A stretch of 64,000 nucleotides of DNA. It comes from Arenibacter sp. F26102. Its GTDB lineage: Bacteria; Bacteroidota; Bacteroidia; Flavobacteriales; Flavobacteriaceae. A model generated the notes under the pieces. The model saw only the letters and a program-made list of their open reading frames with translations, was not told where the DNA came from and did no database searches. Positions 1 through 64,000 of this stretch are shown here, one piece after another. Where the stretch lies: NCBI RefSeq assembly GCF_023015865.1, contig NZ_JALKBC010000005.1:186001-250000 (forward strand). Reading direction: 5' to 3'. Each line of letters starts with the position of its first letter. Positions within the stretch are counted from its first letter, which is position 1. The translations under genes and the position numbers were made by a program.

Positions 1-1
1 A

Positions 2-208
2 AGAATATCGGATGAAGGGCCAGGCATTGACCCAAAAATCAGTGATAAGATCTTTGAACCCTTTTATAGCACCAAGCCTGTTGGAGAAGGTTCTGGATTG
101 GGTTTAAGTGTTGTACACGGTATAGTTAAAAGTCATAAAGGCGTTATAAGCTATAGGTCCAACAAACCCAAAGGGACTATATTTACCATTGCTTTTCCAA
201 AAATTTAA
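2..208 (+). CDS. Sensor histidine kinase, C-terminal fragment
   Basis: Only the last 68 codons lie in the window; the frame is open from the left edge to TAA at 206-208. The translation shows the end of a GHKL ATPase domain: a G1 box (DEGPGI), an F-like box (IFEPFYSTK) and a G2 box (GSGLGLSVV), then the usual terminal strand. This is the ATP-binding part of a two-component sensor kinase; its input domain is outside the window. It ends 5 nt before the sigma-54 response regulator gene, so the two almost certainly form one kinase/regulator operon. The signal sensed cannot be judged from this part. Confidence 0.9.
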   Translation, partial: RISDEGPGIDPKISDKIFEPFYSTKPVGEGSGLGLSVVHGIVKSHKGVISYRSNKPKGTIFTIAFPKI

Positions 209-213
209 AAATT

Positions 214-1548
214 ATGGGTTTTAATAAAGAAAATGTACTGATCGTAGATGATGACGTAAATATACTGGAGCTCATCCATAGACACCTACAATCTTTTAAT
301 TACCATACTTACAAAGCTGTTTCTGTTAAGGAAGCGCTGATTATCCTAAAAGATTCCAAAATAGACCTTTTGATTACGGATCTTAAGATGCCCGATGTGG
401 ATGGATTGCAATTGGTAAAATACGTGTCCGAACATTATCCAAAGCTGCCAAAATTGGTCGTTACGGGTTATCCATCTGTTGATGATGCCTTGAGTGTAAT
501 AAAATCGGGGGCGTTAGATTACTTGGTAAAACCTTTTACTAAGGAAGAATTAAGGCAGGCTGTTTTAAAATCGTTCTCGGACAATTTAGTTAACAAAGAC
601 GGTTCCAATAATAATATAACCCCTAGAAATAATAATGTAGGTGATTATGGTGAGCTAATAGGGGAGTCCCAGGCCATAAAAAAGGTGACCGACATTATAG
701 ATAGGGTAAAAGACAACAAGGCAACGGTATTGATTCAAGGGGAAAGTGGTACAGGAAAAGAATTGGTGGCCCGATCTGTACATTATACGGGGAAATTTTC
801 CAGAGCCCCTTTTATAGCGGTGAATTGTGGTGCCATTCCAGAAAGTTTATTGGAAGCCGAGCTTTTCGGCTACGCCAAAGGAGCGTTTACGGGTGCCAAT
901 GAAAATCGAAACGGGTTTTTCCAAGCCGCCGACAAGGGCACACTTTTTTTGGATGAAATAGGCAATGCCTCACTTTCGGTTCAATCCAAATTGTTAAGGG
1001 CGCTCCAGGAAAAAGAGGTGGTAAAAGTAGGTTCCCAAAAAATAGAAAAAATAGATATCCGAGTCATTGCAGCTACTAACAGTAATTTGTATTCCCAAGT
1101 ACAGAAGAAATTGTTCAGGGAAGACCTGTATTATAGATTAACCGTTGTGGAAATAAATGTTCCTTCGCTCAGGGAGCGCAAAGAGGACATACCTCTATTG
1201 GTTGAGAAGTTTTTGTTCAAATACGGTGTGGAGTACAAGGATAGGTTGGTTACGATTGCTCCTGAAGCCCTAACGCTCCTGGAACGTTACCCTTGGCCGG
1301 GAAATATTAGGGAGTTGGAAAACGTAATTCAAAGAGCGGTAATTATGTGCGATAAAAGAATTGAAATAGAAAATTTACCGGACAATTTGAAGTATAAAAT
1401 AGATTTTCCCGAAGAGGCTTTGCTGCCGTTAAGGGAAATTGAAAAAAAATACATCCTAAAGGTCTTGGAGGCAACTGGCCATAATAAATCCAAGGCGGCG
1501 GATATTCTACAGATCGATCGCAAAACGCTGCGTCAAAAAATTCAATAA
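214..1548 (+). CDS. NtrC-family sigma-54-dependent response regulator
   Basis: The 444-residue protein has the full NtrC architecture. The receiver domain (about 7-120) has an acidic pocket (VDDD), phosphoacceptor D56 in ITDLKMP, T84 and K106. The AAA+ domain (about 147-375) has Walker A GESGTGKE at 176-183, the sigma-54 contact loop GAFTGA at 223-228 and Walker B TLFLDEIG at 243-250. A short Fis-type helix-turn-helix ends the protein (about 414-444). The family binds upstream sites as oligomers and hydrolyses ATP to open sigma-54 promoters. The partner kinase is directly upstream. A -24/-12 promoter with tandem palindromes lies just downstream, so the glutamate dehydrogenase unit is the obvious target by inference. 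The protein ends at the final HTH helix without a tail. Confidence 0.95.
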   Translation: MGFNKENVLIVDDDVNILELIHRHLQSFNYHTYKAVSVKEALIILKDSKIDLLITDLKMPDVDGLQLVKYVSEHYPKLPKLVVTGYPSVDDALSVIKSGALDYLVKPFTKEELRQAVLKSFSDNLVNKDGSNNNITPRNNNVGDYGELIGESQAIKKVTDIIDRVKDNKATVLIQGESGTGKELVARSVHYTGKFSRAPFIAVNCGAIPESLLEAELFGYAKGAFTGANENRNGFFQAADKGTLFLDEIGNASLSVQSKLLRALQEKEVVKVGSQKIEKIDIRVIAATNSNLYSQVQKKLFREDLYYRLTVVEINVPSLRERKEDIPLLVEKFLFKYGVEYKDRLVTIAPEALTLLERYPWPGNIRELENVIQRAVIMCDKRIEIENLPDNLKYKIDFPEEALLPLREIEKKYILKVLEATGHNKSKAADILQIDRKTLRQKIQ

Positions 1549-1564
1549 TTCCATTTTTTTATAG

Positions 1565-1601
1565 TGGGTAAATATTACCCATGTGGGGGAAATATACCAC
1601 A
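1565..1601 (+). promoter_or_regulatory. Tandem operator-like palindromes (candidate activator sites)
   Basis: The first site, TGGGTAAATATTACCCA at 1565-1581, has perfect 7-bp arms around ATA. The second, at 1582-1601, has arms TGTGG and CCACA around GGGAAATATA and shares the GGG/AAATAT/ACC core with the first. Their centres are about 19 bp apart, close to two helical turns. They lie about 105-135 bp upstream of the -12 element at 1702-1703. That geometry is typical of enhancer sites for NtrC-type activators. Assignment to the adjacent regulator is inference. Confidence 0.65.
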
Positions 1602-1688
1602 CTTATACTCAAGTAATATTTGTTGATTACAGGTCAATGTATTGATTTTTAGTTGATTATATTTTTATTGTGCTCGTTCCATATTTTT

Positions 1689-1703
1689 TGGCATTCTAGT
1701 TGC
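1689..1703 (+). promoter_or_regulatory. Sigma-54 (-24/-12) promoter
   Basis: TGGCATTCTAGTTGC matches the RpoN consensus TGGCAC-N5-TTGC. Exactly 10 bp separate the invariant GG (1690-1691) and GC (1702-1703). Transcription would start near 1715, about 17 nt before the ATG of the small Cys-rich gene at 1732. No TAnnTTTG element is seen in this gap. Confidence 0.8.
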
Positions 1704-1731
1704 CTTCAACCTAGTTCTAAATTATACTGCT

Positions 1732-1899
1732 ATGCGAGTTGAAACTAGTTTATGTCCGAGTTGTGAGTATTTTAAAACTTGTGTACTCACTAAAAACAAG
1801 ACCCATATTTGGCAATGCAACGAATATGAATCAGCGGATTCAGGAATGGTACCCAACAGAGATCAATTGGTTTTAAAAAGTCAAGTAAGATTATTCTAA
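1732..1899 (+). CDS. Small Cys-rich protein (55 aa), unknown function
   Basis: An ATG at 1732 opens a 55-codon frame ending with TAA at 1897-1899. Four cysteines are arranged as CPSC (8-11), then C17 and C29, followed by a Trp-containing segment (IWQCNEYE). The spacing suggests a small metal-binding or redox-active knuckle, but I do not recognise an established family. It is the first frame after the sigma-54 promoter and ends 10 nt before the glutamate dehydrogenase start, so it should be co-transcribed. The regular Cys spacing and tight packing argue that it is real. Translation from the short leader has not been shown. Confidence 0.6.
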   Translation: MRVETSLCPSCEYFKTCVLTKNKTHIWQCNEYESADSGMVPNRDQLVLKSQVRLF

Positions 1900-1909
1900 A
1901 TAGAATTTT

Positions 1910-3193
1910 ATGATTACAAAGTCAAAAACAGAGTCGAAACAGGGCATGTTGGAAAACGTGATGCGTCAATTCAACCATGCTGCCGATATTATTGATTTAA
2001 ACAGTAATATTAGAAAAATACTCAGCATTACAAATAATGAATTGCTTATACATTTTCCTGTTAAAATGGATAATGGAGATGTCGAAGTTTTTACAGGATA
2101 CCGAGTACAGCACAATAACGCCTTGGGGCCATATAAAGGTGGACTTCGTTATCACCCAACGGTGGACATAGATGCGGCCAAGGCCTTAGCTATGTGGATG
2201 ACCTGGAAAACCTCCTTGGCAGGGCTGCCCTATGGTGGGGCAAAAGGAGGAATACAGATTGACCCTTCCAAATATTCCAATGCGGAATTGGAAAGGATTA
2301 CAAGAAGATTTACATACGCCTTGGGCGATAATATTGGTCCAGAGCACGACATACCGGCACCGGATGTGAATACTAATTCACAGACCATGGCCTGGATCGT
2401 GGATACGTATATGTCTACAAAATCTCCTGCGGAAAGGTCCAGGAATCAGCACGTGGTTACAGGAAAACCCTTGGGTTCTGGAGGTTCGGAAGGTAGGGAT
2501 AGAGCTACAGGCTATGGAGTTTATCTAAATATAAAACTGTGGGCCGAAAAGAAAAAAGTTGACCTTAGGAACAAGAGGTTTATAGTACAAGGTTTTGGTA
2601 ATGTTGGCTATTGGACTGCACATTTCCTGGAGAACGAGGGAGCCAAATTAGTGGGTGTACAGGATGCCTATGGCAGTATTACCAATAGTGATGGCATTGA
2701 AGTTTTCACATTGTTCCAGTATATGCAAACTAACAAAGGCAGCATAGTAGGCTATAGCTCGGCGGAAGCCGTTGATAAAGATCAATTTTTTGAATTGGAT
2801 TGCGATATCTGTATACCAGCGGCCCTGGGGAATCAGATCACCGCCGAAAATGCGGGTAAGATCAAGGCTTTTTTAATAGCCGAGGGTGCAAATGGCCCTA
2901 CGGATGTGGAAGGCGAGGAAATTCTGCTTAAAAACGGTGTTGGAATAATACCGGATATTCTCTGTAACTCAGGTGGTGTCATAGGTAGTTATTTCGAATG
3001 GCTACAGAATAGAAATGGGGAGCTATGGCAATTGGAGGAAGTTTTATTCAAGTTGGAAAAGAAAATGAAGGAAGTCTTTGAAAAGGTATATGAAATGGCC
3101 GAAAAAAGGGACGGGGATATGAGGACAGCAGCCTATATAATCGCTATAGAAAGAATAGAAAAGGCCTATGTTCAAAGAGGAATATTTCCATAA
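1910..3193 (+). CDS. gdhA: Glu/Leu/Phe/Val dehydrogenase (glutamate dehydrogenase)
   Basis: The 427-residue protein has the usual length of a hexameric glutamate dehydrogenase. It interconverts glutamate with 2-oxoglutarate plus ammonia using NAD(P). Visible landmarks are the substrate segment GPYKGGLR (73-80), the catalytic lysine in PYGGAKGG (K112), the catalytic aspartate in PAPDVNT (D152) and the dinucleotide loop GFGNVG (228-233). The second nucleotide-binding strand ends with VQD, an acid that often goes with NAD preference, but cofactor choice cannot be settled here. It lies behind a sigma-54 promoter and an NtrC-type regulator, which suggests control by nitrogen or amino-acid status. 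The start at 1910 gives a normal N-terminus; no strong Shine-Dalgarno is visible, as is common in this phylum. Confidence 0.95.
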   Translation: MITKSKTESKQGMLENVMRQFNHAADIIDLNSNIRKILSITNNELLIHFPVKMDNGDVEVFTGYRVQHNNALGPYKGGLRYHPTVDIDAAKALAMWMTWKTSLAGLPYGGAKGGIQIDPSKYSNAELERITRRFTYALGDNIGPEHDIPAPDVNTNSQTMAWIVDTYMSTKSPAERSRNQHVVTGKPLGSGGSEGRDRATGYGVYLNIKLWAEKKKVDLRNKRFIVQGFGNVGYWTAHFLENEGAKLVGVQDAYGSITNSDGIEVFTLFQYMQTNKGSIVGYSSAEAVDKDQFFELDCDICIPAALGNQITAENAGKIKAFLIAEGANGPTDVEGEEILLKNGVGIIPDILCNSGGVIGSYFEWLQNRNGELWQLEEVLFKLEKKMKEVFEKVYEMAEKRDGDMRTAAYIIAIERIEKAYVQRGIFP

Positions 3194-3215
3194 ATTATTA
3201 TAAAATTACAAGATT

Positions 3216-3635
3216 ATGAAGTACGGAAATTTAGTGTTGGAAGAGAAGGAATTCGTCCTTTTAAAACGTTTGGTAAATGTATCCGGGTTTTATACCGATA
3301 ATACTTATAAGAATTCCATTAATAAGCTAACCGAGGAGTTAAAGTCCGCAGTAGTTTACAGTGAGGAAGAAATGCCTAAAGATGTTATAAGGTTTAATTC
3401 AATGGTAACAATCCAGGCAGTTAACGGATGGTCAAAACAATTTCAGTTGGTAATTCCATCTCAAGGAGATTTTAAAAATAGTAAAATATCCATATTGACC
3501 CCTATGGGTGCTGCAGTTATTGGTTATGCCAAAGGGGACGATATTATCTGGGAGTTTAGAAATGGGGAACAAACCCTTAAGGTTGCCGATGTAAAGCAAC
3601 AACATAGCACTATTAACTCTGATATCTTGTTGTAA
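3216..3635 (+). CDS. GreA/Rnk-like C-terminal domain protein
   Basis: The 139-residue protein starts 22 nt after gdhA. Residues about 55-130 resemble the FKBP-like C-terminal domain shared by GreA, GreB and Rnk: a strand with RFNSMVTIQ, then ISILTPMGAAVIGYAKGD and a WEF strand. Rnk/Gre proteins bind RNA polymerase near the secondary channel. The N-terminal 50 residues are helical but do not look like the long Gre coiled coil with its acidic tip, so transcript cleavage is doubtful. Co-transcription with GDH suggests a regulatory or RNA-polymerase-binding role during the same stress, by inference. The family call rests on motif pattern only. Confidence 0.7.
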   Translation: MKYGNLVLEEKEFVLLKRLVNVSGFYTDNTYKNSINKLTEELKSAVVYSEEEMPKDVIRFNSMVTIQAVNGWSKQFQLVIPSQGDFKNSKISILTPMGAAVIGYAKGDDIIWEFRNGEQTLKVADVKQQHSTINSDILL

Positions 3636-3637
3636 TT

Positions 3638-4015
3638 ATGGAGGTATTTTATGAACATGATTCGGATGATAGGCTAATTGCCAAAAAAGATGCACTGGAG
3701 TTAAACAATTGGATCGTTCAACTTGTAGGCAATGGAAACGAACTTGAGATATTGATAAATATAGCAAAGAAGTTGTCCAATGGCGGGGACCTAGGTAGTC
3801 AGCTAAATGAATTGGCCATGGAAAACAAACTGCATTTGGGCGTTTTTTATAGATATAAGAATTCCATGGTGAATTTGCACGAATGTGAGGATATGGAGTG
3901 TGATATATACTATATAAACAAGCATGAGGAATACCGCAATTTATATGCGTCCATCTTGGAATCTTTTCACAAATTAAAAGAAGAACTATATACGATGATA
4001 TTGGTGGAATTATAA
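3638..4015 (+). CDS. Hypothetical protein, last gene of GDH unit
   Basis: The 125-residue protein begins 2 nt after the stop of the Gre/Rnk-like gene, so it is translationally close-coupled. It is acidic, mostly helical and soluble, with no signal peptide or membrane segment. There are two nearby Cys residues in the middle (CEDMEC). I do not recognise a family. It is the last frame before the strong terminator at 4075-4106, so it belongs to the sigma-54 transcript of the Cys-rich protein, GDH and Gre-like genes. Tight spacing and consistent codon use support it as real; no function is proposed. Confidence 0.75.
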   Translation: MEVFYEHDSDDRLIAKKDALELNNWIVQLVGNGNELEILINIAKKLSNGGDLGSQLNELAMENKLHLGVFYRYKNSMVNLHECEDMECDIYYINKHEEYRNLYASILESFHKLKEELYTMILVEL

Positions 4016-4074
4016 TGTTGGTTGTTAACAGTCTGTTTGTTGGTTTTAATATTAGAGTTTTGGCTGTTGATGCA

Positions 4075-4106
4075 CAAGGGAAAGCAATGCTTTCCCTTGT
4101 TTTTTT
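4075..4106 (+). terminator. Rho-independent terminator of GDH unit
   Basis: A perfect 11-bp stem (CAAGGGAAAGC at 4075-4085, GCTTTCCCTTG at 4089-4099) with an AAT loop is followed by seven T residues. It ends the transcription unit 1732-4015. Confidence 0.93.
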
Positions 4107-4357
4107 GGAGGAATGCCATTTAGTTGCTCCAGATGCCAAGCTGATGGTGTCTTCTACGATTTTGACTAACTGCGCTTCGGTAAAGTCAATAATATTTCTT
4201 TTGGAGCAAACCCATTGTTCCCATTTACTATAGTTTTGAAAATAATATGTCTGGAAAGAATACTGTGGCTTAAGGCTTTAGTTTTTATGTTCATATTATT
4301 GATCCTTGTCACATACTTTTTTTTCAGTTTCTACGTATATAAGTTCAAATAATAAAT
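4107..4357. other. Non-coding gap after terminator
   Basis: No gene is supported between the terminator and the lipoprotein start at 4358. Short frames here cross the terminator or lack any family signal. No clear TAnnTTTG element is seen before 4358. Confidence 0.6.
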
Positions 4358-4864
4358 ATGAAAATTATGCATTTAAAAAAGGTTATATTATTACTAGTGT
4401 TTACAGCTGGTCTTGTTACCTCCTGTTCCGTTTCCAAGGCGGCAAGACAGGATAGGAAAGTTTTAAGTGGTAATTGGATTTTAAACAATGTTTCCTATCA
4501 AGGAAGTCAGGGGAAATTTAAATCCGTACTATTTAATGACGCCGATGCCTCATGTTTTGAGGGCAGTACCTGGTTTTTTAGAAATAATAATAGTACAGGT
4601 AGCTACATGTTGGGAAACGGTAGTAATTGTGATGAAGTAGAGCGCTTTATCCGTTGGTCTGTTTTGGATAGGGAAGGAATGACCAGTCAATTGCAGTTTA
4701 AATTCATCGATGATAAATACAAGGATATATCCGGGGGGCTAGGATATAGGTTGGACATTGAACTGCTGAGCGATCAACAAATGAGGTTGACATCAAAAGT
4801 TACAGTTGAGGGACAACCGTTGACTGTGGTCTACGACTTTTCAAAAAACGACCAAACATTATAA
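4358..4864 (+). CDS. Lipocalin-like lipoprotein
   Basis: The 168-residue protein has a lipoprotein signal peptide with the lipobox LVTSC, placing the lipidated cysteine at C23. The mature part starts with a segment like the opening of lipocalin-like domains (LSGNWILNNVSYQG, about 38-51). It continues as alternating beta strands with two cysteines that could form a disulfide. Such proteins are small envelope beta barrels that may bind lipid or other hydrophobic ligands; the ligand is unknown. It precedes the OmpA-like lipoprotein gene by 120 nt in the same direction and may share a transcript with it. Confidence 0.8.
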   Translation: MKIMHLKKVILLLVFTAGLVTSCSVSKAARQDRKVLSGNWILNNVSYQGSQGKFKSVLFNDADASCFEGSTWFFRNNNSTGSYMLGNGSNCDEVERFIRWSVLDREGMTSQLQFKFIDDKYKDISGGLGYRLDIELLSDQQMRLTSKVTVEGQPLTVVYDFSKNDQTL

Positions 4865-4984
4865 ACAACAATATCCAAAACACCTACATACGAATATTGG
4901 GACAAGTGGCGATTGGCATAGTTTCTGTGTAGATGGAGGTAGATGATCCCAGTAATAGGGACTAACATTAAAAAATAAATTCAG

Positions 4985-5680
4985 ATGAAAAAAATAATAG
5001 TAAGTAGTTTAAGTATTTTGATGATTTTAGCTACATTCAATAGTTGTCAGGCAGTTAAGAACACCAGCCATAAGCAAAGAGGTGCAGCAACGGGTGCTGC
5101 CGGTGGTGCAGTTATTGGTGGTGTTTTAGGAAACAATGTAGGAAAGGGCGGTAATACTGCTTTGGGCGCCATAATTGGAGCTGTTGTAGGTGGTGTTGCC
5201 GGTGGTTATATAGGTGATAGAATGGACCGCCAGGCCGAACGTATTGAAGAAGAGATTCCCGGTGCAGAAGTTACTAGGGTTGGTGAAGGAATAAATGTAA
5301 CTTTTAATGAGGATGCAGGTGTGTATTTCGACACCAACAAATCTGATGTTAAAGGTACTTCCGCAACAACATTGGATCGATTGGTAGGGGTTTTAAAAGA
5401 ATATCCTGATACCAATATTTTGATAGAAGGCCATACCGATAGCGCAGGACCGGATGATTACAACTTAAACTTATCCAAGCAACGTGCACAATCTGTGACC
5501 AATTACCTTGTTAGCCATGGTATTTCAGGAGGTAGATTAACTACAGCTTGGTATGGTGAGTCCCAGCCAAAGGCAGATAATAGTACGGCTGCCGGTAAAG
5601 CCAAAAACCGTAGGGTAGAATTGGTGATCGTTGCCAATGAGGCTTTGCAACAAGAAGCGATTAGGAAAGCCAATCAATAA
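4985..5680 (+). CDS. OmpA-family lipoprotein with glycine zipper
   Basis: The 231-residue protein has a lipobox ending FNSC, with the lipidated cysteine at C21. A Gly/Ala-rich glycine-zipper segment (about 33-76, GAAGGAVIGG and related repeats) is followed by a C-terminal OmpA peptidoglycan-binding domain (about 107-222). That domain keeps the diaminopimelate-contacting pattern, with the HTDSAG motif and the NRRVEL end. The arrangement matches YiaD-like proteins that link the outer membrane to peptidoglycan. A strong terminator at 5701-5729 closes the unit. Confidence 0.93.
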   Translation: MKKIIVSSLSILMILATFNSCQAVKNTSHKQRGAATGAAGGAVIGGVLGNNVGKGGNTALGAIIGAVVGGVAGGYIGDRMDRQAERIEEEIPGAEVTRVGEGINVTFNEDAGVYFDTNKSDVKGTSATTLDRLVGVLKEYPDTNILIEGHTDSAGPDDYNLNLSKQRAQSVTNYLVSHGISGGRLTTAWYGESQPKADNSTAAGKAKNRRVELVIVANEALQQEAIRKANQ

Positions 5681-5700
5681 AAATAGCTTACACCTTATAC

Positions 5701-5729
5701 AAAACCCGACGATATTCGTCGGGTTTTTT
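5701..5729 (+). terminator. Rho-independent terminator after OmpA-like gene
   Basis: A perfect 12-bp stem (AAAACCCGACGA at 5701-5712, TCGTCGGGTTTT at 5716-5727) with a TAT loop runs into a T tract. It separates the lipoproteins from the polyketide cluster that starts 24 nt later. Confidence 0.93.
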
Positions 5730-5753
5730 GTTTATTTTCTGTACCTTTTCTTA

Positions 5754-6878
5754 ATGGATTCTTTTGATGTTATAATTGTTGGAGGAGGTCTGGCAGGATT
5801 AACGGCTGCCATTCATTTGAAACTAAAAAACTACGATGTGGCCGTCTTTGAAGCCAAACAATATCCCCATCATAAGGTTTGTGGGGAATATGTTTCCAAC
5901 GAAGTATTGCCATATATGGAGTTTTTAGGGGTTTCATTGCCAAAAACAGTTCAGCTCAATGAAATGTTGTTTAGTACCGTAAATGGTAAAACATTGAAGG
6001 CTCAGTTGCCATTGGGTGGTTTTGGTATGAGCAGGTTTACTTTTGATAACGCTTTATATAAAAGGGCAATTGCGTTGGGGGTGTTTGTTATTCCTGAAAA
6101 TGTAGCCTCGGTTGAATTTGAAAACGACAGCTTTGGAGTCCTCACAGAGTCAGGTAAGGAATATAAGGGCAAATTTGTAATTGGCGCTTATGGTAAAAGA
6201 GGGATGTTGGATAAAGAACTGCAGCGCGAATTTATACAGAAAAAGTCGCCCTGGTTGGGGGTAAAGGCCCATTATAAGTCGAATTCATTTCCGGATAATC
6301 TGGTGGCAATCCATAATTTCAGGGGCGGTTACGGCGGTCTGTCCAAGACAGAGAGCGATGCCGTTAATTTCTGTTATCTGGTTTCCTATGATAGCTTTAA
6401 AAAAGAGAAGGATGTTGATAGTTTTAACCAGAATGTTATAGCTAAGAACCCCTATTTGAATAAATTTCTAAATAATGCCGAGATGCTATTTGATCAACCA
6501 CTGGCTATAGGGCAGATTTCATTTCACAAAAAAAAACCTGTGGAAAAACATATCCTTATGTGTGGAGATACTGCAGGCCTAATACATCCCTTGTGCGGGA
6601 ATGGTATGGCCATGGCGATTCATAGTGCTAAAATGGCCTCGGAATCAATGGACGCTTATTTTAGTAATGGTTCTGTGGATCGGCATCAATTGGAAAGTGA
6701 CTATGAAAGACAGTGGAGGCAAATGTTTTCTAGGAGACTATGGATAGGCAGGCAGCTTCAAAGGGCTTTGCTAAACGAAAAAGTCTCAAATATGGCTATG
6801 GGCCTAATGGCAAAGTCTCCATATATGGTGAATATGCTAATTAAGAATACCCATGGACAATTAATTGAATGCGAATGA
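5754..6878 (+). CDS. FAD-dependent oxidoreductase of type III PKS cluster
   Basis: The 374-residue flavoprotein belongs to the geranylgeranyl-reductase / aromatic-hydroxylase superfamily. The Rossmann signature VIIVGGGLAGLTAA is at the N-terminus (GxGxxG at 10-15). The second FAD motif, CGDTAGLIHPLCGNG, is near 280, and the early KVCGEYVS motif is typical of the group. The start at 5754 is chosen because it puts the Rossmann motif at residue 6 and lies just past the preceding terminator; a frame reaching further upstream would overlap the OmpA gene. It is the first gene of the cluster and overlaps the methyltransferase gene by 4 nt (ATGA). By analogy with SrsC of Streptomyces griseus it could hydroxylate a type III PKS product, but a reductase role is also possible. 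Confidence 0.88.
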   Translation: MDSFDVIIVGGGLAGLTAAIHLKLKNYDVAVFEAKQYPHHKVCGEYVSNEVLPYMEFLGVSLPKTVQLNEMLFSTVNGKTLKAQLPLGGFGMSRFTFDNALYKRAIALGVFVIPENVASVEFENDSFGVLTESGKEYKGKFVIGAYGKRGMLDKELQREFIQKKSPWLGVKAHYKSNSFPDNLVAIHNFRGGYGGLSKTESDAVNFCYLVSYDSFKKEKDVDSFNQNVIAKNPYLNKFLNNAEMLFDQPLAIGQISFHKKKPVEKHILMCGDTAGLIHPLCGNGMAMAIHSAKMASESMDAYFSNGSVDRHQLESDYERQWRQMFSRRLWIGRQLQRALLNEKVSNMAMGLMAKSPYMVNMLIKNTHGQLIECE

Positions 6879-7600
6879 ATTTTTCGAGCCGTAGTTGTGA
6901 GAGGGAACTAATGGATGATCCCAATTTGGATTCCTTGCTTTTGCAGGAAGTTTATGCGGATATAAATATGGTCAATAAGGTTTTACAAGGTTTTTACCTT
7001 TCTTTAAGGGCTTTAAACAGTATCATTGAGGATAACCCTCAAAATTCCTATACAATTTTGGATATGGGTTGTGGGGATGGGGCCATGTTAAGAGAAGTTG
7101 CTTCTTATTTTAAGGACAGGTCCTTTGAATTAAATCTGATAGGAATCGATTTAAATTCAAGGTCCATTCAACTCGCTAAGGAAAATTCCAAGAAATACCC
7201 TAATATAAGATTCTTGGAACAGGATATTCTAGCGCTGGAACCCAACAAACTACAATGTGATATTCTTCTTTGCACCTTGACCATGCATCATTTTGATTCC
7301 GAGACAATACCAACTTTTCTTAATCAATTTGTGAAACTGAGCAGATTGGGAGTCGTTATAAATGATTTGCAAAGAAGTAAAGTTTCCTATTACCTTTATA
7401 AACTCTTTAGCCTTATTTTTATGAAAACAAAGATTGCTAAGCATGATGGTTTAGTTTCCATAAAAAGTGCATTTACGAAAATGGATTTAGTAGCTTTTTC
7501 CATTAATCTACCCCATTTAGAACACCATATAAGTTGGAGATGGGCGTTTCGATATTTATGGATAATACGTGTTAAGGAAAAAAATATACCATATGAGTGA
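6875..7600 (+). CDS. Class I SAM-dependent methyltransferase of type III PKS cluster
   Basis: The 241-residue protein contains the SAM-binding motif I ILDMGCGDGA at about 61-70. An acidic end of strand 2 (LIGIDLNS) and a post-I block (LLCTLTMHHFD) are both typical of class I methyltransferases. The start at 6875 gives the classic ATGA overlap with the flavoprotein stop; an ATG 6 nt upstream is possible. The C-terminal part is longer and helical, as in small-molecule O- or C-methyltransferases. Its stop overlaps the PKS start by 8 nt, so translation is coupled. The likely substrate is the polyketide product of the next gene, comparable to SrsB in the Streptomyces phenolic-lipid operon. This is inference from context. 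Confidence 0.9.
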   Translation: MNFSSRSCERELMDDPNLDSLLLQEVYADINMVNKVLQGFYLSLRALNSIIEDNPQNSYTILDMGCGDGAMLREVASYFKDRSFELNLIGIDLNSRSIQLAKENSKKYPNIRFLEQDILALEPNKLQCDILLCTLTMHHFDSETIPTFLNQFVKLSRLGVVINDLQRSKVSYYLYKLFSLIFMKTKIAKHDGLVSIKSAFTKMDLVAFSINLPHLEHHISWRWAFRYLWIIRVKEKNIPYE

Positions 7601-8648
7601 ACCCAAGATAGTTGCGGTTACCAAAGCATTACCGGCATACAGCAGAATCACCAAGGATATTTTGCCTTTTGTGGAAGAATGGATGAAGGGTCAGGATACA
7701 CGGTTTCAGCGAAAAGTACTTAAAATTTTCGAAGGGGCAGCAGTGGATAAACGTTACAGCATTATGAGTCCTGAAGAGGTTTTTGGTGTCACCTCTTTTG
7801 AAGAAAAAAATAATGTGTATATCCGTGAAGTGAAGAAACTGGGAAAGACCGTATTGGAGCAGGCCCTGGTCAAAAGCGGTTGGAGTCCGGACAGTCTGGA
7901 TTATATTATAACAGTTAGTTGTACTGGAATCATGATTCCTTCTTTGGATGCCTATCTTATAAATGATTTAGACCTTAGGCAAGATATTATCCGTTTGCCC
8001 GTTACGGAGATGGGCTGCGCTGCAGGTGTTTCAGGTCTAATTTATGCCAGTAATTTTCTAAAATCCAATCCAGGAAAAAGGGCGGCCATAGTTGCTGTTG
8101 AAAGTCCCACCGCCACATTTCAGCTTAATGATTATTCTATGGCAAATGTGGTAAGTGCCGCAATTTTTGGCGATGGAGCGGCATGTGTGTTGGTTTCCTC
8201 GGAAAAAGAGGATACCGGTCCAAGAATCGTCGGGGAAGAAATGTATCATTTTAAGGATGCTACGCAGCTGATGGGTTTTGATTTGACCAATTTGGGACTA
8301 AAAATGATTTTAGATCCCCTTGTGCCACAGGTTATATCAGAACATTTCCCCGATATTATTCATCCTTTTTTGAAGCGCTATGGTAGTTCTATTGAAAAAG
8401 TGGACCATTTAATATTTCATCCTGGGGGAAAGAAAATTGTGGAGACTGTGGAAAGCCTTTTTGGTAAGTTGGGAAAGAATTTGGACGATACCAGAGAAAC
8501 GCTCAGATTGTATGGTAATATGAGCAGCGCCACCGTGCTTTATGTTTTGGAGCGTTTTATGGATAAGGATATTCCGAAAGGGGAGCAAGGTTTGTTACTG
8601 AGTTTTGGCCCTGGATTTTCTGCCCAACGGATATTGCTGGAATGGTAA
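7593..8648 (+). CDS. Type III polyketide synthase (chalcone-synthase family)
   Basis: The 351-residue protein has the complete catalytic triad. C142 lies in VTEMGCAAG, H276 in IFHPGG and N309 in LYGNMSSA. The terminal loop SFGPGF (about 337-342) corresponds to the family GFGPG signature. Type III PKSs extend an acyl-CoA or acyl-ACP starter with malonyl units and cyclise it to resorcinols, pyrones or phloroglucinols. The start at 7593 gives MSEPKIVAV, the usual opening beta strand, and overlaps the methyltransferase stop. Neighbouring dehydratase, ketosynthase and ACP genes suggest that a dedicated fatty acyl chain is supplied as starter. Chain length and ring type cannot be read from sequence. 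Confidence 0.95.
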   Translation: MSEPKIVAVTKALPAYSRITKDILPFVEEWMKGQDTRFQRKVLKIFEGAAVDKRYSIMSPEEVFGVTSFEEKNNVYIREVKKLGKTVLEQALVKSGWSPDSLDYIITVSCTGIMIPSLDAYLINDLDLRQDIIRLPVTEMGCAAGVSGLIYASNFLKSNPGKRAAIVAVESPTATFQLNDYSMANVVSAAIFGDGAACVLVSSEKEDTGPRIVGEEMYHFKDATQLMGFDLTNLGLKMILDPLVPQVISEHFPDIIHPFLKRYGSSIEKVDHLIFHPGGKKIVETVESLFGKLGKNLDDTRETLRLYGNMSSATVLYVLERFMDKDIPKGEQGLLLSFGPGFSAQRILLEW

Positions 8649-8731
8649 TCGAGGTTTAAATTGATGGGTTGTAGATATTTATGATACTTGTCCATATAAT
8701 TAAAGTAATAGTTTATATAATTTCAATTTAA

Positions 8732-9181
8732 ATGCTTAATTTCAATAATATACTTAAAAAATTACCATACACCGAGCCTTTTTTATTTGTCGATGAACTT
8801 CAATCGGTAACGGAGAACTCAATTGAAGGTAGCTACACTTTTAAAGAGGATGAGTTTTTCTATAAGGGTCACTTTAAGGGGCATGCCGTTACTCCTGGAG
8901 TAATTCTGACCGAATGTTGTGCGCAGATCGGATTGGTATGTTTGGGGATATTCTTGTTGGATGGTCAGGAGGGAGCTACCGGGAATTATCAGGTAGCCTT
9001 AAGTAGTTCCGAGATGCAATTTTTATTACCGGTTTATCCTATGGAAACAGTAACAGTAAAATCGAGTAAGGTTTACTTTAGATTTAACAAATTGAAATGC
9101 GAGGTGAAGATTTACAATCAACAGGCTCAGTTGGTAAGTAAGGGGGTGTTGAGCGGAATGTTAAAGAATATTGATATATGA
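8732..9181 (+). CDS. FabZ-like 3-hydroxyacyl-ACP dehydratase (hot-dog fold)
   Basis: The 149-residue protein matches the FabA/FabZ hot-dog pattern. YKGHFKGHAVTPGVI (44-58) corresponds to the FabZ GHFPG...PGV segment with catalytic H47. E61 in LTECCAQ supplies the acidic residue. FabZ enzymes remove water from 3-hydroxyacyl-ACP. An 83-nt gap separates it from the PKS gene, the only sizeable gap in the cluster. Its stop overlaps the ketosynthase start by 4 nt. It is probably a pathway-specific paralogue rather than the housekeeping FabZ, because it sits with a dedicated ketosynthase and carrier protein. Confidence 0.88.
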   Translation: MLNFNNILKKLPYTEPFLFVDELQSVTENSIEGSYTFKEDEFFYKGHFKGHAVTPGVILTECCAQIGLVCLGIFLLDGQEGATGNYQVALSSSEMQFLLPVYPMETVTVKSSKVYFRFNKLKCEVKIYNQQAQLVSKGVLSGMLKNIDI

Positions 9182-10449
9182 ACACGCGCGTAGTGGTAAC
9201 AGGACTTGGTGTATGTGCGCCCAATGGGGTGGGCCTGTCCAATTTTTATGATTCACTGCGTAGCGGAGGAAGTGGAATTACATTTCATCAGGAGTTGGCG
9301 GACTTGGGCTTCGGGTGCCAAATCGCTGGAAAACCTGAAATATCGGAAAGTTTAAAAGAATCCTACTTTACCCCTTTACAACTTAAGGGCTTAAATTCAA
9401 GTGGCGTGGTTTATGGGGTAATGGCGGGAACTGATGCTTGGATGGATGCTGGTTTGGGCAAGGCCAATAAGGATAAACCCGATTGGGAAAGTGGTATTAT
9501 ATTTGGCACTGGAATTTTGGGAATAGACAAGCTCAGGGAGTCTATTTATTTGATAGATGACAATAACTCCAGACGTCTGGGCAGTAATTCTGTTATGCAG
9601 ACCATGGCCAGTGGCATAAGTGCATATCTGGGGGGGATTTTGGGATGTGGCAATCAAGTGACCACCAATTCATCGGCCTGTGCAACAGGTACAGAGGGGG
9701 TTATTATGGGATTGGAACGCATAAGGTCGGGAAAGGCCAAGAGGATGTTGGTCGGGAGTTGTAATGACAGCGGCCCCTATGTTTGGGGAGGCTTTGACGC
9801 CATGCGAATACTTCCTTCCAATTACAATGTTAATCCCGAGGATGCCAGCAGGCCAATGAGTGCCACAGCAACGGGTTTTGTCCCGGGAAGCGGTGCGGGA
9901 GCCCTGGTTTTGGAATCCTTGGGAAGTGCTTTGGACAGGGGAGCCAAGATTTACGCAGAAGTTCTGGGAGGTTCTGTAAACAGTGGTGGACAGCGCGGCG
10001 CAGGGAGTATGACGGCGCCGAATAGTGAGGCGGTCCAACGCTGTATTTTAGATGCTTTGTCCGATGCCGGAATAGAGGGGGCAGCGGTGGATGTCATTAA
10101 TGGCCATTTAACCGCGACCTCCAAGGACGCTGAAGAAATTAGAAATTGGAGTGAAGCTTTGGGGTGCTCGGGCAAGGATTTTCCCTATATAAATTCTACC
10201 AAAGGTATGGTAGGTCATTGCCTGGCTGCAGCGGGAAGCGTAGAATGCGTGGCCAGTCTATTGCAATACCGTGAGGGGGTGGTCTTTGGCAATCGAAACA
10301 GTGAAGATATACATCCCAATATCCTGGAAGTGGTGGATGCTTCCCGAATTCCACAAAAAACGATTGTTTATCGCCCAAAAATAATTGCAAAAGCAAGTTT
10401 TGGGTTTGGAGATGTAAATGCCTGTATTATCTTTAAGGAATATAAATAG
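9178..10449 (+). CDS. Beta-ketoacyl-ACP synthase (KAS II-like)
   Basis: The 423-residue thiolase-fold condensing enzyme carries the Cys-His-His set of FabF/KAS II proteins. C168 is in SSACATGT, H310 in NGHLTAT (family NAHGTxT) and H347 in TKGMVGHCLAAAG with lysine 342. The start overlaps the dehydratase stop (ATGA). The GHLT variant in place of HGT is unusual but keeps the histidine. It would elongate acyl-ACP by decarboxylative condensation. With the dehydratase and ACP it forms a partial fatty-acid module that probably builds or modifies the acyl starter for the type III PKS; the ketoreductase and enoyl reductase would have to come from general metabolism. Confidence 0.9.
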   Translation: MNTRVVVTGLGVCAPNGVGLSNFYDSLRSGGSGITFHQELADLGFGCQIAGKPEISESLKESYFTPLQLKGLNSSGVVYGVMAGTDAWMDAGLGKANKDKPDWESGIIFGTGILGIDKLRESIYLIDDNNSRRLGSNSVMQTMASGISAYLGGILGCGNQVTTNSSACATGTEGVIMGLERIRSGKAKRMLVGSCNDSGPYVWGGFDAMRILPSNYNVNPEDASRPMSATATGFVPGSGAGALVLESLGSALDRGAKIYAEVLGGSVNSGGQRGAGSMTAPNSEAVQRCILDALSDAGIEGAAVDVINGHLTATSKDAEEIRNWSEALGCSGKDFPYINSTKGMVGHCLAAAGSVECVASLLQYREGVVFGNRNSEDIHPNILEVVDASRIPQKTIVYRPKIIAKASFGFGDVNACIIFKEYK

Positions 10450-10457
10450 AGGTAATT

Positions 10458-10721
10458 ATGGTTGATAATGACGAACGTTTAGTCAGACTTAAGGAAATTG
10501 TTAAAACGTATCTTCCTGAAGATGTTTCAATAGAGGCCGTACAGGAAGAGAGTAATTTTGTAACGGAACTGAATATCAATTCAGCCCATTTGGTAGATAT
10601 TATTCTGGACCTAGAGGATACTTTTGGTATCCGATTAGAGAATGAGGACATGGATAAAATGCAAACGGTAAGGGATGCTCTTAATATTATAGACCTAAAA
10701 TTATTGGATAAAAATAATTAG
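10458..10721 (+). CDS. Acyl carrier protein of type III PKS cluster
   Basis: The 87-residue acidic helical protein fits the ACP/PP-binding fold. The modification site reads LNINSAHLVDII, with the phosphopantetheine serine at S42. The usual DSL motif is replaced by N-S-A, a divergence also met in other specialised carrier proteins. Helix II (LVDIILDLEDTFGI) is typical. It starts 8 nt after the ketosynthase stop and closes the cluster. Its stop overlaps the stop of the convergent TerC gene by 4 nt, and no terminator is visible between them. It probably carries the growing acyl chain handed to the PKS. Confidence 0.88.
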   Translation: MVDNDERLVRLKEIVKTYLPEDVSIEAVQEESNFVTELNINSAHLVDIILDLEDTFGIRLENEDMDKMQTVRDALNIIDLKLLDKNN

Positions 10722-11671
10722 GCTTCCTTTATAGCCTTGTTTTCCGGAATAAGCAAAGAGGTAATTATGCCAGCTATCAAGGATACCGATATTACCGTTA
10801 GGGAAACCCACTCAGGGATTTCGATATGATGGGAGAATAACATTTTTAAACCAACAAAGGCTAGTATAACCACTAGGCTATAATTTATATACCTGAACTT
10901 TTCCAGCATTCTGGAAATTAAGAAATACATAGATCTTAAACCTAATATTGCTAAAATATTGGAGCTAAAAACAATAAAGGGATCTGCCGTAATAGCTAAA
11001 ATTGCTGGAATGCTATCCAAAGCAAACAGTATGTCCGTTAATTCTATGATTACAAGGGCTACAAAAAGTGGCGTGGCGGCAGTGACCCCCATACGCTTCA
11101 CAAAGAAATCATGGCCATTTAAGGTTGCTGTAATGGGGTATATCTTTTTCAATCTTTTGAAAACGAAAGAGTTTTTTGGGTCAAATTTACTTTCGTCCGA
11201 CCTTAACATTTTAAAGGCGGTATACAACAGGAAGACTCCAAAAACATAAATTACCCATTCAAATTTCGTAATAAGGGCAACGCCGAATACTATCATTAGG
11301 GCCCTAAATACAATGGCGCCCAAAATACCCCAGAACAATACCCTATGTTGGTAAATGGGCGGAATCTTAAAGGCACCGAAAATTACTGCAATTACGAAGA
11401 CATTGTCTATACTCAGTGACAATTCTATGAGATACCCGGTTATGTATTTTAAGACTGCATTATTGGGTGTTAATCCAGTGGGGTTATCTATAAGGCCGCT
11501 GGAGAATAACCAATATATTACGCCACTAAAACTGAAGGCAACAGTGACCCAAATAGCGGTCCATATGCTTGCTTCCTTGGTTTTAATAACATGTTCATGT
11601 TTGTGGAAAACGCCTAAATCAAGTGCTAGAAATATAATAATCAGAAAAATAAAGGATCCCCAAATTAACAT
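10718..11671 (-). CDS. TerC/Alx-family integral membrane protein
   Basis: The 317-residue protein (start at 11671) has about eight hydrophobic segments. It keeps the family's buried acidic motifs: LDLGVFH near the N-terminus, SLSIDNVFVI in the middle and LTDILFALDSIPA further on. TerC/Alx proteins are linked to tellurite resistance and to manganese or other metal export. The start at MLIWGSF is chosen over an upstream one because a -7 element (11693-11700, minus strand) would otherwise fall inside the gene. It converges on the ACP gene with a 4-nt overlap of stop codons. Confidence 0.9.
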   Translation of the reverse strand: MLIWGSFIFLIIIFLALDLGVFHKHEHVIKTKEASIWTAIWVTVAFSFSGVIYWLFSSGLIDNPTGLTPNNAVLKYITGYLIELSLSIDNVFVIAVIFGAFKIPPIYQHRVLFWGILGAIVFRALMIVFGVALITKFEWVIYVFGVFLLYTAFKMLRSDESKFDPKNSFVFKRLKKIYPITATLNGHDFFVKRMGVTAATPLFVALVIIELTDILFALDSIPAILAITADPFIVFSSNILAILGLRSMYFLISRMLEKFRYINYSLVVILAFVGLKMLFSHHIEIPEWVSLTVISVSLIAGIITSLLIPENKAIKEA

Positions 11672-11692
11672 AGTCAGAATGATTTTAAGGCA

Positions 11693-11700
11693 CAAATGTA
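11693..11700 (-). promoter_or_regulatory. -7 element of TerC gene
   Basis: TACATTTG on the minus strand matches the Bacteroidota TAnnTTTG element, 21 nt before the ATG at 11671. No clear -33 TTTG is seen. Confidence 0.55.
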
Positions 11701-11911
11701 AGTATCATTTTTAAATACTAACAGCTAGTGAACCAATCTTTTTTACTTGGTAATGGCCGCCTCGTTTTTGGGCATTGGATAGCTGTAAATGAGGGGTTTA
11801 TGAAAATAATCGACAGGATGTTCAAAAACACGATATACGGTATGCGAAAACTGAATTAAGGGTTTAGTTTGGTGAAAAATTGTTATAAATTAGAGGGGAC
11901 TCTATTTGGGA

Positions 11912-12262
11912 ATGATGAAGAAGGGAATTTACAGTACTGTTTTAGTGCTCTTTACGGGATTTTTCCTAATGGAGGGATATGCCCAATCCGCAGAAAAAGA
12001 TAGCGTAGCACAGAGGCTGAAAGTGGAAAAATGGACCATATTGGAAGAGTATGAGCCAGAAATGATATTGTCGGCCCAAGACAGGATTAATTTAAAGAAA
12101 AAACGTATAGTTGAAGCTAAGAGAAGAAAGGGTATTTTGGATACCCTGGATATTTCAGACCGAAAAAGGAAAAAATTATTAAAAGATTTATATAAAAATC
12201 CGTTTTCCGACCGACTGATGAAAACCCTGGCAGATGCTAAATTTGAAGATGCTGAGGATTGA
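11912..12262 (+). CDS. Small exported basic protein, unknown function
   Basis: The frame encodes about 116 residues from the ATG at 11912; a second ATG at 11915 is equally plausible. A signal peptide is visible (hydrophobic core, then GYAQS near residue 26). The mature part is highly charged and helical, rich in Lys and Arg (DRINLKKKRIVEAKRRK), without cysteines. I do not recognise a family; similar small exported helical proteins are common in flavobacteria. It stands alone, with a bidirectional terminator 40 nt downstream. Confidence 0.65.
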   Translation: MMKKGIYSTVLVLFTGFFLMEGYAQSAEKDSVAQRLKVEKWTILEEYEPEMILSAQDRINLKKKRIVEAKRRKGILDTLDISDRKRKKLLKDLYKNPFSDRLMKTLADAKFEDAED

Positions 12263-12298
12263 GCAAATTGAAATTTTTATTACCAAATTGGTAAAATA

Positions 12299-12340
12299 AA
12301 ATGCCCTAGAAAGGACTTTGAATTTTTCTAGGGCATTTAT
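12299..12340. terminator. Bidirectional terminator between convergent genes
   Basis: A perfect 12-bp stem (ATGCCCTAGAAA at 12301-12312, TTTCTAGGGCAT at 12325-12336) is flanked by A-rich sequence on the left and T-rich sequence on the right. It can serve both the small exported gene (+) and the HPF gene (-). Confidence 0.85.
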
Positions 12341-12359
12341 TTAATTATGGGACTAAGTC

Positions 12360-12662
12360 CTAAAAGGTTTTCATCTTACCTTTTCTTTTTTCCAATTGTC
12401 TTTCAAGTTCTTCTACGGAAGCCGCGATGCCCATTTCAAATTTACCATTGTTGGATTCTGCAAATAATCTTGGGCCCGGAGCACTGAGTCTAATATTACA
12501 AATTAACCCGGTATTGGGGGAAGAGGTGTTCTCTTTTTTGAAGAAAACGTCGGCACGCACAATAAAATCATATTTATCTTCTAATTTTTCTAACTTCTTG
12601 GTAGCCAATTCTTCTAAACGGCCACTTGCTTTTACATCATCATATTCAAAATTGATAGTCAT
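12360..12662 (-). CDS. hpf: Ribosome hibernation-promoting factor (short HPF/RaiA)
   Basis: The 100-residue protein matches the short HPF/RaiA (S30AE) family. It opens with strand MTINFEYDDVKAS, a helix with LEELATKKLEKLEDKYD and a hydrophobic strand, and ends in a basic helix (LERQLEKRKGKMKTF). These proteins bind the 30S decoding region and preserve idle ribosomes in stationary phase. It lacks the C-terminal dimerisation domain of long HPF, so dimer formation would need another partner. It is a single-gene unit facing the terminator at 12299-12340. Confidence 0.9.
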   Translation of the reverse strand: MTINFEYDDVKASGRLEELATKKLEKLEDKYDFIVRADVFFKKENTSSPNTGLICNIRLSAPGPRLFAESNNGKFEMGIAASVEELERQLEKRKGKMKTF

Positions 12663-12769
12663 ATTTAAGTGTTTTTAGGTTAAAAAATCCAGGTTGAATC
12701 TGGTTTAAATTCTTGAAATTAAGTTAGGCTTTATTTTTTACAAACCAAAGGGAAATCTATGGTAAATTC

Positions 12770-14320
12770 TTACAATCCTCCCTTTCGATTAGGGGATCGT
12801 GGGGAGGGCCAAGTGCCTTGTTCCCCTGTTTTTTTGTTTATGGGCAATGCTCTTCTTTCCTTAGAGGCCACATCAGGATCTTCACTGGCCATATAGGTCA
12901 ATATTGCCGTTAGAAGCACATTGTTTTTAACATCGTCAAAAATAATCTTATCGTAAGTATCCCTGTTGGTGTGCCAGGTGTAACTCCCATAGGACCAATT
13001 TAACGAACTAAGTCCGAAAGCCGGAGCGCCTGCTGCTATAAAGGAGGCGTTGTCCGATCCTCCGCTAGCTGGCATTCCGGGAAATATGGTTTCTATGTGC
13101 TTTGTTACCTCCTCAGGGACGGCAGATAGCCATCTGGAGATATAATCATAGGAATTCAAAAAGCCACCTCCGGATATTTGTACAACTCTTCCTGTCCCGT
13201 TGTCCTGGTTAAAAACAGCTTGGATATTGCCTACTATTTCCGGGTGATCTTCCACATAGGCTCTAGAACCGTTCAGCCCTTGCTCCTCGCTTCCCCAATG
13301 TCCTACCAAGATGGTCCTTTTCGGATTTGGGTATAATTTTTTTAGTACGCGCATGGTTTCCATCATTACTAAGGTCCCTGTGCCGTTATCCGTGGCTCCC
13401 GTACCACCGTCCCAAGAGTCAAAATGAGCGGATAGAATAACATATTCATTAGGTTTTTCGGAACCTTTAATCTCTGCAATCGTATTAAATGTAGGTACGG
13501 CTCCCAGTTCCTTGGATAAGGCTTTAATGCTAATTTTAGGTCGATCTCCAACCTCTACCATTCTGTATAACATGGTATAGTCTTCCAGTTCTAGATCTAT
13601 GGTGGGGATTTTCTCCGTGTTCGCTCCAAAAATTTTATTGGCGCCAAATCCTTTGGACCAATAGGAGGTTACTATTCCCGAAGCTCCCGCTTTTTCCAAT
13701 GCTAAAGGCAGAGATCGGCGGTCGTATCCGGTACGTTGCATATTTCGTGACCATTCATCCTCATATAAATCCCGTTCTTTTTTCATTTTTTCAAAAGACT
13801 CCGGTGTTGCAAATTCTTCCCAATTGTAATCTGGTCTACCAGTAGGTTCCTTCATGGAAATCATTACCAGCTTTCCTTTAACACTTGCTAACCACTTGTT
13901 GAATTCATTGGAATCTGCAACCGTGGGCAGCACAACCAATTCTGCCGTAACGCCTTTTTTGCCAGTGCTGGGACTCCATGCCAGTTGGGTGCCTTTTAAG
14001 GTCTGAATTCTTGGATATACCATGTCTATATGCGTAATTCCGCGTTCCCAACCTCGCCATTCTCCCCATTGTTCATTTTGGGAAGGAATGCCCCAATTGG
14101 TGTATTTTGTTAGGGCCCAATCATGTGCCTGTTGCATCTGTGGCGTACCTACCAGTCTAGGACCAATTATATCCAATAATTCGTGTGCCAGGATTTCCAA
14201 TTGCGAATTTTCGTTGACTTCCTGTTCAATAACGCTTAAGAGCTGATTATTAATTTGGGTAAATCCGGTCTGTGTAAAACAAATGAAATAAAGGAGTAAT
14301 AACAAGTAGGATTTTTTCAT
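12770..14320 (-). CDS. Secreted M28-family zinc metallopeptidase
   Basis: The 516-residue exported protein (signal peptide about 1-21, ending GFTQ) has an M28 aminopeptidase/carboxypeptidase domain with an inserted protease-associated-like region. The five metal-binding positions are visible: His and catalytic Asp in SAHFDSWDG, bridging Asp in GATDNGTG, catalytic Glu pair in WGSEEQGLNG, Asp in FNQDNGTG and His in YTWHTNRDTYD. GGSDNASF is also characteristic. The family removes N- or C-terminal residues from peptides, probably in the periplasm. A -7 element lies upstream at 14367-14374. The C-terminus ends in a basic, Pro-rich tail. Confidence 0.93.
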   Translation of the reverse strand: MKKSYLLLLLYFICFTQTGFTQINNQLLSVIEQEVNENSQLEILAHELLDIIGPRLVGTPQMQQAHDWALTKYTNWGIPSQNEQWGEWRGWERGITHIDMVYPRIQTLKGTQLAWSPSTGKKGVTAELVVLPTVADSNEFNKWLASVKGKLVMISMKEPTGRPDYNWEEFATPESFEKMKKERDLYEDEWSRNMQRTGYDRRSLPLALEKAGASGIVTSYWSKGFGANKIFGANTEKIPTIDLELEDYTMLYRMVEVGDRPKISIKALSKELGAVPTFNTIAEIKGSEKPNEYVILSAHFDSWDGGTGATDNGTGTLVMMETMRVLKKLYPNPKRTILVGHWGSEEQGLNGSRAYVEDHPEIVGNIQAVFNQDNGTGRVVQISGGGFLNSYDYISRWLSAVPEEVTKHIETIFPGMPASGGSDNASFIAAGAPAFGLSSLNWSYGSYTWHTNRDTYDKIIFDDVKNNVLLTAILTYMASEDPDVASKERRALPINKKTGEQGTWPSPRSPNRKGGL

Positions 14321-14366
14321 TATTTAAATTTTGGATTAGTATGCGGGTTCAAAATAATAATTATCC

Positions 14367-14374
14367 CAAAGTTA
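14367..14374 (-). promoter_or_regulatory. -7 element of M28 peptidase gene
   Basis: TAACTTTG on the minus strand matches TAnnTTTG, 46 nt before the peptidase ATG. It lies inside a pair of 7-bp inverted arms (GCGGGTT at 14343-14349, AACCCGC at 14375-14381) that could be an operator or leader hairpin. Confidence 0.5.
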
Positions 14375-14466
14375 AACCCGCGAATTAAGTTTTAATTAAG
14401 AATCTATTTTCTTCCTTGATTATGCTCAAGATATTCCACAACAGCAATTATGAAGATTATAAACTT

Positions 14467-14474
14467 TATCTTTG
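14467..14474 (+). promoter_or_regulatory. -7 element of DEAD-box helicase gene
   Basis: TATCTTTG matches TAnnTTTG, 16 nt before the ATG at 14491. A purine-rich AAAGGGA directly precedes the start. No good -33 TTTG is evident. Confidence 0.6.
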
Positions 14475-14490
14475 AAAAAAAATAAAGGGA

Positions 14491-15849
14491 ATGAGCACTT
14501 TTGCCGATTTTAATATTTCAAAACAACTACAATATGCCACTGAGGATTTGGGCTTTGCAGTCCCAACGCCAATTCAGAGGGAAGCCTTTTCGGTAATTAT
14601 GTCTGGCAAGGATATAGTGGGTATTGCGCAAACGGGTACTGGTAAAACTTTTGCCTATATGTTACCTCTTTTACAGGACTTGAAATTCTCCAAACAGCTA
14701 AACCCTAGAATATTGGTATTGGTGCCCACAAGGGAGTTGGTCCTACAGGTTGTTGCCAATATAGAATCATATTCCAAATACATGAGTGTAAGGGTCTGTG
14801 GAATTTATGGAGGAGCAAATATAAACACCCAGAGGCAGGCTGTTGCCCAAGGTTGTGATGTTTTGGTGGCTACCCCGGGAAGGTTGTACGACCTAACCTT
14901 GGATAGGACCGTTAAACTTAGGGATATCAAGAAATTGGTTATCGATGAGGTAGATGTTATGTTGGATCTTGGCTTTCGATTTCAAATCACCAATATTTTT
15001 GAATTAATGCCACAAAAAAGGCAGAATATAATGTTTTCGGCTACGATGACGGATGAAGTGGCCCAATTGATCGAGGACTTTTTTATTGCTCCGGAAAAGA
15101 TTTCAATAGCTGTTAGCGGAACGCCTTTGGAGAATATTGAACAAGTTGCTTATGCCGTTGAAAATTTTTATACCAAAGTAAACCTGTTGGCTTATTTGCT
15201 TAAGGATAAAACCATCTATAGAAAAGTATTGGTATTTGTTTCCAATAAAAGAAGCGCCGACAGGTTGTTTGAAGCCTTGAAGGAAGATTTTGGAGATGAG
15301 GCGGCAATAATTCATTCCAATAAAACACAGAATTATAGAATAAGATCGATCAAGCAATTTGATGAAGGTAAAAACAGGATACTGGTTTCTACCGATGTAA
15401 TGTCGAGGGGTTTGGATCTGGACGAAATAACCCACGTAATCAATTTTGACACCCCCACTTTTCCTGAAAACTATATGCATCGTATAGGAAGGACAGGAAG
15501 AGCGGAGAAAAAGGGGTATTCCGTTTTAATGTATACCAAAAAAGAAGAGGGGTATAAAGATGCCATAGAAAAATTAATGGATTATGATATTCCCTTGTTA
15601 ACTTTCCCCGTGGCAGTAAAAATATCCGAGGAACTGGCTCCCGAGGAGCGCCCTAAGAATTTGGAACACAACAACCCTGTTGGAGCTGCCGAAACGGATG
15701 CTCGTGGCGCTGCCTTTCATGAAAAAGCGGAAAAGAATAAAAAGATAAACCAAGGAGGATCCTATAAAAGGATAATTGCAAAAAAATATAAAAAGCCATT
15801 GACACGGGGGGATAAAACAATTTCCAAGAAAAATAAAAAAAGAAAATAG
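14491..15849 (+). CDS. DEAD-box RNA helicase with DEVD motif II
   Basis: The 452-residue protein carries the standard motif series of ATP-dependent RNA helicases: Q motif PTPIQ, Walker A AQTGTGKT (46-53), PTREL, TPGR, SAT, the domain 2 motif LVSTDVMSRGLDLD and HRIGRTGRA. Motif II reads DEVD (152-155) instead of DEAD. The Asp-Glu pair that coordinates magnesium is kept, and the conservative Ala-to-Val change is likely tolerated. The C-terminal 40 residues are Lys-rich, as in flavobacterial RhlE/DbpA-like helicases that bind rRNA. Probable roles are ribosome assembly or RNA turnover in the cytoplasm. Confidence 0.93.
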   Translation: MSTFADFNISKQLQYATEDLGFAVPTPIQREAFSVIMSGKDIVGIAQTGTGKTFAYMLPLLQDLKFSKQLNPRILVLVPTRELVLQVVANIESYSKYMSVRVCGIYGGANINTQRQAVAQGCDVLVATPGRLYDLTLDRTVKLRDIKKLVIDEVDVMLDLGFRFQITNIFELMPQKRQNIMFSATMTDEVAQLIEDFFIAPEKISIAVSGTPLENIEQVAYAVENFYTKVNLLAYLLKDKTIYRKVLVFVSNKRSADRLFEALKEDFGDEAAIIHSNKTQNYRIRSIKQFDEGKNRILVSTDVMSRGLDLDEITHVINFDTPTFPENYMHRIGRTGRAEKKGYSVLMYTKKEEGYKDAIEKLMDYDIPLLTFPVAVKISEELAPEERPKNLEHNNPVGAAETDARGAAFHEKAEKNKKINQGGSYKRIIAKKYKKPLTRGDKTISKKNKKRK

Positions 15850-15902
15850 TTACAGGTTAAAAATCAATTTTATACGTAGTTTCATATAATGTTTTACTTT
15901 AA

Positions 15903-16118
15903 ATGAATAACAATAATAATCCTTTACACGGCATTACTTTGGCGGTCATATTGGAGTCGCTTGTAGCCCAATATGGATGGGAAGAAATGGGTGCTAGAAT
16001 TAATATCCGTTGTTTTAATCACGACCCTTCCATTAAATCCAGTTTAAAATTTTTAAGACGAACTCCCTGGGCGAGGGAAAAGGTGGAGCAATTGTATTTG
16101 AAATCCATAAAGCAGTAA
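15903..16118 (+). CDS. VF530-family small DNA-binding protein (DUF2132)
   Basis: The 71-residue protein matches the VF530/DUF2132 family over nearly its full length. Landmarks are [30 protein letters not shown] and the terminal block [17 protein letters not shown]. The family is named for a solved Vibrio protein annotated as DNA-binding; its cellular role is not well known. The start at 15903 is the only one that includes the conserved N-terminal block. It lies 53 nt behind the helicase in the same direction and may be co-transcribed. Confidence 0.88.
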
Positions 16119-16313
16119 TTGATAAATGGGTGTCGGGGTTGGCCACGGGGTTTAAAAAAAGGTGTTGGCTGCCTTTTATATTGCTTTTCAATTCTTATTT
16201 TTGGGAATTCTTAATTTATTTTTAACAATAGCGTCTAATATTTAACGCTATATTTAAAAAAATCACAGAAAATTAAATCAACTTTTGATAATTAATCAAT
16301 AATATAAATTTCA

Positions 16314-17306
16314 ATGAAGTCATTCACTGTTGCACAAATAAATGAACTCTTAGATGGGGAGCTTATAGGGGGGTATGATAAGTCCATAATTGGGGCAGAG
16401 CAAATGGATAGGGCCCAAAGCCAGCATATTACAATTATTTCGAGTAATAAATATGCCAGAAAATGGGATTCTAGTAATGCGGGTGCGGCTATTGTGAGTG
16501 ATAGCATAAAAATAATGCCTGGAGAGAACAAGGCTTTTATTAAGGTGGCCAATGCAGATTTGGCCATGGCAAAATTACTGGAGGCGTTTCAGCCCGATCC
16601 GCCCGAATTACTGGAGGAAGTGCATCCTATGGCCACAGTGCATGAAACCGCTGTTTTGGGCAAGGGTTGTAAAATTGGAGCAGGTTGCTATGTGGGTAAA
16701 AATGTAGTTTTAGGGGATGGAGTTATTCTGTATCCGAATGTTGCTGTTTTTGATGACACCACCATAGGCCATCATACCGTGGTTTGGTCCGGTACCGTAA
16801 TCAGGGAGAGGAGCGTTATAGGTAGTCATTGTATCTTTCATATCAACGTAAGCATAGGGGCGGACGGATTTGGTTATAGGCCAAGTGAGGATGGAAGGGG
16901 TCTGGTGAAAATACCTCAAATAGGAAATGTGGTGATTGGTAATTATGTAGAAATAGGGGCCAATTCCTGTGTTGATCGAGGTAAATTTAGTTCTACCATT
17001 ATAGGTGACGGTTGTAAAATTGACAATTTGGTCCAAATAGCCCACAATTGTGTAATGGGAAGGTCTTGTATTATGGCCGGACATAGTGGTTTGGCAGGTT
17101 CAGTAACTCTGGGTGATGGTGTAATAATAGGAGGGAGTGCTTCAATTAAAGACCACACAACCATTAATTCAGGCGCCGTTGTTGGTGCTGGATCCGGTGT
17201 GATGAGCGACGTCCTTCCAGGTAAAACTGTTTTAGGCTACCCGGCTACAGATTCTAGGGAAATGCTAAAACAGTGGGTAGCACTTAGAAAACTGGCCAAG
17301 AACTAG
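16314..17306 (+). CDS. lpxD: UDP-3-O-acylglucosamine N-acyltransferase (LpxD-type)
   Basis: The 330-residue protein has the LpxD arrangement. An N-terminal uridine-binding domain (about 1-100) is followed by a left-handed beta helix of hexapeptide repeats (about 105-300) and a short C-terminal helix. The catalytic histidine lies in VQIAHNCVMG, and the ADGFGYRP motif is family-typical. LpxD adds a 3-hydroxyacyl chain from ACP to UDP-acyl-glucosamine during lipid A synthesis. No other lipid A genes are nearby, so this could be a second paralogue with a different acyl preference. A small inverted repeat (ATAGCGT/ACGCTAT, 16228-16251) lies 62 nt upstream; its role is unknown. Confidence 0.88.
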   Translation: MKSFTVAQINELLDGELIGGYDKSIIGAEQMDRAQSQHITIISSNKYARKWDSSNAGAAIVSDSIKIMPGENKAFIKVANADLAMAKLLEAFQPDPPELLEEVHPMATVHETAVLGKGCKIGAGCYVGKNVVLGDGVILYPNVAVFDDTTIGHHTVVWSGTVIRERSVIGSHCIFHINVSIGADGFGYRPSEDGRGLVKIPQIGNVVIGNYVEIGANSCVDRGKFSSTIIGDGCKIDNLVQIAHNCVMGRSCIMAGHSGLAGSVTLGDGVIIGGSASIKDHTTINSGAVVGAGSGVMSDVLPGKTVLGYPATDSREMLKQWVALRKLAKN

Positions 17307-17467
17307 AAAGTGGTCTGTGGATCCAAATAATATGATTGGCAAATTTCAAGTACTTTTTATAAAGTATTCATGTTAAGAGTTGTAGGAATTGACTACAGAC
17401 ATTGATGTTCAGAAAAAATATTCCTTAATTTTTCCAAAATTATTCGTTAAACACCCATTAAAGGGCT

Positions 17468-17475
17468 TAATTTTG
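17468..17475 (+). promoter_or_regulatory. -7 element that sets the SF2 helicase start
   Basis: TAATTTTG matches TAnnTTTG and lies 18 nt before the ATG at 17494. Its position argues against a longer frame that begins further upstream. Confidence 0.6.
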
Positions 17476-17493
17476 CGGTCCAATAAAGAGATT

Positions 17494-19053
17494 ATGTCGG
17501 AGACTTTGATTGCCAATGCTATTGTAGAGAGAAAAACGGATAAGGAGCTGTATAGCTATCAGAAAGGGGCTATAGACCAGATTTTTGATAAATTTGAAAC
17601 CGCACCCGATGATTATCATCTTTTGTATCAATTGCCTACAGGTGGAGGTAAGACCGTTATTTTTTCTGAAATAGTACGTCAATATTTAAAGCACCATAAC
17701 AAGAAGGTGCTGATCATGACACACAGAATAGAGCTCTGCAAACAAACTTCTACCATGTTGACGAGCTTTGGGGTAACCAACAAGGTTGTGGATAGCAAGG
17801 CCAATTTGGACGATCAGGACGAATATAGCTGCTTTGTGGCTATGGTGGAAACTTTGAACAATAGGTTACAGGACGACAAATTGGATATTTCCGATGTAGG
17901 TCTCGTAATCATTGATGAGGCGCACTACAATTCGTTCACAAAACTGTTCAAATTTTTTGAAAATTCCTTTGTTTTGGGAGTTACAGCCACACCATTGAGT
18001 TCCAATAAGGATTTGCCCATGAAGGACAATTATGACGAATTAATTGTTGGTGAAACTATAGTATCCCTTATTGAAAATGAATTTTTGGCGAGAGCTGAAT
18101 TTTACTCCTATAATATGGGTTTAACCTCTTTGGAGGTTGGTTCCAATGGGGATTATACGGTAAAATCTTCAGAGGATCTTTACAACAATAGCATGATGCT
18201 CAGTAAGTTGTTGGAAGCCTATGAAAAACATTCCAAGGATAAGAAAACCTTGATTTTTAATAATGGTATTAATACTTCCTTACATGTCTATGAGACGTTT
18301 AGGGCTGCAGGATACCCTATTGCCCATTTGGACAATACAGCGACCAAGAAGCAGCGTAAGACCATCTTAAAGTGGTTTAATATGACGCCTAATGCCATTC
18401 TAACCTCGGTAAGTATTCTGACCACTGGATTTGATGAACCTACTATAGACACCATTATTTTGAATAGGGCTACCAAATCCCTAACGCTGTACTATCAGAT
18501 GATAGGTCGTGGTTCCCGGATATTGAATAATAAATCAACATTCTCGGTAATCGATCTGGGGAACAATTTTCATCGTTTTGGTCCATGGGGTGCCGACCTG
18601 GACTGGCAGACCATTTTTAAATCTCCTAATTTTTATGCTGATAGGCTTATAAGTGATGAGGAGCTGGAAAGTAATTTTAAATGGGAAATGCCCGAAGAGT
18701 TGCGTGCCGAATTCGCTAAGTCCGAAGAGGTGTATTTTGATATCAAGGAAACTTATGTGGATTCCATTAAAAATGGTGAGACATCAAAGGTTGTGTTAGA
18801 GCGCTCTATAGCACAACATGCAAGAATTTGTGTAGAAAACAGTGAGGATGTTTATGATGCACTGGCGCTCTCCAAAATGTTGGGTCCGGATATCGACGAT
18901 AGGATTCAGCGCTATGCAAAGTGCATTAGTAAAAGCACCTTTAATTTTCTTAAGTGGCTCACCGATGACTATCACAAGAAATTAAGTACCCATCTACGTC
19001 AGAATTTCGATACCATTTTTGAAGACATTCACGGAAGACCACCTGAGGAGTAA
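17494..19053 (+). CDS. Superfamily 2 DEAH-type helicase
   Basis: The 519-residue protein is a DNA/RNA helicase of the restriction-enzyme-like SF2 group. Motifs are YSYQKGAI (Q-like), Walker A LPTGGGKT (47-54), DEAH in IIDEAHYNSF, GVTATP (motif III) and the domain 2 motifs LTTGFDEP and YYQMIGRGSR. It resembles RadD/YejH-type helicases. The C-terminal 150 residues are family-specific and lack a nuclease motif that I can recognise. No restriction or defence genes lie next to it. A DNA-repair role is plausible by family resemblance only. Confidence 0.88.
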   Translation: MSETLIANAIVERKTDKELYSYQKGAIDQIFDKFETAPDDYHLLYQLPTGGGKTVIFSEIVRQYLKHHNKKVLIMTHRIELCKQTSTMLTSFGVTNKVVDSKANLDDQDEYSCFVAMVETLNNRLQDDKLDISDVGLVIIDEAHYNSFTKLFKFFENSFVLGVTATPLSSNKDLPMKDNYDELIVGETIVSLIENEFLARAEFYSYNMGLTSLEVGSNGDYTVKSSEDLYNNSMMLSKLLEAYEKHSKDKKTLIFNNGINTSLHVYETFRAAGYPIAHLDNTATKKQRKTILKWFNMTPNAILTSVSILTTGFDEPTIDTIILNRATKSLTLYYQMIGRGSRILNNKSTFSVIDLGNNFHRFGPWGADLDWQTIFKSPNFYADRLISDEELESNFKWEMPEELRAEFAKSEEVYFDIKETYVDSIKNGETSKVVLERSIAQHARICVENSEDVYDALALSKMLGPDIDDRIQRYAKCISKSTFNFLKWLTDDYHKKLSTHLRQNFDTIFEDIHGRPPEE

Positions 19054-19449
19054 TATAGCTATTAATTCATTGTTTAATTGTATAGGCCGTGTTTTAGAAT
19101 AGTTAAAACCTAACCTTAGTATTAAACTGTATGGAGCTATAGGTAACTATTCCTATTATTTTTCCAAGCAATATTTTTTTACTGTTGTGGTAAACGGCGC
19201 ACATTTGTAGCAGCGTAAAACAGCACCTGGCTTATAATGATTTGTATCCAAGGATTTCGTTTAAGGTCCAATACAAAATCTGGTTGAAGGCCTTATAATA
19301 ATTAAGGATGCGAGCATCTTAATACTTCAGCAATTTCCTTATCTTTAATTACTACCCTTGAATAAGTCTATTGGCTCAAGAGGCAGTTCTTTATTCTACT
19401 GACTAAATATCGTTGCTCTGCCTGTGTTCTAACTTTAAACTCTAACATC
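19054..19449. other. Non-coding gap upstream of dipeptidase
   Basis: No gene, terminator or repeat is supported here. A TAACTTTA at 19430-19437, one base off TAnnTTTG and 12 nt before the next ATG, is the most likely -7 element. Confidence 0.5.
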
Positions 19450-20892
19450 ATGCAAAACAATTATGTGGATTTTCATTGTCATCCTTCCATAAAGCCTTTT
19501 GGTAAAAGCTTTAATCGCATTCCCAATGGGGAAAACTCTGCCAATAGAAATCGGGTAAGGAGTATTTGGCGTTACAACCCGCCAACTTTGCTAGATAAGC
19601 TGTTACATTATTTTATTGGCGTCACCAAGTTTTCCCAATCCAATTTTTCAAGTCTTTCCTATGGTGGTATCGGGATTGTATGCGCATCACTATATCCTAT
19701 TGAGAAATATTTTTTCCGTAATAAAATGACGAATGAATTTATTTTGGACATTGCTGCCAATTTTGCGACAGGAGTAGGGAAGAAGCGCGTAGATTATATT
19801 CAGGGAATTAAAGATTACTTTAAAGACCTTGAAATGGAGCGGGCTTATTATATGGAACTCGATGGAACAATTGCTAATTTGCCCGAAGGTAAATTTCGAT
19901 ATAAAATAGTAAATAGTTATTTGGAAATCGAAGCCATGAGGCTTGCAGATGTGAACAGTAAAATACGCACAATTTGTGTTGTTTTGACGATAGAGGGCAT
20001 GCACGCCTTGATATCGGATATAAACAAGGTTCCTACCCAAGAAGGGATGTTGCAAAACCTTATGAAAGTTAAGGCTTGGGAGCATCCGCCATTTTTTGTT
20101 ACCCTAGCCCATCATTTTTGGAATCATCTATGTGGGCATGCCCAAAGTATGACGGGAATTATAAAAAAGAAGACAGATCAATCCCAAGGACTTAATAAAG
20201 GGATTACCGCTATGGGCATATTTATAATAAAGGCCCTGTTGGATGACAACAACGGTAAACGGATTTTAATAGATATCAAGCACATGAGTCCGGCCTCTAG
20301 AAATGAATATTACCAATTACTGGACACTGTTCCGGAATATACCGATATACCTATTATAGCGAGTCATGGAGCTGCTAATGGGCTTACTTCATCAAGCGAT
20401 AGGAATCCAGGTAGGCCTAGAACCGCAAGCAAACTAAATCCATCGGATATAAACTTCTTCGATGATGAAATAATTAGAATAGCAAAAAGTAAAGGAATTA
20501 TTGGATTGCAATTGGACGAACGTAGAATTGTAGCCAAGGAAACCCTTAAGAATATAAAAAAATCCACTCAGAGAAATAAAATAATGCATTATAGGTCGGA
20601 ACTGTTGTGGAACCAAGTGCAACACATTGCCGAGTTACTGGATGCAGAAGGTATTTTTGCTTGGGACTGTATGGCGATAGGGTCCGATTTCGATGGTATT
20701 ATAGATCCATTGAACAGTTTTTGGACCGCTGAGGAACTCCCTTTTTTGGCCGATTTTTTGGAGCGACATGCCTTTAATTATATGTCCAAAAATACACTGA
20801 GTTTGCCCGCTAACAATATAAAGGCCGACGAAATTGTATCCCGAATAATGTCTTTGAACGGGATGGAATTTTTAAAACTGAATTTTAAATGA
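19450..20892 (+). CDS. Membrane-dipeptidase-like (M19) amidohydrolase
   Basis: The 480-residue protein resembles renal dipeptidase/M19 peptidases. Visible blocks are the metal motif DFHCH at the N-terminus, LTIEGMHAL (metal-bridging Glu), TLAHHFWNH, LIDIKHMS, IIASHGAANG and AIGSDFDG near the C-terminus. The family hydrolyses dipeptides with a dinuclear zinc site. The protein is about 100 residues longer than typical bacterial dipeptidases, with insertions in the N-terminal half. No signal peptide is obvious, so a cytoplasmic location is likely. It stands alone between non-coding gaps. Confidence 0.82.
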   Translation: MQNNYVDFHCHPSIKPFGKSFNRIPNGENSANRNRVRSIWRYNPPTLLDKLLHYFIGVTKFSQSNFSSLSYGGIGIVCASLYPIEKYFFRNKMTNEFILDIAANFATGVGKKRVDYIQGIKDYFKDLEMERAYYMELDGTIANLPEGKFRYKIVNSYLEIEAMRLADVNSKIRTICVVLTIEGMHALISDINKVPTQEGMLQNLMKVKAWEHPPFFVTLAHHFWNHLCGHAQSMTGIIKKKTDQSQGLNKGITAMGIFIIKALLDDNNGKRILIDIKHMSPASRNEYYQLLDTVPEYTDIPIIASHGAANGLTSSSDRNPGRPRTASKLNPSDINFFDDEIIRIAKSKGIIGLQLDERRIVAKETLKNIKKSTQRNKIMHYRSELLWNQVQHIAELLDAEGIFAWDCMAIGSDFDGIIDPLNSFWTAEELPFLADFLERHAFNYMSKNTLSLPANNIKADEIVSRIMSLNGMEFLKLNFK

Positions 20893-20973
20893 TAGTTATT
20901 TTTGATCAGAGGCTGACCATAAGAAGTAGCTAACTTAAATTTACGGTTTAAATAAAACTCCTATAATATTGAA

Positions 20974-22446
20974 TTACAATGTTTTTAGGTATTCTATTAT
21001 TGCAGTTCTTTCAGAATTGGTGAGCTGATCTCCAAAGCTGTGACCAGTATTGCCATACCCCTTTAAAGTAGTGTCATAAGTGTTTTTGTCCACTTTTGTT
21101 TGCTCTATTGTATAGTTCCAGCCGACTTTTATTTGGTTGTAATCGGTATTAAGGAAAGATCTGCTCCATCTTGTTGGTCTATCCACACTGTTTAATACGT
21201 CCTCCAAGGTAGGGACGGAGCCATTGTGGAAGTATGGAGCCGTCGCCCAGATACCGTCCAAGGGAGGAGCTATATAGCCACCTTCCGCTTTGATTTGCAG
21301 TTTATTGGATGTAGTTCCAAACCAACCGGAATTAAACCAGTCCATAAAGTAATCGTTTATGGGGGAGGAGGTAGTGTAATGGTCGGATAATTCAGGGTCG
21401 GTCCCAACGGACTTCAAAGTCACCAGTAAATTGGGATATGAGGGGTTGTCTCCATAAGTGCCATGACAGGTTGCGCAGGTGTTTTCAAATAACAATTTTC
21501 CTTGTTGGGCCAAATCAGTGTCAATGGTAAAAGGGTATTCCGGAGCTTCCAAACTTTGGATGTAGGCCAGGACATCTACCATTTTGCTATCTATTTCAGC
21601 TGCCTTTGAGGCATCTCCCATTGTTAGGAGACTTGAGCCGATAAATGATTTGCAAAAATCGAATCGGCCGATGGCGTGGTAAAACATTGCGTTTTTCTTT
21701 TTTAGCAGCCACCAGGCCGGTACATCGGTTGGTATCACATCTTCCAAAACATCAACGAAAGGGGTGTCTTGCCATATCAAAGTATTTTTGTCACGGTGAC
21801 TGACTAACACCTGTGTAATCTTATCGGCCGGATTGGAGCCTCGGGTTTCCGTAATGGTTTTTGGGCCTATGGCAACAATACTTTTTCTAAATTGGTCATA
21901 AGCCAGCCATTCAGCACTTTCCTCTCCGCCATAAAGAGCTCTTATGCCAGAATTCAACAGGGCTATATTACTGGCCCGATTTACGGTAAAATCAGCGTCA
22001 TGACTGCCTAAGCCTATTATAAAATTATTATTAATGGTCGATGCGTGGCAAGCCATACAGTTGGGTGCTACCACCTTTGCACCATTTGAAGCTGTTATGG
22101 CAGTATAATCATAGGGGATATTGGCATTGTCACCAGTTCTATTAAGGCGGTTGTCAGGATTCTCACTTGTTCCCAGTAAAAAAGCGTCGTAAGGTATGCC
22201 GGAACTCATGTAATCCCCAGAAATTAAATATTCGTATCCCGCCGAAGCGTCACCTGTTCTTTGAGGGTTGTCTGGTAATGGACTACTTTCTATAGTGGGA
22301 TCTTCCACTTCGGGTTCTTCCTCTGGTTGGTCTATGGGCTTTTCATTGACCACAATATCTATAAGGTCCTCTTTGCTCTCTTTGGAGCACGAAAGGACAA
22401 GGGTGTAGAGAATAATAGTCGAAACCAGAAAATAAATTTTTTTCAA
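20974..22446 (-). CDS. Di-heme c-type cytochrome lipoprotein
   Basis: The 490-residue protein has a lipobox (LVLSC, lipidated cysteine near residue 20), then an acidic Pro/Glu-rich linker and two CxxCH heme sites: CMACH near 133 and CATCH near 328. The segment APYFHNGSVPTLEDVL is typical of the cytochrome c peroxidase/RoxA-like di-heme superfamily. It is probably an electron-transfer or peroxide-handling protein on the envelope surface. The reading frame starts with TTG (MKKIYFL); the nearby ATG is out of frame, so a TTG start is likely. No cytochrome maturation genes are adjacent. Confidence 0.87.
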   Translation of the reverse strand: MKKIYFLVSTIILYTLVLSCSKESKEDLIDIVVNEKPIDQPEEEPEVEDPTIESSPLPDNPQRTGDASAGYEYLISGDYMSSGIPYDAFLLGTSENPDNRLNRTGDNANIPYDYTAITASNGAKVVAPNCMACHASTINNNFIIGLGSHDADFTVNRASNIALLNSGIRALYGGEESAEWLAYDQFRKSIVAIGPKTITETRGSNPADKITQVLVSHRDKNTLIWQDTPFVDVLEDVIPTDVPAWWLLKKKNAMFYHAIGRFDFCKSFIGSSLLTMGDASKAAEIDSKMVDVLAYIQSLEAPEYPFTIDTDLAQQGKLLFENTCATCHGTYGDNPSYPNLLVTLKSVGTDPELSDHYTTSSPINDYFMDWFNSGWFGTTSNKLQIKAEGGYIAPPLDGIWATAPYFHNGSVPTLEDVLNSVDRPTRWSRSFLNTDYNQIKVGWNYTIEQTKVDKNTYDTTLKGYGNTGHSFGDQLTNSERTAIIEYLKTL

Positions 22447-22617
22447 AGCATTGGATTTTTGTCAAAAAAAGCATGGTTAATTTAGCGATAATTTAGGACA
22501 AAATGGCGGGCTTAGTGGTTAAAATCGACAAACCACCGAGCAACTCGCTAAAAGGTGGATTATGCTGGTTTGGTAAAAGTATGGGTTATGGGGTAATTAC
22601 TTTTTCTCGGCCAAACC

Positions 22618-23190
22618 TTACAATTTTCTGTTAGGTACCATCCAAATAATCGCAACTGTAATGAATCCAGCTACAGCTATCCAAGTGTTTGTATAGGCGA
22701 GTGGAACAGAGGCAATGTATATTGGCATTGAAATGTTTTCTTTCAAACCTCGTCTTGTGACCAATTTTAATGGGTAGTTTTCATCATGATGCTTTATGGG
22801 GTAAATTTCCAAAATTCTATATGCTATGGCACACATCAAGAGTACAACACCATACACTGCAATAGTTAAGGGGGGGGGGCGTGATAATTTTCCCTTACCC
22901 AACTAGTGGCAAAGGGAATCAGGGACAACCAAAAAAGCAAATGTAGATTGGCCTAGAGAATGGGGCCATTTACTTTTTCGGTAACCTGCAATAAATGATG
23001 ATGGTTGTTCTAGTAAATCCCTAAATAAACAAAGCTTAGGACGTAGCTCATGAAGATGGGGAAAATAGATAATAATCCTTCCAGGGTAGTTTCTTCGGGT
23101 GCTTTCATTTTCAGAACCTTGATGGTGATTATCATGGCCAAAACCTCATGTGCATATGTGGAGGAATATCCAAATTTTCACTCGCGTCCA
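22618..23190 (-). pseudogene. Decayed TMEM175-family (DUF1211) potassium channel
   Basis: Reading the minus strand, the remnants line up with TMEM175 proteins: VLAMIITIKVL, then FMSYVLSFVYLGIY, a TAG where the family has Trp, then NNHHHLL. Next come GPIL, a second TAG where Trp is expected, and ANLHLLFWLSLIPFAT. A run of ten C residues (G on the plus strand, 22870-22879) then shifts the frame into the intact C-terminal part (YRILEIYPIKHHD to VPNRKL). Two nonsense codons, a homopolymer frameshift and a scrambled N-terminus make a functional product unlikely. The 94-residue open frame at 22618-22902 is only the C-terminal third. Confidence 0.8.
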
Positions 23191-23393
23191 ATTGCACTGG
23201 CCTAATATGGTCTATAAAAACAAAAGGCCCACAATACGCATTTGCCTAAATGGCAACAATCGGCCAACCATAAAATTGCCGATATTGGCCGCCCTTTCCG
23301 GGATTACGAGTGTAATGTTGGACATAACTTCTTTTACTAGGAATGGAAATTTTAAAAATAGAAAAAAGCCAATAATTATTTTGAATTGAATTA

Positions 23394-24104
23394 TTAATTC
23401 ATTGGGACCTCCATCAGAAGTACCTTGCTGGACTCAGTGGAGGTAAGGGTAATTTCGTTGGTTTCCCAAATCCCTATGGCATCACGCTCTTTCAACTGTT
23501 GTTCTCCGATGGTAATTTCACCTTCCAAGATAAATATATATAGTCCGTTGCTAGTTTTATTTAAAGTGTAAGTTGAAGTGATTCCAGTTTCAAATTCACC
23601 CAAGGAAAACCATGCATCCTGATGTACCCATACCCCTTGATCCGTTTTGTTTGGGGAAAGTATTTGGTAAAAGGAATTTTTGGTAGCCAGATCACGGGTG
23701 GAAATTTGATCATATCTTGGTGATACATTTTGGGCTTTTGGAATTACCCAAATTTGTAAAAATTTCACCTCTTCATTTTTGTTCTTGTTGTACTCACTAT
23801 GAAAAACACCGGTTCCTGCGCTCATTACCTGTACATCACCTTCCTTTATTACGGTGGTGTTTCCCATACTGTCCTTGTGTTCCAAATCTCCTTTTAAGGG
23901 GATGGAAACAATTTCCATGTTCTTATGGGGATGTTGTCCAAAACCTTGACCGCCAGATACGGTATCGTCATTCAACACTCTAAGAACTCCAAAATTCATC
24001 CTTTCTGGATTGTGGTAATTGGCAAAACTAAAACTGTGGTATGAATTTAGCCATCCATGATTGGCATGTCCTCTGCTCTCTGCTGAATAAAAAAATGTTT
24101 TCAT
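23394..24104 (-). CDS. Pirin-family bicupin protein
   Basis: The 236-residue protein matches the YhhW/pirin family. The N-terminal cupin contains the metal ligands in GFGQHPHKNMEIVS and the later His in GTGVFHSEYN. The C-terminal cupin is more degenerate (LYIFILEGEITIG). Some members are quercetin 2,3-dioxygenases; others bind redox-regulated partners. The gene stands alone with its own -7 element at 24125-24132. The downstream neighbour is the TMEM175 pseudogene, so no context helps with function. Confidence 0.9.
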   Translation of the reverse strand: MKTFFYSAESRGHANHGWLNSYHSFSFANYHNPERMNFGVLRVLNDDTVSGGQGFGQHPHKNMEIVSIPLKGDLEHKDSMGNTTVIKEGDVQVMSAGTGVFHSEYNKNKNEEVKFLQIWVIPKAQNVSPRYDQISTRDLATKNSFYQILSPNKTDQGVWVHQDAWFSLGEFETGITSTYTLNKTSNGLYIFILEGEITIGEQQLKERDAIGIWETNEITLTSTESSKVLLMEVPMN

Positions 24105-24124
24105 GATTTATCTTTTTGTTTGTT

Positions 24125-24132
24125 CAAAATTA
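24125..24132 (-). promoter_or_regulatory. -7 element of pirin gene
   Basis: TAATTTTG on the minus strand matches TAnnTTTG, 20 nt before the ATG at 24104. Confidence 0.55.
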
Positions 24133-24392
24133 AGGACCAACAGCAGAATATCCATTGATGTAGGATAAGTAATGCCAATTTCTGTGGATAAATTGATTTT
24201 GGATTATAACGATTTCTTGGAGAAATGCATCTACTGATTATTTGGTGGATAATTATTGCCTATGTTTCGGACAAAAAAACGGTTGATTCGTCCTTGTCCA
24301 ATTGAAAAATAGCAGGAATCTAATTTACTTATGGTTTCAACAGATACTAAAGTGTTTCTGGGAATAAATAATAATCAAAGAACTAAATTAAA

Positions 24393-25322
24393 ATGAGAAA
24401 ATCTATTCTAATTGCCATGGGTCTAGTGGTCGTATTTGGCTATTCACAGAAGAAAAAAAATGGAACCATATTTTTGGAGCACCCTGCAATCGAAGTTGTT
24501 AATGGTATGATAGCCGCTTTTGTGGCCGGCGATACAGAAAAAGTGGGAACATACCTTGCCGATGATTTCAAGGCCTATAATGGGTTTAGTACCAATAAGG
24601 ATGACAAAGGGTCTACCAAAGAAGAGTTTTTGGAACAAGTAAATTTTTGGAAAGAAAATGTTGCCTACCTATCTTCAGCGCCAAGCGAAGGTGCCTATCC
24701 GGATGCCTTGGAATATAAAGAAAGCGGAGTTTGGGTTCAAACCTGGGATCATATAAAAGGAATGCATAAAAAAACTGGGGTAAAATTGGATATGCCTTAT
24801 CATAGGTTATATAAGCTGAATGATGATAACAAAATAAAAAGCATGATCAATTATTTTGATAATGATGTCATTTGGGAAGTCAGAAGAAGTTTTGGTGACC
24901 GACAAAATGGTACCATTTTTAATCATCATGATAATATTAATACAGTAAGGAAATTGATGTATGCCTTTGAGTTTATGGATTTGGAGACCTTTTACAGTTT
25001 CTATGCTGAGGATGCTAGATTTTATAGTCTGGAACTACCTGACGGAGAGAGCCTTGGCTTGGATGAGATAAAGGAACGAAATAAGAAGTTAATGGAGTCT
25101 TATACCTTTGATAGTATAGATGAGACTGGTTATCCGGATTATTTGGAATACGATATGCAGGATGCCAAGGTGGTTCAGTCTTGGTGGAAATTTAGATTGA
25201 CAAGAAAATCTGATGGTAAGAAAATTATTGTACCAGCCTTATATCTTCATGATTTTGATGATGAAGGAAAAATTACGAGGTCCATCGCATATGTGAGTAC
25301 CAAGATTTTGGATGCTAAATAG
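24393..25322 (+). CDS. Exported protein with two tandem NTF2-like (SnoaL) domains
   Basis: The 309-residue protein has a signal peptide (about 1-18, ending GYSQ). Two similar halves follow, each starting NGTIF and then a helix with a (M/F)xAF...D pattern: IAAFVAGDTEKVGTYLADDF in the first, MYAFEFMDLETFYSFYAEDA in the second. Each is about 140 residues, the size of an NTF2-like cone domain. Such domains bind small molecules or act as enzymes; catalytic residues are not evident. The internal duplication suggests a one-chain pseudo-dimer. A strong terminator follows at 25341. Confidence 0.8.
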   Translation: MRKSILIAMGLVVVFGYSQKKKNGTIFLEHPAIEVVNGMIAAFVAGDTEKVGTYLADDFKAYNGFSTNKDDKGSTKEEFLEQVNFWKENVAYLSSAPSEGAYPDALEYKESGVWVQTWDHIKGMHKKTGVKLDMPYHRLYKLNDDNKIKSMINYFDNDVIWEVRRSFGDRQNGTIFNHHDNINTVRKLMYAFEFMDLETFYSFYAEDARFYSLELPDGESLGLDEIKERNKKLMESYTFDSIDETGYPDYLEYDMQDAKVVQSWWKFRLTRKSDGKKIIVPALYLHDFDDEGKITRSIAYVSTKILDAK

Positions 25323-25340
25323 CAACAAAATTGAGGTAGG

Positions 25341-25370
25341 AAAAAGAGCGCCCACGACGCTCTTTTTTTT
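25341..25370 (+). terminator. Rho-independent terminator
   Basis: Stem AAAAAGAGCG (25341-25350) pairs with CGCTCTTTTT (25358-25367) around a 7-nt loop and runs into T residues. Confidence 0.9.
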
Positions 25371-25548
25371 ATTTAAGGGATATTTGGGGATCCTATGGTG
25401 ATAATAGTGCAAGGTATTTTGGTAGATTGGAGTCATTCCTTGACCATCCTTATTTTGTGCTATATTTTGTTAAATAGGCTGCTGCCCGAATAAAAAAATA
25501 AAGTAACTTAGTGGAAGCCATATTTTAAACAACAAAAAACACTGAACC

Positions 25549-26109
25549 ATGATTACGTTAGTTATTTTTTTAGGAATTATAGCTCTGTTAGCCCTGTTTC
25601 TGGTAAATGTTTTTAATCACTTCGCCAGACTTAGAAACCTGGTAAAGGATGCTTGGAGCAATATAGATGTAGCATTAAAAAGACGTTACGACCTAATACC
25701 TAATTTGGTGGAGACTGTTAAAGGCTATGCAAAGCATGAAAAATCTACCTTAGAGTCTGTTATAAATGCACGGAACGCAGCTATGGCTGTTCCACCGGGA
25801 GATATAAATGCCCAAATAAAGGCAGAAAACCAACTGCAACAGAGCTTGCGAAGTATATTTGCTTTGGGAGAGGCTTATCCGGACCTGAAGGCCAACGCCA
25901 ATTATTTAGATCTTCAGCAAAAACTAAATGAGATCGAGGAAAATCTGGAACGGGCCAGGCGGTATTATAATGGATCGGTGAGAGAAAACAACACTTATGG
26001 GGAAAGCGTTCCTGGAGTGCTGGTAGCCAGTTTGTTCAAATATCAACATTTCGATTATTTCGAAGCAGAGGAGGCTAGTAGGGCCAATGTAAAAGTAGAT
26101 TTCTCTTAA
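25549..26109 (+). CDS. lemA: LemA-family membrane protein
   Basis: The 186-residue protein has one N-terminal membrane helix (about 3-22) and the LemA helical domain. The family motif is clear: VKDAWSNIDVALKRRYDLIP, then LVETVKGYAKHE and a terminal NANYLDLQQKLNEIEENLER block. LemA proteins are found across bacteria with poorly known roles in the envelope. Its stop overlaps the ATG of the next gene by 1 nt, and the pairing of LemA with a DUF2207 membrane protein is a recurring arrangement, so the two products probably act together. Confidence 0.93.
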   Translation: MITLVIFLGIIALLALFLVNVFNHFARLRNLVKDAWSNIDVALKRRYDLIPNLVETVKGYAKHEKSTLESVINARNAAMAVPPGDINAQIKAENQLQQSLRSIFALGEAYPDLKANANYLDLQQKLNEIEENLERARRYYNGSVRENNTYGESVPGVLVASLFKYQHFDYFEAEEASRANVKVDFS

Positions 26110-27803
26110 TGAAAAACATTTCTTTCTTTCTTTTTATTCTCCTTGTTACTGGCAAGGGTGTGGCACAGGATTTTACGGTTATAAACTATAAGGTGGACAT
26201 TACCATTCATCAGGAAGGTTATTTTGATGTGGTAGAAAACTATGATCTTAATTTTGAAATCCCAAAACACGGCATTTACCGAAACATTCAGACAAAATAT
26301 GATCTTGTGGATTCCGACGGTACGGAATCAACCCGGAAAATTAGAATAAGTAAAATAAAGGTTCCTAACTATAAATATGACGCTCCGTTCGACTTTGTAC
26401 AAAAGTTACAGGACAATTTGCAAATAAAAATTGGGGACAAGGACATTACCCTGGTTGGTCCCCAGCATTATGAAATAAAATACAGGGTTCACAATGCTTT
26501 GCTCTTCGAGGATTCCCATATTCGTTTCTATTGGAACATAAAACCGGAGGATTGGCAGGCCGATTTTCACCAAGTCAGTTTTAAAGTACATGTTCCGGAT
26601 AATGTATATCCAGACAAACAAAATAGCTTTGTTTATTCGGGGGACAGCGGTACCAGTACAAGGAGTACCGATTTACAGTTATATTACACGGCCAACGAAT
26701 TTTCTGGCACCAGTAAGTCAGGCTTTGTTTCATATCCGGGACAGAGCGTTACGGTTTTGATGAACCTTCCCCTTGGTTCGGTTATTGAAGAGAAACCATT
26801 TTGGCCTTTTTGGGACCAGTTCGGTTGGGTGTTCTTGATCGGGATAATGTTTTTTGCATTTTTTAGGGTCTGGTGGAATTTTGGAAGGGACGAGCGTATC
26901 ATTGCCACCACCAGTTATTACCCACCGGACAATATTGATCCGGCCATGGTAGGTTTTTTGATCAATGACAAGGATGATAATTCGGACTTAATCTCATTGA
27001 TACCCTTTTGGGGCTCAAAAGGGCTTATAAGACTAGAAGAAATTCCCAAAAAAGGTCTTTTTGGCTCCAAGGACACCAAAATTATCCGTTTACAATCCTT
27101 ACCATTGGATTCCCCAACCTATGAAATGGAAATATTCAAGGGGTTGTTTGGCGACAATAACAATGTTGTAGGGACAGAGGTATTGGTAAGTAGTCTAAAG
27201 GATACTTTTTCCAGCAAGATGATCAAAGCTCGGAGCGAATTAAAGAAATTGGCGCAGCCCTATTACGAAGCGGAATCCAAAAAAATCCAAGGCATTATGT
27301 ATTTTGCATTGGTTGCCCTTGCTTTAGGTCTAACAATGGTTGGTCTTTTCTACTGGGGTCCGTTGGCCGCTGTGGCAATTGTGGTCTCCTGTATTCTTCT
27401 GATTTTTGTAAATCGTTTCATGGTAAAAAAGAATGCCAAGGGCAATGAATTGCTATCGGAATTAAAAGGATTTAAAAGATTTATTAAGGTAGCAGAGGAA
27501 AACAGACTGAAGATGCTAATCAAGGACGACCCGCATTATTTTGAAAATACCTTGGGTTATGCCCTGGCTTTTGGTTTGTTTGATCAATGGGCCAAAAAAT
27601 TTAGGGACCTTAACATACCCCCACCAGACTGGTATTCATCTTCTACGAGTAGCACTTTGACTATGAGTCAGTTTTCCAAATCCTTTTCCAGTTCCATGGC
27701 CAGCACCAAGTCCTACATGGTAAGTTCACCGTCCAATAGTGGAAGTTCAGGGGGCGGTTCATCCGGTGGTGGCTTTGGAGGCGGTGGCGGAGGAAGTTGG
27801 TGA
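26109..27803 (+). CDS. DUF2207 membrane protein with Gly-rich tail
   Basis: The 564-residue protein has a signal peptide (cleavage near GVAQ) and a large beta-rich extracytoplasmic DUF2207 domain (about 20-225, with HGIYRNI and the FYWNI segment). A membrane helix follows (about 238-255), then a cytoplasmic region with two more helices (about 397-440). It ends in Ser/Gly repeats finishing GGGGGGSW, a tail also seen in TPM-domain proteins. It is translationally coupled to LemA. Function is unknown; an envelope quality or stress role is only a guess. Confidence 0.88.
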   Translation: MKNISFFLFILLVTGKGVAQDFTVINYKVDITIHQEGYFDVVENYDLNFEIPKHGIYRNIQTKYDLVDSDGTESTRKIRISKIKVPNYKYDAPFDFVQKLQDNLQIKIGDKDITLVGPQHYEIKYRVHNALLFEDSHIRFYWNIKPEDWQADFHQVSFKVHVPDNVYPDKQNSFVYSGDSGTSTRSTDLQLYYTANEFSGTSKSGFVSYPGQSVTVLMNLPLGSVIEEKPFWPFWDQFGWVFLIGIMFFAFFRVWWNFGRDERIIATTSYYPPDNIDPAMVGFLINDKDDNSDLISLIPFWGSKGLIRLEEIPKKGLFGSKDTKIIRLQSLPLDSPTYEMEIFKGLFGDNNNVVGTEVLVSSLKDTFSSKMIKARSELKKLAQPYYEAESKKIQGIMYFALVALALGLTMVGLFYWGPLAAVAIVVSCILLIFVNRFMVKKNAKGNELLSELKGFKRFIKVAEENRLKMLIKDDPHYFENTLGYALAFGLFDQWAKKFRDLNIPPPDWYSSSTSSTLTMSQFSKSFSSSMASTKSYMVSSPSNSGSSGGGSSGGGFGGGGGGSW

Positions 27804-27986
27804 CCAGAAGGTTCGTCGCAAAATTAAATTATAGAATTCTATTAGGACCATTATTACTTTATGGCGGTCCTTGTGTAAACTGGAGGTAAATGTCTTGTTA
27901 GCCTACTGGTAGGCCTGGGGAATAATGACAATTTTTCTTCGAAAAATGGTTCAACAAGGAAGAGCTTAATTAATAAAAGTTATACT

Positions 27987-27994
27987 TACTTTTG
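27987..27994 (+). promoter_or_regulatory. -7 element of EamA transporter gene
   Basis: TACTTTTG matches TAnnTTTG, 24 nt before the ATG at 28019. It lies inside any longer reading of the gene, which supports the 28019 start. Confidence 0.6.
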
Positions 27995-28018
27995 TGCTTC
28001 ATTGGAAAAGCTTTTTTT

Positions 28019-28957
28019 ATGTCCAAATCTCGGAATACTTTACTTATAGTACTTTCCTTTTTTGCCATATATGTAATTTGGGGTTCCACCTATCTTCTAA
28101 ATAAGATCTCGGTGCAAGAATTGCCACCTTTTATGTTGGCTTCCATACGTTTCTCGGTCGCTGGTATTTTAATATTTGTGCTTTGTAAAATAATGGGAAT
28201 TCCATTGACCATCACGAAAAAGCAATTATTGAATTCCAGTATTGCAGGATTTTTGTTCCTGGCCTTTGGAAATGGTTTTGTGGTATGGGCGTTAAAATAC
28301 GTGGACAGTGGTTTTGCAGCTTTGGAAATAGCTTCACAACCTCTAGTTATTTTATTGTTAATGCGGATACTTGAGGGGAAAAAGATTCAAACTATGTCTT
28401 TTGTAGGGGTTATAATCGGTATATTGGGTATCTATCTATTGGTAAGTCAAAATCAGGTAATAAGTAAGGAGAACTCCGTTTTGGGAATGGTCATGATATT
28501 TTTCTGTATGATAAGTTGGGCTTATGCAAGTTTGTTTGTGGCCAAAGCTGATCTTCCAAAGAACTATTTTGTTAATACGGGCTTTCAAATGTTCGCGGCT
28601 GGAATTATTTTAATGGTGGGGAGTTTGCTAATTGGGGAAACCTGGACTTTGCCAACCACATGGAGCAGCCCGGTATTATATTCCATGTTATTGTTAATTG
28701 TATTTGGAAGCATTGTTGCCTTTACAGCCTTTAATTATTTACTAAAAGTGGTTTCGCCCGAAAAGGTGGCTACATCCACTTATGTAAATCCCATTATAGC
28801 CCTTTTATTAGGTTGGTATTTTTTGGGCGAAGAGATAACCACTCAATCCGTTATTGCCGCTGTTGTCCTTCTAACAGGTGTCTATTTTATTAATACCAGA
28901 AAGAAATTGGTTTTGTTTTCCAGGTTTTCAAGTCGGTATTCGCCTAAGGAGGATTAA
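28019..28957 (+). CDS. EamA/DMT-superfamily transporter
   Basis: The 312-residue protein has ten hydrophobic segments in two EamA repeats. The first repeat opens with FFAIYVIWGSTYLLNK, the typical RhaT/YdcZ-like start, and the second with SWAYASLFVAKADL. Members export amino acids, nucleosides or other metabolites; the substrate is not predictable. The start MSKSRN is preferred because the -7 element lies just upstream. It stands alone, and a hairpin 70 nt downstream may end its transcript. Confidence 0.9.
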   Translation: MSKSRNTLLIVLSFFAIYVIWGSTYLLNKISVQELPPFMLASIRFSVAGILIFVLCKIMGIPLTITKKQLLNSSIAGFLFLAFGNGFVVWALKYVDSGFAALEIASQPLVILLLMRILEGKKIQTMSFVGVIIGILGIYLLVSQNQVISKENSVLGMVMIFFCMISWAYASLFVAKADLPKNYFVNTGFQMFAAGIILMVGSLLIGETWTLPTTWSSPVLYSMLLLIVFGSIVAFTAFNYLLKVVSPEKVATSTYVNPIIALLLGWYFLGEEITTQSVIAAVVLLTGVYFINTRKKLVLFSRFSSRYSPKED

Positions 28958-29028
28958 AAACAATTGATTTTTCATTTCTGCACCTGGCAGTAGGGGAGCG
29001 TATATATTAACTGTAATGATCGGGTATT

Positions 29029-29062
29029 AAAAAAGCAGTTGATTTCTAAACCCACTGCTTTT
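29029..29062 (-). terminator. Terminator of the minus-strand small-ORF unit
   Basis: On the minus strand, AAAAGCAGT (29062-29054) pairs with ACTGCTTTT (29039-29031) and is followed by six T residues in a row. On the plus strand the T tract is shorter but could also end the EamA transcript. It lies 37 nt after the stop of the small ORF at 29099, which supports real minus-strand transcription here. Confidence 0.75.
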
Positions 29063-29098
29063 AAAATTTGAAACCTATTCTACTTAATTGGTGTAAAA

Positions 29099-29230
29099 TT
29101 AGTTACAATATATTCTGCGCTCCGCCCAACGATTTTTCTTGATATCTCGAAAATTTACCATCAAAATACTTTCTCCTGTCAACTGAAAATTAGTTGATTC
29201 TGACTCTGATTTATGAATAAAAGATTTCAT
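29099..29230 (-). CDS. Small ORF (43 aa), third in the tandem peptide locus
   Basis: An ATG at 29230 opens 43 codons ending TAA at 29099. It begins 25 nt after the stop of the second 28-codon ORF. The product is polar and basic at its end (DIKKNRWAERRIY). The terminal Trp-basic-Tyr pattern loosely recalls the WNxKRRY end of the two paralogous peptides, but alignment is too weak to claim homology. It sits directly before the minus-strand terminator. Coding status is uncertain; no family is recognised. Confidence 0.35.
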   Translation of the reverse strand: MKSFIHKSESESTNFQLTGESILMVNFRDIKKNRWAERRIYCN

Positions 29231-29255
29231 TATTTCTGTATTAAAGGTTTTTAAC

Positions 29256-29342
29256 TTATCTGTAACGCCTCTTGGTGTTCCAGATTTTGCTTTTTGAATT
29301 TTCTATTGTTTGTTTTACGTAATGATTGTTTACTGTTTCCAT
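29256..29342 (-). CDS. 28-residue basic peptide, copy 2 of tandem pair
   Basis: The ORF runs from ATG at 29342 to TAA at 29256, 28 codons. It shares 19 of 28 residues with the ORF at 29395-29481: M1-E2-T3, N5, H7, V9-K10-Q11-T12, E14, S16, S18, I20-W21-N22 and K24-R25-R26-Y27. Most nucleotide differences between the copies fall at third codon positions (about 14, against 4 first and 6 second). Replacements are mainly conservative (V/I, I/L, K/R, T/S). That pattern points to selection on the peptide. Both have the same length and stop. Hydrophobic content is too low for a membrane toxin. No known family is recognised. Confidence 0.5.
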   Translation of the reverse strand: METVNNHYVKQTIENSKSKIWNTKRRYR

Positions 29343-29388
29343 GATGTTGTTTTTTTAAATTGATGTTAATGTTGTAGCTATTGATTGA

Positions 29389-29405
29389 GGTACGTTAATT
29401 GTACC
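29389..29405. repeat. Inverted repeat with GGTAC core, between the peptide ORFs
   Basis: GGTAC (29389-29393) and GTACC (29401-29405) flank GTTAATT. It covers the stop codon of the first peptide ORF. The same core occurs in the longer inverted repeat at 29537-29563. Confidence 0.5.
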
Positions 29406-29481
29406 GTCTTTTACTGTTCCAAATTCTACTTATGGAAGATTCCAATGTTTGTTTTACAAGGTGTTTGTTAATAGTTTCCAT
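29395..29481 (-). CDS. 28-residue basic peptide, copy 1 of tandem pair
   Basis: The ORF runs from ATG at 29481 to TAA at 29395, 28 codons. It is the upstream paralogue of the ORF at 29256-29342, separated by 52 nt, with the same length, start context (ATGGAAAC) and stop. The peptide is polar in the first half and ends with a Trp-Asn-Ser-Lys-Arg-Arg-Tyr segment that carries a cluster of positive charge, so nucleic-acid or phosphate-surface binding is conceivable but unproven. An inverted repeat lies 56 nt upstream. The ORF is too short for ordinary gene callers and may be missed in genome annotations. Confidence 0.5.
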   Translation of the reverse strand: METINKHLVKQTLESSISRIWNSKRRYN

Positions 29482-29536
29482 GATTTTATTTTTAAAATGA
29501 TTTACTACTTATAGACGACGGATAAGTAAAATTGTT

Positions 29537-29563
29537 ACGGTACTATGTATAAAATAGTACCGT
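29537..29563. repeat. Perfect 9-bp inverted repeat upstream of peptide ORFs
   Basis: ACGGTACTA (29537-29545) and TAGTACCGT (29555-29563) flank a 9-nt A/T-rich spacer. It lies where an operator for the minus-strand peptide unit would be. It could also be a weak terminator, because TTTT follows on the plus strand. Confidence 0.6.
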
Positions 29564-30154
29564 TTTAAGCAATATTTAACATTTGATCTAAGGATTATAG
29601 GGGTGGTAAGTGATTAAATACCTGATAATCAGTACTTAAAAATTTATTGTAAGTAAGTGTATATTTTGAAAAATGAGTTTAACTAGTCCAGTGAAGCTTT
29701 AAAAGGCGTATTAATGCAACCGACTCAACAAAAAATAAAGTAAATTTAATTTGGTTGGAGAAGGTGGGCAGTTCGGTATAAAAATCTAGACAGTACCGCC
29801 CTGCTCTTAATTTATTTGGCTATGAATACCAGTGAAGAAATATTGGTTATATGGAAAAGCCAAATGAGAGGCATTTTTAGGAATTATAAGAATTTTATGG
29901 GAATATCATTAGCTATTTAATATCTTAGAGGTACCGGGAAAATCAGTTTTTTGGTCCATTTCCTTCTTACTTAAATACAGGTCCAGTCATGGTCTTATAA
30001 ACACCATAAGGTTGGATTATAAGTATTGATTAAAAGCTTAAGCAGCAAGTTGGATGTAAGGATGGGAGAAATATGACAAGCACTTAATTGACAAGTGGTT
30101 ATCTCAAATTAAATTGAATTATTAACGGATTATAATAACCATAAATATATAAGT
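29564..30154. other. Non-coding gap between peptide locus and OsmC gene
   Basis: No ORF is supported. An imperfect stem with CGGTA/TACCG arms lies near 29780-29806, again with the GGTA core. The promoter for the minus-strand peptide ORFs should be at the left end, but no TAnnTTTG match was found there. Confidence 0.45.
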
Positions 30155-30574
30155 ATGAAATTTAGTAGAAATGCAAGTGCAAACTGGAAAGGGAGTGGCA
30201 AGGATGGTAAAGGTACCGTAAGTACAGGAAGTACCATCCTCAAGGATACGCAATATTCCTTTACATCGAGATTTGAAGATGGCAAGGGTACCAACCCGGA
30301 AGAATTGGTCGGAGCCGCCCACGCTGGTTGCTTTACAATGCAACTAAGTTTTTTATTGGGAGAGGCCGGTTTTACACCTACCAACTTGGATACCATTGCC
30401 AAGGTAAACTTTGAGGATGGCAGTATAACACAAATAACCTTAAGTCTTACCGGTCAGGTGCCGGGAATTAAGGAGGAGCAGTTTAAGGAAATTGCCAAAA
30501 AAGCCAAGGAAATTTGCCCTATTTCCAAATTATTAAAGACAGACATTGTGTTGGAGGTAAGCTTAAAGGCATAG
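30155..30574 (+). CDS. OsmC-family peroxiredoxin
   Basis: The 139-residue protein matches the OsmC subfamily of the OsmC/Ohr hydroperoxide reductases. The first catalytic cysteine is in AAHAGCFTM and the second in EICPISKLL, with the NPEELVGAAHA segment before the first. The family reduces organic hydroperoxides in the cytoplasm with lipoyl or thiol donors and is often induced by osmotic or oxidative stress. It is monocistronic, bounded by the long non-coding gap and by a terminator at 30612. Confidence 0.93.
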   Translation: MKFSRNASANWKGSGKDGKGTVSTGSTILKDTQYSFTSRFEDGKGTNPEELVGAAHAGCFTMQLSFLLGEAGFTPTNLDTIAKVNFEDGSITQITLSLTGQVPGIKEEQFKEIAKKAKEICPISKLLKTDIVLEVSLKA

Positions 30575-30611
30575 GAACCAAAGCTGTTTACAATCATATG
30601 AGTATCAATAA

Positions 30612-30638
30612 GAAAAGCCACTTTTAAAGTGGCTTTTC
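30612..30638. terminator. Bidirectional terminator between OsmC and TonB receptor
   Basis: A near-perfect 12- to 13-bp stem (GAAAAGCCACTT with AAGTGGCTTTTC) lies between the two convergent genes and has a T-rich right arm. Confidence 0.88.
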
Positions 30639-30669
30639 CTTTACATATTAATACTTATTCCAGTAAGGA

Positions 30670-33624
30670 CTATTTGAGTGTAAAATTCACCCTTGCAAAA
30701 AGAAACCTACCTCCGATTCCAAATTGTTGGGCCCTACGGGACCAATCGAAACGGCCGTCGCTACGATTTTCAAATTCATCCTTGGCCCTGTCCGGATAAA
30801 TATCGAACAAATTATTTGCTCCAAGGGTAAAAGTTAGGGCATCCGTTGCTTTATAACCTACCGAAAGATCGGTTACGAGTTTAGTACCAAAAACCTGCTG
30901 ATTGGCTAAAGTGGTGGTAGCCTCTGTAACCTCTCCAAAATATACATTTCTTAGAAATATGATAAATTTTTCGGAGGTAAGGCTATTGGAAAGGTTGACT
31001 TTGGTCCTTGGAACCGCCTCCTCTAAGTATACCCTGCTATCTTCAGGAAAGTAGGTGCCCACCTTACCAGCGTTTCTAAGAACGTCCGAGGCATTTATAT
31101 CTCCGACCTTTTTTGTTTTGGAGAATGTACCAGCAAGGTCTGACTTGAGTCTCCAATTGGCGCCTAAGTCTGTTTTATGGGTTACCACTATATCCAATCC
31201 CTTAGACTCTGTATCTATGGCGTTGGCGAAGAATGAGGCTGCCGTGGCATTGGCTTGGCGTAGTATATTCAGTAGTTCCAACTGTGTCCCGGAATATACC
31301 GCCGGTATATCGTCCTCTCCGGTTCCTTCATCTGGGGTAGGGCTAAACTGCCCCGTATAGACAACTCGGTCATTTATTTTAACGAAATAACCATCCACGG
31401 TTATAGTTAAATTGGCATCCGGTATTTTAGCGGTAAGCCCCAAACTAACACTCTGGGAAGTTTCCTCCTTCAACTGTGGAATGCCCAATAGGCTGGCCGC
31501 CCTACTATTATTGGCAAAAGTCCCCACCTCCTGTGGATTGCCCTGGTTGTCAAATATGGTAGAGGTGGAATTAAAATTAATTTGGTGTAGAGAAGGCGCC
31601 CTAAAGCCTGTATTCAAAGCTCCACGAATATTCAGGTTATCCGTAGCCTTGAATCTTCCTGCCAATTTAAAATTGATCGTGCCTCCAAAATCGCTGTAAT
31701 TTTCATAGCGGGTGGCGAAACTAGCCAAAAACGCTTCTGAGAAATCAGCTTCTACATCAAAATATCCGGCTACACTACTTCTTCCCCTAGAAAGTTCATT
31801 ACCTGGTGCAAAACCAGGAAACACTTGCGAACCCCCAGGCCTAGCACTTCCAAAAAAATCCCTTGAGGGTGACTGGCTAGCCACCGTAATTAATTGTCCC
31901 GCACTGGTATACTGACCATAGGAAGCTTGCTCTCCGGCGACAATATCATAGTTCTCCACTCTATATTCTGCACCAAAGGCAATATTTAAACCTGACATGA
32001 CATCGTCAAAAAATTGAGTAATGTCCAAATTGGAGGTGTTCTGTAAAAACGAAAATCCACCTGCATCGAAAAAGGTGGGGGAGGCGTTTTGCATGGAGGC
32101 ATTATGCGTATTTCCAATGGTATATAAAAAAGAGTTCTTTCCATAAGTATTGCTCAGGTCAACACTCCAATCTCCTACCAAACCCTTGATTCCTAGTGAA
32201 ATTGACTGGTCTTTTATACTGGAGTTGATTTCGGGTAGAAAACCATTAAAATAGGCAGGGGTATAGGTCCGACTTTGGTTTGGTAACCTATAAAACCCCG
32301 CGGAATTACCAGTTCTAGAACTGATTCCCGCAAAAGAATACATGGTAGTGCCAATGTCATCCAAGGGTAAGGAGAAATTGGCAAATAATCGGCCCCCACG
32401 CAAGGCAGATTGGCCTACCCGCATATTGTAATCACTTCGTTTTTGCCCTCTGGCAGCCAATTCCTCGGTCGTTGTATTATTAGATAATGGGTTGTAAAAA
32501 ACGACTGTGTCATCACTATAAACCTTAGTTGGACTATGTAATTCCTCAGGCGTAAAACCACTTATCAAATCTTTATCATCCTGCGTTAAAAATGGAAGAT
32601 TCTGGGCTAAGGAAACCACATCGGAATCCCCGAGATTGGCCAAATCCAGACCTTGGCTCACTGCCAATCTTTCTATAGAATTATAGGCATTAAATATAGA
32701 ACCTTCCCATTCTTTCATTCGGCTATACTCTTCACGAACGTCAAAATCCCCTGAAAAATTGATAAATCCACCATTGTCACCTAAAGGAATACCATAACTG
32801 GCAGAAATATTGGTGGTTTCTCCGTCCACACCACCAGTTTGGTCATTGGCGTTTTTGGTAAAATTAGCACCGGTAGTAACTGTGGCGGTAAGTTCGTTTA
32901 CACTTTTGTTCAGTATAATATTGATAACCCCTGCTATGGCATCGGAACCATATTGTGCTGCGGCACCATCTCTTAAGACCTCAATACGTTGTATGGCCGC
33001 TGCAGGAATGGCGTTTAAATCGGTTCCCACACTTCCTCTACCAAAAGTCCCGTTTACGTTGATCAAAGAAGAGGTATGTCTTCTTTTTCCATTAATTAAT
33101 ACCAATACCTGATCTGGTCCCAAGCCTCTTAAGGAAGCTGGGTCAATATGATCGGTACCGTCGGATATAGTCTGGGTGTTTGACGTAAAGGAAGGCGCCA
33201 CATAATTTAATATCTGGTTTAAATTTACCTGCGGGGCCACATTGTTAAGTTCCTTCATATCTATTACATCTACAGGAACAGTGCTCTCTGTAGCTGTTCT
33301 ATTGGGATTCCTCGAACCAACTATAATTACTTCTGACAATGCCACGCCAGAGGTGAGTCGAATGTCCATGTTGGTACTGTTGACCGTTACTTGCAAGGTC
33401 TCGAATCCAATATAGGAGACCACTAAAATGTCGCCCATGCTGGCCTCAATGGTGAAATTGCCATCGAAATCTGTGGTGGCTCCTGTAGTGGTTCCTTTAA
33501 TTACGATTGATGCACCGGGCAACGGAGTGCCCTCTTCATCCAAAACTGATCCCGTTACTTGAGCGTTGGTAAAACCAACCATCCCAAAAATGAAAATCAA
33601 AACAATAAAGTAATACTTTTTCAT
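30670..33624 (-). CDS. TonB-dependent receptor with carboxypeptidase-like N-terminal domain
   Basis: The 984-residue outer-membrane protein starts with a signal peptide (MKKYYFIV...FTNAQ). A carboxypeptidase D regulatory-like beta-sandwich follows (about 20-105, VTGSVLDEEGTPLPGAS). The plug domain (about 110-240) contains SLRGLGPDQVLVLINGKRR and IEVLRDGAAAQYGSDAIAGVINI. The large beta barrel ends in a terminal phenylalanine strand (ARVNFTLK). No SusD partner is adjacent, so it is not a classic polysaccharide utilisation pair; the ligand may be a siderophore, vitamin or other compound. The start at MKK (33624) is preferred over one 27 nt upstream because it gives a normal signal peptide. Confidence 0.95.
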   Translation of the reverse strand: MKKYYFIVLIFIFGMVGFTNAQVTGSVLDEEGTPLPGASIVIKGTTTGATTDFDGNFTIEASMGDILVVSYIGFETLQVTVNSTNMDIRLTSGVALSEVIIVGSRNPNRTATESTVPVDVIDMKELNNVAPQVNLNQILNYVAPSFTSNTQTISDGTDHIDPASLRGLGPDQVLVLINGKRRHTSSLINVNGTFGRGSVGTDLNAIPAAAIQRIEVLRDGAAAQYGSDAIAGVINIILNKSVNELTATVTTGANFTKNANDQTGGVDGETTNISASYGIPLGDNGGFINFSGDFDVREEYSRMKEWEGSIFNAYNSIERLAVSQGLDLANLGDSDVVSLAQNLPFLTQDDKDLISGFTPEELHSPTKVYSDDTVVFYNPLSNNTTTEELAARGQKRSDYNMRVGQSALRGGRLFANFSLPLDDIGTTMYSFAGISSRTGNSAGFYRLPNQSRTYTPAYFNGFLPEINSSIKDQSISLGIKGLVGDWSVDLSNTYGKNSFLYTIGNTHNASMQNASPTFFDAGGFSFLQNTSNLDITQFFDDVMSGLNIAFGAEYRVENYDIVAGEQASYGQYTSAGQLITVASQSPSRDFFGSARPGGSQVFPGFAPGNELSRGRSSVAGYFDVEADFSEAFLASFATRYENYSDFGGTINFKLAGRFKATDNLNIRGALNTGFRAPSLHQINFNSTSTIFDNQGNPQEVGTFANNSRAASLLGIPQLKEETSQSVSLGLTAKIPDANLTITVDGYFVKINDRVVYTGQFSPTPDEGTGEDDIPAVYSGTQLELLNILRQANATAASFFANAIDTESKGLDIVVTHKTDLGANWRLKSDLAGTFSKTKKVGDINASDVLRNAGKVGTYFPEDSRVYLEEAVPRTKVNLSNSLTSEKFIIFLRNVYFGEVTEATTTLANQQVFGTKLVTDLSVGYKATDALTFTLGANNLFDIYPDRAKDEFENRSDGRFDWSRRAQQFGIGGRFLFARVNFTLK

Positions 33625-34111
33625 ATATGAGTTTTTTGAGTTTATAAGCAATTAAGTTAAGGAATTTTAGTTCGAGTTGTAGGAAAATTTGTTAAAAAGT
33701 GAGCTAATTGCTTAATAAATAGAAAATTAGCAATGTGGTAATTGCTTTTTGTAAGTGTTGGATTATAGTCATCCAAGCCATTAACAGCTAGAACAATGGG
33801 GACTCGGCAAGCTAATTTTAATTGTTGATATAACATTAGGCAGAATTTCTTGTTCACAATCCCAAAATCCTGAGAATCATGCATATTTTTAAGCGCTTGG
33901 GATAAAAAATTGGGGGACTAAATTAAAATAATTAAAATACTAGCCTTATATTTGCTGAAGTTTAAAGAGTTGCGCATTGACCTGTAATTACCATTGCTGC
34001 TACTAAATCTTTGGGTAGATAAAAATAGATTCATTTTCTTTTTCAAACACTCGTTTAGTATTTCAACCGCTACTCAAACGAGATTTACAATTTATAACTT
34101 TAAAAAAAACA
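33625..34111. other. Divergent intergenic region (TonB receptor / cold-shock protein)
   Basis: No gene is supported in these 487 nt. TAACTTTA at 34095-34102, one base off the -7 consensus, lies 9 nt before the cold-shock gene. A palindromic AAGCGCTT occurs near 33891. Nothing else stands out. Confidence 0.5.
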
Positions 34112-34567
34112 ATGGCAAAATCGCAACAAACTTATAGTAAAAGTGAAAAGGAAAAGAAGCGCCTAAAAAAGCGTGAGGAAAAGCAAAAGAAAAAAGAGGC
34201 TCGTAAATTGGAGTCCAAGGAGAATGGGCCAGGTATCCAATTCGCCTATGTTGATCATGATGGGAATTTAACGGATACTCCACCAGATCCAACGAAAAAA
34301 ATAAAAGTTGATGCCTCTACCATAGAAATTGGTGTTCCAAAAAGGGATGATAGCGATGTAGAGGAATTCGACCCTGTTAGAAATGGAAAAGTATCCTTTT
34401 TTGATACTTCAAAAGGTTTTGGATTTATCATAGATACCGAAAATCAAGAGAAATATTTTACCCATGTTAGTGGGCTGATTGATGAAATTGCGGAAAATGA
34501 CAAGGTTTCCTTTGAACTTGAAAAAGGTCAGAAAGGTATGAATGCGGTCCGTGTAAAGAAAATCTAG
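34112..34567 (+). CDS. Cold-shock-domain protein with basic N-terminal extension
   Basis: The 151-residue protein has a Lys/Glu-rich N-terminal helix (about 1-40) and a linker. The cold-shock domain is at about 88-151, with RNP1-like SKGFGFI and RNP2-like KYFTHVS. CSD proteins bind single-stranded RNA or DNA and act as RNA chaperones. The charged extension distinguishes it from the 65-residue CspA proteins and probably adds nucleic-acid contacts. A complex hairpin at 34617-34672 ends the transcript. The domain keeps the aromatic residues needed for base stacking. Confidence 0.9.
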   Translation: MAKSQQTYSKSEKEKKRLKKREEKQKKKEARKLESKENGPGIQFAYVDHDGNLTDTPPDPTKKIKVDASTIEIGVPKRDDSDVEEFDPVRNGKVSFFDTSKGFGFIIDTENQEKYFTHVSGLIDEIAENDKVSFELEKGQKGMNAVRVKKI

Positions 34568-34616
34568 TTTCTAAGTCAATTCCTATAATAGGAATTGCGC
34601 ACATATATAATATTTT

Positions 34617-34672
34617 GGGTAGTGCAGATAAATTCAACTTTGTATGGATTTATGTACTACCCTTATTTTTTG
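34617..34672 (+). terminator. Terminator-like hairpin after cold-shock gene
   Basis: GGGTAGT (34617-34623) pairs with ACTACCC (34656-34662). Inside it, ATAAAT pairs with ATTTAT, and a T-rich tract follows. A separate perfect 9-bp hairpin (CAATTCCTA/TAGGAATTG, 34578-34598) precedes it. The remaining 295 nt to the next gene hold nothing recognisable. Confidence 0.6.
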
Positions 34673-34967
34673 CCCTAATTTGGGTAAATAGGCCCCGTTT
34701 ATATGTTACCCGAGCCCATACTTCCAATTTTGTACATAATGGTGCTATCGTTGAAAGATATGAATCCCATAAAATTCTATAGTAGTCAAAACAAAAACTC
34801 CTTTTTAAAAGTCTAAGTAAGTCCCTGGATATAGGTTGATACTGCATTTAGACCTTATTTTTCCAAATAAAAAATAATCGAAAACCATTTACTGTTTTAT
34901 ATAACCAAAAAAAGCAATAACTTTTCAGATTCGTTAAAAGGGATAACTAATCAAATTTTAAAGTACA

Positions 34968-36251
34968 ATGGTAAAATTATTTAAAGCTAACATTTTTTTA
35001 ATAGGCTGTCTGTTATGGATGTCCTTTGCACACGCTCAAGACCTATCTACAGCGCTTCCAGAGGAAGTAGGAATGTCCTCTGAACGCTTGGGCAGATTAT
35101 CAGCTACACTTGAACAGTATGTTAAAGAGGGTAAAATGGCAGGAAATGTGGCGCTAATTGCGAGAAAGGGCAAAGTAATTTATCAGCATGCCTTTGGGGC
35201 CAGTGATTTGGAGACCGGAAAAAAGATGGGAAATGATGCCATATTCAGGATTGCTTCACAAACCAAGGCCATCGTTAGTGTTGCTGCCATGATATTACAG
35301 GAAGAAGGAAAACTTTTGATAGCAGATCCTATTGGAAAATATTTACCGGAATGGAAAGAAACTACTGTTGCCAAAATACGTGATGACGGGGGATATGATG
35401 TGGTTAAAGCAAATCGTTCCATAACCATAAGGGATTTGTTGACCCATACTGCAGGTATTGGATATGGACATGGGCCTGCAAAAAAGGAATGGGAAGAGGC
35501 CGGTATACAGAACTGGTATTTTGCAGACCGAAATGAACCGATTGCCGAAACCATTGCGCGTATGGCAAAATTGCCAATGGATGCCCAACCAGGAGAAAAG
35601 TTTGTATATGGTTACAATACGGATATCCTGGGGGTAATTGTTGAAAAGGCCTCGGGAAAATCACTGGATGCATTTATAAAGGAAAGAATATTAGATCCAA
35701 TAGGAATGGTGGATACGCATTTCTATTTGCCTAAAAACAAAACTGAAAGACTAGCTACTTCCTATATGGCCTATGAAGGCAAGCCTTTGGAAAGGTCTCC
35801 CGATCCTGGTTTGGGAATTGGTCAAGGTCATTATGTTAAGGGACCCCGTAAGAGCTTTTCCGGTGGCGCCGGTCTACTTTCTACGGCCATGGACTATGCC
35901 AAATTCTTACAAATGATGTTGAATGGAGGTGAGTTTAATGGCCAGAGGATAATATCCCCTAAAACCGTTGAATTAATGATTGCAGATCATGTTGATGTTC
36001 GGGATATTCCCTATGGTAGCAGAAAGGGTTCAGGTTTTGGACTTGGCTTCTCCATCACCAAAAATGTGGGAGAAAGGGGAGAGCCTGGTTCTGTTGGTAC
36101 TTTTGAGTGGGGAGGAGCTTATGGGTCCACTTATTGGGCAGACCCTATGGAGGAATTGGTCGTAGTATATTTTAAACAACTAATACCTGCCAACGGAATT
36201 GACGATCACGCTAAGTTGAGAAGTTTGGTGTACCAGGCTATTTTGGAGTAA
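34968..36251 (+). CDS. Secreted serine hydrolase, class C beta-lactamase fold
   Basis: The 427-residue protein has a signal peptide ending AHAQ (about residue 24) and the penicillin-binding/beta-lactamase fold. The nucleophile motif is SQTK in RIASQTKAIVS. The YxN motif is YGYN, and WGGAYGS replaces KTG. LLTHTAGIGYG is a family marker. Such proteins are usually esterases or D-aminopeptidases rather than true beta-lactamases; loss of the KTG lysine fits an esterase-like role. It is probably periplasmic. The gene stands alone. Confidence 0.9.
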   Translation: MVKLFKANIFLIGCLLWMSFAHAQDLSTALPEEVGMSSERLGRLSATLEQYVKEGKMAGNVALIARKGKVIYQHAFGASDLETGKKMGNDAIFRIASQTKAIVSVAAMILQEEGKLLIADPIGKYLPEWKETTVAKIRDDGGYDVVKANRSITIRDLLTHTAGIGYGHGPAKKEWEEAGIQNWYFADRNEPIAETIARMAKLPMDAQPGEKFVYGYNTDILGVIVEKASGKSLDAFIKERILDPIGMVDTHFYLPKNKTERLATSYMAYEGKPLERSPDPGLGIGQGHYVKGPRKSFSGGAGLLSTAMDYAKFLQMMLNGGEFNGQRIISPKTVELMIADHVDVRDIPYGSRKGSGFGLGFSITKNVGERGEPGSVGTFEWGGAYGSTYWADPMEELVVVYFKQLIPANGIDDHAKLRSLVYQAILE

Positions 36252-36362
36252 AACACCCACTGTATTTTGTTGAAAACACATGAATTTCCAGAAAAAGTGT
36301 TAAGATATTGTAAATTTTGGCGGTTTTAGGACAATCTATTCTTCTAAAAAATCTATATCCCA

Positions 36363-36370
36363 TAGGTTTG
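36363..36370 (+). promoter_or_regulatory. -7 element of FKBP gene
   Basis: TAGGTTTG matches TAnnTTTG, 41 nt before the ATG at 36412. Confidence 0.5.
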
Positions 36371-36411
36371 CACTTTAATAGTCAGATTAAAAATTAGAGA
36401 TACTGAATTTT

Positions 36412-36840
36412 ATGAGTAGAGTTAAGGAAAATGACAAGGTAAAAGTACATTACACTGGAAAATTAACAACCGGACAAATTTTCGACAGTTCTTTGGAAAG
36501 AGAGCCTATTGAAGTTACTTTGGGACAAGGGCAACTTATTCCAGGTTTTGAAAAGGAATTGGTGAATATGGAGGTCAATGAAAAGAAAACGATTACCGTA
36601 CCTAAGGAAGAAGCTTACGGAGATATTATGGAGGAATTGTTTCATGAGATTAAGAAGGCAGAGCTTCCTGAAGACATTAAACCTGAAATAGGAATGATGT
36701 TGGTTGCCAAGAATCCGGACGGTACAGAAAACCAATTGCGAATTACAGATGTTAAGGAAGAAAGTATTGTTATTGATGCCAATCACGTTTTGGCAGGACA
36801 GGACCTTACCTTTGAGCTGGAATTGGTAGCTATTTTATAA
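36412..36840 (+). CDS. SlyD-like FKBP peptidyl-prolyl isomerase
   Basis: The 142-residue protein matches SlyD-type FKBPs: opening strand KVHYTGKLTTGQIFDSS, the GQGQLIPGFEKEL helix, an inserted flap domain (about 70-120) and the closing motif DANHVLAGQDLTFELELV. It catalyses cis/trans isomerisation at proline and works as a folding chaperone in the cytoplasm. The His-rich metal-binding tail of E. coli SlyD is absent. It is monocistronic with a strong terminator. Confidence 0.93.
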   Translation: MSRVKENDKVKVHYTGKLTTGQIFDSSLEREPIEVTLGQGQLIPGFEKELVNMEVNEKKTITVPKEEAYGDIMEELFHEIKKAELPEDIKPEIGMMLVAKNPDGTENQLRITDVKEESIVIDANHVLAGQDLTFELELVAIL

Positions 36841-36893
36841 AGCTAAAAATAAAACGGCATTTTCACTACTAGTGGATATTGCTTTGGTAGTTA

Positions 36894-36923
36894 AAAAGGC
36901 CGTCCAATTTTGGACGGCCTTTT
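36894..36923 (+). terminator. Rho-independent terminator after FKBP gene
   Basis: AAAAGGCCGTCCAA (36894-36907) pairs perfectly with TTGGACGGCCTTTT (36910-36923). Further T residues follow shortly after. Confidence 0.9.
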
Positions 36924-36999
36924 GCTTTTTGTACACCAATTTTCTCCAAAGGATCTAAAATGCTCTGCCAGCAATATTAAACCCACCTTTAGGGTTATG

Positions 37000-39288
37000 C
37001 TAATGATTTCCGTTTAAAATATTTAAAACTAGGGCTTTGGTCAAGGGTCTACCGGCAGCTTTGGTTTTTACCTCCTCAAAAGTGAACCTGTAATCACAAC
37101 CTTTACTGTGATTGCTGCAGCCATAGGAGGTTTTTCCTTTTAAAATCATTCCATTTTTACATTTGGGACAACTTGGGCTATCGGTATTCGGCTTTTTCTT
37201 AGGTTCCAGAATCGGCCTAAAATTTTCATCAAATCGCAAGAGGCCTTCAACATCCTTAACCCCCTCGTAATCAAACCCCTTTAAATTTACGGTGCAACCT
37301 TTTTGAAGTAGCCTCATCAGCTGTTTTTCAGAAATTTTTTTATGGTGAACAACAAATGGCAGTATAAAATCACAGCCATTTTTGTACCCACTGCAGCCAT
37401 AGGCCGACTTCCCTTTTATAAGATTCCCGTTCTTGCACTTTGGGCAGGTTTCATCCGTAATATCTTTTGAACTTTTTTTTGGTTTTTGGGTTTCTTTCTT
37501 CTGGTTGGCAATGACATTGGAGATATTGGCACGCTTTGTTTCACTCCTAACTTCATAAACCAATTCGTCCACCATTTTTTTCATATTATTGATGAACAAT
37601 GCGGCACTAAAATTACCCTTTTCAATATCTTTCAATTGCTTTTCCCATAAACCTGTTAATTCCGCAGATTTCAGCAATTCGTTTTGAATAGTATTGATCA
37701 ATTGGATGCCTGTTTGGGTAGCCAGTACTTGTTTTTTATTTCTTTCTATGTACTTACGTCTAAATAAGGTCTCTATAATATTGGCTCGGGTAGACGGTCT
37801 TCCAATACCGTTCTCCTTCATAAGTTCGCGCATCTCTTCATCGTCCACCTGTTTGCCCGCCGTTTCCATGGCTCTTAGTAAAGTAGCCTCGGTAAATTGT
37901 TTTGGAGGCTTGGTCTGCTTTTCCAAAAATGAAGGCTCATGCGGACCTTTTTCACCTTTCACAAAATTTGGTAATATGCCGGGCAACTTTTTTTCCTTGG
38001 AATTGGCCGTCTCAAAAATTACACGCCAGCCTTTCTTAAGTATCTCTTTGCCCGTGGTTTTAAATGGGATATCGGCAGCCTTTCCTGTTACTGTTGTGTT
38101 GGAAACTTCACAATCATCATAAAATACGGCGATAAATCTCCTAACAATACTATCGTAAACCTGTTGTTGGGCAACACCTAGTTTTATTTCAACCCCAGTA
38201 GGAATAATGGCATGGTGATCCGTTACTTTTTTGTCATTGAAAACCTTTGTTGATTTTCTGATTTTCTTGGCCAATAGGGGTGAGGTGAATGGCTCATAAT
38301 TACTTAGATTACGAAGTATTCCTGATACCTTGGGATATACGTCATTGGGTAAAAAGGTGGTGTCCACCCTTGGATAGGTAACCACTTTTTGTTCATATAA
38401 TTTTTGGACGATCTTCAGTGTTTCATCCGCCGTAAACCCAAATTTAGTGTTGCAATATACTTGTAGCCCCGTTAGATCAAATAGTTTGGGAGCATATTCC
38501 TTACCTTTCTTTTTGGAAATGGAGACAATTTCAAAATCGTGTTCTTTAACCAGCTTGGCCAGGACTTCACCTTCCTCCATTTTTAAAAATCGGCCTTCCT
38601 CATAATTAAAGACAGTATCCCTGTACAGTGTTTGCAATTCCCAATAGGGTTGGGGCTTAAAGTTTTCTATTTCCAAGTACCTGTTTACCACCATGGCCAA
38701 GGTGGGTGTCTGTACCCGGCCTATGGACAGCATCTGTTTATAGCCACCGTGCTTTACCGTATAAAGGCGCGTGGCATTCATCCCTAAAAGCCAATCCCCT
38801 ATGGCACGGGAAAAGCCAGCATAATAGAGATTGTCATAATCTTGTGAGGACTTTAATTTGGTAAACCCCTCTTTTATAGCCTCTGTTGTTAGGGAAGAGA
38901 TCCATAAACGCTTTACTTCTCCCTTGTAGTTTGCCTGATGCATTACCCAACGTTGAATGAGCTCTCCTTCTTGACCGGCATCCCCGCAGTTTATAACCAT
39001 TTCCGCCTTATCAAAAAGACCTTTTACAATATTGAACTGTTTTTGGATTCCCGCATTGTCAACCACTTTTGTTTTAAATTTTTCGGGGAGCATGGGTAAA
39101 TTGTTCAAATCCCAACTTTTCCAATAGGGCTTATAGTCACTGGGCTCAAATAAAGTGCATAGATGCCCAAAGGTGAAAGTCACAGCATATCCATTTCCTT
39201 CAAAATACCCATTATGCTTGGTGTTTGCTCCTAAAACTTGTGCAATTTCTCTAGCCACGCTGGGTTTTTCCGCAATACAGACTTTCAC
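37000..39288 (-). CDS. topB: DNA topoisomerase III (type IA)
   Basis: The 762-residue enzyme begins with the TOPRIM glutamate (IAEKPS, E7) and has a TOPRIM core NCGDAGQEGEL (100-110). It keeps D103 and E107 but has Gly where most topoisomerases III have the second Asp. The catalytic tyrosine is Y305 in VTYPRVDTTFL, a variant of YPRTDS. The C-terminus has two four-cysteine zinc ribbons (CPKCKNG...YGCS...CDF/CDY). The enzyme relaxes and decatenates single-stranded DNA crossings. The length is near the family norm for Bacteroidota. No plasmid or conjugation genes lie nearby, so this is likely the chromosomal copy. Confidence 0.93.
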   Translation of the reverse strand: MKVCIAEKPSVAREIAQVLGANTKHNGYFEGNGYAVTFTFGHLCTLFEPSDYKPYWKSWDLNNLPMLPEKFKTKVVDNAGIQKQFNIVKGLFDKAEMVINCGDAGQEGELIQRWVMHQANYKGEVKRLWISSLTTEAIKEGFTKLKSSQDYDNLYYAGFSRAIGDWLLGMNATRLYTVKHGGYKQMLSIGRVQTPTLAMVVNRYLEIENFKPQPYWELQTLYRDTVFNYEEGRFLKMEEGEVLAKLVKEHDFEIVSISKKKGKEYAPKLFDLTGLQVYCNTKFGFTADETLKIVQKLYEQKVVTYPRVDTTFLPNDVYPKVSGILRNLSNYEPFTSPLLAKKIRKSTKVFNDKKVTDHHAIIPTGVEIKLGVAQQQVYDSIVRRFIAVFYDDCEVSNTTVTGKAADIPFKTTGKEILKKGWRVIFETANSKEKKLPGILPNFVKGEKGPHEPSFLEKQTKPPKQFTEATLLRAMETAGKQVDDEEMRELMKENGIGRPSTRANIIETLFRRKYIERNKKQVLATQTGIQLINTIQNELLKSAELTGLWEKQLKDIEKGNFSAALFINNMKKMVDELVYEVRSETKRANISNVIANQKKETQKPKKSSKDITDETCPKCKNGNLIKGKSAYGCSGYKNGCDFILPFVVHHKKISEKQLMRLLQKGCTVNLKGFDYEGVKDVEGLLRFDENFRPILEPKKKPNTDSPSCPKCKNGMILKGKTSYGCSNHSKGCDYRFTFEEVKTKAAGRPLTKALVLNILNGNH

Positions 39289-39540
39289 TTCAAAAAAGGT
39301 TTTATAAGTCTTGCAAATTACTTAATTTAAACTGTCTTATTCCTAGAAAAAAGGATTTAAAATTCCTAGGATGTTTGTAAAGGGGTGCCCAATTTGTTAT
39401 TGAACTGGACTATGTTATCCATATTAAAAATTCCAATTGATTATTATATTAGCTGGAATATCGTGGTAAAATGATATATTTATAGGGCATAGCAGTGAAT
39501 TCTACCAATAGTACCTACCTTAAATAATAAAACCATCAGG

Positions 39541-40236
39541 ATGAAAAATACAATCGTTATTATATCCACATTCTTTACTTTAATCTCTTGTACCGCCCCA
39601 TCTGCCAAAAGTCTTTTTAATGGAAAGGATTTGGAAGGGTGGCATGTAGATGTACCCAAAATGGATAACGATTCCAATGCTATAAATCCCTTTATAGTGA
39701 GGGATGGAATGTTGGTGAGTTTGGGAGTACCCCAAGGCCATCTTATTACAGATGCCGTATATCAGGACTTTAGATTGGAAGTGGAGTATCGTTTTGCGGG
39801 GAAGCCTGGAAATTGTGGTGTTTTGGTGTTTGCCTCTACGCCTAGATCGTTGTATGAAATGTTTCCCAAATCCATAGAGGTTCAAATGATGCATGAAAAT
39901 GCAGGTGATTTTTGGTGTATTGTACAGGATATTGAGACGGACAACATGTTGGAAAGGCGGGGCCCTAAGGAAGAATGGGGAATAACCGAAGGTAAATTGC
40001 GAAGAATAAAAAATTTGACCGATGGTTCGGAAAAACCTTTGGGTGAATGGAATTCAATGACCATTGAGTGCCTTGATAACTCAATAAAGGTATGGGTAAA
40101 TGGCGATTTGGTAAACCATGGTTACAATGCCACAGTGAGTAGTGGAAATATTGCCTTACAGGCGGAAGGTGCGGAAGTAGAATTCCGAAAAGTTATGCTC
40201 ACACCTATTAACAAGCTCAGTGAAACAGCGCCGTGA
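39541..40236 (+). CDS. DUF1080 (3-keto-disaccharide hydrolase-like) lipoprotein
   Basis: The 231-residue protein has a lipobox LISC with the lipidated cysteine near residue 17. A single DUF1080 domain follows, a concanavalin-like beta sandwich. Family markers are SLFNGKDLEGWHV at the start, the FRLEVEYRF strand, GNCGVLVF and the closing WVNGDLVN segment. Some DUF1080 proteins hydrolyse 3-keto-glycosides. No partner oxidoreductase genes are next to it, although a sugar isomerase/epimerase-fold protein lies 6 kb away. Confidence 0.85.
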   Translation: MKNTIVIISTFFTLISCTAPSAKSLFNGKDLEGWHVDVPKMDNDSNAINPFIVRDGMLVSLGVPQGHLITDAVYQDFRLEVEYRFAGKPGNCGVLVFASTPRSLYEMFPKSIEVQMMHENAGDFWCIVQDIETDNMLERRGPKEEWGITEGKLRRIKNLTDGSEKPLGEWNSMTIECLDNSIKVWVNGDLVNHGYNATVSSGNIALQAEGAEVEFRKVMLTPINKLSETAP

Positions 40237-40392
40237 TTAACAATGCCCTGCTTGTCCCACCTTGGGTACTTCTAAATTTGGTGTGGTCGGTGATCTAAAA
40301 GGCATATTCTTTTAACATAGGGGCGCAGAATGCTTGGGTTTTATTTCATATCTTATTAATTGTTAATAAGTTATGTTTTAAAAGCAAAAGCA

Positions 40393-41091
40393 ATGAATTA
40401 TAGATCCTTCTTCATTTATGGGTTTACCCTTTGTTTCTCAAGTGTACTTATTGCCCAAAACCATCAATTCATAAAAAGGGAACAAATGGTAAAAACACAA
40501 CTGCAGTCTAGGGGTATTAAAGACCCACTAACCCTTTATTCCATGCTGAATGTGCCAAGGCATGAATTCGTACCCAAAAACCTCATTGGCCGTGCTTATG
40601 AGGATGGTGCCTTGCCAATAGGCAACGACCAAACCATTTCCCAACCCTACATAGTGGCCTTTATGACTCAAACATTAAAATTAAAATCAACTGATAAAGT
40701 TTTGGAAATAGGAACAGGTTCGGGATACCAAGCAGCAGTACTGGGCAAAATAGTGGATTCTGTTTTTACGATTGAAATAATAAAAGATTTGGCCATGTCC
40801 GCGAAAAGCAGATTGGAAAATTTAGGTTTTGATAATGTTAAGGTTAAATGGGGCGATGGTTATCACGGTTGGCCAGAAAAGGCCCCTTTTGACGCCATTA
40901 TGGTCACTGCAGGTGCGGAATCCATACCGAAACCTTTGGCAGATCAGTTAAAGAATGGGGGACATATGGTGATTCCAGTGGGTCCAAACAATGATATTGC
41001 CTACTTGGTAAAGGTCACGAAAAGGAATGACAAAATAATTACAAAAAAATTGTTTCCCGTTCGGTTTGTACCCTTTACTAGAAATGAATAG
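40393..41091 (+). CDS. pcm: Exported protein-L-isoaspartate O-methyltransferase
   Basis: The 232-residue protein is a class I methyltransferase of the PCMT family. Markers are the substrate segment IGNDQTISQPYIVAFMTQ, SAM motif I VLEIGTGSGYQAAVLG, and DAIMVTAGAESIP. It methylates isoaspartyl residues so that damaged proteins can be repaired. Unusually, it begins with what looks like a signal peptide (MNYRSFFIYGFTLCFSSVL, then IAQ), which would place it outside the cytoplasm where SAM is not expected. The start at 40393 is the only ATG fitting this; an alternative TTG further upstream adds no homology. Confidence 0.88.
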   Translation: MNYRSFFIYGFTLCFSSVLIAQNHQFIKREQMVKTQLQSRGIKDPLTLYSMLNVPRHEFVPKNLIGRAYEDGALPIGNDQTISQPYIVAFMTQTLKLKSTDKVLEIGTGSGYQAAVLGKIVDSVFTIEIIKDLAMSAKSRLENLGFDNVKVKWGDGYHGWPEKAPFDAIMVTAGAESIPKPLADQLKNGGHMVIPVGPNNDIAYLVKVTKRNDKIITKKLFPVRFVPFTRNE

Positions 41092-41208
41092 AACAGTTGG
41101 GATTGGTATGGACTTTACTAATGATAAAAGGGTTTCAAGTCAAGAAATAAGTGTACTTGCCCTGGGTTGAGTTAATCTCGTTTTGCCTTAAATAGTGATA
41201 TATGATAT

Positions 41209-41796
41209 CTAAATAGATAGGTGGTGGATTGGGATTACCTCTCCAGGGATTAAATTGGTCAATTCAATGTCCCCTATGCGCATGCGGATCAATCTTAGTG
41301 TTGGGAATCCTACGGCTGCAGTCATTTTACGGACCTGACGGAACTTCCCCTCAGTGATCGTGATACTGATCCAGGAAGTGGGCCTATGTCTCCCAATTCT
41401 TAATTTTTTATCCGGGTCGGGTAGGACAGGGAGGGTGGACAATCTATGAACAGAGGTGTTTTTTGTGGTATATTTCTTGCCATGGAATCCTATTTCCACT
41501 CCATGCTGTAATAATTTGATGGCTTCATTGGTTATTTCTCCATCCAACTGTGCATAATATTCCTTTTCCACGCCCGAACGGTTGATCAGATCGCTCAGTT
41601 TCCCATCCGTAGTGAGCAGAAGTAATCCCTCTGATTTTTCGTCCAAACGACCGATGGGCATTATACCTTCAGGAAAATTATGAAGCTCCGTTAAGAAACG
41701 TTTATTGCGCGACTCCTTGGCGTCATTGGAATGCAATTGACTGAGCATTTCGAATGGCTTATATATTTTAAAGTGAAGATGTGCAGGTTCCTGCAT
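41209..41796 (-). CDS. RluE-type 23S rRNA pseudouridine synthase
   Basis: The 195-residue protein matches the RsuA/RluE branch. It has the KPFEMLSQ opening, the catalytic aspartate in PIGRLDEKSEGLLLLT, the EKEYYAQLDG strand and the GKFRQVRKMTAAVGFPTLRL block. It lacks an N-terminal S4 RNA-binding domain, as RluE does. It isomerises a uridine in rRNA. It ends a short minus-strand gene run and is not evidently linked to the next genes. Confidence 0.9.
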   Translation of the reverse strand: MQEPAHLHFKIYKPFEMLSQLHSNDAKESRNKRFLTELHNFPEGIMPIGRLDEKSEGLLLLTTDGKLSDLINRSGVEKEYYAQLDGEITNEAIKLLQHGVEIGFHGKKYTTKNTSVHRLSTLPVLPDPDKKLRIGRHRPTSWISITITEGKFRQVRKMTAAVGFPTLRLIRMRIGDIELTNLIPGEVIPIHHLSI

Positions 41797-41886
41797 AGGC
41801 CTAAGGTACTTTGTTTTGGATAGGGTTGGAACCCCAAAGTTATGATTTTTTCTTTATGCCACTCTTTTAAAAATCAATCCAAATCC

Positions 41887-42090
41887 CTACCAAGTAGCGT
41901 ATTTAGGAAGGAGGAGCAGTACTCCTAGAACAATTTCTACGGCTCCTGACAAATAGATGACCACCATTTTAAAAGGTAAAAAATACGGTACGAAGGAAAT
42001 ATAAAAGGATGGCTTTAGAAAATGTTGCACCCCGGCATATATCATAAAAAGGGCCAATAGTATTTTAAGAATGGTCCAAAATAGCTTCAT
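41887..42090 (-). CDS. Truncated DoxX-like membrane protein (67 aa)
   Basis: The ORF encodes two membrane helices with the start typical of DoxX-like small membrane proteins (LLALFMIYAGVQHFLKP, then YLSGAVEIVLGVLLLLP). Relatives usually have four helices and about 120-150 residues. Here a TAG follows YATW, and the next 12 in-frame codons (starting GFGLIF) end at another stop. The C-terminal half is therefore missing, probably by deletion. It may be a pseudogene or a surviving two-helix protein. The family assignment is tentative. Confidence 0.5.
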   Translation of the reverse strand: MKLFWTILKILLALFMIYAGVQHFLKPSFYISFVPYFLPFKMVVIYLSGAVEIVLGVLLLLPKYATW

Positions 42091-42155
42091 GGCCGAATTG
42101 TTTTGAAAAATGTTCAGTAAATAAAGTGTTAAGGAAGTACCTATATAAGACTCCT

Positions 42156-43463
42156 TTAAGGAGTAGGTTTTTCATGTAGGAGTTCCATGCCTGTTGACGA
42201 ACGGGGTTTAAATCCTATCCAGTCCTTTTCATTGGAATTTTCCTGTACCTCCAAGAATTTTGAATAATCCTTTTGTTTTAGGTGAATCCCTAAAAAGGCG
42301 GTCAGGAAATGTTGATTTACATTATTAATTTTCCTTTCGTCCCAGCTGGGTTCTGCATATCTATAATATTCATCTATATTGAGCCCAGGTTTTAAGGATT
42401 CTATAGGCGGTGGATTAGGGGCTACGTTGTGCCTTGCATTTTTATAGGTAAGTAAATATCGGTCGGCATTAACAGCTCCTGTATATATTGCCTTAATTCC
42501 TTTTTCGTAGCCTGAAATGTCATCTTGGTTTCCTGCAACAAAAAATGTAGGAACCTTTAGCCCTTTTAAACCTTCCGCATCCCAAACACCTCTCTCCATT
42601 CCCCAGGGCGCAAAGGCCACAACCGCCTTGATTCGTGGGTCTATTTTTGGGAATTTTGGGTTGCTCATGGCCAACTCTGCTATGGCTTTGCTACCACCAC
42701 TCATTCCGGAAAAGAAACCTACGAGGCCATCGCTATATCCAGCTCCTGCTACATTTAATACACCATAGCCTCCCATGGAATACCCGATAATGCCAATATT
42801 TTCAGAATCTACCAATCCCGATAAATAGTTTTTGTCCCTAGCGTGGCCCAGATTGGCAATTTGGTTTAAAACAAAGCTAATGTCCTTTGCACGGTTCACC
42901 AAGGTACTTGGAAAGGGCGAGGCATCTTTAAAAGTTGAATCCGTGTGGTCTATGGCCACTACAACATAGCCTTTGGAAGCCAAATTCTCCGTTAGATAGG
43001 TCATAAGGTATCTTGAGCCAACATAACCGTGGGCAACAACTAAAAGTGGAAAAGGACCATCTGTGGTCAGTGGTTCGGCATCACGGGATGCCCTACCTTT
43101 AAAAGTAATAGGTGTCAAAGGTCGAAGGGAATCATGGGCGGTCCCCATGACTTCGTTATAAGTAACAGACTCTGTAGCTCCATTGGCCAATAGTGCTGGA
43201 TACCAGACTTCTACCTTTAATGGTCGATCATAAATAGGGTCTATGCCGTTTTTCGAATTTAAAACATCTGCCTGGCCCTTGTTAACAAAATCCAACGTTC
43301 GTACTCCAATTTTATAAGTACCACGTGCCGATAGTTCTGGAGCGTCCGGCATAGCATCACCGTAAAGGAAAGATTCGTTTTGGGCGTTTAATACAGAATT
43401 GAAAACGAGAAAACAAAGTAAGATTTGCAGATGGGCATAACGGAAAAGAGTTGGTTTAATCAT
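42156..43463 (-). CDS. Secreted alpha/beta hydrolase (dienelactone hydrolase-like)
   Basis: The 435-residue protein has a signal peptide (cleavage near VLNAQ) and an alpha/beta hydrolase fold. The oxyanion region is VVAHGYVGSR, the nucleophile elbow is GYSMGG, the acid is likely in VAGNQDD, and the histidine is in KNARHNV. It resembles PAF-acetylhydrolase/dienelactone-hydrolase-like esterases. The substrate is unknown; periplasmic location is inferred from the signal peptide. It faces the Fur regulator gene across a 261-nt gap. Confidence 0.88.
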   Translation of the reverse strand: MIKPTLFRYAHLQILLCFLVFNSVLNAQNESFLYGDAMPDAPELSARGTYKIGVRTLDFVNKGQADVLNSKNGIDPIYDRPLKVEVWYPALLANGATESVTYNEVMGTAHDSLRPLTPITFKGRASRDAEPLTTDGPFPLLVVAHGYVGSRYLMTYLTENLASKGYVVVAIDHTDSTFKDASPFPSTLVNRAKDISFVLNQIANLGHARDKNYLSGLVDSENIGIIGYSMGGYGVLNVAGAGYSDGLVGFFSGMSGGSKAIAELAMSNPKFPKIDPRIKAVVAFAPWGMERGVWDAEGLKGLKVPTFFVAGNQDDISGYEKGIKAIYTGAVNADRYLLTYKNARHNVAPNPPPIESLKPGLNIDEYYRYAEPSWDERKINNVNQHFLTAFLGIHLKQKDYSKFLEVQENSNEKDWIGFKPRSSTGMELLHEKPTP

Positions 43464-43724
43464 GACTGCTTGGTTTAGCTTAAAAATACAAAATATAACT
43501 TCAACTATTCAATCTGAAATCGCTTTTACACAAATGAATTGGACTATTTGTGCCTTATCACTAAGCTCAATTAAGAATAGTTGGCGTAGGGTTTCGATTA
43601 TAATTATGTAAACTTAAAAGGTTTCAATTTTAAGGATACATGGGAAAATAATACCTTGGTGATTGGGAAACGCCAATTGGCGATGAAAAATTAAAAAGAA
43701 AGCAAGCACGATCACAACGAAATT

Positions 43725-44138
43725 ATGGAGGAAACCGAGAAACAACTGAAGAAATTTGGTATTAGGCCAACAGCTATGCGCATTTTGGTGCATCGGTTTA
43801 TGGCCCTGCAAAAGTCGGCGGTTAGCCTTACCACCGTGGAGGAGAATTTTGAAAAATCGGATAGGACTACACTATATAGGACTTTAAAGACTTTTGAGGA
43901 GAAGTGCATTGTCCATCAAATAAACGATGGAACAGGAATTCCTAAATATGCACTCTGCGATCATGATGAAGGCATGGTACGGCACTCGGATCTTCATTTG
44001 CATTTTCATTGTACACAGTGTAATAAAACCACTTGCTTAACGGAGCATCGGATACCTCAAATAAATCTTCCGGAAAAATTTATTCCAGAAGATGTAAATA
44101 TGCTAGTAAAAGGTATTTGCGAGCACTGCAACCAATAA
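43725..44138 (+). CDS. Fur-family metalloregulator
   Basis: The 137-residue protein has the Fur winged helix (about 1-85), with recognition helix SDRTTLYRTLKTFEE. The C-terminal metal domain has the regulatory histidine cluster HSDLHLHFHC. Structural zinc cysteines lie in CTQC and CEHC. This subgroup is closer to Zur/PerR-type sensors than to classical Fur, but metal specificity cannot be assigned. It lies 55 nt before a P1B-4 metal ATPase, so it probably controls that pump. A small inverted repeat (TGCA/TGCA) lies in the gap. Confidence 0.9.
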   Translation: MEETEKQLKKFGIRPTAMRILVHRFMALQKSAVSLTTVEENFEKSDRTTLYRTLKTFEEKCIVHQINDGTGIPKYALCDHDEGMVRHSDLHLHFHCTQCNKTTCLTEHRIPQINLPEKFIPEDVNMLVKGICEHCNQ

Positions 44139-44167
44139 ATGCATATACAGTGCAGGGGCATATTGGT

Positions 44168-44175
44168 TAATTTTG
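44168..44175 (+). promoter_or_regulatory. -7 element of metal ATPase gene
   Basis: TAATTTTG matches TAnnTTTG, 18 nt before the ATG at 44194. It shows that the ATPase can be transcribed separately from the Fur-family gene and that the start is 44194. Confidence 0.6.
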
Positions 44176-44193
44176 CTTTTAAATAACTTATTT

Positions 44194-46182
44194 ATGAAGG
44201 ATCGGCATGATCACAAGGGTGAGAGCCACAATCATGAACACGACCATGGTGGGATTTTTGGTGAAAAGGCAGAACTCTATTTTGCTATTTTAAGTGGGGT
44301 GTTCTTTTTAATCGGATTGATTTTGTCCACCATATTTAATGCCCCGGCATGGGCTCCATTGTTGAGTTATGTAGCGGCCTATTTCTTTGGAGGATATTTC
44401 ACCCTGCTCGAAGCAATTGCCAAGATTCGGAAAGGGGAATTTGAAATAGATTTTTTAATGATAGTTGCCGCATTGGGTGCGGCTTTTATAGATAGTTGGG
44501 GAGAGGGTGCCCTATTATTGTTTTTATTTAGTTTGGGACATGCGTTGGAGCACTATGCCATGAACAAGGCCACAAAATCCATTAAGGCCTTAGGGGAGCT
44601 TTCCCCCAAGACGGCATTCTTGAAAAATGGCAAGGATATAAGGGAAGTTCCCGTAGAGGATTTGAGGTTGAATGATATAATAGTGGTAAAACCAAACACA
44701 AATATAGCGGCGGATGGAGTTATTGTGAAGGGGAGTAGTAGTATAGATCAGTCGCCTATAACAGGAGAAAGTATTCCTGTGGACAAAACAGCAATTTCCA
44801 ATGCCAATGATCTTCCAGAATTCAGTGAAATAGAAAAGTCCCACATTGTCTTTACAGGCACCATCAACGGTAATGCCATGCTGGAGATTCAAGTTTTGAA
44901 ATTGAATGAGGATGCCACCATTTCCAGATTGGTAAAAATGGTAAGCGAGGTGGAAACCAGAAAATCGCCCACCCAATTACTGACCAAAAAATTTGAGAAA
45001 TGGTTTGTGCCAGCGGTTATTTTTTTGGTCGTTGTATTGTGCTTTGCCCATTTAGTCATAGACGAGCCGGTGAAAGAAAGTCTTTATAGGGCCATTAGCG
45101 TGTTGGTAGCTTCCAGTCCTTGTGCCTTGGCTATTTCAACACCGAGTGCCGTATTGAGCTCCATTGCCAGGGCAGCGAAAAAAGGAGTTCTAATTAAGGG
45201 TGGACGTGCCCTTGAAGATTTGGGTAGCCTTAGTACTATAGCTTTTGACAAAACAGGGACGCTTACCGAAGGCAAACCGAGATTGACAAATACCCTTCCC
45301 TTAAATGGATTTGATAAAAATGAGTTTCTGGAAATGGTAGTAGACGTAGAGAGATTAAGCAATCATCCTTTGGCAAAGGCCATTACAAAGGATCTTATTG
45401 AAAAATATAACATTGAAAGCAAACACCGTTCCTCCAATATGCAGGCCGTTCAGGGCAAGGGGGTAAAGGCACAATACAATGGTGATTATATTTTTATTGG
45501 CAATGTGCAAATGATGATAGAGGAGGGAATACAAATTTCATCTGGAACCCAAGACCAAATTGACCAATGGCACAAGGACGGACAGACTGTAATGTTAGTG
45601 GGCTATAAGCAAGCAATAATCGGACTGTTGAGTGTCATGGACGTTCCCAGAAAAAGTGCGGCTAAGACCATAGGGCGACTAAAGGAAATTGGCGTAAAAC
45701 AAATGATTATGTTGACAGGGGACCATCAAAATGTGGGCGACTCCATTGCCAGACAAATTGGACTTACCGAAGCCAAGGGAAATTTGCTTCCGGAAGACAA
45801 GGTAAAGGCTATTCAGGAGTTTCAGAAAAAGGGAGTAAAAATAGCCATGGTAGGTGATGGGGTAAATGATGCCCCTGCAATGGCCAGCAGTACGGTAGGT
45901 ATTGCAATGGGGGCCGCAGGGAGCGATGTAGCTTTGGAAACTGCAGACGTAGCCTTAATGTCGGACAGGATAGAAAGCCTTCCCTTTGTAATCGGGTTGA
46001 GTAGAAAATCCAAAGCAATTATCAAACAAAATCTTTGGATCAGCATGGGCGTTGTGGCATTTTTAATTCCGGCCACCCTTTTAGGATTTGCCAATATAGG
46101 GATTGCTGTAGCCATTCATGAAGGGTCTACCTTGCTGGTCGTAATCAATGCCCTACGGCTTTTAAGGTTTAATCTTCATTGA
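44194..46182 (+). CDS. P1B-4-type heavy-metal P-type ATPase
   Basis: The 662-residue pump has a His/Asp-rich N-terminus (DRHDHKGESHNHEHDH), about six to eight membrane helices, the actuator motif TGES (190-193), the phosphorylation motif DKTGT (D352) and the hinge GDGVND. The transport signature is SPC (308-310) instead of CPC, and the last helix has HEGST (642-646). SPC plus HEG(G/S)T defines the P1B-4 group, whose members export cobalt, iron(II) or zinc (CoaT, PfeT, CzcP). Pairing with a Fur-family regulator suggests iron or zinc efflux. The start at 44194 follows the -7 element. Confidence 0.93.
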   Translation: MKDRHDHKGESHNHEHDHGGIFGEKAELYFAILSGVFFLIGLILSTIFNAPAWAPLLSYVAAYFFGGYFTLLEAIAKIRKGEFEIDFLMIVAALGAAFIDSWGEGALLLFLFSLGHALEHYAMNKATKSIKALGELSPKTAFLKNGKDIREVPVEDLRLNDIIVVKPNTNIAADGVIVKGSSSIDQSPITGESIPVDKTAISNANDLPEFSEIEKSHIVFTGTINGNAMLEIQVLKLNEDATISRLVKMVSEVETRKSPTQLLTKKFEKWFVPAVIFLVVVLCFAHLVIDEPVKESLYRAISVLVASSPCALAISTPSAVLSSIARAAKKGVLIKGGRALEDLGSLSTIAFDKTGTLTEGKPRLTNTLPLNGFDKNEFLEMVVDVERLSNHPLAKAITKDLIEKYNIESKHRSSNMQAVQGKGVKAQYNGDYIFIGNVQMMIEEGIQISSGTQDQIDQWHKDGQTVMLVGYKQAIIGLLSVMDVPRKSAAKTIGRLKEIGVKQMIMLTGDHQNVGDSIARQIGLTEAKGNLLPEDKVKAIQEFQKKGVKIAMVGDGVNDAPAMASSTVGIAMGAAGSDVALETADVALMSDRIESLPFVIGLSRKSKAIIKQNLWISMGVVAFLIPATLLGFANIGIAVAIHEGSTLLVVINALRLLRFNLH

Positions 46183-46223
46183 GCATAGTAGTGAGTGTTA
46201 ATATATGTGGAGCGTATAATAAC

Positions 46224-46258
46224 AAACGGCTGCCATGGATAGACCCTGGCAGCCGTTT
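46224..46258. terminator. Hairpin between convergent ATPase and isomerase genes
   Basis: AAACGGCTGCCA (46224-46235) pairs perfectly with TGGCAGCCGTTT (46247-46258). The T tract is short on both sides. Confidence 0.7.
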
Positions 46259-46322
46259 AGCTAAAATGAATCCAATTTATTATCAACACCATATTTATCG
46301 GTAGTTGTAATGGATTGGATTC

Positions 46323-47162
46323 TTAATTAAATCCTATTTTGAGAATGCCCTTATGACTAATTTTTATAGCTTCTAAAGGTGTCATGTCAAAAGTTTTATC
46401 CTGTTCAACCATGTAATACTTCATCCCGGAAAGCTTTTTCTGGGCAAGGATTTTGGAAAAATTAATTTGGCCGTTACCTACTGGGGCAAACCTGCCTTGA
46501 TCGTCCATATCCTTCACATGCCACATTGTGAACCTACCTGGATATTTATTGAAATAAGCCACAGGGTCCTCTCCGGCTTTTGTTACCCAATAAAGGTCCA
46601 TCTGAAAATTTACATATTTTGAATCGGTATTTTCGAGCAAATAATCAATGGTAACAACGCCATCATCCCCTTTTTTGAATTCAAAATCATGATTGTGGTA
46701 TAGTAGTTTCAATCCGGCCTTGTGACATTTTTCACCAAGAGTGCTCAAAACGGAAGCAAGTTGTTTATAGTCGTCCCTCAATCCCATGGGTGGTACCGGA
46801 ATTACAAAGTATTTGAATCCGGCAGCTTTAACGTCGGCGATCATGGTATCTGCATTCTCTAGCGTAACTCCGCCCTTATGTGTGCTAATCGGAGTAAGTC
46901 CCACTTCTTTAAGCAGTTTACTAAATTCCTTTGGGGCAATATTGTAAAATTTCCCATCCCTGTATCCCGCTGCTTCAATATTTTTATAACCAGCTTCAGC
47001 TACGGCCTTAAGCGTGGCTTTGGCATCGGCTCCCATATTATCCCTGACCGTATACAGTGCCAGACCACCAACTTTTTGCTGGGCGTTGGCAGTAAACATG
47101 CCAAAAATCAGAACAGGCAGAATTAATGGTTTTAATAATCGGGTGAACAATGATTTTTTCAT
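46323..47162 (-). CDS. Exported sugar phosphate isomerase/epimerase-like TIM barrel
   Basis: The 279-residue protein has a signal peptide (MKKSLFTRLLKP...TANAQ) and the xylose-isomerase-like AP_endonuc_2 barrel. Markers are GLALYTVRDNM, YKNIEAAGY, the metal-site HNHDFEF, the FQMDLYW strand and MWHVKDMD. Such exported proteins are frequent in Bacteroidota sugar metabolism and may isomerise or epimerise keto-sugars. The start at 47162 is preferred; a longer frame upstream has no homology and would hide the signal peptide. Confidence 0.88.
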   Translation of the reverse strand: MKKSLFTRLLKPLILPVLIFGMFTANAQQKVGGLALYTVRDNMGADAKATLKAVAEAGYKNIEAAGYRDGKFYNIAPKEFSKLLKEVGLTPISTHKGGVTLENADTMIADVKAAGFKYFVIPVPPMGLRDDYKQLASVLSTLGEKCHKAGLKLLYHNHDFEFKKGDDGVVTIDYLLENTDSKYVNFQMDLYWVTKAGEDPVAYFNKYPGRFTMWHVKDMDDQGRFAPVGNGQINFSKILAQKKLSGMKYYMVEQDKTFDMTPLEAIKISHKGILKIGFN

Positions 47163-47648
47163 AATACTCGGTAATAATATTTTTCTAAATGTAATATTTG
47201 TTTTAATAAAAATCCTTATAAAAAAATGGATAAAAAATTTTGAGCAACATTTTAAAGTAGGCACCGATGAATACATGAAAAATAGATTCAGCAATTGTAC
47301 ATGGAGATTTATGTGGAGCTGAGGTTAGACATTATTGTTAGCTGTTAATCTTATGTTGTTCAGTTTGCTGCATAATCCTTGTAGCACCACTATTTATGCT
47401 ATATATAAAGAGACCTAAAGTGTAAAATGGACTGTAGTGGCTTCAATATTACCCGTAATTATGGGATTTGTGGTGACATTTTTGGTGGCCCAGGTTTGGA
47501 GATTGCTTAGGTAGTTTCCTTATTTTAATATCGACCAAGTCTCTGAGATAATGGAATTCACTTGGTGTTGAAGAGAACAATCTGTTAACAGTTTAGGAAT
47601 ATGAAATACCTTGGACAATAATGGTTCCAATACAAAATGATTTAAATT
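47163..47648. other. Non-coding gap with a possible membrane-helix gene remnant
   Basis: No full gene is supported. On the plus strand, 47419-47514 is open and would encode one hydrophobic helix (SILPVIMGFVVTFLVAQVW) ending LLR, directly preceded by a stop codon. This looks like the last helix of a lost transporter. Confidence 0.35.
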
Positions 47649-48959
47649 CTACTCCACATTGGGCAATTGGTAACTTACATAGGCACCAGCGAGTCCAAAA
47701 AGAGATAGGACCAATATGATACCCTCTGTGGAAATGGTTGCGGCAGCGGCGCTTATGCCACCGGTAATCAAAAGGATAAACCCTATTATCGTGTTGCTAA
47801 CCGCTACATAATCCGTCCGCTTATTTCCTTTCGCTATATCCACGATATAGGTCTTTCTTCCCAAACGTACCCCGCTGTGGGCAATTCCTAATATAAAGAA
47901 AGCAACAGGATAAAGCCAATATGCGTTTTTGGCAATGGGCACGAAACTTATTAGCACAAACATTACTATTCCCAATAAGGCGGCAATAATCGCTGCAAAG
48001 GTCATAACGTTTTTACTGGACACATCCGCCATTCTCCCCCAAACAGGAGCACTCAAAATAGAGGCCAGTCCGTTTGCAATTATAAAAAGCCCTAGCAGGT
48101 AGCCTTCCTTTCCCAGATAGGTTTGTGCCAGTATCACATAAAATGGCGCGGTTAGGGCGGAGCAAAGTAAAAGGGACCTAGCAATAATAAATTGTCTAAA
48201 ACCCTTATCACTCCTTACTAAATTCATGCGCTCCATGGCCTCTTTCCATCCGTTCCTGCCTCCGGAGGTTTCCCCTGGAAATTCTTGTACGCCCATATAA
48301 ATAACAGCCGATATTAACCACATTATACTCGCAAAGAAAATGGTATAACTGTAAAAGGTGATACCCGCATCACTTTTGGATTGATAGACCATATAAAGTC
48401 CGGCTAGCAAGACCAAAACCCCGGAAACAGCAGCGGTATATCCTTTCAATTTTCCTCTTCTCGTCTTGGGAATGGTTTTTCCCAATACATCCTTGGAGGC
48501 TACCGAGCATAATCCACGGGATAAACTAAAAGTAATTAGGAAAAGGATGATGAGCCACCCGGCCAACGCTCCTTGGGTATATAGGGTAACAAAACCTATG
48601 GCGGCAATGGATGCAAATTGGAGAATTGCTCCAAGAACATACACCCATTTGCGTTTTTCTTTGGTGCGAATATAACTCGCAATCACTATTTGTGGAAGCA
48701 TGGACCCCGATTCCCTGATAGGGACTATAAAACTAATTAAATAAATGGGTGCATTCACATAACTCATTACCCAGGCCAAAACCGTTTTAGGATTACTTAA
48801 TGTATCGCCCAATTTCGTCAGGGTATTACTCAGCATTATAAGAAAGTAATTTTTAGGCGTGTTTTGGCAGGCCGACTCATCGATGTCCTTACAGATACGG
48901 GCATCTTCCTCATTGTTTAAATAATCATATAATCTCTCTGTCCAGTGGATGGTTTTCAT
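47649..48959 (-). CDS. MFS transporter
   Basis: The 436-residue protein has about twelve hydrophobic segments and a cytoplasmic N-terminus of about 40 residues (DYLNNEEDARICKDIDESAC). The MFS loop 2-3 is degenerate. IPKTRRGKLKGYTAAVSG is the basic loop between helices 4 and 5, and the second half resumes after a loop near 225-250. The substrate cannot be deduced. It diverges from the DUF4242/AraC regulator gene across 160 nt, so that regulator may control it; this is inference. Confidence 0.88.
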   Translation of the reverse strand: MKTIHWTERLYDYLNNEEDARICKDIDESACQNTPKNYFLIMLSNTLTKLGDTLSNPKTVLAWVMSYVNAPIYLISFIVPIRESGSMLPQIVIASYIRTKEKRKWVYVLGAILQFASIAAIGFVTLYTQGALAGWLIILFLITFSLSRGLCSVASKDVLGKTIPKTRRGKLKGYTAAVSGVLVLLAGLYMVYQSKSDAGITFYSYTIFFASIMWLISAVIYMGVQEFPGETSGGRNGWKEAMERMNLVRSDKGFRQFIIARSLLLCSALTAPFYVILAQTYLGKEGYLLGLFIIANGLASILSAPVWGRMADVSSKNVMTFAAIIAALLGIVMFVLISFVPIAKNAYWLYPVAFFILGIAHSGVRLGRKTYIVDIAKGNKRTDYVAVSNTIIGFILLITGGISAAAATISTEGIILVLSLFGLAGAYVSYQLPNVE

Positions 48960-49119
48960 AGACTTACTTCGGCAAGTAATTTATAATCAGCTGTATTGAG
49001 GCTTAAGATAATGTAATAAAAACGTTTATCAAATATTCCCTATTCTTGGTTTAAAGAATATGGATATATTTCATTTTAACTTGTTTAAAATCATTAACTT
49101 GTATAAAAAAAATTACACT

Positions 49120-50226
49120 ATGCCTATTTACATGGATCGTCACGATATTCCTGAGGAGATTACCGCGGTGCATGTTGCACAAATGCATCGGGAAGACCTA
49201 AAAATAGAGCATCTTTATGGTTGCAAGGGTATGACTTATTGGTGCGATGAAAAAAGGCGGACGGCCTTTTGCCTTATTCAGGCCCCAAATAAGAAAGCCA
49301 TTCAGGATATGCACAATCATGCCCATGGCGAGGTACCGCATAGAATTATAGAAGTTGAGCCTTCTATAGTGGAATCGTTCTTGGGTAGGATAGAAGATCC
49401 CGAAAAATCACAAAAGACAGAACTAAATATTATTAACGACCCCGCTTTTAGGATTATAATGGTCATTGGATTAAGAAAATTATCCTTCAAGACTATGGAT
49501 TCCAACGGTATGAATAGGGAGTTGCTAAACTATAGCAAATCAATTCTTCAATCCATAGAAAAATTTTTGGGTCGGGTTTTTAAACAAAAATCCGATCATT
49601 TTTTGTTATCCTTTAATTCGGTTACCAATGCTGTACTTTGTGCGCAGGAAATTTATGCCAATTCGAGGGCAACTTCGAAGGACTTTAATACAGATTTCCA
49701 ATTCAACATCGGATTGCACGCAGGGGTTCCTGTTACCGAGAATGATGGAATTTTTGAAGACACCATTAAAATGGCGGAACGCTTTTCTGAAATGACCAAT
49801 GGAAAAATCGTTATATCCCAGGAAGTACGGGAATTGTATGAGAGTGAGAACCTTAACGTTAAATTGGACTGTGACAATATAAAATCACTTAATGTTGGGG
49901 ACGAAAAATTTGTAAAGCTATTAATGGATTACACGGAGAAGGAATGGACCAATGCAGCCTTCAATTCAGACGATTTTAGCAAAAATATGGGCTATAGTAA
50001 ATCCCAATTATACAGAAAAATGATTGGCCTAACAGGGAAGTCACCCAATAGTTTCATCAGGGATTACCGATTGGGGAAAGCCTTGCAATTATTGAACAAA
50101 AACGCAAATAATATTTCTGAAACTGCCTTTAGGACTGGATTCAACAGTCCCGCCTATTTTTCTAAATGTTTTATGGATAATTTTGGAATTCTTCCTTCGG
50201 AATATATAAAATCTTATGTTGCTTAG
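49120..50226 (+). CDS. DUF4242 / cyclase-like / AraC fusion regulator
   Basis: The protein (368 residues from the ATG at 49120; another ATG lies at 49060) joins three modules. Residues 1-90 match DUF4242 small nickel-binding-type proteins (PIYMDRHDIPEEITA...HNHAHGEVPH). Residues about 105-255 resemble a class III nucleotide cyclase fold (NIGLHAGVPV, TIKMAERFSEMTNGKIVIS) but lack the usual first metal Asp, so catalysis is unlikely. Residues about 265-368 are an AraC-type double helix-turn-helix (MGYSKSQLYRKM, AFRTGFNSPAYFSKCF). It is probably a ligand- or metal-responsive transcription factor. It lies between a divergent MFS gene and downstream cupin and flavin oxidase genes. Confidence 0.85.
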   Translation: MPIYMDRHDIPEEITAVHVAQMHREDLKIEHLYGCKGMTYWCDEKRRTAFCLIQAPNKKAIQDMHNHAHGEVPHRIIEVEPSIVESFLGRIEDPEKSQKTELNIINDPAFRIIMVIGLRKLSFKTMDSNGMNRELLNYSKSILQSIEKFLGRVFKQKSDHFLLSFNSVTNAVLCAQEIYANSRATSKDFNTDFQFNIGLHAGVPVTENDGIFEDTIKMAERFSEMTNGKIVISQEVRELYESENLNVKLDCDNIKSLNVGDEKFVKLLMDYTEKEWTNAAFNSDDFSKNMGYSKSQLYRKMIGLTGKSPNSFIRDYRLGKALQLLNKNANNISETAFRTGFNSPAYFSKCFMDNFGILPSEYIKSYVA

Positions 50227-50569
50227 GTATTCATGATTAGATATTAAACAATGAATGAATTTTATAAGTAATTGAATAAATTTTAGATGTCAATTGCTTT
50301 TTTTTCTCCTAATTTTATATAAATAAAAACAACAACATTGTAAGAAGTCGGAATGACTTGTGTGATTATTGGTTAATCAAAACCGGTGCTTAGTTTTGCC
50401 CGGGTTGTTGGATAAAGAAACATACCCCCTCGCTTTATAGCTCAATAGTATATTAATTGCTATTCCCCCTATTGAGAACTTTCGTCCTTTTGTCTCGCTC
50501 AGGCATTAAGCCGGTGTTGCTATATACCAAATATTGCTAAAGGAATATTAACATTAAAATATTGAAGAC
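50227..50569. other. Non-coding gap before cupin gene
   Basis: No ORF or clear terminator is supported. The region should hold the promoter of the cupin/flavin-oxidase pair, but no TAnnTTTG match was found. Confidence 0.5.
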
Positions 50570-51052
50570 ATGAAAAACAAAGTAACTTTTTTAAAATTAA
50601 ACGTTGTCGTATTCATTTGCATGTTCTTGTCCACTGGTGTATTTTTTGGACAAGGTAACCATGAGGGCGAAGAAGAAACATCAGTGGTTAGGACACATAT
50701 GGATAAAGATTTGCAATGGGGCCCTTGCCCTTCCTTTATGCCTGAAGGTTGTACAATATCGGTATTGCATGGAGACCCTTCCAAAAAAAATGTAGATGTT
50801 TTTTTTAAAGTGCCGGCCAATTATGAAATACCGGAGCATTGGCATACTTCCGCTGAACGAATGATCCTTGTTTCAGGAGAATTGCATGTTACCTATGAAG
50901 GAGAAAAAGAGCAAATAATGAAAGTTGGATCATATGCTTTTGGTCCATCAACAAAACCCCATACCGCAAAATGTGGAGATAAGGACCCCTGTGTACTATT
51001 TATTGCATTTGAGGAACCCCTAGATGCATTTCCAATGGTACTAAAAGAATAA
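50570..51052 (+). CDS. Exported cupin-domain protein
   Basis: The 160-residue protein has a signal peptide (cleavage near FFGQG) and a single cupin with metal ligands in PEHWHTSAERMILV (His, His, Glu) and a second-motif His in TKPHTAKCG. It resembles ChrR-type or DUF4437-like cupins that bind a small molecule or metal. Two cysteines (CPSFMPEGC) may form a disulfide. It lies 47 nt upstream of the FAD oxidase gene in the same direction, so the two are probably co-expressed. Confidence 0.85.
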   Translation: MKNKVTFLKLNVVVFICMFLSTGVFFGQGNHEGEEETSVVRTHMDKDLQWGPCPSFMPEGCTISVLHGDPSKKNVDVFFKVPANYEIPEHWHTSAERMILVSGELHVTYEGEKEQIMKVGSYAFGPSTKPHTAKCGDKDPCVLFIAFEEPLDAFPMVLKE

Positions 51053-51099
51053 TAGTAGGTCTTACAAAATAAGTTGAACGAACATTAAAAATTAGAATT

Positions 51100-52488
51100 A
51101 TGGAAATGGTTATTGAAATGGATGCCGACCAAATCGCATCCTTTAAAAAACAGATAAGAGGAGAAGTGATAATGCCATCCGACGATAATTACAACCACAG
51201 CCGAAAGGTGTATAACGCCAATATTGACAAACACCCTGGAATGATCGTCAAATGTGTTGATGTGGCAGATGTAGTAGCTTCGGTAAACTTTGGAAGGGAA
51301 AACCGTTTGTTGATCGCCGTAAGAGGAGGGGGACACAATGGTGGCGGTTTGGGTATTTGTGATGACGGGATGGTGATCGACCTATCTGGCATAAAATTTA
51401 TCCGTGTTGATACTTCCAATAATACGGTGCGTGTTGGGGGTGGTAACCTTTGGGGAGAAGTAGACCATGCCTTACATGCCTTTGGTCTGGCAATACCGAG
51501 TGGAATGATTTCTACAACAGGAGTAGGAGGATTAACCCTTGGAGGTGGCGTAGGTTATCTTTCAAGAAAGTACGGCCTTACAATAGACAATTTGTTGGAG
51601 GCCGATATGGTATTGGCCGATGGCTCTTTTGTTACCGTAAATGCAAAGCAGCATCCTGATCTTTTTTGGGCCATTCGCGGTGGCGGGGGAAATTTTGGGA
51701 TTGTAACTTCCTTTAAATTTCAAGCCCATCCTTTAAAAACGGTTATTGGTGGACCTACCTTATGGCCCATTGAACAAACCGAGGAAATAATGGCTTGGTT
51801 TGATGAATTCATTCATAAAGCAACGGAAGACTTAAATGGTTTTATAGCAACTTTGATTATTCCCGGTCCGCCTTTTCCCGAACATTTGCACAATAAGCAA
51901 TTCTGCGGAATTGTATGGTGCTACACGGGACATCCAGACATATTTGAAAAAATCTTTAAACCTGTATTGGATAAAAAACCCCTGTTCCAACATGTGGGAG
52001 AAATGCCTTATCCTTCTATTCAAACAATGTTTGATGGACTTATGCCTCCAGGAATGCAATGGTATTGGAGGGCCGACTTTTTCGATAAATTAGGTCCGGA
52101 AGTTAGAGCAGGGCATTTAAAATACGGTTCAAAAATTCCAACTCCACTTTCACAAATGCATTTATATCCTATTAGCGGTGCTGCAGCTAGGGTAGGAGAT
52201 AAAGATACCCCGTGGGCCTATAGGGACGCAAAATACGCAGGTGTTATTGTTGGGGTGGATCCAGATCCCGCAAATGCCGACAAAATCACTAATTGGTGCA
52301 AGGATTATTATAATGTGTTACATCCACATTCCTCTGGAGGTGCTTATTCCAACTTTATGATGGATGAAGGTCAGGAACGGGTAAAAGCAAGTTATAAGCA
52401 TAACTACCAGCGACTGGCCCGTATAAAAAAACAATATGACCCCAATAACTTGTTTAGGGTAAATCAGAATATCCTTCCAAGTAGCTAA
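51100..52488 (+). CDS. Berberine-bridge-type FAD-linked oxidase
   Basis: The 462-residue protein has the VAO/PCMH FAD-binding domain (about 35-215). VRGGGHNGGG provides the histidine for covalent 8-alpha flavin attachment; the cysteine used for bicovalent linkage in many relatives is absent (SGMISTTGVGG). The C-terminal BBE segment is present (YDPNNLFRVNQNI). Such enzymes oxidise sugars, alcohols or amines with oxygen as acceptor. It has no signal peptide although the neighbouring cupin does, so they may act on related compounds in different compartments. A hairpin ends the unit. Confidence 0.93.
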   Translation: MEMVIEMDADQIASFKKQIRGEVIMPSDDNYNHSRKVYNANIDKHPGMIVKCVDVADVVASVNFGRENRLLIAVRGGGHNGGGLGICDDGMVIDLSGIKFIRVDTSNNTVRVGGGNLWGEVDHALHAFGLAIPSGMISTTGVGGLTLGGGVGYLSRKYGLTIDNLLEADMVLADGSFVTVNAKQHPDLFWAIRGGGGNFGIVTSFKFQAHPLKTVIGGPTLWPIEQTEEIMAWFDEFIHKATEDLNGFIATLIIPGPPFPEHLHNKQFCGIVWCYTGHPDIFEKIFKPVLDKKPLFQHVGEMPYPSIQTMFDGLMPPGMQWYWRADFFDKLGPEVRAGHLKYGSKIPTPLSQMHLYPISGAAARVGDKDTPWAYRDAKYAGVIVGVDPDPANADKITNWCKDYYNVLHPHSSGGAYSNFMMDEGQERVKASYKHNYQRLARIKKQYDPNNLFRVNQNILPSS

Positions 52489-52504
52489 GGTCAGGGAACA
52501 ACGA

Positions 52505-52530
52505 GGACAAGCCACCTAATTGGCTTGTCC
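52505..52530. terminator. Hairpin between convergent oxidase and PhyH genes
   Basis: GGACAAGCCA (52505-52514) pairs perfectly with TGGCTTGTCC (52521-52530) around a 6-nt loop. A T tract is lacking, so it may only stabilise 3' ends. Confidence 0.6.
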
Positions 52531-52565
52531 AAAACGGATATATCACATCGAGGTATTGAAGTCCA

Positions 52566-53303
52566 CTAAACATCCAATATTTTTAGGGCTTCTTTACCTA
52601 TACGTTGTTTGGTTTTCTCGGTAATATATTTTTTTTGATCTATCTGTTGGGGCTGGTCGGAGGTACAAAAATAACTATGGATACTTCTTCTTGGTTTGGC
52701 AGTTCTGTTGGTGGTTCCGCCATGCCAGGCATGCGAGTTAAAAATAAAAACAGATCCTGCCGGGGCTGTGATGATTATTTCATCGGGATGCGGAAGGCTG
52801 GGGTCCTGCATTTTCTCTTGGGGCGATATACCCAATTTGTGTGTTCCGGGCACTATACGTGTGGCCCCATTATTTTCGGTAAAGTCATCCAATAACCAAA
52901 TGGAGTTACAGACTTTGTATTCACCTTCCACCATCTTATTGCCCCAATCTATATGTAAATTCTGATGTCCAAGTCCGGGTTTTGCAGCCCTGTAGTTCAG
53001 GGAGGACAACTTAAATGATGGACCTAGAACTGCGGCAATACCAGCCAGAACCCTTGGATGTGTGTAAAAAATATCAAAAACGTCACCTTTGTTAACTAGG
53101 TCCGCCAAACGATCGGCACCTTCTTCTTTGGGATGCCTTATATATTTGGATTCGGCCAATTCCGATCCGGCAGTCTGGCCTTCATTCAACATTAGGGCTT
53201 CAATTCTATTATTAATGGCTTTTACTTGGTCGTCTGTCAGTAATTTGCCCAAAGACAAATATCCTTGGCTATCCAAAATTTCAATTTCCTCTTTTGTGAG
53301 CAT
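52566..53303 (-). CDS. Phytanoyl-CoA dioxygenase family (PhyH) oxygenase
   Basis: The 245-residue protein matches PhyH Fe(II)/2-oxoglutarate dioxygenases. The iron ligands are H and D in LHIDWG and the distal His in FNSHAWHGG. An Arg in RRSIHSYF can bind 2-oxoglutarate. The NNGATRIVPGTHK segment is typical. Family members hydroxylate a wide range of small molecules, including ectoine and halogenated compounds; the substrate is not predictable. It precedes the DUF2784 gene with a 76-nt gap on the same strand. Confidence 0.9.
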   Translation of the reverse strand: MLTKEEIEILDSQGYLSLGKLLTDDQVKAINNRIEALMLNEGQTAGSELAESKYIRHPKEEGADRLADLVNKGDVFDIFYTHPRVLAGIAAVLGPSFKLSSLNYRAAKPGLGHQNLHIDWGNKMVEGEYKVCNSIWLLDDFTENNGATRIVPGTHKLGISPQEKMQDPSLPHPDEIIITAPAGSVFIFNSHAWHGGTTNRTAKPRRSIHSYFCTSDQPQQIDQKKYITEKTKQRIGKEALKILDV

Positions 53304-53379
53304 GATTAAGTAAATTAATGAATGATTTCAAGCTAAAAAAGATACGATATAAATGTCAAAAAAATAAGTTTAGCAGCAT

Positions 53380-53772
53380 TTAACGGGGTTTTCTTTTTAT
53401 TCTTGGAGATATGAAATTTGCCCAAAGTGAACATAACAAAGCCAAAACTGCCAATGCAAGGGTATAGAAATTTATAAGTTCGGCACTGGGCAACCAGCCA
53501 GTTAGTTTTTTAACCAAAAAGGCAATATAGCTATTTGGTAGATTGTGTTCACCCAAGCGTCTTAATACTTCATAATGCCAATCGGTTAAAAAACAATATC
53601 CCCAACCTTTCCAAATCCCCAACAAAACCCAGGACCCAAAGGTTAAAAGTAAGGTTGTTAGATTAAGTTTTCGTGTGCGGATCGGTATCCAACCAAACAA
53701 ATTAAAAATAATGAGAACCGTATGGAAAACATAGAAAAAAGAATTTGCTAGGCTTAAAAATAAATCCTCCAT
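53380..53772 (-). CDS. DUF2784-like membrane protein
   Basis: The 130-residue protein has about four membrane helices and matches the DUF2784 pattern (FHTVLIIFNLFGWI; WVLLGIWKGWGYCFLTDWHYEVL; LPNSYI). The ATG at 53772, preceded by GTTCCTT, is preferred to a TTG 9 nt upstream. The biological role is unknown. It may be co-transcribed with the PhyH gene downstream. Confidence 0.8.
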   Translation of the reverse strand: MEDLFLSLANSFFYVFHTVLIIFNLFGWIPIRTRKLNLTTLLLTFGSWVLLGIWKGWGYCFLTDWHYEVLRRLGEHNLPNSYIAFLVKKLTGWLPSAELINFYTLALAVLALLCSLWANFISPRIKRKPR

Positions 53773-53961
53773 AAGGAACAATGGTTAGTTTCTATAAAAG
53801 ATAGTGAATTTTTAGTGTTGTAAGATTCTACCAGATTTGGAGAGTTCATTGGATAGTTTGGGAATCTTAAAATTTCATTAATCAACTTATTATACTTATT
53901 AATATTTCGTAACTTTAAAAGATAGCCATTTTCTCCCCCTGGATTTATAACCTAATCTTTT

Positions 53962-55905
53962 ATGGGTAATTCAGATTCAAAGAGTAAAGACGATTTATTT
54001 CTTCTAAAATTGACTGAAATTATTCGTGATAATTTCGATAATGAGCAATTTGGAGTTAAAGAGGCGGCCTTTATCTATGGGGTGAGTCGTTCACATTTGC
54101 ATAGGCGGTTAAAAAAGCTGACGGGTAAATCCGTTAGTCAGTTTATTCGCGAATTGAGGCTTGAAAAGTCAATGGAGTTGCTCCGAAAAGATCTGGCCAC
54201 GGTTTCTGAAATCGCTTATTCCGTAGGTTTTCACAGTCCCACATATTTTAATACTTGTTTTAAGGAGTATTTTGGTTTTACCCCAGGCGAAGCCAAAATA
54301 CGTGAGCACCTGGAGCAAGAACGTCCGAGTGTAAAAAAATTCGGAAAGCAAAAAATGATTTTTATCATAGCCTTGGGAATTCTCGTTCTAATAATTCTAT
54401 TTGGCTATTTTCAGTATAACGGTATTTGGACAAAACCTCCAAATGATACTCCCGCAACTTCTCCGCAGCACTCCAGCCATAGTACCAAGTCCATTGTGGT
54501 ATTACCCCTAAAGAATTGGAGTGGAGACCCCAAATTGGAATACATAAGTGATGGGATGACCGATGCTGTAATTAGCAGAATTTCTGAAATTAAGGAAATA
54601 GATAGGGTGGTTCCTTTTACTTCCAGTCTCCAATTTAAGAACAGTGAAAAAAGTATGCCCGAATTGGCAAAAAACCTTAATGTGTATTACATTCTTGAAG
54701 GAAATTTTCAAAAGCAGGGTAATCAGTTTAAAATTAATTTGAGATTAAATGATGGCCCCTTGAATAAACTATTATGGTCAGGCTCTTATTCCGGACAATG
54801 GAAGGCGAATGAAATATTCAAAATTCAATCGAAGGTTGCGGAAAATGTTGCCACTATAATGAATGTGAAACTAACTGAAAAGGACTTTGATGCCTTTAAA
54901 GGTATGCCCACAACTAATGCAGAAGCCTATAATTATTATCTCTTGGCGCAATATCAAAACAATAAATATAATCAGACATCATTTAAAAATGCTATACCCT
55001 TATACGAAAAAGCCTTGGACCTGGATTCGGCTTTTATAGAACCCTACCTCGGCCTTGCAAATATTTATGTTACTGGTGGAGCTGTTTGGGGAATGTATAG
55101 TGAGCAGGAGGCGTGGAAAAATGCCAAATATTATTTGGAAAAGGCTTCGGTAATCGATGGCGATAATATACAATTGTCCGATCAATTGCATGTTGGTAAA
55201 TTTTATTTTGATTGGAATTTTGAGGCCGTGGAGCATTATTTAGAAGAAAACAATGAGCGTATAGGTGCCGCTAATGGGAGTGATAATCCCTTTGTTGATT
55301 ATTATATTAAAACCGGGAAATATTTATATGCCCTATCAAAAATTAATAAGCATATTCTTGAGGATCCGTCTTATGGGTGGCTGTTTGCCATTAGGGCCTC
55401 GGTGATATTTTTCTTGTATTCCACCGAGGAAGCAAAAGAGGAGTTAAAGAAATATGATTCGCTGTTCATGGATGATATGTTCTATCTAAGGGAAGCAGCC
55501 AAATGGTATTATTATTTTGGAGAATATGACGACTCAAAAGAGAAGCTGGAGCAATTGATGGATAAATTCACAGACCGTCCGCCAATTGTAGTATGGCTTA
55601 ATGCGTTACATTATGAAATGGCCAATAATAGAGAGGGCGTTCTAGAAAGTCTCGCCACCTTGCAGAAACAATACAAGGAAGGTTCTTCCGGTAGTCCGGC
55701 CTGGTTTATGGCTCTTTTTTACTGTCATATCCAAAATAGTACGGAAGTGTTCAATTGGCTGCAAAAATCCTATGATAAACACGAGGTGGAAATGACGTGG
55801 TTACGTGCCGAGCCTTTGTTGGCAGCATATAGGCAGGATCCAAGATATTTGAATTTGTATAGGAAAATGAAGTTTCCCGTTCCTCCACTTACTATTCCGG
55901 GTTAA
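53962..55905 (+). CDS. Membrane-anchored AraC / TolB-like / TPR regulator
   Basis: The 647-residue protein combines an N-terminal AraC helix-turn-helix (about 10-115, YGVSRSHLHRRLKKLTGKS and VGFHSPTYFNTCF), one membrane helix (about 134-152, IIALGILVLIILFGY), a FlgO/TolB-like domain (about 175-300, SIVVLPLKNWSGD...YISDGMTDAVISRI) and several TPR repeats to the C-terminus. This makes it a one-component membrane regulator like CadC, but with an AraC DNA-binding domain inside and a large periplasmic sensor. Targets and signal are unknown. Similar multi-domain regulators are frequent in flavobacteria. Confidence 0.9.
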   Translation: MGNSDSKSKDDLFLLKLTEIIRDNFDNEQFGVKEAAFIYGVSRSHLHRRLKKLTGKSVSQFIRELRLEKSMELLRKDLATVSEIAYSVGFHSPTYFNTCFKEYFGFTPGEAKIREHLEQERPSVKKFGKQKMIFIIALGILVLIILFGYFQYNGIWTKPPNDTPATSPQHSSHSTKSIVVLPLKNWSGDPKLEYISDGMTDAVISRISEIKEIDRVVPFTSSLQFKNSEKSMPELAKNLNVYYILEGNFQKQGNQFKINLRLNDGPLNKLLWSGSYSGQWKANEIFKIQSKVAENVATIMNVKLTEKDFDAFKGMPTTNAEAYNYYLLAQYQNNKYNQTSFKNAIPLYEKALDLDSAFIEPYLGLANIYVTGGAVWGMYSEQEAWKNAKYYLEKASVIDGDNIQLSDQLHVGKFYFDWNFEAVEHYLEENNERIGAANGSDNPFVDYYIKTGKYLYALSKINKHILEDPSYGWLFAIRASVIFFLYSTEEAKEELKKYDSLFMDDMFYLREAAKWYYYFGEYDDSKEKLEQLMDKFTDRPPIVVWLNALHYEMANNREGVLESLATLQKQYKEGSSGSPAWFMALFYCHIQNSTEVFNWLQKSYDKHEVEMTWLRAEPLLAAYRQDPRYLNLYRKMKFPVPPLTIPG

Positions 55906-56040
55906 GACAAATATGGACGCAGGTCTATTTTTCTTTTTGAACAACATAGTTGTAAGGCTTTAACACATTTACTAAACACTTCAAATATAAGTTGTAAGAA
56001 TAGGGTCTATAATTGCTATGTATTGATTAACAGTTGATTA

Positions 56041-56048
56041 TATCTTTG
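56041..56048 (+). promoter_or_regulatory. -7 element of small exported protein gene
   Basis: TATCTTTG matches TAnnTTTG, 38 nt before the ATG at 56087. Two TTGATTA repeats lie 8 to 20 nt upstream, a possible -33 region. Confidence 0.5.
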
Positions 56049-56086
56049 GGGTTCAACGAATTAATAACAGTTTAAACCTCCTTATC

Positions 56087-56599
56087 ATGAAACAATTTGT
56101 AACACTGTTGATTTTTTTAGGTCTTGCCTGCATGGTCTTTGCACAGAAACACAATGACAGAATTACCGCTGTAACCTTGGACGCTATAACGGTTTCACCA
56201 GTTAATGTTGATTATATGCGCAAAGTAAATGATGGAAATACTCCGGAAGTGGTTAAGGAATTACAGTACAAAGCCGCTAACTTTGATGTAACCTCCTTAT
56301 ATGAATACGATAAAAAGGACAAACATACTTTCGAAGTTGTATTCAAAGCTAGTAATGGGGACATTATAGCCTCCTATACCTCCGATGGTTCTATTGTAAC
56401 AGCCTTTGAAAACTTTGAAAATATCGTCTTGCCAATGACAGTCAGGAAAATGGTATTTGATGGAAATGAAGGTTGGAAAATGGAAAAGAACCGTTATAAA
56501 TGTGTATTTTCCGAGGACAATTTGACAAAAAAACAGTACAAGGTTACTTTGACCGATGGACATCAGAAGAAGAAAATGACCTTAGATTTTGATGAATAG
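56087..56599 (+). CDS. Small exported beta-rich protein, unknown function
   Basis: The 170-residue protein has a signal peptide (cleavage near VFAQK) and a beta-rich mature part with conserved-looking aromatic pairs (YEYDKK, NRYKCVF). It resembles periplasmic proteins with a beta-lactamase-inhibitor-like (PepSY-like) repeat (DGSIVTAFENFENIVLP, GWKMEKNRY), but the match is weak. One cysteine remains in the mature part. It is monocistronic with its own -7 element and terminator. Confidence 0.7.
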   Translation: MKQFVTLLIFLGLACMVFAQKHNDRITAVTLDAITVSPVNVDYMRKVNDGNTPEVVKELQYKAANFDVTSLYEYDKKDKHTFEVVFKASNGDIIASYTSDGSIVTAFENFENIVLPMTVRKMVFDGNEGWKMEKNRYKCVFSEDNLTKKQYKVTLTDGHQKKKMTLDFDE

Positions 56600-56626
56600 C
56601 AAATTAAGAACCGTACAGTTTATTAT

Positions 56627-56655
56627 AACCTTATTCCTCCGGTAAGGTTTTTTTT
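56627..56655 (+). terminator. Rho-independent terminator
   Basis: AACCTTA (56627-56633) pairs with TAAGGTT (56643-56649) and is followed by six T residues. Confidence 0.82.
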
Positions 56656-56770
56656 ATGGACTATTATTGTCTACTTCAAATTGCTGCATGTATAAAATTA
56701 GGGTGATGGACTATATATTCCAAAAGAATTTATTGAAAGGACCAATAAACACTGATTCCACTAATTTCAT

Positions 56771-56778
56771 TATTTTTG
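56771..56778 (+). promoter_or_regulatory. -7 element of M3 peptidase gene
   Basis: TATTTTTG matches TAnnTTTG, 28 nt before the ATG at 56807. Confidence 0.55.
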
Positions 56779-56806
56779 CACTTAAATTTTTTAAATTGAT
56801 AAGTGA

Positions 56807-58930
56807 ATGAAAAAAGTTTGTTCTGTGTTACTATTAACGGTTTTGTTTTCCGCCTGTAAGGACTTCAATACCAAGAATAATCCAACCTCCCAAAATTCCA
56901 TGAATACCAATAATAATCCATTGCTCGCTGAAAGTACCTTACCGTATGGCGTACCCGATTTTACTATAATTAGAAACGATCATTTCCAAGAAGCATTATT
57001 GCAAGGAATGGACGAAAAAAGAGAAAATATTGAAAAAATCGCGAATAGTAAGGAAGCGGCAACATTTGAAAATACCATATTGGCACTGGAAAAGAGCGGC
57101 AGTCTTTTAGAGAGTGTTCAAAACGTATTCTCGGCCCTAACCGGGGCACATACCAATGATACCCTGCAGGCCGTACAAGAAGAAATGGCGCCTAAATTTT
57201 CAGAACTTCGGGATGCCATTTATCTAAACGATAAATTGTTTCAGCGTGTAAAAACCTTATACAATAAAAAGGAAAGTTTTGACTTGGATGCGGAATCCTT
57301 AAAATTATTGGAAACCTATTTTGAAGATTTTGAAATTGCCGGAGCCAACTTATCGGAAGCAGACAAGGAAACACTGAAAACCTATAATTCGCGCTTGGCT
57401 ACCCTAAGTAATACCTTCAATAAAACGCTATTGGAGGCCAATAATGCCGGGGCTGTTATTTTTACCGATAGGTCCGACCTAGCCGGACTCTCGGATACCG
57501 ATTTGAAATCATTGGAGATCAAAGATGGGAAAGGCTGGAAAATTGCACTTCAAAATACCACACAACAACCTTTATTGCAATCCTTGAAAAAAAGGGAGAC
57601 AAGAGAGAAGTTGTTTCAGGCTGCTTGGTTGCGTGCCGATGGCACTGCTCAGGATACCAAGGCCATTATTACGGAAATTGCCGAATTAAGAGCCAAAAAA
57701 GGGGCCTTGTTGGGATTTTCAAATTATGCAGAATGGAGCTTGCAGAATACCATGGCCAAAGTTCCGGAAAATGTATTTAAACTTTTTAAAGGACTTGTTC
57801 CTTCAGCTACGGCCAAGGCAGGGCAAGAAGCGAAGGAAATCCAAGAAATGATCCAGAAAACGGGAGGGAATTTTACCCTTGCCCCCTGGGATTGGAACCA
57901 CTACGCCGAAATGGTACGAAAGGCCAAATACGATTTGGATGAAAACCAGATCAAACCTTATTTTGAGTTGAAGACCGTACTGGAAAAAGGGGTTTTCTAT
58001 GCCGCCGAAAAATTATATGGAATTACTTTTAAGGCCAGAACAGATATCCCAACCTATCACGAAGATGTACTGGTATATGAGCTTTTTGAGGAGAACGGAG
58101 ATCCGTTGGGCTTGTTCTATGGCGATTTCTTTTCCCGCCCAAGTAAGCGGGGAGGAGCTTGGATGAGCAATTTTGTAGATCAATCCAAACTTTACAATAA
58201 AAAACCTGTGATCTACAATGTTTGTAATTATCCGAAACCCGTAGCAGGTGAACCGGCATTGCTTACCTATGATGAAGTAGAGACCATGTTCCATGAATTT
58301 GGACATGCGCTCCACGGCTTTTTTGCCGACCAGCAGTATCCTTCCTTGTCGGGTACCTCAGTGGCCAGGGATTTTGTTGAGTTTCCTTCCCAGTTCAATG
58401 AAAATTGGGCGCTTTACCCTGAAATCCTGAAAAACTATGCCCTACATTACAAAACAGGGGAACAAATTCCGCAGGCCCTCATAGATAAGATAAAGAAATC
58501 GGGCACTTTTAATCAGGGTTATAGCCTAACAGAAAATTTGGCAGCTTCCAACTTGGACATGCAATGGCATACCATTGGATCGGATGCCAAAATAGAGGAT
58601 GCAAATGCCTTTGAAAAAGAGGCCTTGCATAAAACTAAATTAGATGTGGTTTCTGCTGTCCCACCACGATATAGGTCCACTTATTTTGCTCATATCTTTG
58701 GCAGTGGTTATGCTGCAGGTTACTATTCGTACTTGTGGACAGAAATGCTGCACCATGATGCCTACAATTGGTTTGAAACACATGGTGGACTTACTAGGGA
58801 AAACGGTCAGCGTTTGCGCGACATGATTCTTTCCCGTGGGAATACCTTGCCATTGGAGGAAATGTACAAGGATTGGCGCGGCGGAGATCCAAAAATTGAA
58901 CCTATGCTTAAAGCAAGGGGTCTGCAATAA
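56807..58930 (+). CDS. dcp: M3-family peptidyl-dipeptidase (Dcp-like) lipoprotein
   Basis: The 707-residue protein is a zinc metallopeptidase of the M3 (thimet/Dcp) family. The HExxH zinc motif is MFHEFGHALHG near 494, followed by the DFVEFPSQ block with the third ligand. The YGFSNYAEWSL-like segment (FSNYAEWSLQNTMA) and the C-terminal FAHIFGSGYAAGYYSYLW are typical of Dcp. It releases C-terminal dipeptides. The N-terminal signal with lipobox LFSAC predicts a lipoprotein, so it probably works in the periplasm or at the cell surface. The length fits the family. Confidence 0.94.
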   Translation: MKKVCSVLLLTVLFSACKDFNTKNNPTSQNSMNTNNNPLLAESTLPYGVPDFTIIRNDHFQEALLQGMDEKRENIEKIANSKEAATFENTILALEKSGSLLESVQNVFSALTGAHTNDTLQAVQEEMAPKFSELRDAIYLNDKLFQRVKTLYNKKESFDLDAESLKLLETYFEDFEIAGANLSEADKETLKTYNSRLATLSNTFNKTLLEANNAGAVIFTDRSDLAGLSDTDLKSLEIKDGKGWKIALQNTTQQPLLQSLKKRETREKLFQAAWLRADGTAQDTKAIITEIAELRAKKGALLGFSNYAEWSLQNTMAKVPENVFKLFKGLVPSATAKAGQEAKEIQEMIQKTGGNFTLAPWDWNHYAEMVRKAKYDLDENQIKPYFELKTVLEKGVFYAAEKLYGITFKARTDIPTYHEDVLVYELFEENGDPLGLFYGDFFSRPSKRGGAWMSNFVDQSKLYNKKPVIYNVCNYPKPVAGEPALLTYDEVETMFHEFGHALHGFFADQQYPSLSGTSVARDFVEFPSQFNENWALYPEILKNYALHYKTGEQIPQALIDKIKKSGTFNQGYSLTENLAASNLDMQWHTIGSDAKIEDANAFEKEALHKTKLDVVSAVPPRYRSTYFAHIFGSGYAAGYYSYLWTEMLHHDAYNWFETHGGLTRENGQRLRDMILSRGNTLPLEEMYKDWRGGDPKIEPMLKARGLQ

Positions 58931-58964
58931 AATTAGAAATATAATACGTTGTAATCGCATATAG

Positions 58965-58989
58965 AAATGGGCCCGGATAGGGCCCTTTT
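58965..58989 (+). terminator. Terminator after M3 peptidase gene
   Basis: GGGCCC (58969-58974) pairs with GGGCCC (58980-58985) around GGATA, then TTTT. Flanking A and T residues extend the stem. Confidence 0.75.
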
Positions 58990-59211
58990 CTTTGAACTGA
59001 ATTTGAAAATTGAGTATTCCATGTACATCTAAAGTTCAGGACTTAAATGGCTCATATAATCATTGAAGCTTAATCAGTCCTATGCATTTCATCGAAAAAA
59101 ATAAAAAATATTGAGATTGTGGTAGGGTATACCCCATCTTTGGTTGTTGTTATATATAGCCTTTAAATGTAGAGGTATACCAATAATTTCTAATTATTAA
59201 AATTTATAACT

Positions 59212-60105
59212 ATGAAATTTAAACTATTTACAATTGCATTGCTTATTGTATTTACCGTTTTCATCTCTTGTACGGACAATGATGATAGGAACAGTGATTA
59301 TGGACGGCTTTCCGTTAATTTAACGGACGCGCCTTTTCCCCATGATCTGGTAGCAGAAGCAAACGTGACCATTTTTAAGATAGAAGCCCGTTACAAAGGG
59401 GATATGGACATTAATTCTGAGGTTGATGACAATTTGGATTCTTCGATGGAAATAGAAGAAAAATCTTCTTTTCTGGTATTAATGGAGGAAGAAATTGAAG
59501 TTAACCTATTGGACCTTACCAACGGAGTTACCAAGAATTTGGCCGACCTTGATGTACCTGTTGGTACATACGACCTAGTTAGGGTATATGTAAAAGGGGT
59601 AAATGTAGTACTAACGGATGGCTCTACTTTTGATTTAAAAGTACCGAGCGGGGAACAAACGGGTATAAAGATCTTTATTAAACCAGGTATAGTAGTTAAA
59701 GGTGGACTAAGTGCTGATTTATTGTTGGACTTCGATGTAAGTAAATCCTTTGTAGCCAAGGGCGGCGGAAGTAATTTGGGAAGTATAACCGGCTTTAATT
59801 TTAAACCAGTCATAAAAGCTTGTAATATGTCCACCGCAGGAACCTTGTCCGGTATGGTAACAACAATTCAGGAAGAAGTTGCTGTAGGATTGAAAGGGGC
59901 TGAAGTGAAGGTTTTTGCAGCCGATACTTTAAATACCACTACTTTTACCGATGCCGACGGAAAATATATGGTTATGGGGCTAATGGCCGGAGAATATGAT
60001 GTTGAGGTAGAATTATCAACCTACCTAAAACAAACAGTTACAGATATAGATATAGTTGAAGGAAATACGACCACCCAAGATTTTATTTTGGTGGTAGGGG
60101 AATAG
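59212..60105 (+). CDS. DUF4382 lipoprotein with carboxypeptidase-like C-terminal domain
   Basis: The 297-residue protein has a lipobox FISC and an N-terminal DUF4382 domain (about 30-200, GRLSVNLTDAPFPHDLVAEA). The segment VPVGTYDLVRVYVKG is typical of the domain. A C-terminal carboxypeptidase regulatory-like beta sandwich (about 208-297, GTLSGMVTTIQEEVAVGLKG and GEYDVEVELS) follows. Both domains are extracellular beta folds that could mediate surface binding. The central region between the two is acidic. Function is unknown. Confidence 0.87.
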   Translation: MKFKLFTIALLIVFTVFISCTDNDDRNSDYGRLSVNLTDAPFPHDLVAEANVTIFKIEARYKGDMDINSEVDDNLDSSMEIEEKSSFLVLMEEEIEVNLLDLTNGVTKNLADLDVPVGTYDLVRVYVKGVNVVLTDGSTFDLKVPSGEQTGIKIFIKPGIVVKGGLSADLLLDFDVSKSFVAKGGGSNLGSITGFNFKPVIKACNMSTAGTLSGMVTTIQEEVAVGLKGAEVKVFAADTLNTTTFTDADGKYMVMGLMAGEYDVEVELSTYLKQTVTDIDIVEGNTTTQDFILVVGE

Positions 60106-60127
60106 GAATATTTTATATGAAGTTGAT

Positions 60128-60156
60128 AAGGTGGGTGTAACAGCCCACCTTTTTTT
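60128..60156 (+). terminator. Rho-independent terminator after DUF4382 gene
   Basis: AAGGTGGG (60128-60135) pairs with CCCACCTT (60144-60151) and is followed by T residues. Confidence 0.88.
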
Positions 60157-60266
60157 GTGAAAGCTTTTAATATCGCCTAGCTTTTCAAGAAGGTGAATCT
60201 AGTATAGTAAATCATGTAAGATCATTGGTATTCTACTTAAATTAATGGAGAACTTAAGCGGTGAAC

Positions 60267-60302
60267 AAAAAAAAGCCGAATAACTATTGACAGTCATTCG
60301 GC
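60267..60302 (-). terminator. Terminator of the TetR-reductase-DJ-1 operon
   Basis: On the minus strand GCCGAAT (60302-60296) pairs with ATTCGGC (60281-60275), followed by eight T residues. It lies 24 nt after the DJ-1 stop. Confidence 0.85.
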
Positions 60303-60325
60303 ATTTATATTCTACAGTCGATTTT

Positions 60326-61003
60326 CTAATTAAGAAACGCCAATAATTTTTCGGCAACCAGTTCTGAGGATGCCGGATTTTGTCCTGTAATCAAATTCCC
60401 ATCCTGTACCGCATATGCAGCCCAATCCTCTTTTTTGGAGTAGATACCTCCATTTGTTTTGAGCATGTCTTCCACTAAAAAGGGCACTACATTGGTAAGT
60501 TGCACAGCTTCCTCCTCCGAATTGGTAAATCCGGTTACTTTTTTACCTTTAACCAATGGGGAACCATTCTCATTTTTAACGTTTTTAAGAGCGGCCGGAG
60601 CGTGACATACGAAAGCGATGGGTTTCTTCTGTTTATTGAAGTTTTCAATTAGACCAATCGAGTCGGCATCGTTTGCCAAGTCCCACAACGGCCCATGGCC
60701 GCCTGGATAAAATACGGCATCGTAATCATCGGCATTAATATCTGCCAATACCAGAGTGTTTTTTATTTTATTCTGCGCCACAGCGTCATTTTTAAATCGC
60801 TCGGTATCTTTAGTACTGGCATCGGGAGTGTCACTAATGGGGTCTATGGGTGCAGCACCGCCTTTTGGTGTAGCCAAGGTGATGTCCGCTCCGTTATCCA
60901 ATAGCGTATAATATGGATTGGCGAATTCCTCAATCCAAAATCCCGTTTTCTTTCCAGTATTTCCTAATTTATCATGAGATGTTAATACAAATAATATATT
61001 CAT
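60326..61003 (-). CDS. DJ-1/PfpI-family protein (Hsp31-like)
   Basis: The 225-residue protein matches the Hsp31/HchA branch of the DJ-1/PfpI superfamily. The nucleophile cysteine is in IAFVCHAPAAL, the supporting Glu in GFWIEEFANP and the PGGHGPLWDL motif is intact. Members act as glutathione-independent glyoxalase III or deglycases that clear methylglyoxal. It is the last gene of a three-gene operon with a TetR regulator and an NADP-dependent enone/aldehyde reductase, which fits a role in reactive carbonyl detoxification. The terminator at 60267 closes the operon. Confidence 0.9.
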   Translation of the reverse strand: MNILFVLTSHDKLGNTGKKTGFWIEEFANPYYTLLDNGADITLATPKGGAAPIDPISDTPDASTKDTERFKNDAVAQNKIKNTLVLADINADDYDAVFYPGGHGPLWDLANDADSIGLIENFNKQKKPIAFVCHAPAALKNVKNENGSPLVKGKKVTGFTNSEEEAVQLTNVVPFLVEDMLKTNGGIYSKKEDWAAYAVQDGNLITGQNPASSELVAEKLLAFLN

Positions 61004-61059
61004 TCGTTTTAGCTGTTTTAATATTAATTAAATTAATAATGGAATAAATGCCCAGGTAA

Positions 61060-62058
61060 TTAGGCCTTCACAATCATTTTGCCTTCATTTTTACCTTCAA
61101 ATAAATCCAAAAATGCTTGAGGGGTATTTTCAAATCCTTCTACAACGGTCTCGGTATATGTTAATTTGCCTTCCGCTAACCACCCTGATAATTGCTTCAT
61201 GGCTTCTGGAAATTTATCCATATAATTCGAAACTATGAAGCCCTGCATCAATGCACTGTTTTTTACCAAAAATGGCTGAACGCTGACACTCATGGGCGCT
61301 TCAGTATTGTTGTATACGGAAATGGCCCCGCAGATAATCATTCTGGCAAACTTGTTAATATTGTAAAGTACGGCATCTGAAATAGGGCCTCCCACATTGT
61401 CAAAATAAACGTCTACACCATCGGGACATGCCGTTCTAAGAGCTGCTTTCATATCATCCGTGGTATTGTAGTTTATGGCATGGTCAAATCCAAATTTAGA
61501 GGTAAGCATTTCTACTTTTTCATCCGTACCTGCAATACCTACAACATATAGCCCCAAAATTTTACCTATTTGTCCTACAACACTACCCACTGCGCCAGCT
61601 GCTCCTGAAACTACCAAGGTCTCCCCCGCTTTGGGTTTACCAATTTGGGTGAGCCCACAATAGGCAGTTAATCCTGTCATTCCCAAAATACCTAAATAGG
61701 CACTGAGAGGAGCTCTGTCCTTATCTACTTTTAATAGTCCTTCACCTTTTGAAATTTGTTGGGTTTTCCAATCCAACATTCCAGAAACAAAATCACCTTC
61801 GTTAAATTTGTCATTCTTTGAGGCGATTACTTTTGCTATTATCCCAGAAGTAATAGGCTTCCCCAATTCAAAGGGTGGCACATACGATTTGGCATCGCTC
61901 ATTCTTCCTCTTAAATAAGGGTCTACGGAGATGTAAGTGGCCTCCAAAAGTATTTCACCTATTTCAATATTTAAATCGGTATCCTCTTTAATAAATTCGA
62001 AATCTGAAAGGGTAGGTTTTCCTACCGGTCTTTGTTTTAATATTATTGTGTGAATCAT
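61060..62058 (-). CDS. NADP-dependent MDR oxidoreductase (alkenal/curcumin reductase-like)
   Basis: The 332-residue protein is a zinc-free medium-chain reductase of the leukotriene B4 dehydrogenase / CurA group. Markers are ISVDPYLRGRMSD, the coenzyme loop VSGAAGAVGSVVGQIGK and YFDNVGGPISDAV. The family reduces activated double bonds in enones and alkenals with NADPH. The gene lies 24 nt downstream of the TetR gene and upstream of the DJ-1 gene, so the operon probably handles electrophilic carbonyls. The start at 62058 is the standard family start. Confidence 0.93.
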   Translation of the reverse strand: MIHTIILKQRPVGKPTLSDFEFIKEDTDLNIEIGEILLEATYISVDPYLRGRMSDAKSYVPPFELGKPITSGIIAKVIASKNDKFNEGDFVSGMLDWKTQQISKGEGLLKVDKDRAPLSAYLGILGMTGLTAYCGLTQIGKPKAGETLVVSGAAGAVGSVVGQIGKILGLYVVGIAGTDEKVEMLTSKFGFDHAINYNTTDDMKAALRTACPDGVDVYFDNVGGPISDAVLYNINKFARMIICGAISVYNNTEAPMSVSVQPFLVKNSALMQGFIVSNYMDKFPEAMKQLSGWLAEGKLTYTETVVEGFENTPQAFLDLFEGKNEGKMIVKA

Positions 62059-62082
62059 AATTTGCTATTAGTTTATTGAGTT

Positions 62083-62661
62083 TTATTTTTTTATACTGTC
62101 CCAAGCGGCCTGGTAAGCGTCTTCCAAATAATCTTGGTTTAATTGAAATACACCGCGTTGTTGCATTACCATTAGAAAGGAGAGGGGATTTATAGAGTAT
62201 GCATATAATAGATAGGGCGACAGAGGTTTTATAATACCTTCTTGCTTGCCTCGTTCCCAGAGGTCAAGTAATGGTTGAAGGTGTTTAAGGCCTTCTTGTC
62301 TGCTAGCTTCATCGATCATTGGGGTATTGTCGCACTGGGCCAAAAACATAGCTTCTTGCACTTCCTTTAATTTAAAATCGGCAATGCGTTTCCAAATTAT
62401 CTCAAAACCTTCCGCTACCGGGATATCGGTATTATAATTTTTGAAGGCATAAGCGGTAAAGGCGGCCTTTACCTCTATATATACCTTATTTACCAAATCC
62501 TGCTTATTATCAAAATACAAATAAATTGTAGCAGGGGAAACATTCGCCATTTTGGCAATTTTGGACATCGGCGTGGCGTGAAACCCATTATTGTTAACGA
62601 GGTGAATGGTAGCCTTTACCAAAGCATTTCGCTTTTCAATACTTTTTTGTAGTTGTGCCAT
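62083..62661 (-). CDS. TetR/AcrR-family repressor
   Basis: The 192-residue protein has an N-terminal TetR helix-turn-helix (about 10-56, with MSKIAKMANVSPATIYLYFDNKQ) and a helical ligand domain with cysteine C108 in its first part. It is the first gene of the reductase/DJ-1 operon. A palindrome next to its -7 element (62736-62749) is a likely autoregulatory operator. The ligand is probably an electrophile or a substrate of the reductase, by inference. Confidence 0.93.
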   Translation of the reverse strand: MAQLQKSIEKRNALVKATIHLVNNNGFHATPMSKIAKMANVSPATIYLYFDNKQDLVNKVYIEVKAAFTAYAFKNYNTDIPVAEGFEIIWKRIADFKLKEVQEAMFLAQCDNTPMIDEASRQEGLKHLQPLLDLWERGKQEGIIKPLSPYLLYAYSINPLSFLMVMQQRGVFQLNQDYLEDAYQAAWDSIKK

Positions 62662-62720
62662 TATATGTTTTAGGTTTATTTAGGGGGACGCTGTTTAACA
62701 TCCATAACCAAATTCTGGTA

Positions 62721-62728
62721 CAAAGATA
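62721..62728 (-). promoter_or_regulatory. -7 element of TetR operon
   Basis: TATCTTTG on the minus strand matches TAnnTTTG, 59 nt before the TetR ATG and 7 nt downstream of the operator palindrome. Confidence 0.6.
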
Positions 62729-62735
62729 GTGTTAA

Positions 62736-62749
62736 AATGAATGTTCATT
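62736..62749. promoter_or_regulatory. Candidate TetR operator palindrome
   Basis: AATGAATGTTCATT has 6-bp arms around TG. Outer arms GTTAAA (62731-62736) and TTTAAC (62755-62760) extend the symmetry. It covers the region between the -7 and -33 positions, so bound repressor would block RNA polymerase. Confidence 0.65.
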
Positions 62750-62916
62750 CTTTTTTTAACAAAGAATTAATTTTTCATGCCAATAGGAGTGGAAGCATTA
62801 CAAGACCTGTAATACACGGGTGAATCTCCCCATCTGATTGGCGGATTTGTGGTACACTGGGATTAAAGCACAATGTATTTCCTTAACTAATCACTATGGG
62901 AATTGAATGGTCATTT

Positions 62917-63612
62917 CTAAACCACAATCGTTTTCATAAGGGTGTAACCGTCAGTATTATTGCCGCTAACAGAATCGGCCATATTGCCATCAATACTGTT
63001 GGAAAACACATTATCACGGCTATTCAAAGTGTCCGCTTCACCCTTATAGTTTGTGGAGGCATACACAGTATCACAAACGGATTTTGGAAAGGCAATTTGG
63101 GTTGTTCTAATAGATTTTTCATTTGGATCCAACACTTCAAGATGTATATGGGGAGCCCTACCTTTGTACCATCCAGGGAAAATACTTATAAAAGAAGCGT
63201 GGCCGTTGGCATCCGTAGTCTGGCGTCCCCTTAAAAAATGGGCGTTGGTAAAATCGGTAGGTTGCAGGGCTATACCACCATATTCGGAGTAGAAACCTTC
63301 GGCATCGCAATGCCATATATCTACAAAAGCACCAGAAAGAGGTTTACAATCGTTGCTCTGGTCCAGTACCTTTAGCGTAATAAGCATAGCCACACCAGTT
63401 CTATCGGAGACAATATTGGCCCTCATCAAATCGGCAGGGGTCTTTATTGGAAAAGGCCCGGCCGTCTCACTGGGAGATAACTCACAATCCTCAATCATTG
63501 CTTCATCACCCTTTGGATCGCTATCCTTTGCACAGGCATGAACCACTGTAGGGACGGCAACTAGGGTTCCTATTCCCAACAATCCTTTTTTTAGAAAATC
63601 GTTCCTTTTCAT
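62917..63612 (-). CDS. Exported intradiol ring-cleavage dioxygenase-like protein
   Basis: The 231-residue protein has an N-terminal export signal (KRNDFLKKGLLGIGTL, a Tat-like pattern with one Arg, followed by a possible lipobox VVHAC). The rest matches intradiol catechol/protocatechuate dioxygenases. The iron ligands are likely Tyr in GFYSEYGG, Tyr in GWYKGRAPH and His pair in APHIHLEV. ETAGPFP and DIWHCDAEG are also typical. Extracytoplasmic members of this family are widespread, and their substrates are not well defined. No aromatic degradation genes are adjacent. Confidence 0.88.
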   Translation of the reverse strand: MKRNDFLKKGLLGIGTLVAVPTVVHACAKDSDPKGDEAMIEDCELSPSETAGPFPIKTPADLMRANIVSDRTGVAMLITLKVLDQSNDCKPLSGAFVDIWHCDAEGFYSEYGGIALQPTDFTNAHFLRGRQTTDANGHASFISIFPGWYKGRAPHIHLEVLDPNEKSIRTTQIAFPKSVCDTVYASTNYKGEADTLNSRDNVFSNSIDGNMADSVSGNNTDGYTLMKTIVV

Positions 63613-63830
63613 ACCAGGGAAGTTTAGACTTTACTAAAGTTATTCAAAAAGTGGGTCATAATGAAGAAAATAGAAAGAATTGTGTAAACGAGAGAATTAT
63701 GGATAGTAAAATCTCCATTTTCTTATGTATTGCCAATATACTAGCCTCGATTAATGATAAGCTTAAGAACTTAGGTCGTTCAAAAATTGGAATATATACC
63801 AATTACTGGCATTCCCTAGAAAACTGTGGC

Positions 63831-63838
63831 TATCTTTG
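63831..63838 (+). promoter_or_regulatory. -7 element of DEAD-box gene at right edge
   Basis: TATCTTTG matches TAnnTTTG, 14 nt before the ATG at 63853. Confidence 0.6.
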
Positions 63839-63852
63839 CCGAAAATTATAAT

Positions 63853-64000
63853 ATGTCAAAGCAGTTTTCTGATTTAGGAGTTAACGAACACCTACTTCAA
63901 AGTTTAATGGACCAGCAAATATCGGTGCCCACTGATATTCAGAAGAAGGTAATTCCCGTGATTTTAGAGCAAAACAAAGATGTAGTGGCTCTGGCAAAAA
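63853..64000 (+). CDS. DEAD-box RNA helicase, N-terminal fragment (partial)
   Basis: The first 49 codons of a helicase run off the right edge. The opening MSKQFSDLGVNEHLLQSL and the Q motif VPTDIQKKVIP are typical of RhlE-type DEAD-box proteins. The conserved phenylalanine upstream of the Q motif is present (QFSDLG). The ATP-binding motif is beyond the window edge (VVALAK is its start). It is a second DEAD-box gene, in addition to the one at 14491. Confidence 0.88.
   Translation, partial: MSKQFSDLGVNEHLLQSLMDQQISVPTDIQKKVIPVILEQNKDVVALAK

Follow-up and report, generated by a model that had tools for sequence, protein, structure and literature searches.

Type III polyketide synthases (PKSs) normally release free cyclised products rather than ACP-bound chains. 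The closest described counterparts of the gene set in this study are srsABC of Streptomyces, in which a type III PKS, a methyltransferase and a flavoprotein occur together, and the ars operon of Azotobacter vinelandii (ArsABCD), which makes phenolic lipids and in which dedicated fatty-acid synthase genes lie in one operon with a type III PKS. We take SrsB to be an ICMT-family methyltransferase; to our knowledge, the srs trio includes no fatty-acid genes, and ars is the one known operon that joins fatty-acid synthase genes to a type III PKS. In the portions of PMC8086630 available to us, ArsB and ArsC are speculated to take ACP-bound chains, and CylI takes chains made by other synthases, being supplied by type I PKSs. 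Germicidin synthase and SCO7671 condense hexanoyl-ACP according to an extract of PMC6274091, which also cites a paper titled on direct transfer from a type I FAS to a type III PKS. Excerpts from two surveys assign 9% (PMC7440613) and 10.7% (2,680 genomes; PMC10734526) of the biosynthetic clusters of Flavobacteriaceae to T3PKS. In the openly licensed literature, partial texts included, no flavobacterial type III PKS was found to have a characterised product, which is no proof of absence and agrees with the original prediction; a search of PMC9248904 found none of the terms type III PKS, T3PKS, resorcinol and pyrone. The seven-gene unit described below, whose PKSs form one clade, gives what had been a bare antiSMASH label the content of a defined pathway for that clade. 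It is set apart by a dissociated fatty-acid supply and by Phe229 of the PKS, and Azotobacter ars would thereby gain a type II counterpart.

The window, i.e., the whole stretch of 64,000 nucleotides of DNA from the marine bacterium Arenibacter sp. F26102 that was analysed, carries all six predicted genes at 5754-10721 on the + strand with their catalytic motifs intact (Table 1). Open reading frames and Pfam domains place the ketosynthase (KS), dehydratase and acyl carrier protein (ACP) on separate single-domain proteins. Start/stop overlaps, which had been described as joining the genes, occur at three of the five junctions (10 bp between the flavoprotein and methyltransferase genes, 8 bp between the methyltransferase and PKS genes, and 4 bp between the dehydratase and KS genes), whereas the KS and ACP genes are separated by 8 bp and the PKS and dehydratase genes by 83 bp; the PKS is therefore without start/stop coupling to the dehydratase. 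There is no ketoreductase among the operon genes, and no ligase or acyltransferase that could join two moieties was detected by Pfam and NCBIfam among its proteins. A hairpin upstream is probably the boundary of the operon, a suggestive assignment in that the region holds six terminator-like sites, compared with a mean of 4.4 after shuffling. Two lipoprotein genes beyond it (lipocalin-like, 4358-4864; OmpA-like, 4985-5680) adjoin the operon in many relatives and were considered as cluster members. The OmpA ortholog is present in 93 of 149 family genomes, in 41 of the 48 with the PKS and also in 52 of the 101 without it, and the two genes were therefore taken as background.

Table 1. Positions of the operon genes and adjoining features in the window.
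Feature	Position	Strand	Basis or remark
Terminator-like hairpin, 12 pairs	5701..5727	+	Consensus match; between OmpA-like lipoprotein gene and operon
FAD-dependent oxidoreductase, 374 aa	5754..6878	+	Pfam
Class I SAM methyltransferase, 243 aa	6869..7600	+	Pfam; best NCBIfam model PRK06202
Type III polyketide synthase, 351 aa	7593..8648	+	Pfam, catalytic triad, structure model
83-bp gap, site of FabL-like enoyl reductase gene in most relatives	8649..8731	.	Locus comparison
FabZ-like 3-hydroxyacyl-ACP dehydratase, 149 aa	8732..9181	+	Pfam FabA-like domain; His and Glu motifs
FabF-like ketosynthase, 423 aa	9178..10449	+	Pfam ketoacyl synthase; Cys-His-His motifs
Acyl carrier protein, 87 aa	10458..10721	+	Pfam phosphopantetheine attachment site; Ser in INSA motif

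The PKS has the thiolase fold (model) and the Cys-His-Asn residues (alignment) that define a type III PKS, and matches both Pfam domains of the family (PF00195, N domain, 79.5 bits; PF02797, C domain, 70.8 bits; cut-off of 27 for each). The triad of C142, H276 and N309 is invariant among 28 aligned sequences. In the PKSs coupled to fatty-acid genes, the Cys and His motifs are found in 145 of 145 rows each and the Asn motif in 142, counted as rows, of which 131 are distinct, and not as genomes. The closest folds are those of mycobacterial PKS11, the starter of which is an acyl-CoA, and of CylI from cylindrocyclophane biosynthesis. The model superimposes on PKS11 (4jap) with Z = 42.4, rmsd = 2.5 and 343 aligned residues and on CylI with Z = 41.6, rmsd = 2.5 and 346 aligned residues, at sequence identities of 26-29%. 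Among the PDB matches, CylI was crystallised with acyl and beta-ketoacyl thioesters and PKS11 is titled as a maker of methyl-branched alkylpyrones. Residue 229, which aligns with W230 of PKS11, is Phe in all 145 coupled rows (131 distinct) and Trp in every one of the 30 other Bacteroidota PKSs in the alignment. The accessible part of PMC5916927 reports Trp at this site in SrsA and other resorcinol-forming PKSs. Alkylresorcinol, one of the products originally proposed, thus becomes less probable, and with F229 the chain may instead be cyclised to a pyrone or in some other way; the marker is imperfect, as PKS11 itself carries the Trp and yet its products are called alkylpyrones in the PDB titles.

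The flavoprotein, of the flavin monooxygenase/halogenase/geranylgeranyl-reductase superfamily, most resembles flavin halogenases, squalene epoxidase and p-hydroxybenzoate hydroxylase in fold (Z = 31-36, rmsd = 2.8-3.7, approximately 340-364 residues), and its best NCBIfam model, that of the geranylgeranyl reductase superfamily, scores below the cut-off. It is presumed to be a ring hydroxylase; it may alternatively be a halogenase or a reductase. In all 47 family loci fetched, its ortholog adjoins the PKS. The methyltransferase is presumed to act on the ring or on a hydroxyl of the ring. It matches class I models only in Pfam, none of the ICMT models, and scores 139 bits against PRK06202 (cut-off of 243). 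On the other hand, by annotation and Pfam, an ICMT gene adjoins the PKS in 4 of the 223 plasmid records examined, from Streptomyces, Stenotrophomonas, Lysinibacillus and Phyllobacterium. The claim that flavoprotein, methyltransferase and PKS form the same trio as srsC-srsB-srsA is accordingly not upheld: the methyltransferase differs in class from that of the Streptomyces plasmid cluster, which represented the srs layout in our comparison in place of srsC of S. griseus. The flavoproteins are homologous, with 27% identity over 339 aligned columns to that of the plasmid PKS-ICMT-FAD set.

The cluster KS is 38% identical to the housekeeping FabF, which is encoded elsewhere in the genome. The FabF model assigns 597 to the latter, above its cut-off of 494, and 249 to the cluster KS, which by its sequence is distinct from FabF. 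Across relatives, the Cys and the first His of the KS are found in 138 of 138 rows and the second His in 131, and the ACP Ser in 136 of 138. The dehydratase patterns missed 5 (His) and 24 (Glu) of 141 rows; these misses are ascribed to strict patterns because the alignment shows both residues to be at least 98% conserved.

Roughly one in three of the sampled related genera carries the operon, and 48 of 149 Flavobacteriaceae genomes have a PKS ortholog. A KS ortholog (E ≤ 1e-60) is present in 47 of these 48 genomes and is absent from all 101 without the PKS, which supports the proposed link between a dedicated acyl-ACP supply and the PKS; the Fisher value of 3e-38 overstates independence because the genomes are related. 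Similarly, in 395 genomes of the phylum, the close PKS matches (at least 67%), the close KS matches (at least 62%) and the best flavoprotein matches all fall in the same 33. Of 47 loci fetched from other family genera, 38 keep all seven genes, the enoyl reductase of relatives included, in one order, with no gap above 400 bp in 33 of the 38, and this kept order argues that the six-gene set is not due to chance. The order recurs in 61 of the best 80 named loci among at least 583 matches, a set that is not a random sample and overlaps the family sample. The intergenic gaps are mostly short (medians of -8 to 15 bp). The fatty-acid genes thus belong with the PKS as one unit, and exceptions are few: three family loci (L043, L044 and L045) lack the KS, L047 lacks the dehydratase, and genome G138 has the flavoprotein, methyltransferase, PKS and enoyl reductase and no KS ortholog. 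Independence of the KS, dehydratase and ACP genes from the PKS, which the original prediction had named as a point against itself, is found once in the family (G144, with the PKS on one contig and the other three genes on another) and in five distant Bacteroidota.

The gene set as first described was correct in its six members and overlooked a seventh in relatives, together with its absence from Arenibacter. A FabL-like enoyl reductase gene usually lies between the PKS and dehydratase genes in relatives and is absent from the locus in all 18 Arenibacter compared, the window among them; one relative (L076) retains a half-deleted gene with a 59-residue remnant. The Y-x6-K motif, which we take as the mark of enoyl reductases in the SDR family, is present in 109 of 110 rows of at least 200 aa; the one exception (L130), an SDR encoded downstream of the ACP gene, may have no relation to the others. 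The best NCBIfam model is NF005975 (156.5 bits, short of the FabL equivalog cut-off of 328), and the best PDB match is the solved FabL 3oic. Relocation within this genome was also considered: no ortholog was found at E ≤ 1e-45 in the draft (84 contigs, rated 100% complete), and the best-scoring SDRs, at 27-30% identity (best E of 5.6e-18), are not orthologs. The reading of the reductase as an unrelated neighbour was rejected: used as the sole query against 336 genomes of the order, it matched 29 genomes, 17 in the family and 12 in other families. The PKS is present in 16 of the 17, and the 11 loci fetched from the other families (all matches there but G625) each have the seven genes in the order seen in the family, two of them (L249 and L250) with extra genes or gaps inside the locus. 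The exception, genome G031, has the reductase alone, adjoining the OmpA gene as the cluster does in relatives, without PKS or KS; it is probably a remnant after cluster loss.

We estimate a probability of about 0.7 that a dissociated fatty-acid synthase loads an acyl-ACP onto the PKS to give a decorated alkyl-ring lipid, the operon being a type II counterpart of Azotobacter ars. It differs from ArsABCD, where the synthase consists of type I multidomain proteins (ArsA and ArsD), in having single-function KS, dehydratase and ACP, to which relatives add a single-function enoyl reductase and no ketoreductase, and in the added class I methyltransferase and flavoprotein. In the order of steps that we infer, the KS, dehydratase and dedicated ACP would build or lengthen an acyl chain, joined by the enoyl reductase in most relatives, and the cell's own FabG would serve as ketoreductase, as the operon has none. 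Either the acyl-ACP itself or a beta-ketoacyl or enoyl version of it would be loaded onto C142 of the PKS, which would add malonyl units and cyclise the chain; the methyltransferase and flavoprotein would then methylate and hydroxylate the ring. Since the Arenibacter operon is without the enoyl reductase, saturation would come from a housekeeping enzyme or not occur. As a flavoprotein and a methyltransferase accompany the PKS, the product is more likely to be an alkyl phenol, hydroquinone or quinone bearing methyl and oxygen substituents than a plain pyrone; its ring type and destination are, like the starter, putative.

In a rival reading that we consider unlikely, the locus would be a standard phenolic-lipid cluster of the srs type that takes its primer from housekeeping acyl-CoA or acyl-ACP, and the fatty-acid genes would only boost supply. 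The homology of the PKS and flavoprotein to the Streptomyces PKS-ICMT-FAD set agrees with such a cluster, as do flavoprotein-methyltransferase-PKS sets without fatty-acid genes in other Bacteroidota, which were found at 13 loci (L207 plus 12 among L208-L222, the 15 loci fetched from 47 genomes with a more distant flavoprotein match). However, the methyltransferase comes from another family, the marker site is Phe instead of Trp, and the KS follows the PKS throughout the family sample as given above. Descent of the three genes as a single set was considered and rejected: identity between coupled and trio-only sets is 41% for the flavoprotein, 33% for the methyltransferase and 28% for the PKS, compared with 49%, 42% and 71%, respectively, within the coupled sets. 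In the PKS tree, which was built quickly, has long branches and omits the clusters from other families of the order, the 55 coupled rows form one clade (SH-aLRT of 99.5) separate from the trio-only rows. The PKS would have been either swapped or changed fast once.

Slightly less likely again is that the fatty-acid genes make a second moiety, e.g., a fatty acid esterified to the ring, and not the PKS starter. Flexirubin, in which an aryl polyene is joined to a dialkylresorcinol, is a product of two such parts. Distant KSs (48-50% identical) do occur with dehydratase and ACP genes away from any PKS in five of five loci (L223-L227), and all five genomes contain some type III PKS. In two of the loci (L223 and L224), the related enoyl reductase, dehydratase, KS and ACP set stands beside the darB and darH genes of the dialkylresorcinol/flexirubin type (darA, darB, flx), and in the other three, the KS, dehydratase and ACP genes stand beside glycosyltransferase family 2 genes; the module can therefore serve several lipids. 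DarB is ketosynthase-III-like and not a type III PKS, the DarB model of NCBIfam matches none of the six proteins, and a flexirubin cluster of the Arenibacter genome lies apart from the operon, with DarB on contig C33. Against a second moiety stands the lack in the operon of a ligase or acyltransferase to join it. That the KS, dehydratase and ACP extend the PKS product, as the position of the PKS before the KS in the gene order might suggest, is highly improbable given the free cyclised release usual for type III PKSs and the hybrids in the available part of PMC8086630, which run the opposite way.

A broader proposal, which we regard as doubtful, is that the enoyl reductase, dehydratase, KS and ACP form a portable cassette placed by Bacteroidota on varied ring-forming machines, with the reductase as a chemotype switch. 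Where it is kept, saturated alkyl rings would result; where it is lost, as in Arenibacter and several others, a conjugated enoyl or polyenoyl starter would give a ring lipid that is unsaturated and perhaps coloured or redox-active, and Phe229 would direct a cyclisation unlike that of known alkylresorcinol synthases. On the PKS tree, the reductase is present in 42 of 53 rows, with the L076 remnant counted as present, and its state changes at least six times.

The six genes of the original prediction are present on the forward strand, and the Pfam calls agree for every protein: flavoprotein oxidoreductase (FAD), methyltransferase (MT), type III polyketide synthase (PKS), FabZ-like dehydratase (DH), FabF-like ketosynthase (KS), and acyl carrier protein (ACP). 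FAD and MT overlap by 10 bp, MT and PKS by 8 bp, and DH and KS by 4 bp, while gaps of 83 bp and 8 bp lie between PKS and DH and between KS and ACP, respectively. The borders are listed in the table together with features of other loci; the OmpA gene upstream is also found in 52 of 101 Flavobacteriaceae genomes without the PKS. The genome is a draft of 5.4 Mb in 84 contigs. The closest named match of the PKS among the matches listed is from Arenibacter arenosicollis (95% identical), and the PKS is present in all 18 Arenibacter genomes searched, including this one.

Table. Positions of the operon, its neighbors, and features of related loci
Sequence	Feature	Position	Strand	Remark
Window	Lipocalin-like lipoprotein gene	4358-4864		Kept as upstream neighbor of the operon in many genera
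Window	Glycine-zipper OmpA lipoprotein gene	4985-5680		Likewise a conserved upstream neighbor in many genera
Window	Terminator-like hairpin	5701-5727		Separates the OmpA-like lipoprotein gene from the operon
Window	Six-gene operon	5754-10721	+	
Window	TerC-family gene	10718-11695	Opposite to operon	4-bp overlap with the end of the ACP gene
L076 (Flavobacteriaceae)	ER remnant	10647-10829		59 residues; both ends kept, middle gone
L243 (genome G031)	Lone cluster-type ER	9657-10451		Right after an OmpA-like gene; HPF further along
L250 (other family of the order)	PAS histidine kinase and DUF7793 genes	6471-9137		Between PKS and ER
C33 (own contig)	Flexirubin/dialkylresorcinol cluster	262000-301800		Outside the window (L241, L242); FlxA, FlxB, DarB, and DarH above cut-offs

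The fatty-acid genes belong with the PKS. Among 149 Flavobacteriaceae genomes, one per genus, 48 contain a PKS ortholog (at least 63% identical; next best match, 32%), and the 47 genomes that carry an ortholog of the KS (E up to 1e-60; at least 56% identical) all fall within these 48. The sole exception, G138, carries FAD, MT, PKS, and the FabL-like enoyl reductase (ER) of relatives, with no DH, KS, or ACP in approximately 8.6 kb downstream. PKS and KS are on separate contigs in G144, both away from the contig ends, and the cluster of G066 is cut by a contig end. In 395 Bacteroidota genomes, the same 33 hold the close PKS, the close KS, and the 33 best FAD matches. Three of them (G298, G408, and G243; loci L188 to L190) are from other families of the class; L189 is a full copy of the cluster, and L188 and L190 are copies without ER. 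In the PKS tree the latter two group beside the Flavobacteriaceae row L053 (SH-aLRT 84), and horizontal transfer of the whole cluster is possible.

Elsewhere in the phylum the parts occur separately. A distant type III PKS was found in 110 genomes, and no homologs of the other operon genes lie nearby in 16 of the 17 loci inspected. A distant FAD match was found in 47 genomes; in 12 of the 15 loci fetched (13 with L207), FAD, MT, and PKS are clustered without fatty-acid genes, L215 and L218 contain FAD alone, and L217 has FAD and PKS approximately 3 kb apart, with MT absent. Conversely, a KS 48-50% identical to that of the window lies with DH and ACP, remote from any PKS, in five genomes (L223 to L227), accompanied by ER in three. 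In L223 and L224, the ER-DH-KS-ACP set adjoins, in divergent orientation, the dialkylresorcinol synthesis genes DarB and DarH, and this module may feed dialkylresorcinol synthesis as well; in L223, a phosphopantetheinyl-transferase-like gene stands after ACP, and ABC-transporter genes follow. The DH-KS-ACP sets of L225 to L227 (with ER in L227) adjoin glycosyltransferase family 2 genes; their other neighbors encode proteins that either match no Pfam family or contain a GNAT domain, and these loci may specify a lipid pathway. All five genomes, three of them from one family, have a type III PKS somewhere, versus 143 of 395 overall. Since trio-only sets and PKS-free KS/DH/ACP sets both exist, the window cluster appears to have arisen where a ring-forming set met a portable fatty-acid module. 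When coupled sets are compared with trio-only ones, identity is 28% for the PKS and 41% for the flavoprotein, whereas within the coupled set it is 71% and 49%, respectively. Because the PKS diverges far more than the flavoprotein between the sets, though it is the more conserved of the two within the coupled set, it may have been swapped when the module joined.

The catalytic triad and fold of the PKS are intact in the alignment and structure model. A Trp at one site is described as marking the alkylresorcinol formers ArsB, FtpA, SrsA, PKS10, PKS11, and MMAR_2474 (PMC5916927). This site, Trp230 of PKS11 in our alignment, corresponds to Phe229 of the window PKS. Phe occupies it in all 145 coupled PKS rows (131 distinct), in three PKSs from other families of the class, and in 11 clusters from other families of the order, whereas all 30 other Bacteroidota PKSs aligned have Trp; judged from these alignments, the change at the marker site goes along with the link to the fatty-acid genes. 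Trp is an imperfect marker, as PKS11 carries it, yet its structure titles call it alkylpyrone-forming.

In most relatives, the PKS-DH gap is approximately 800 bp and is occupied by an SDR gene. Its top model is the enoyl reductase FabL, at a score of 156.5 that is below the equivalog cut-off of 328, and FabL is also its best solved-structure match. The Y-x6-K pattern, the mark of enoyl reductases, is kept in 109 of 110 ER rows. The full operon of relatives is FAD-MT-PKS-ER-DH-KS-ACP, which has all chain-elongation functions but the ketoreductase. Among 47 Flavobacteriaceae loci (window excluded), 38 have all seven genes in order, 33 of them with no gap above 400 bp; four lack ER, L047 lacks DH, L043 and L044 stop after ER, L045 is cut off, and L076 retains a remnant that looks like an ER caught midway through loss. 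The best 80 of at least 583 named matches, which are not a random sample and overlap the family sample, comprise 61 loci with exactly the seven genes, 12 without ER (9 from Arenibacter), L130 with an SDR match after ACP in which the motif is absent, one with an additional ACP match, one with two ER matches, and four that are cut. ER is absent from the locus in all 17 fetched congeners, and no ortholog was found elsewhere in the 84-contig draft. Since the PKS tree requires at least six changes in ER presence, repeated loss of ER is probable, with the window as an example of the lost state. The lone ER of G031, a genome with neither PKS nor KS, looks like the leftover of a lost cluster. The genes inserted in L250 hint at local regulation.

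The flavoprotein, MT, and PKS had been equated with the srsC-srsB-srsA trio of Streptomyces phenolic-lipid synthesis, which is correct for two proteins only: the flavoprotein (27% identical to that of a Streptomyces srs-type cluster) and PKS are related, whereas the MT (P0002) matches class I methyltransferase models only and the srs-type enzyme is an ICMT. Streptomyces sp. NBC_01237 has PKS, then ICMT, then flavoprotein, which is the srs layout. PKS-ICMT pairs also occur on plasmids of Stenotrophomonas, Lysinibacillus, and Phyllobacterium and in the Bacteroidota loci L195 and L196. The window MT perhaps does a job like that of the srs-type ICMT.

The cluster class is already familiar to genome miners, with T3PKS given as 9% (PMC7440613) and 10.7% (PMC10734526) of BGCs in two surveys. 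In a Reichenbachiella study, five of the six strains are listed with type III PKS clusters, four without a similar known cluster and one 4% similar to a polysaccharide cluster. Our literature search found no product of a flavobacterial type III PKS, in line with the original prediction, which knew of none. The variant described here pairs a type III PKS with dissociated fatty-acid genes carried in the same operon.

In the most likely pathway, KS, DH, and ACP, plus ER where retained, would form an acyl-ACP with a borrowed ketoreductase; the PKS would accept it, add malonyl units, and close the ring, which MT and FAD would then decorate. The Arenibacter chain would be saturated by a housekeeping reductase or left unsaturated. 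Azotobacter offers a precedent for hand-over from a dedicated synthase, although the synthase there is type I (PMC8086630, PMC6274091, and PMC5916927). The genome's own FabF, main FabZ-type dehydratase, and flexirubin ketosynthases are located elsewhere and are distinct from the operon proteins. The flexirubin/dialkylresorcinol cluster on C33 gives this Arenibacter a second ring-lipid pathway, separate from that of the window.
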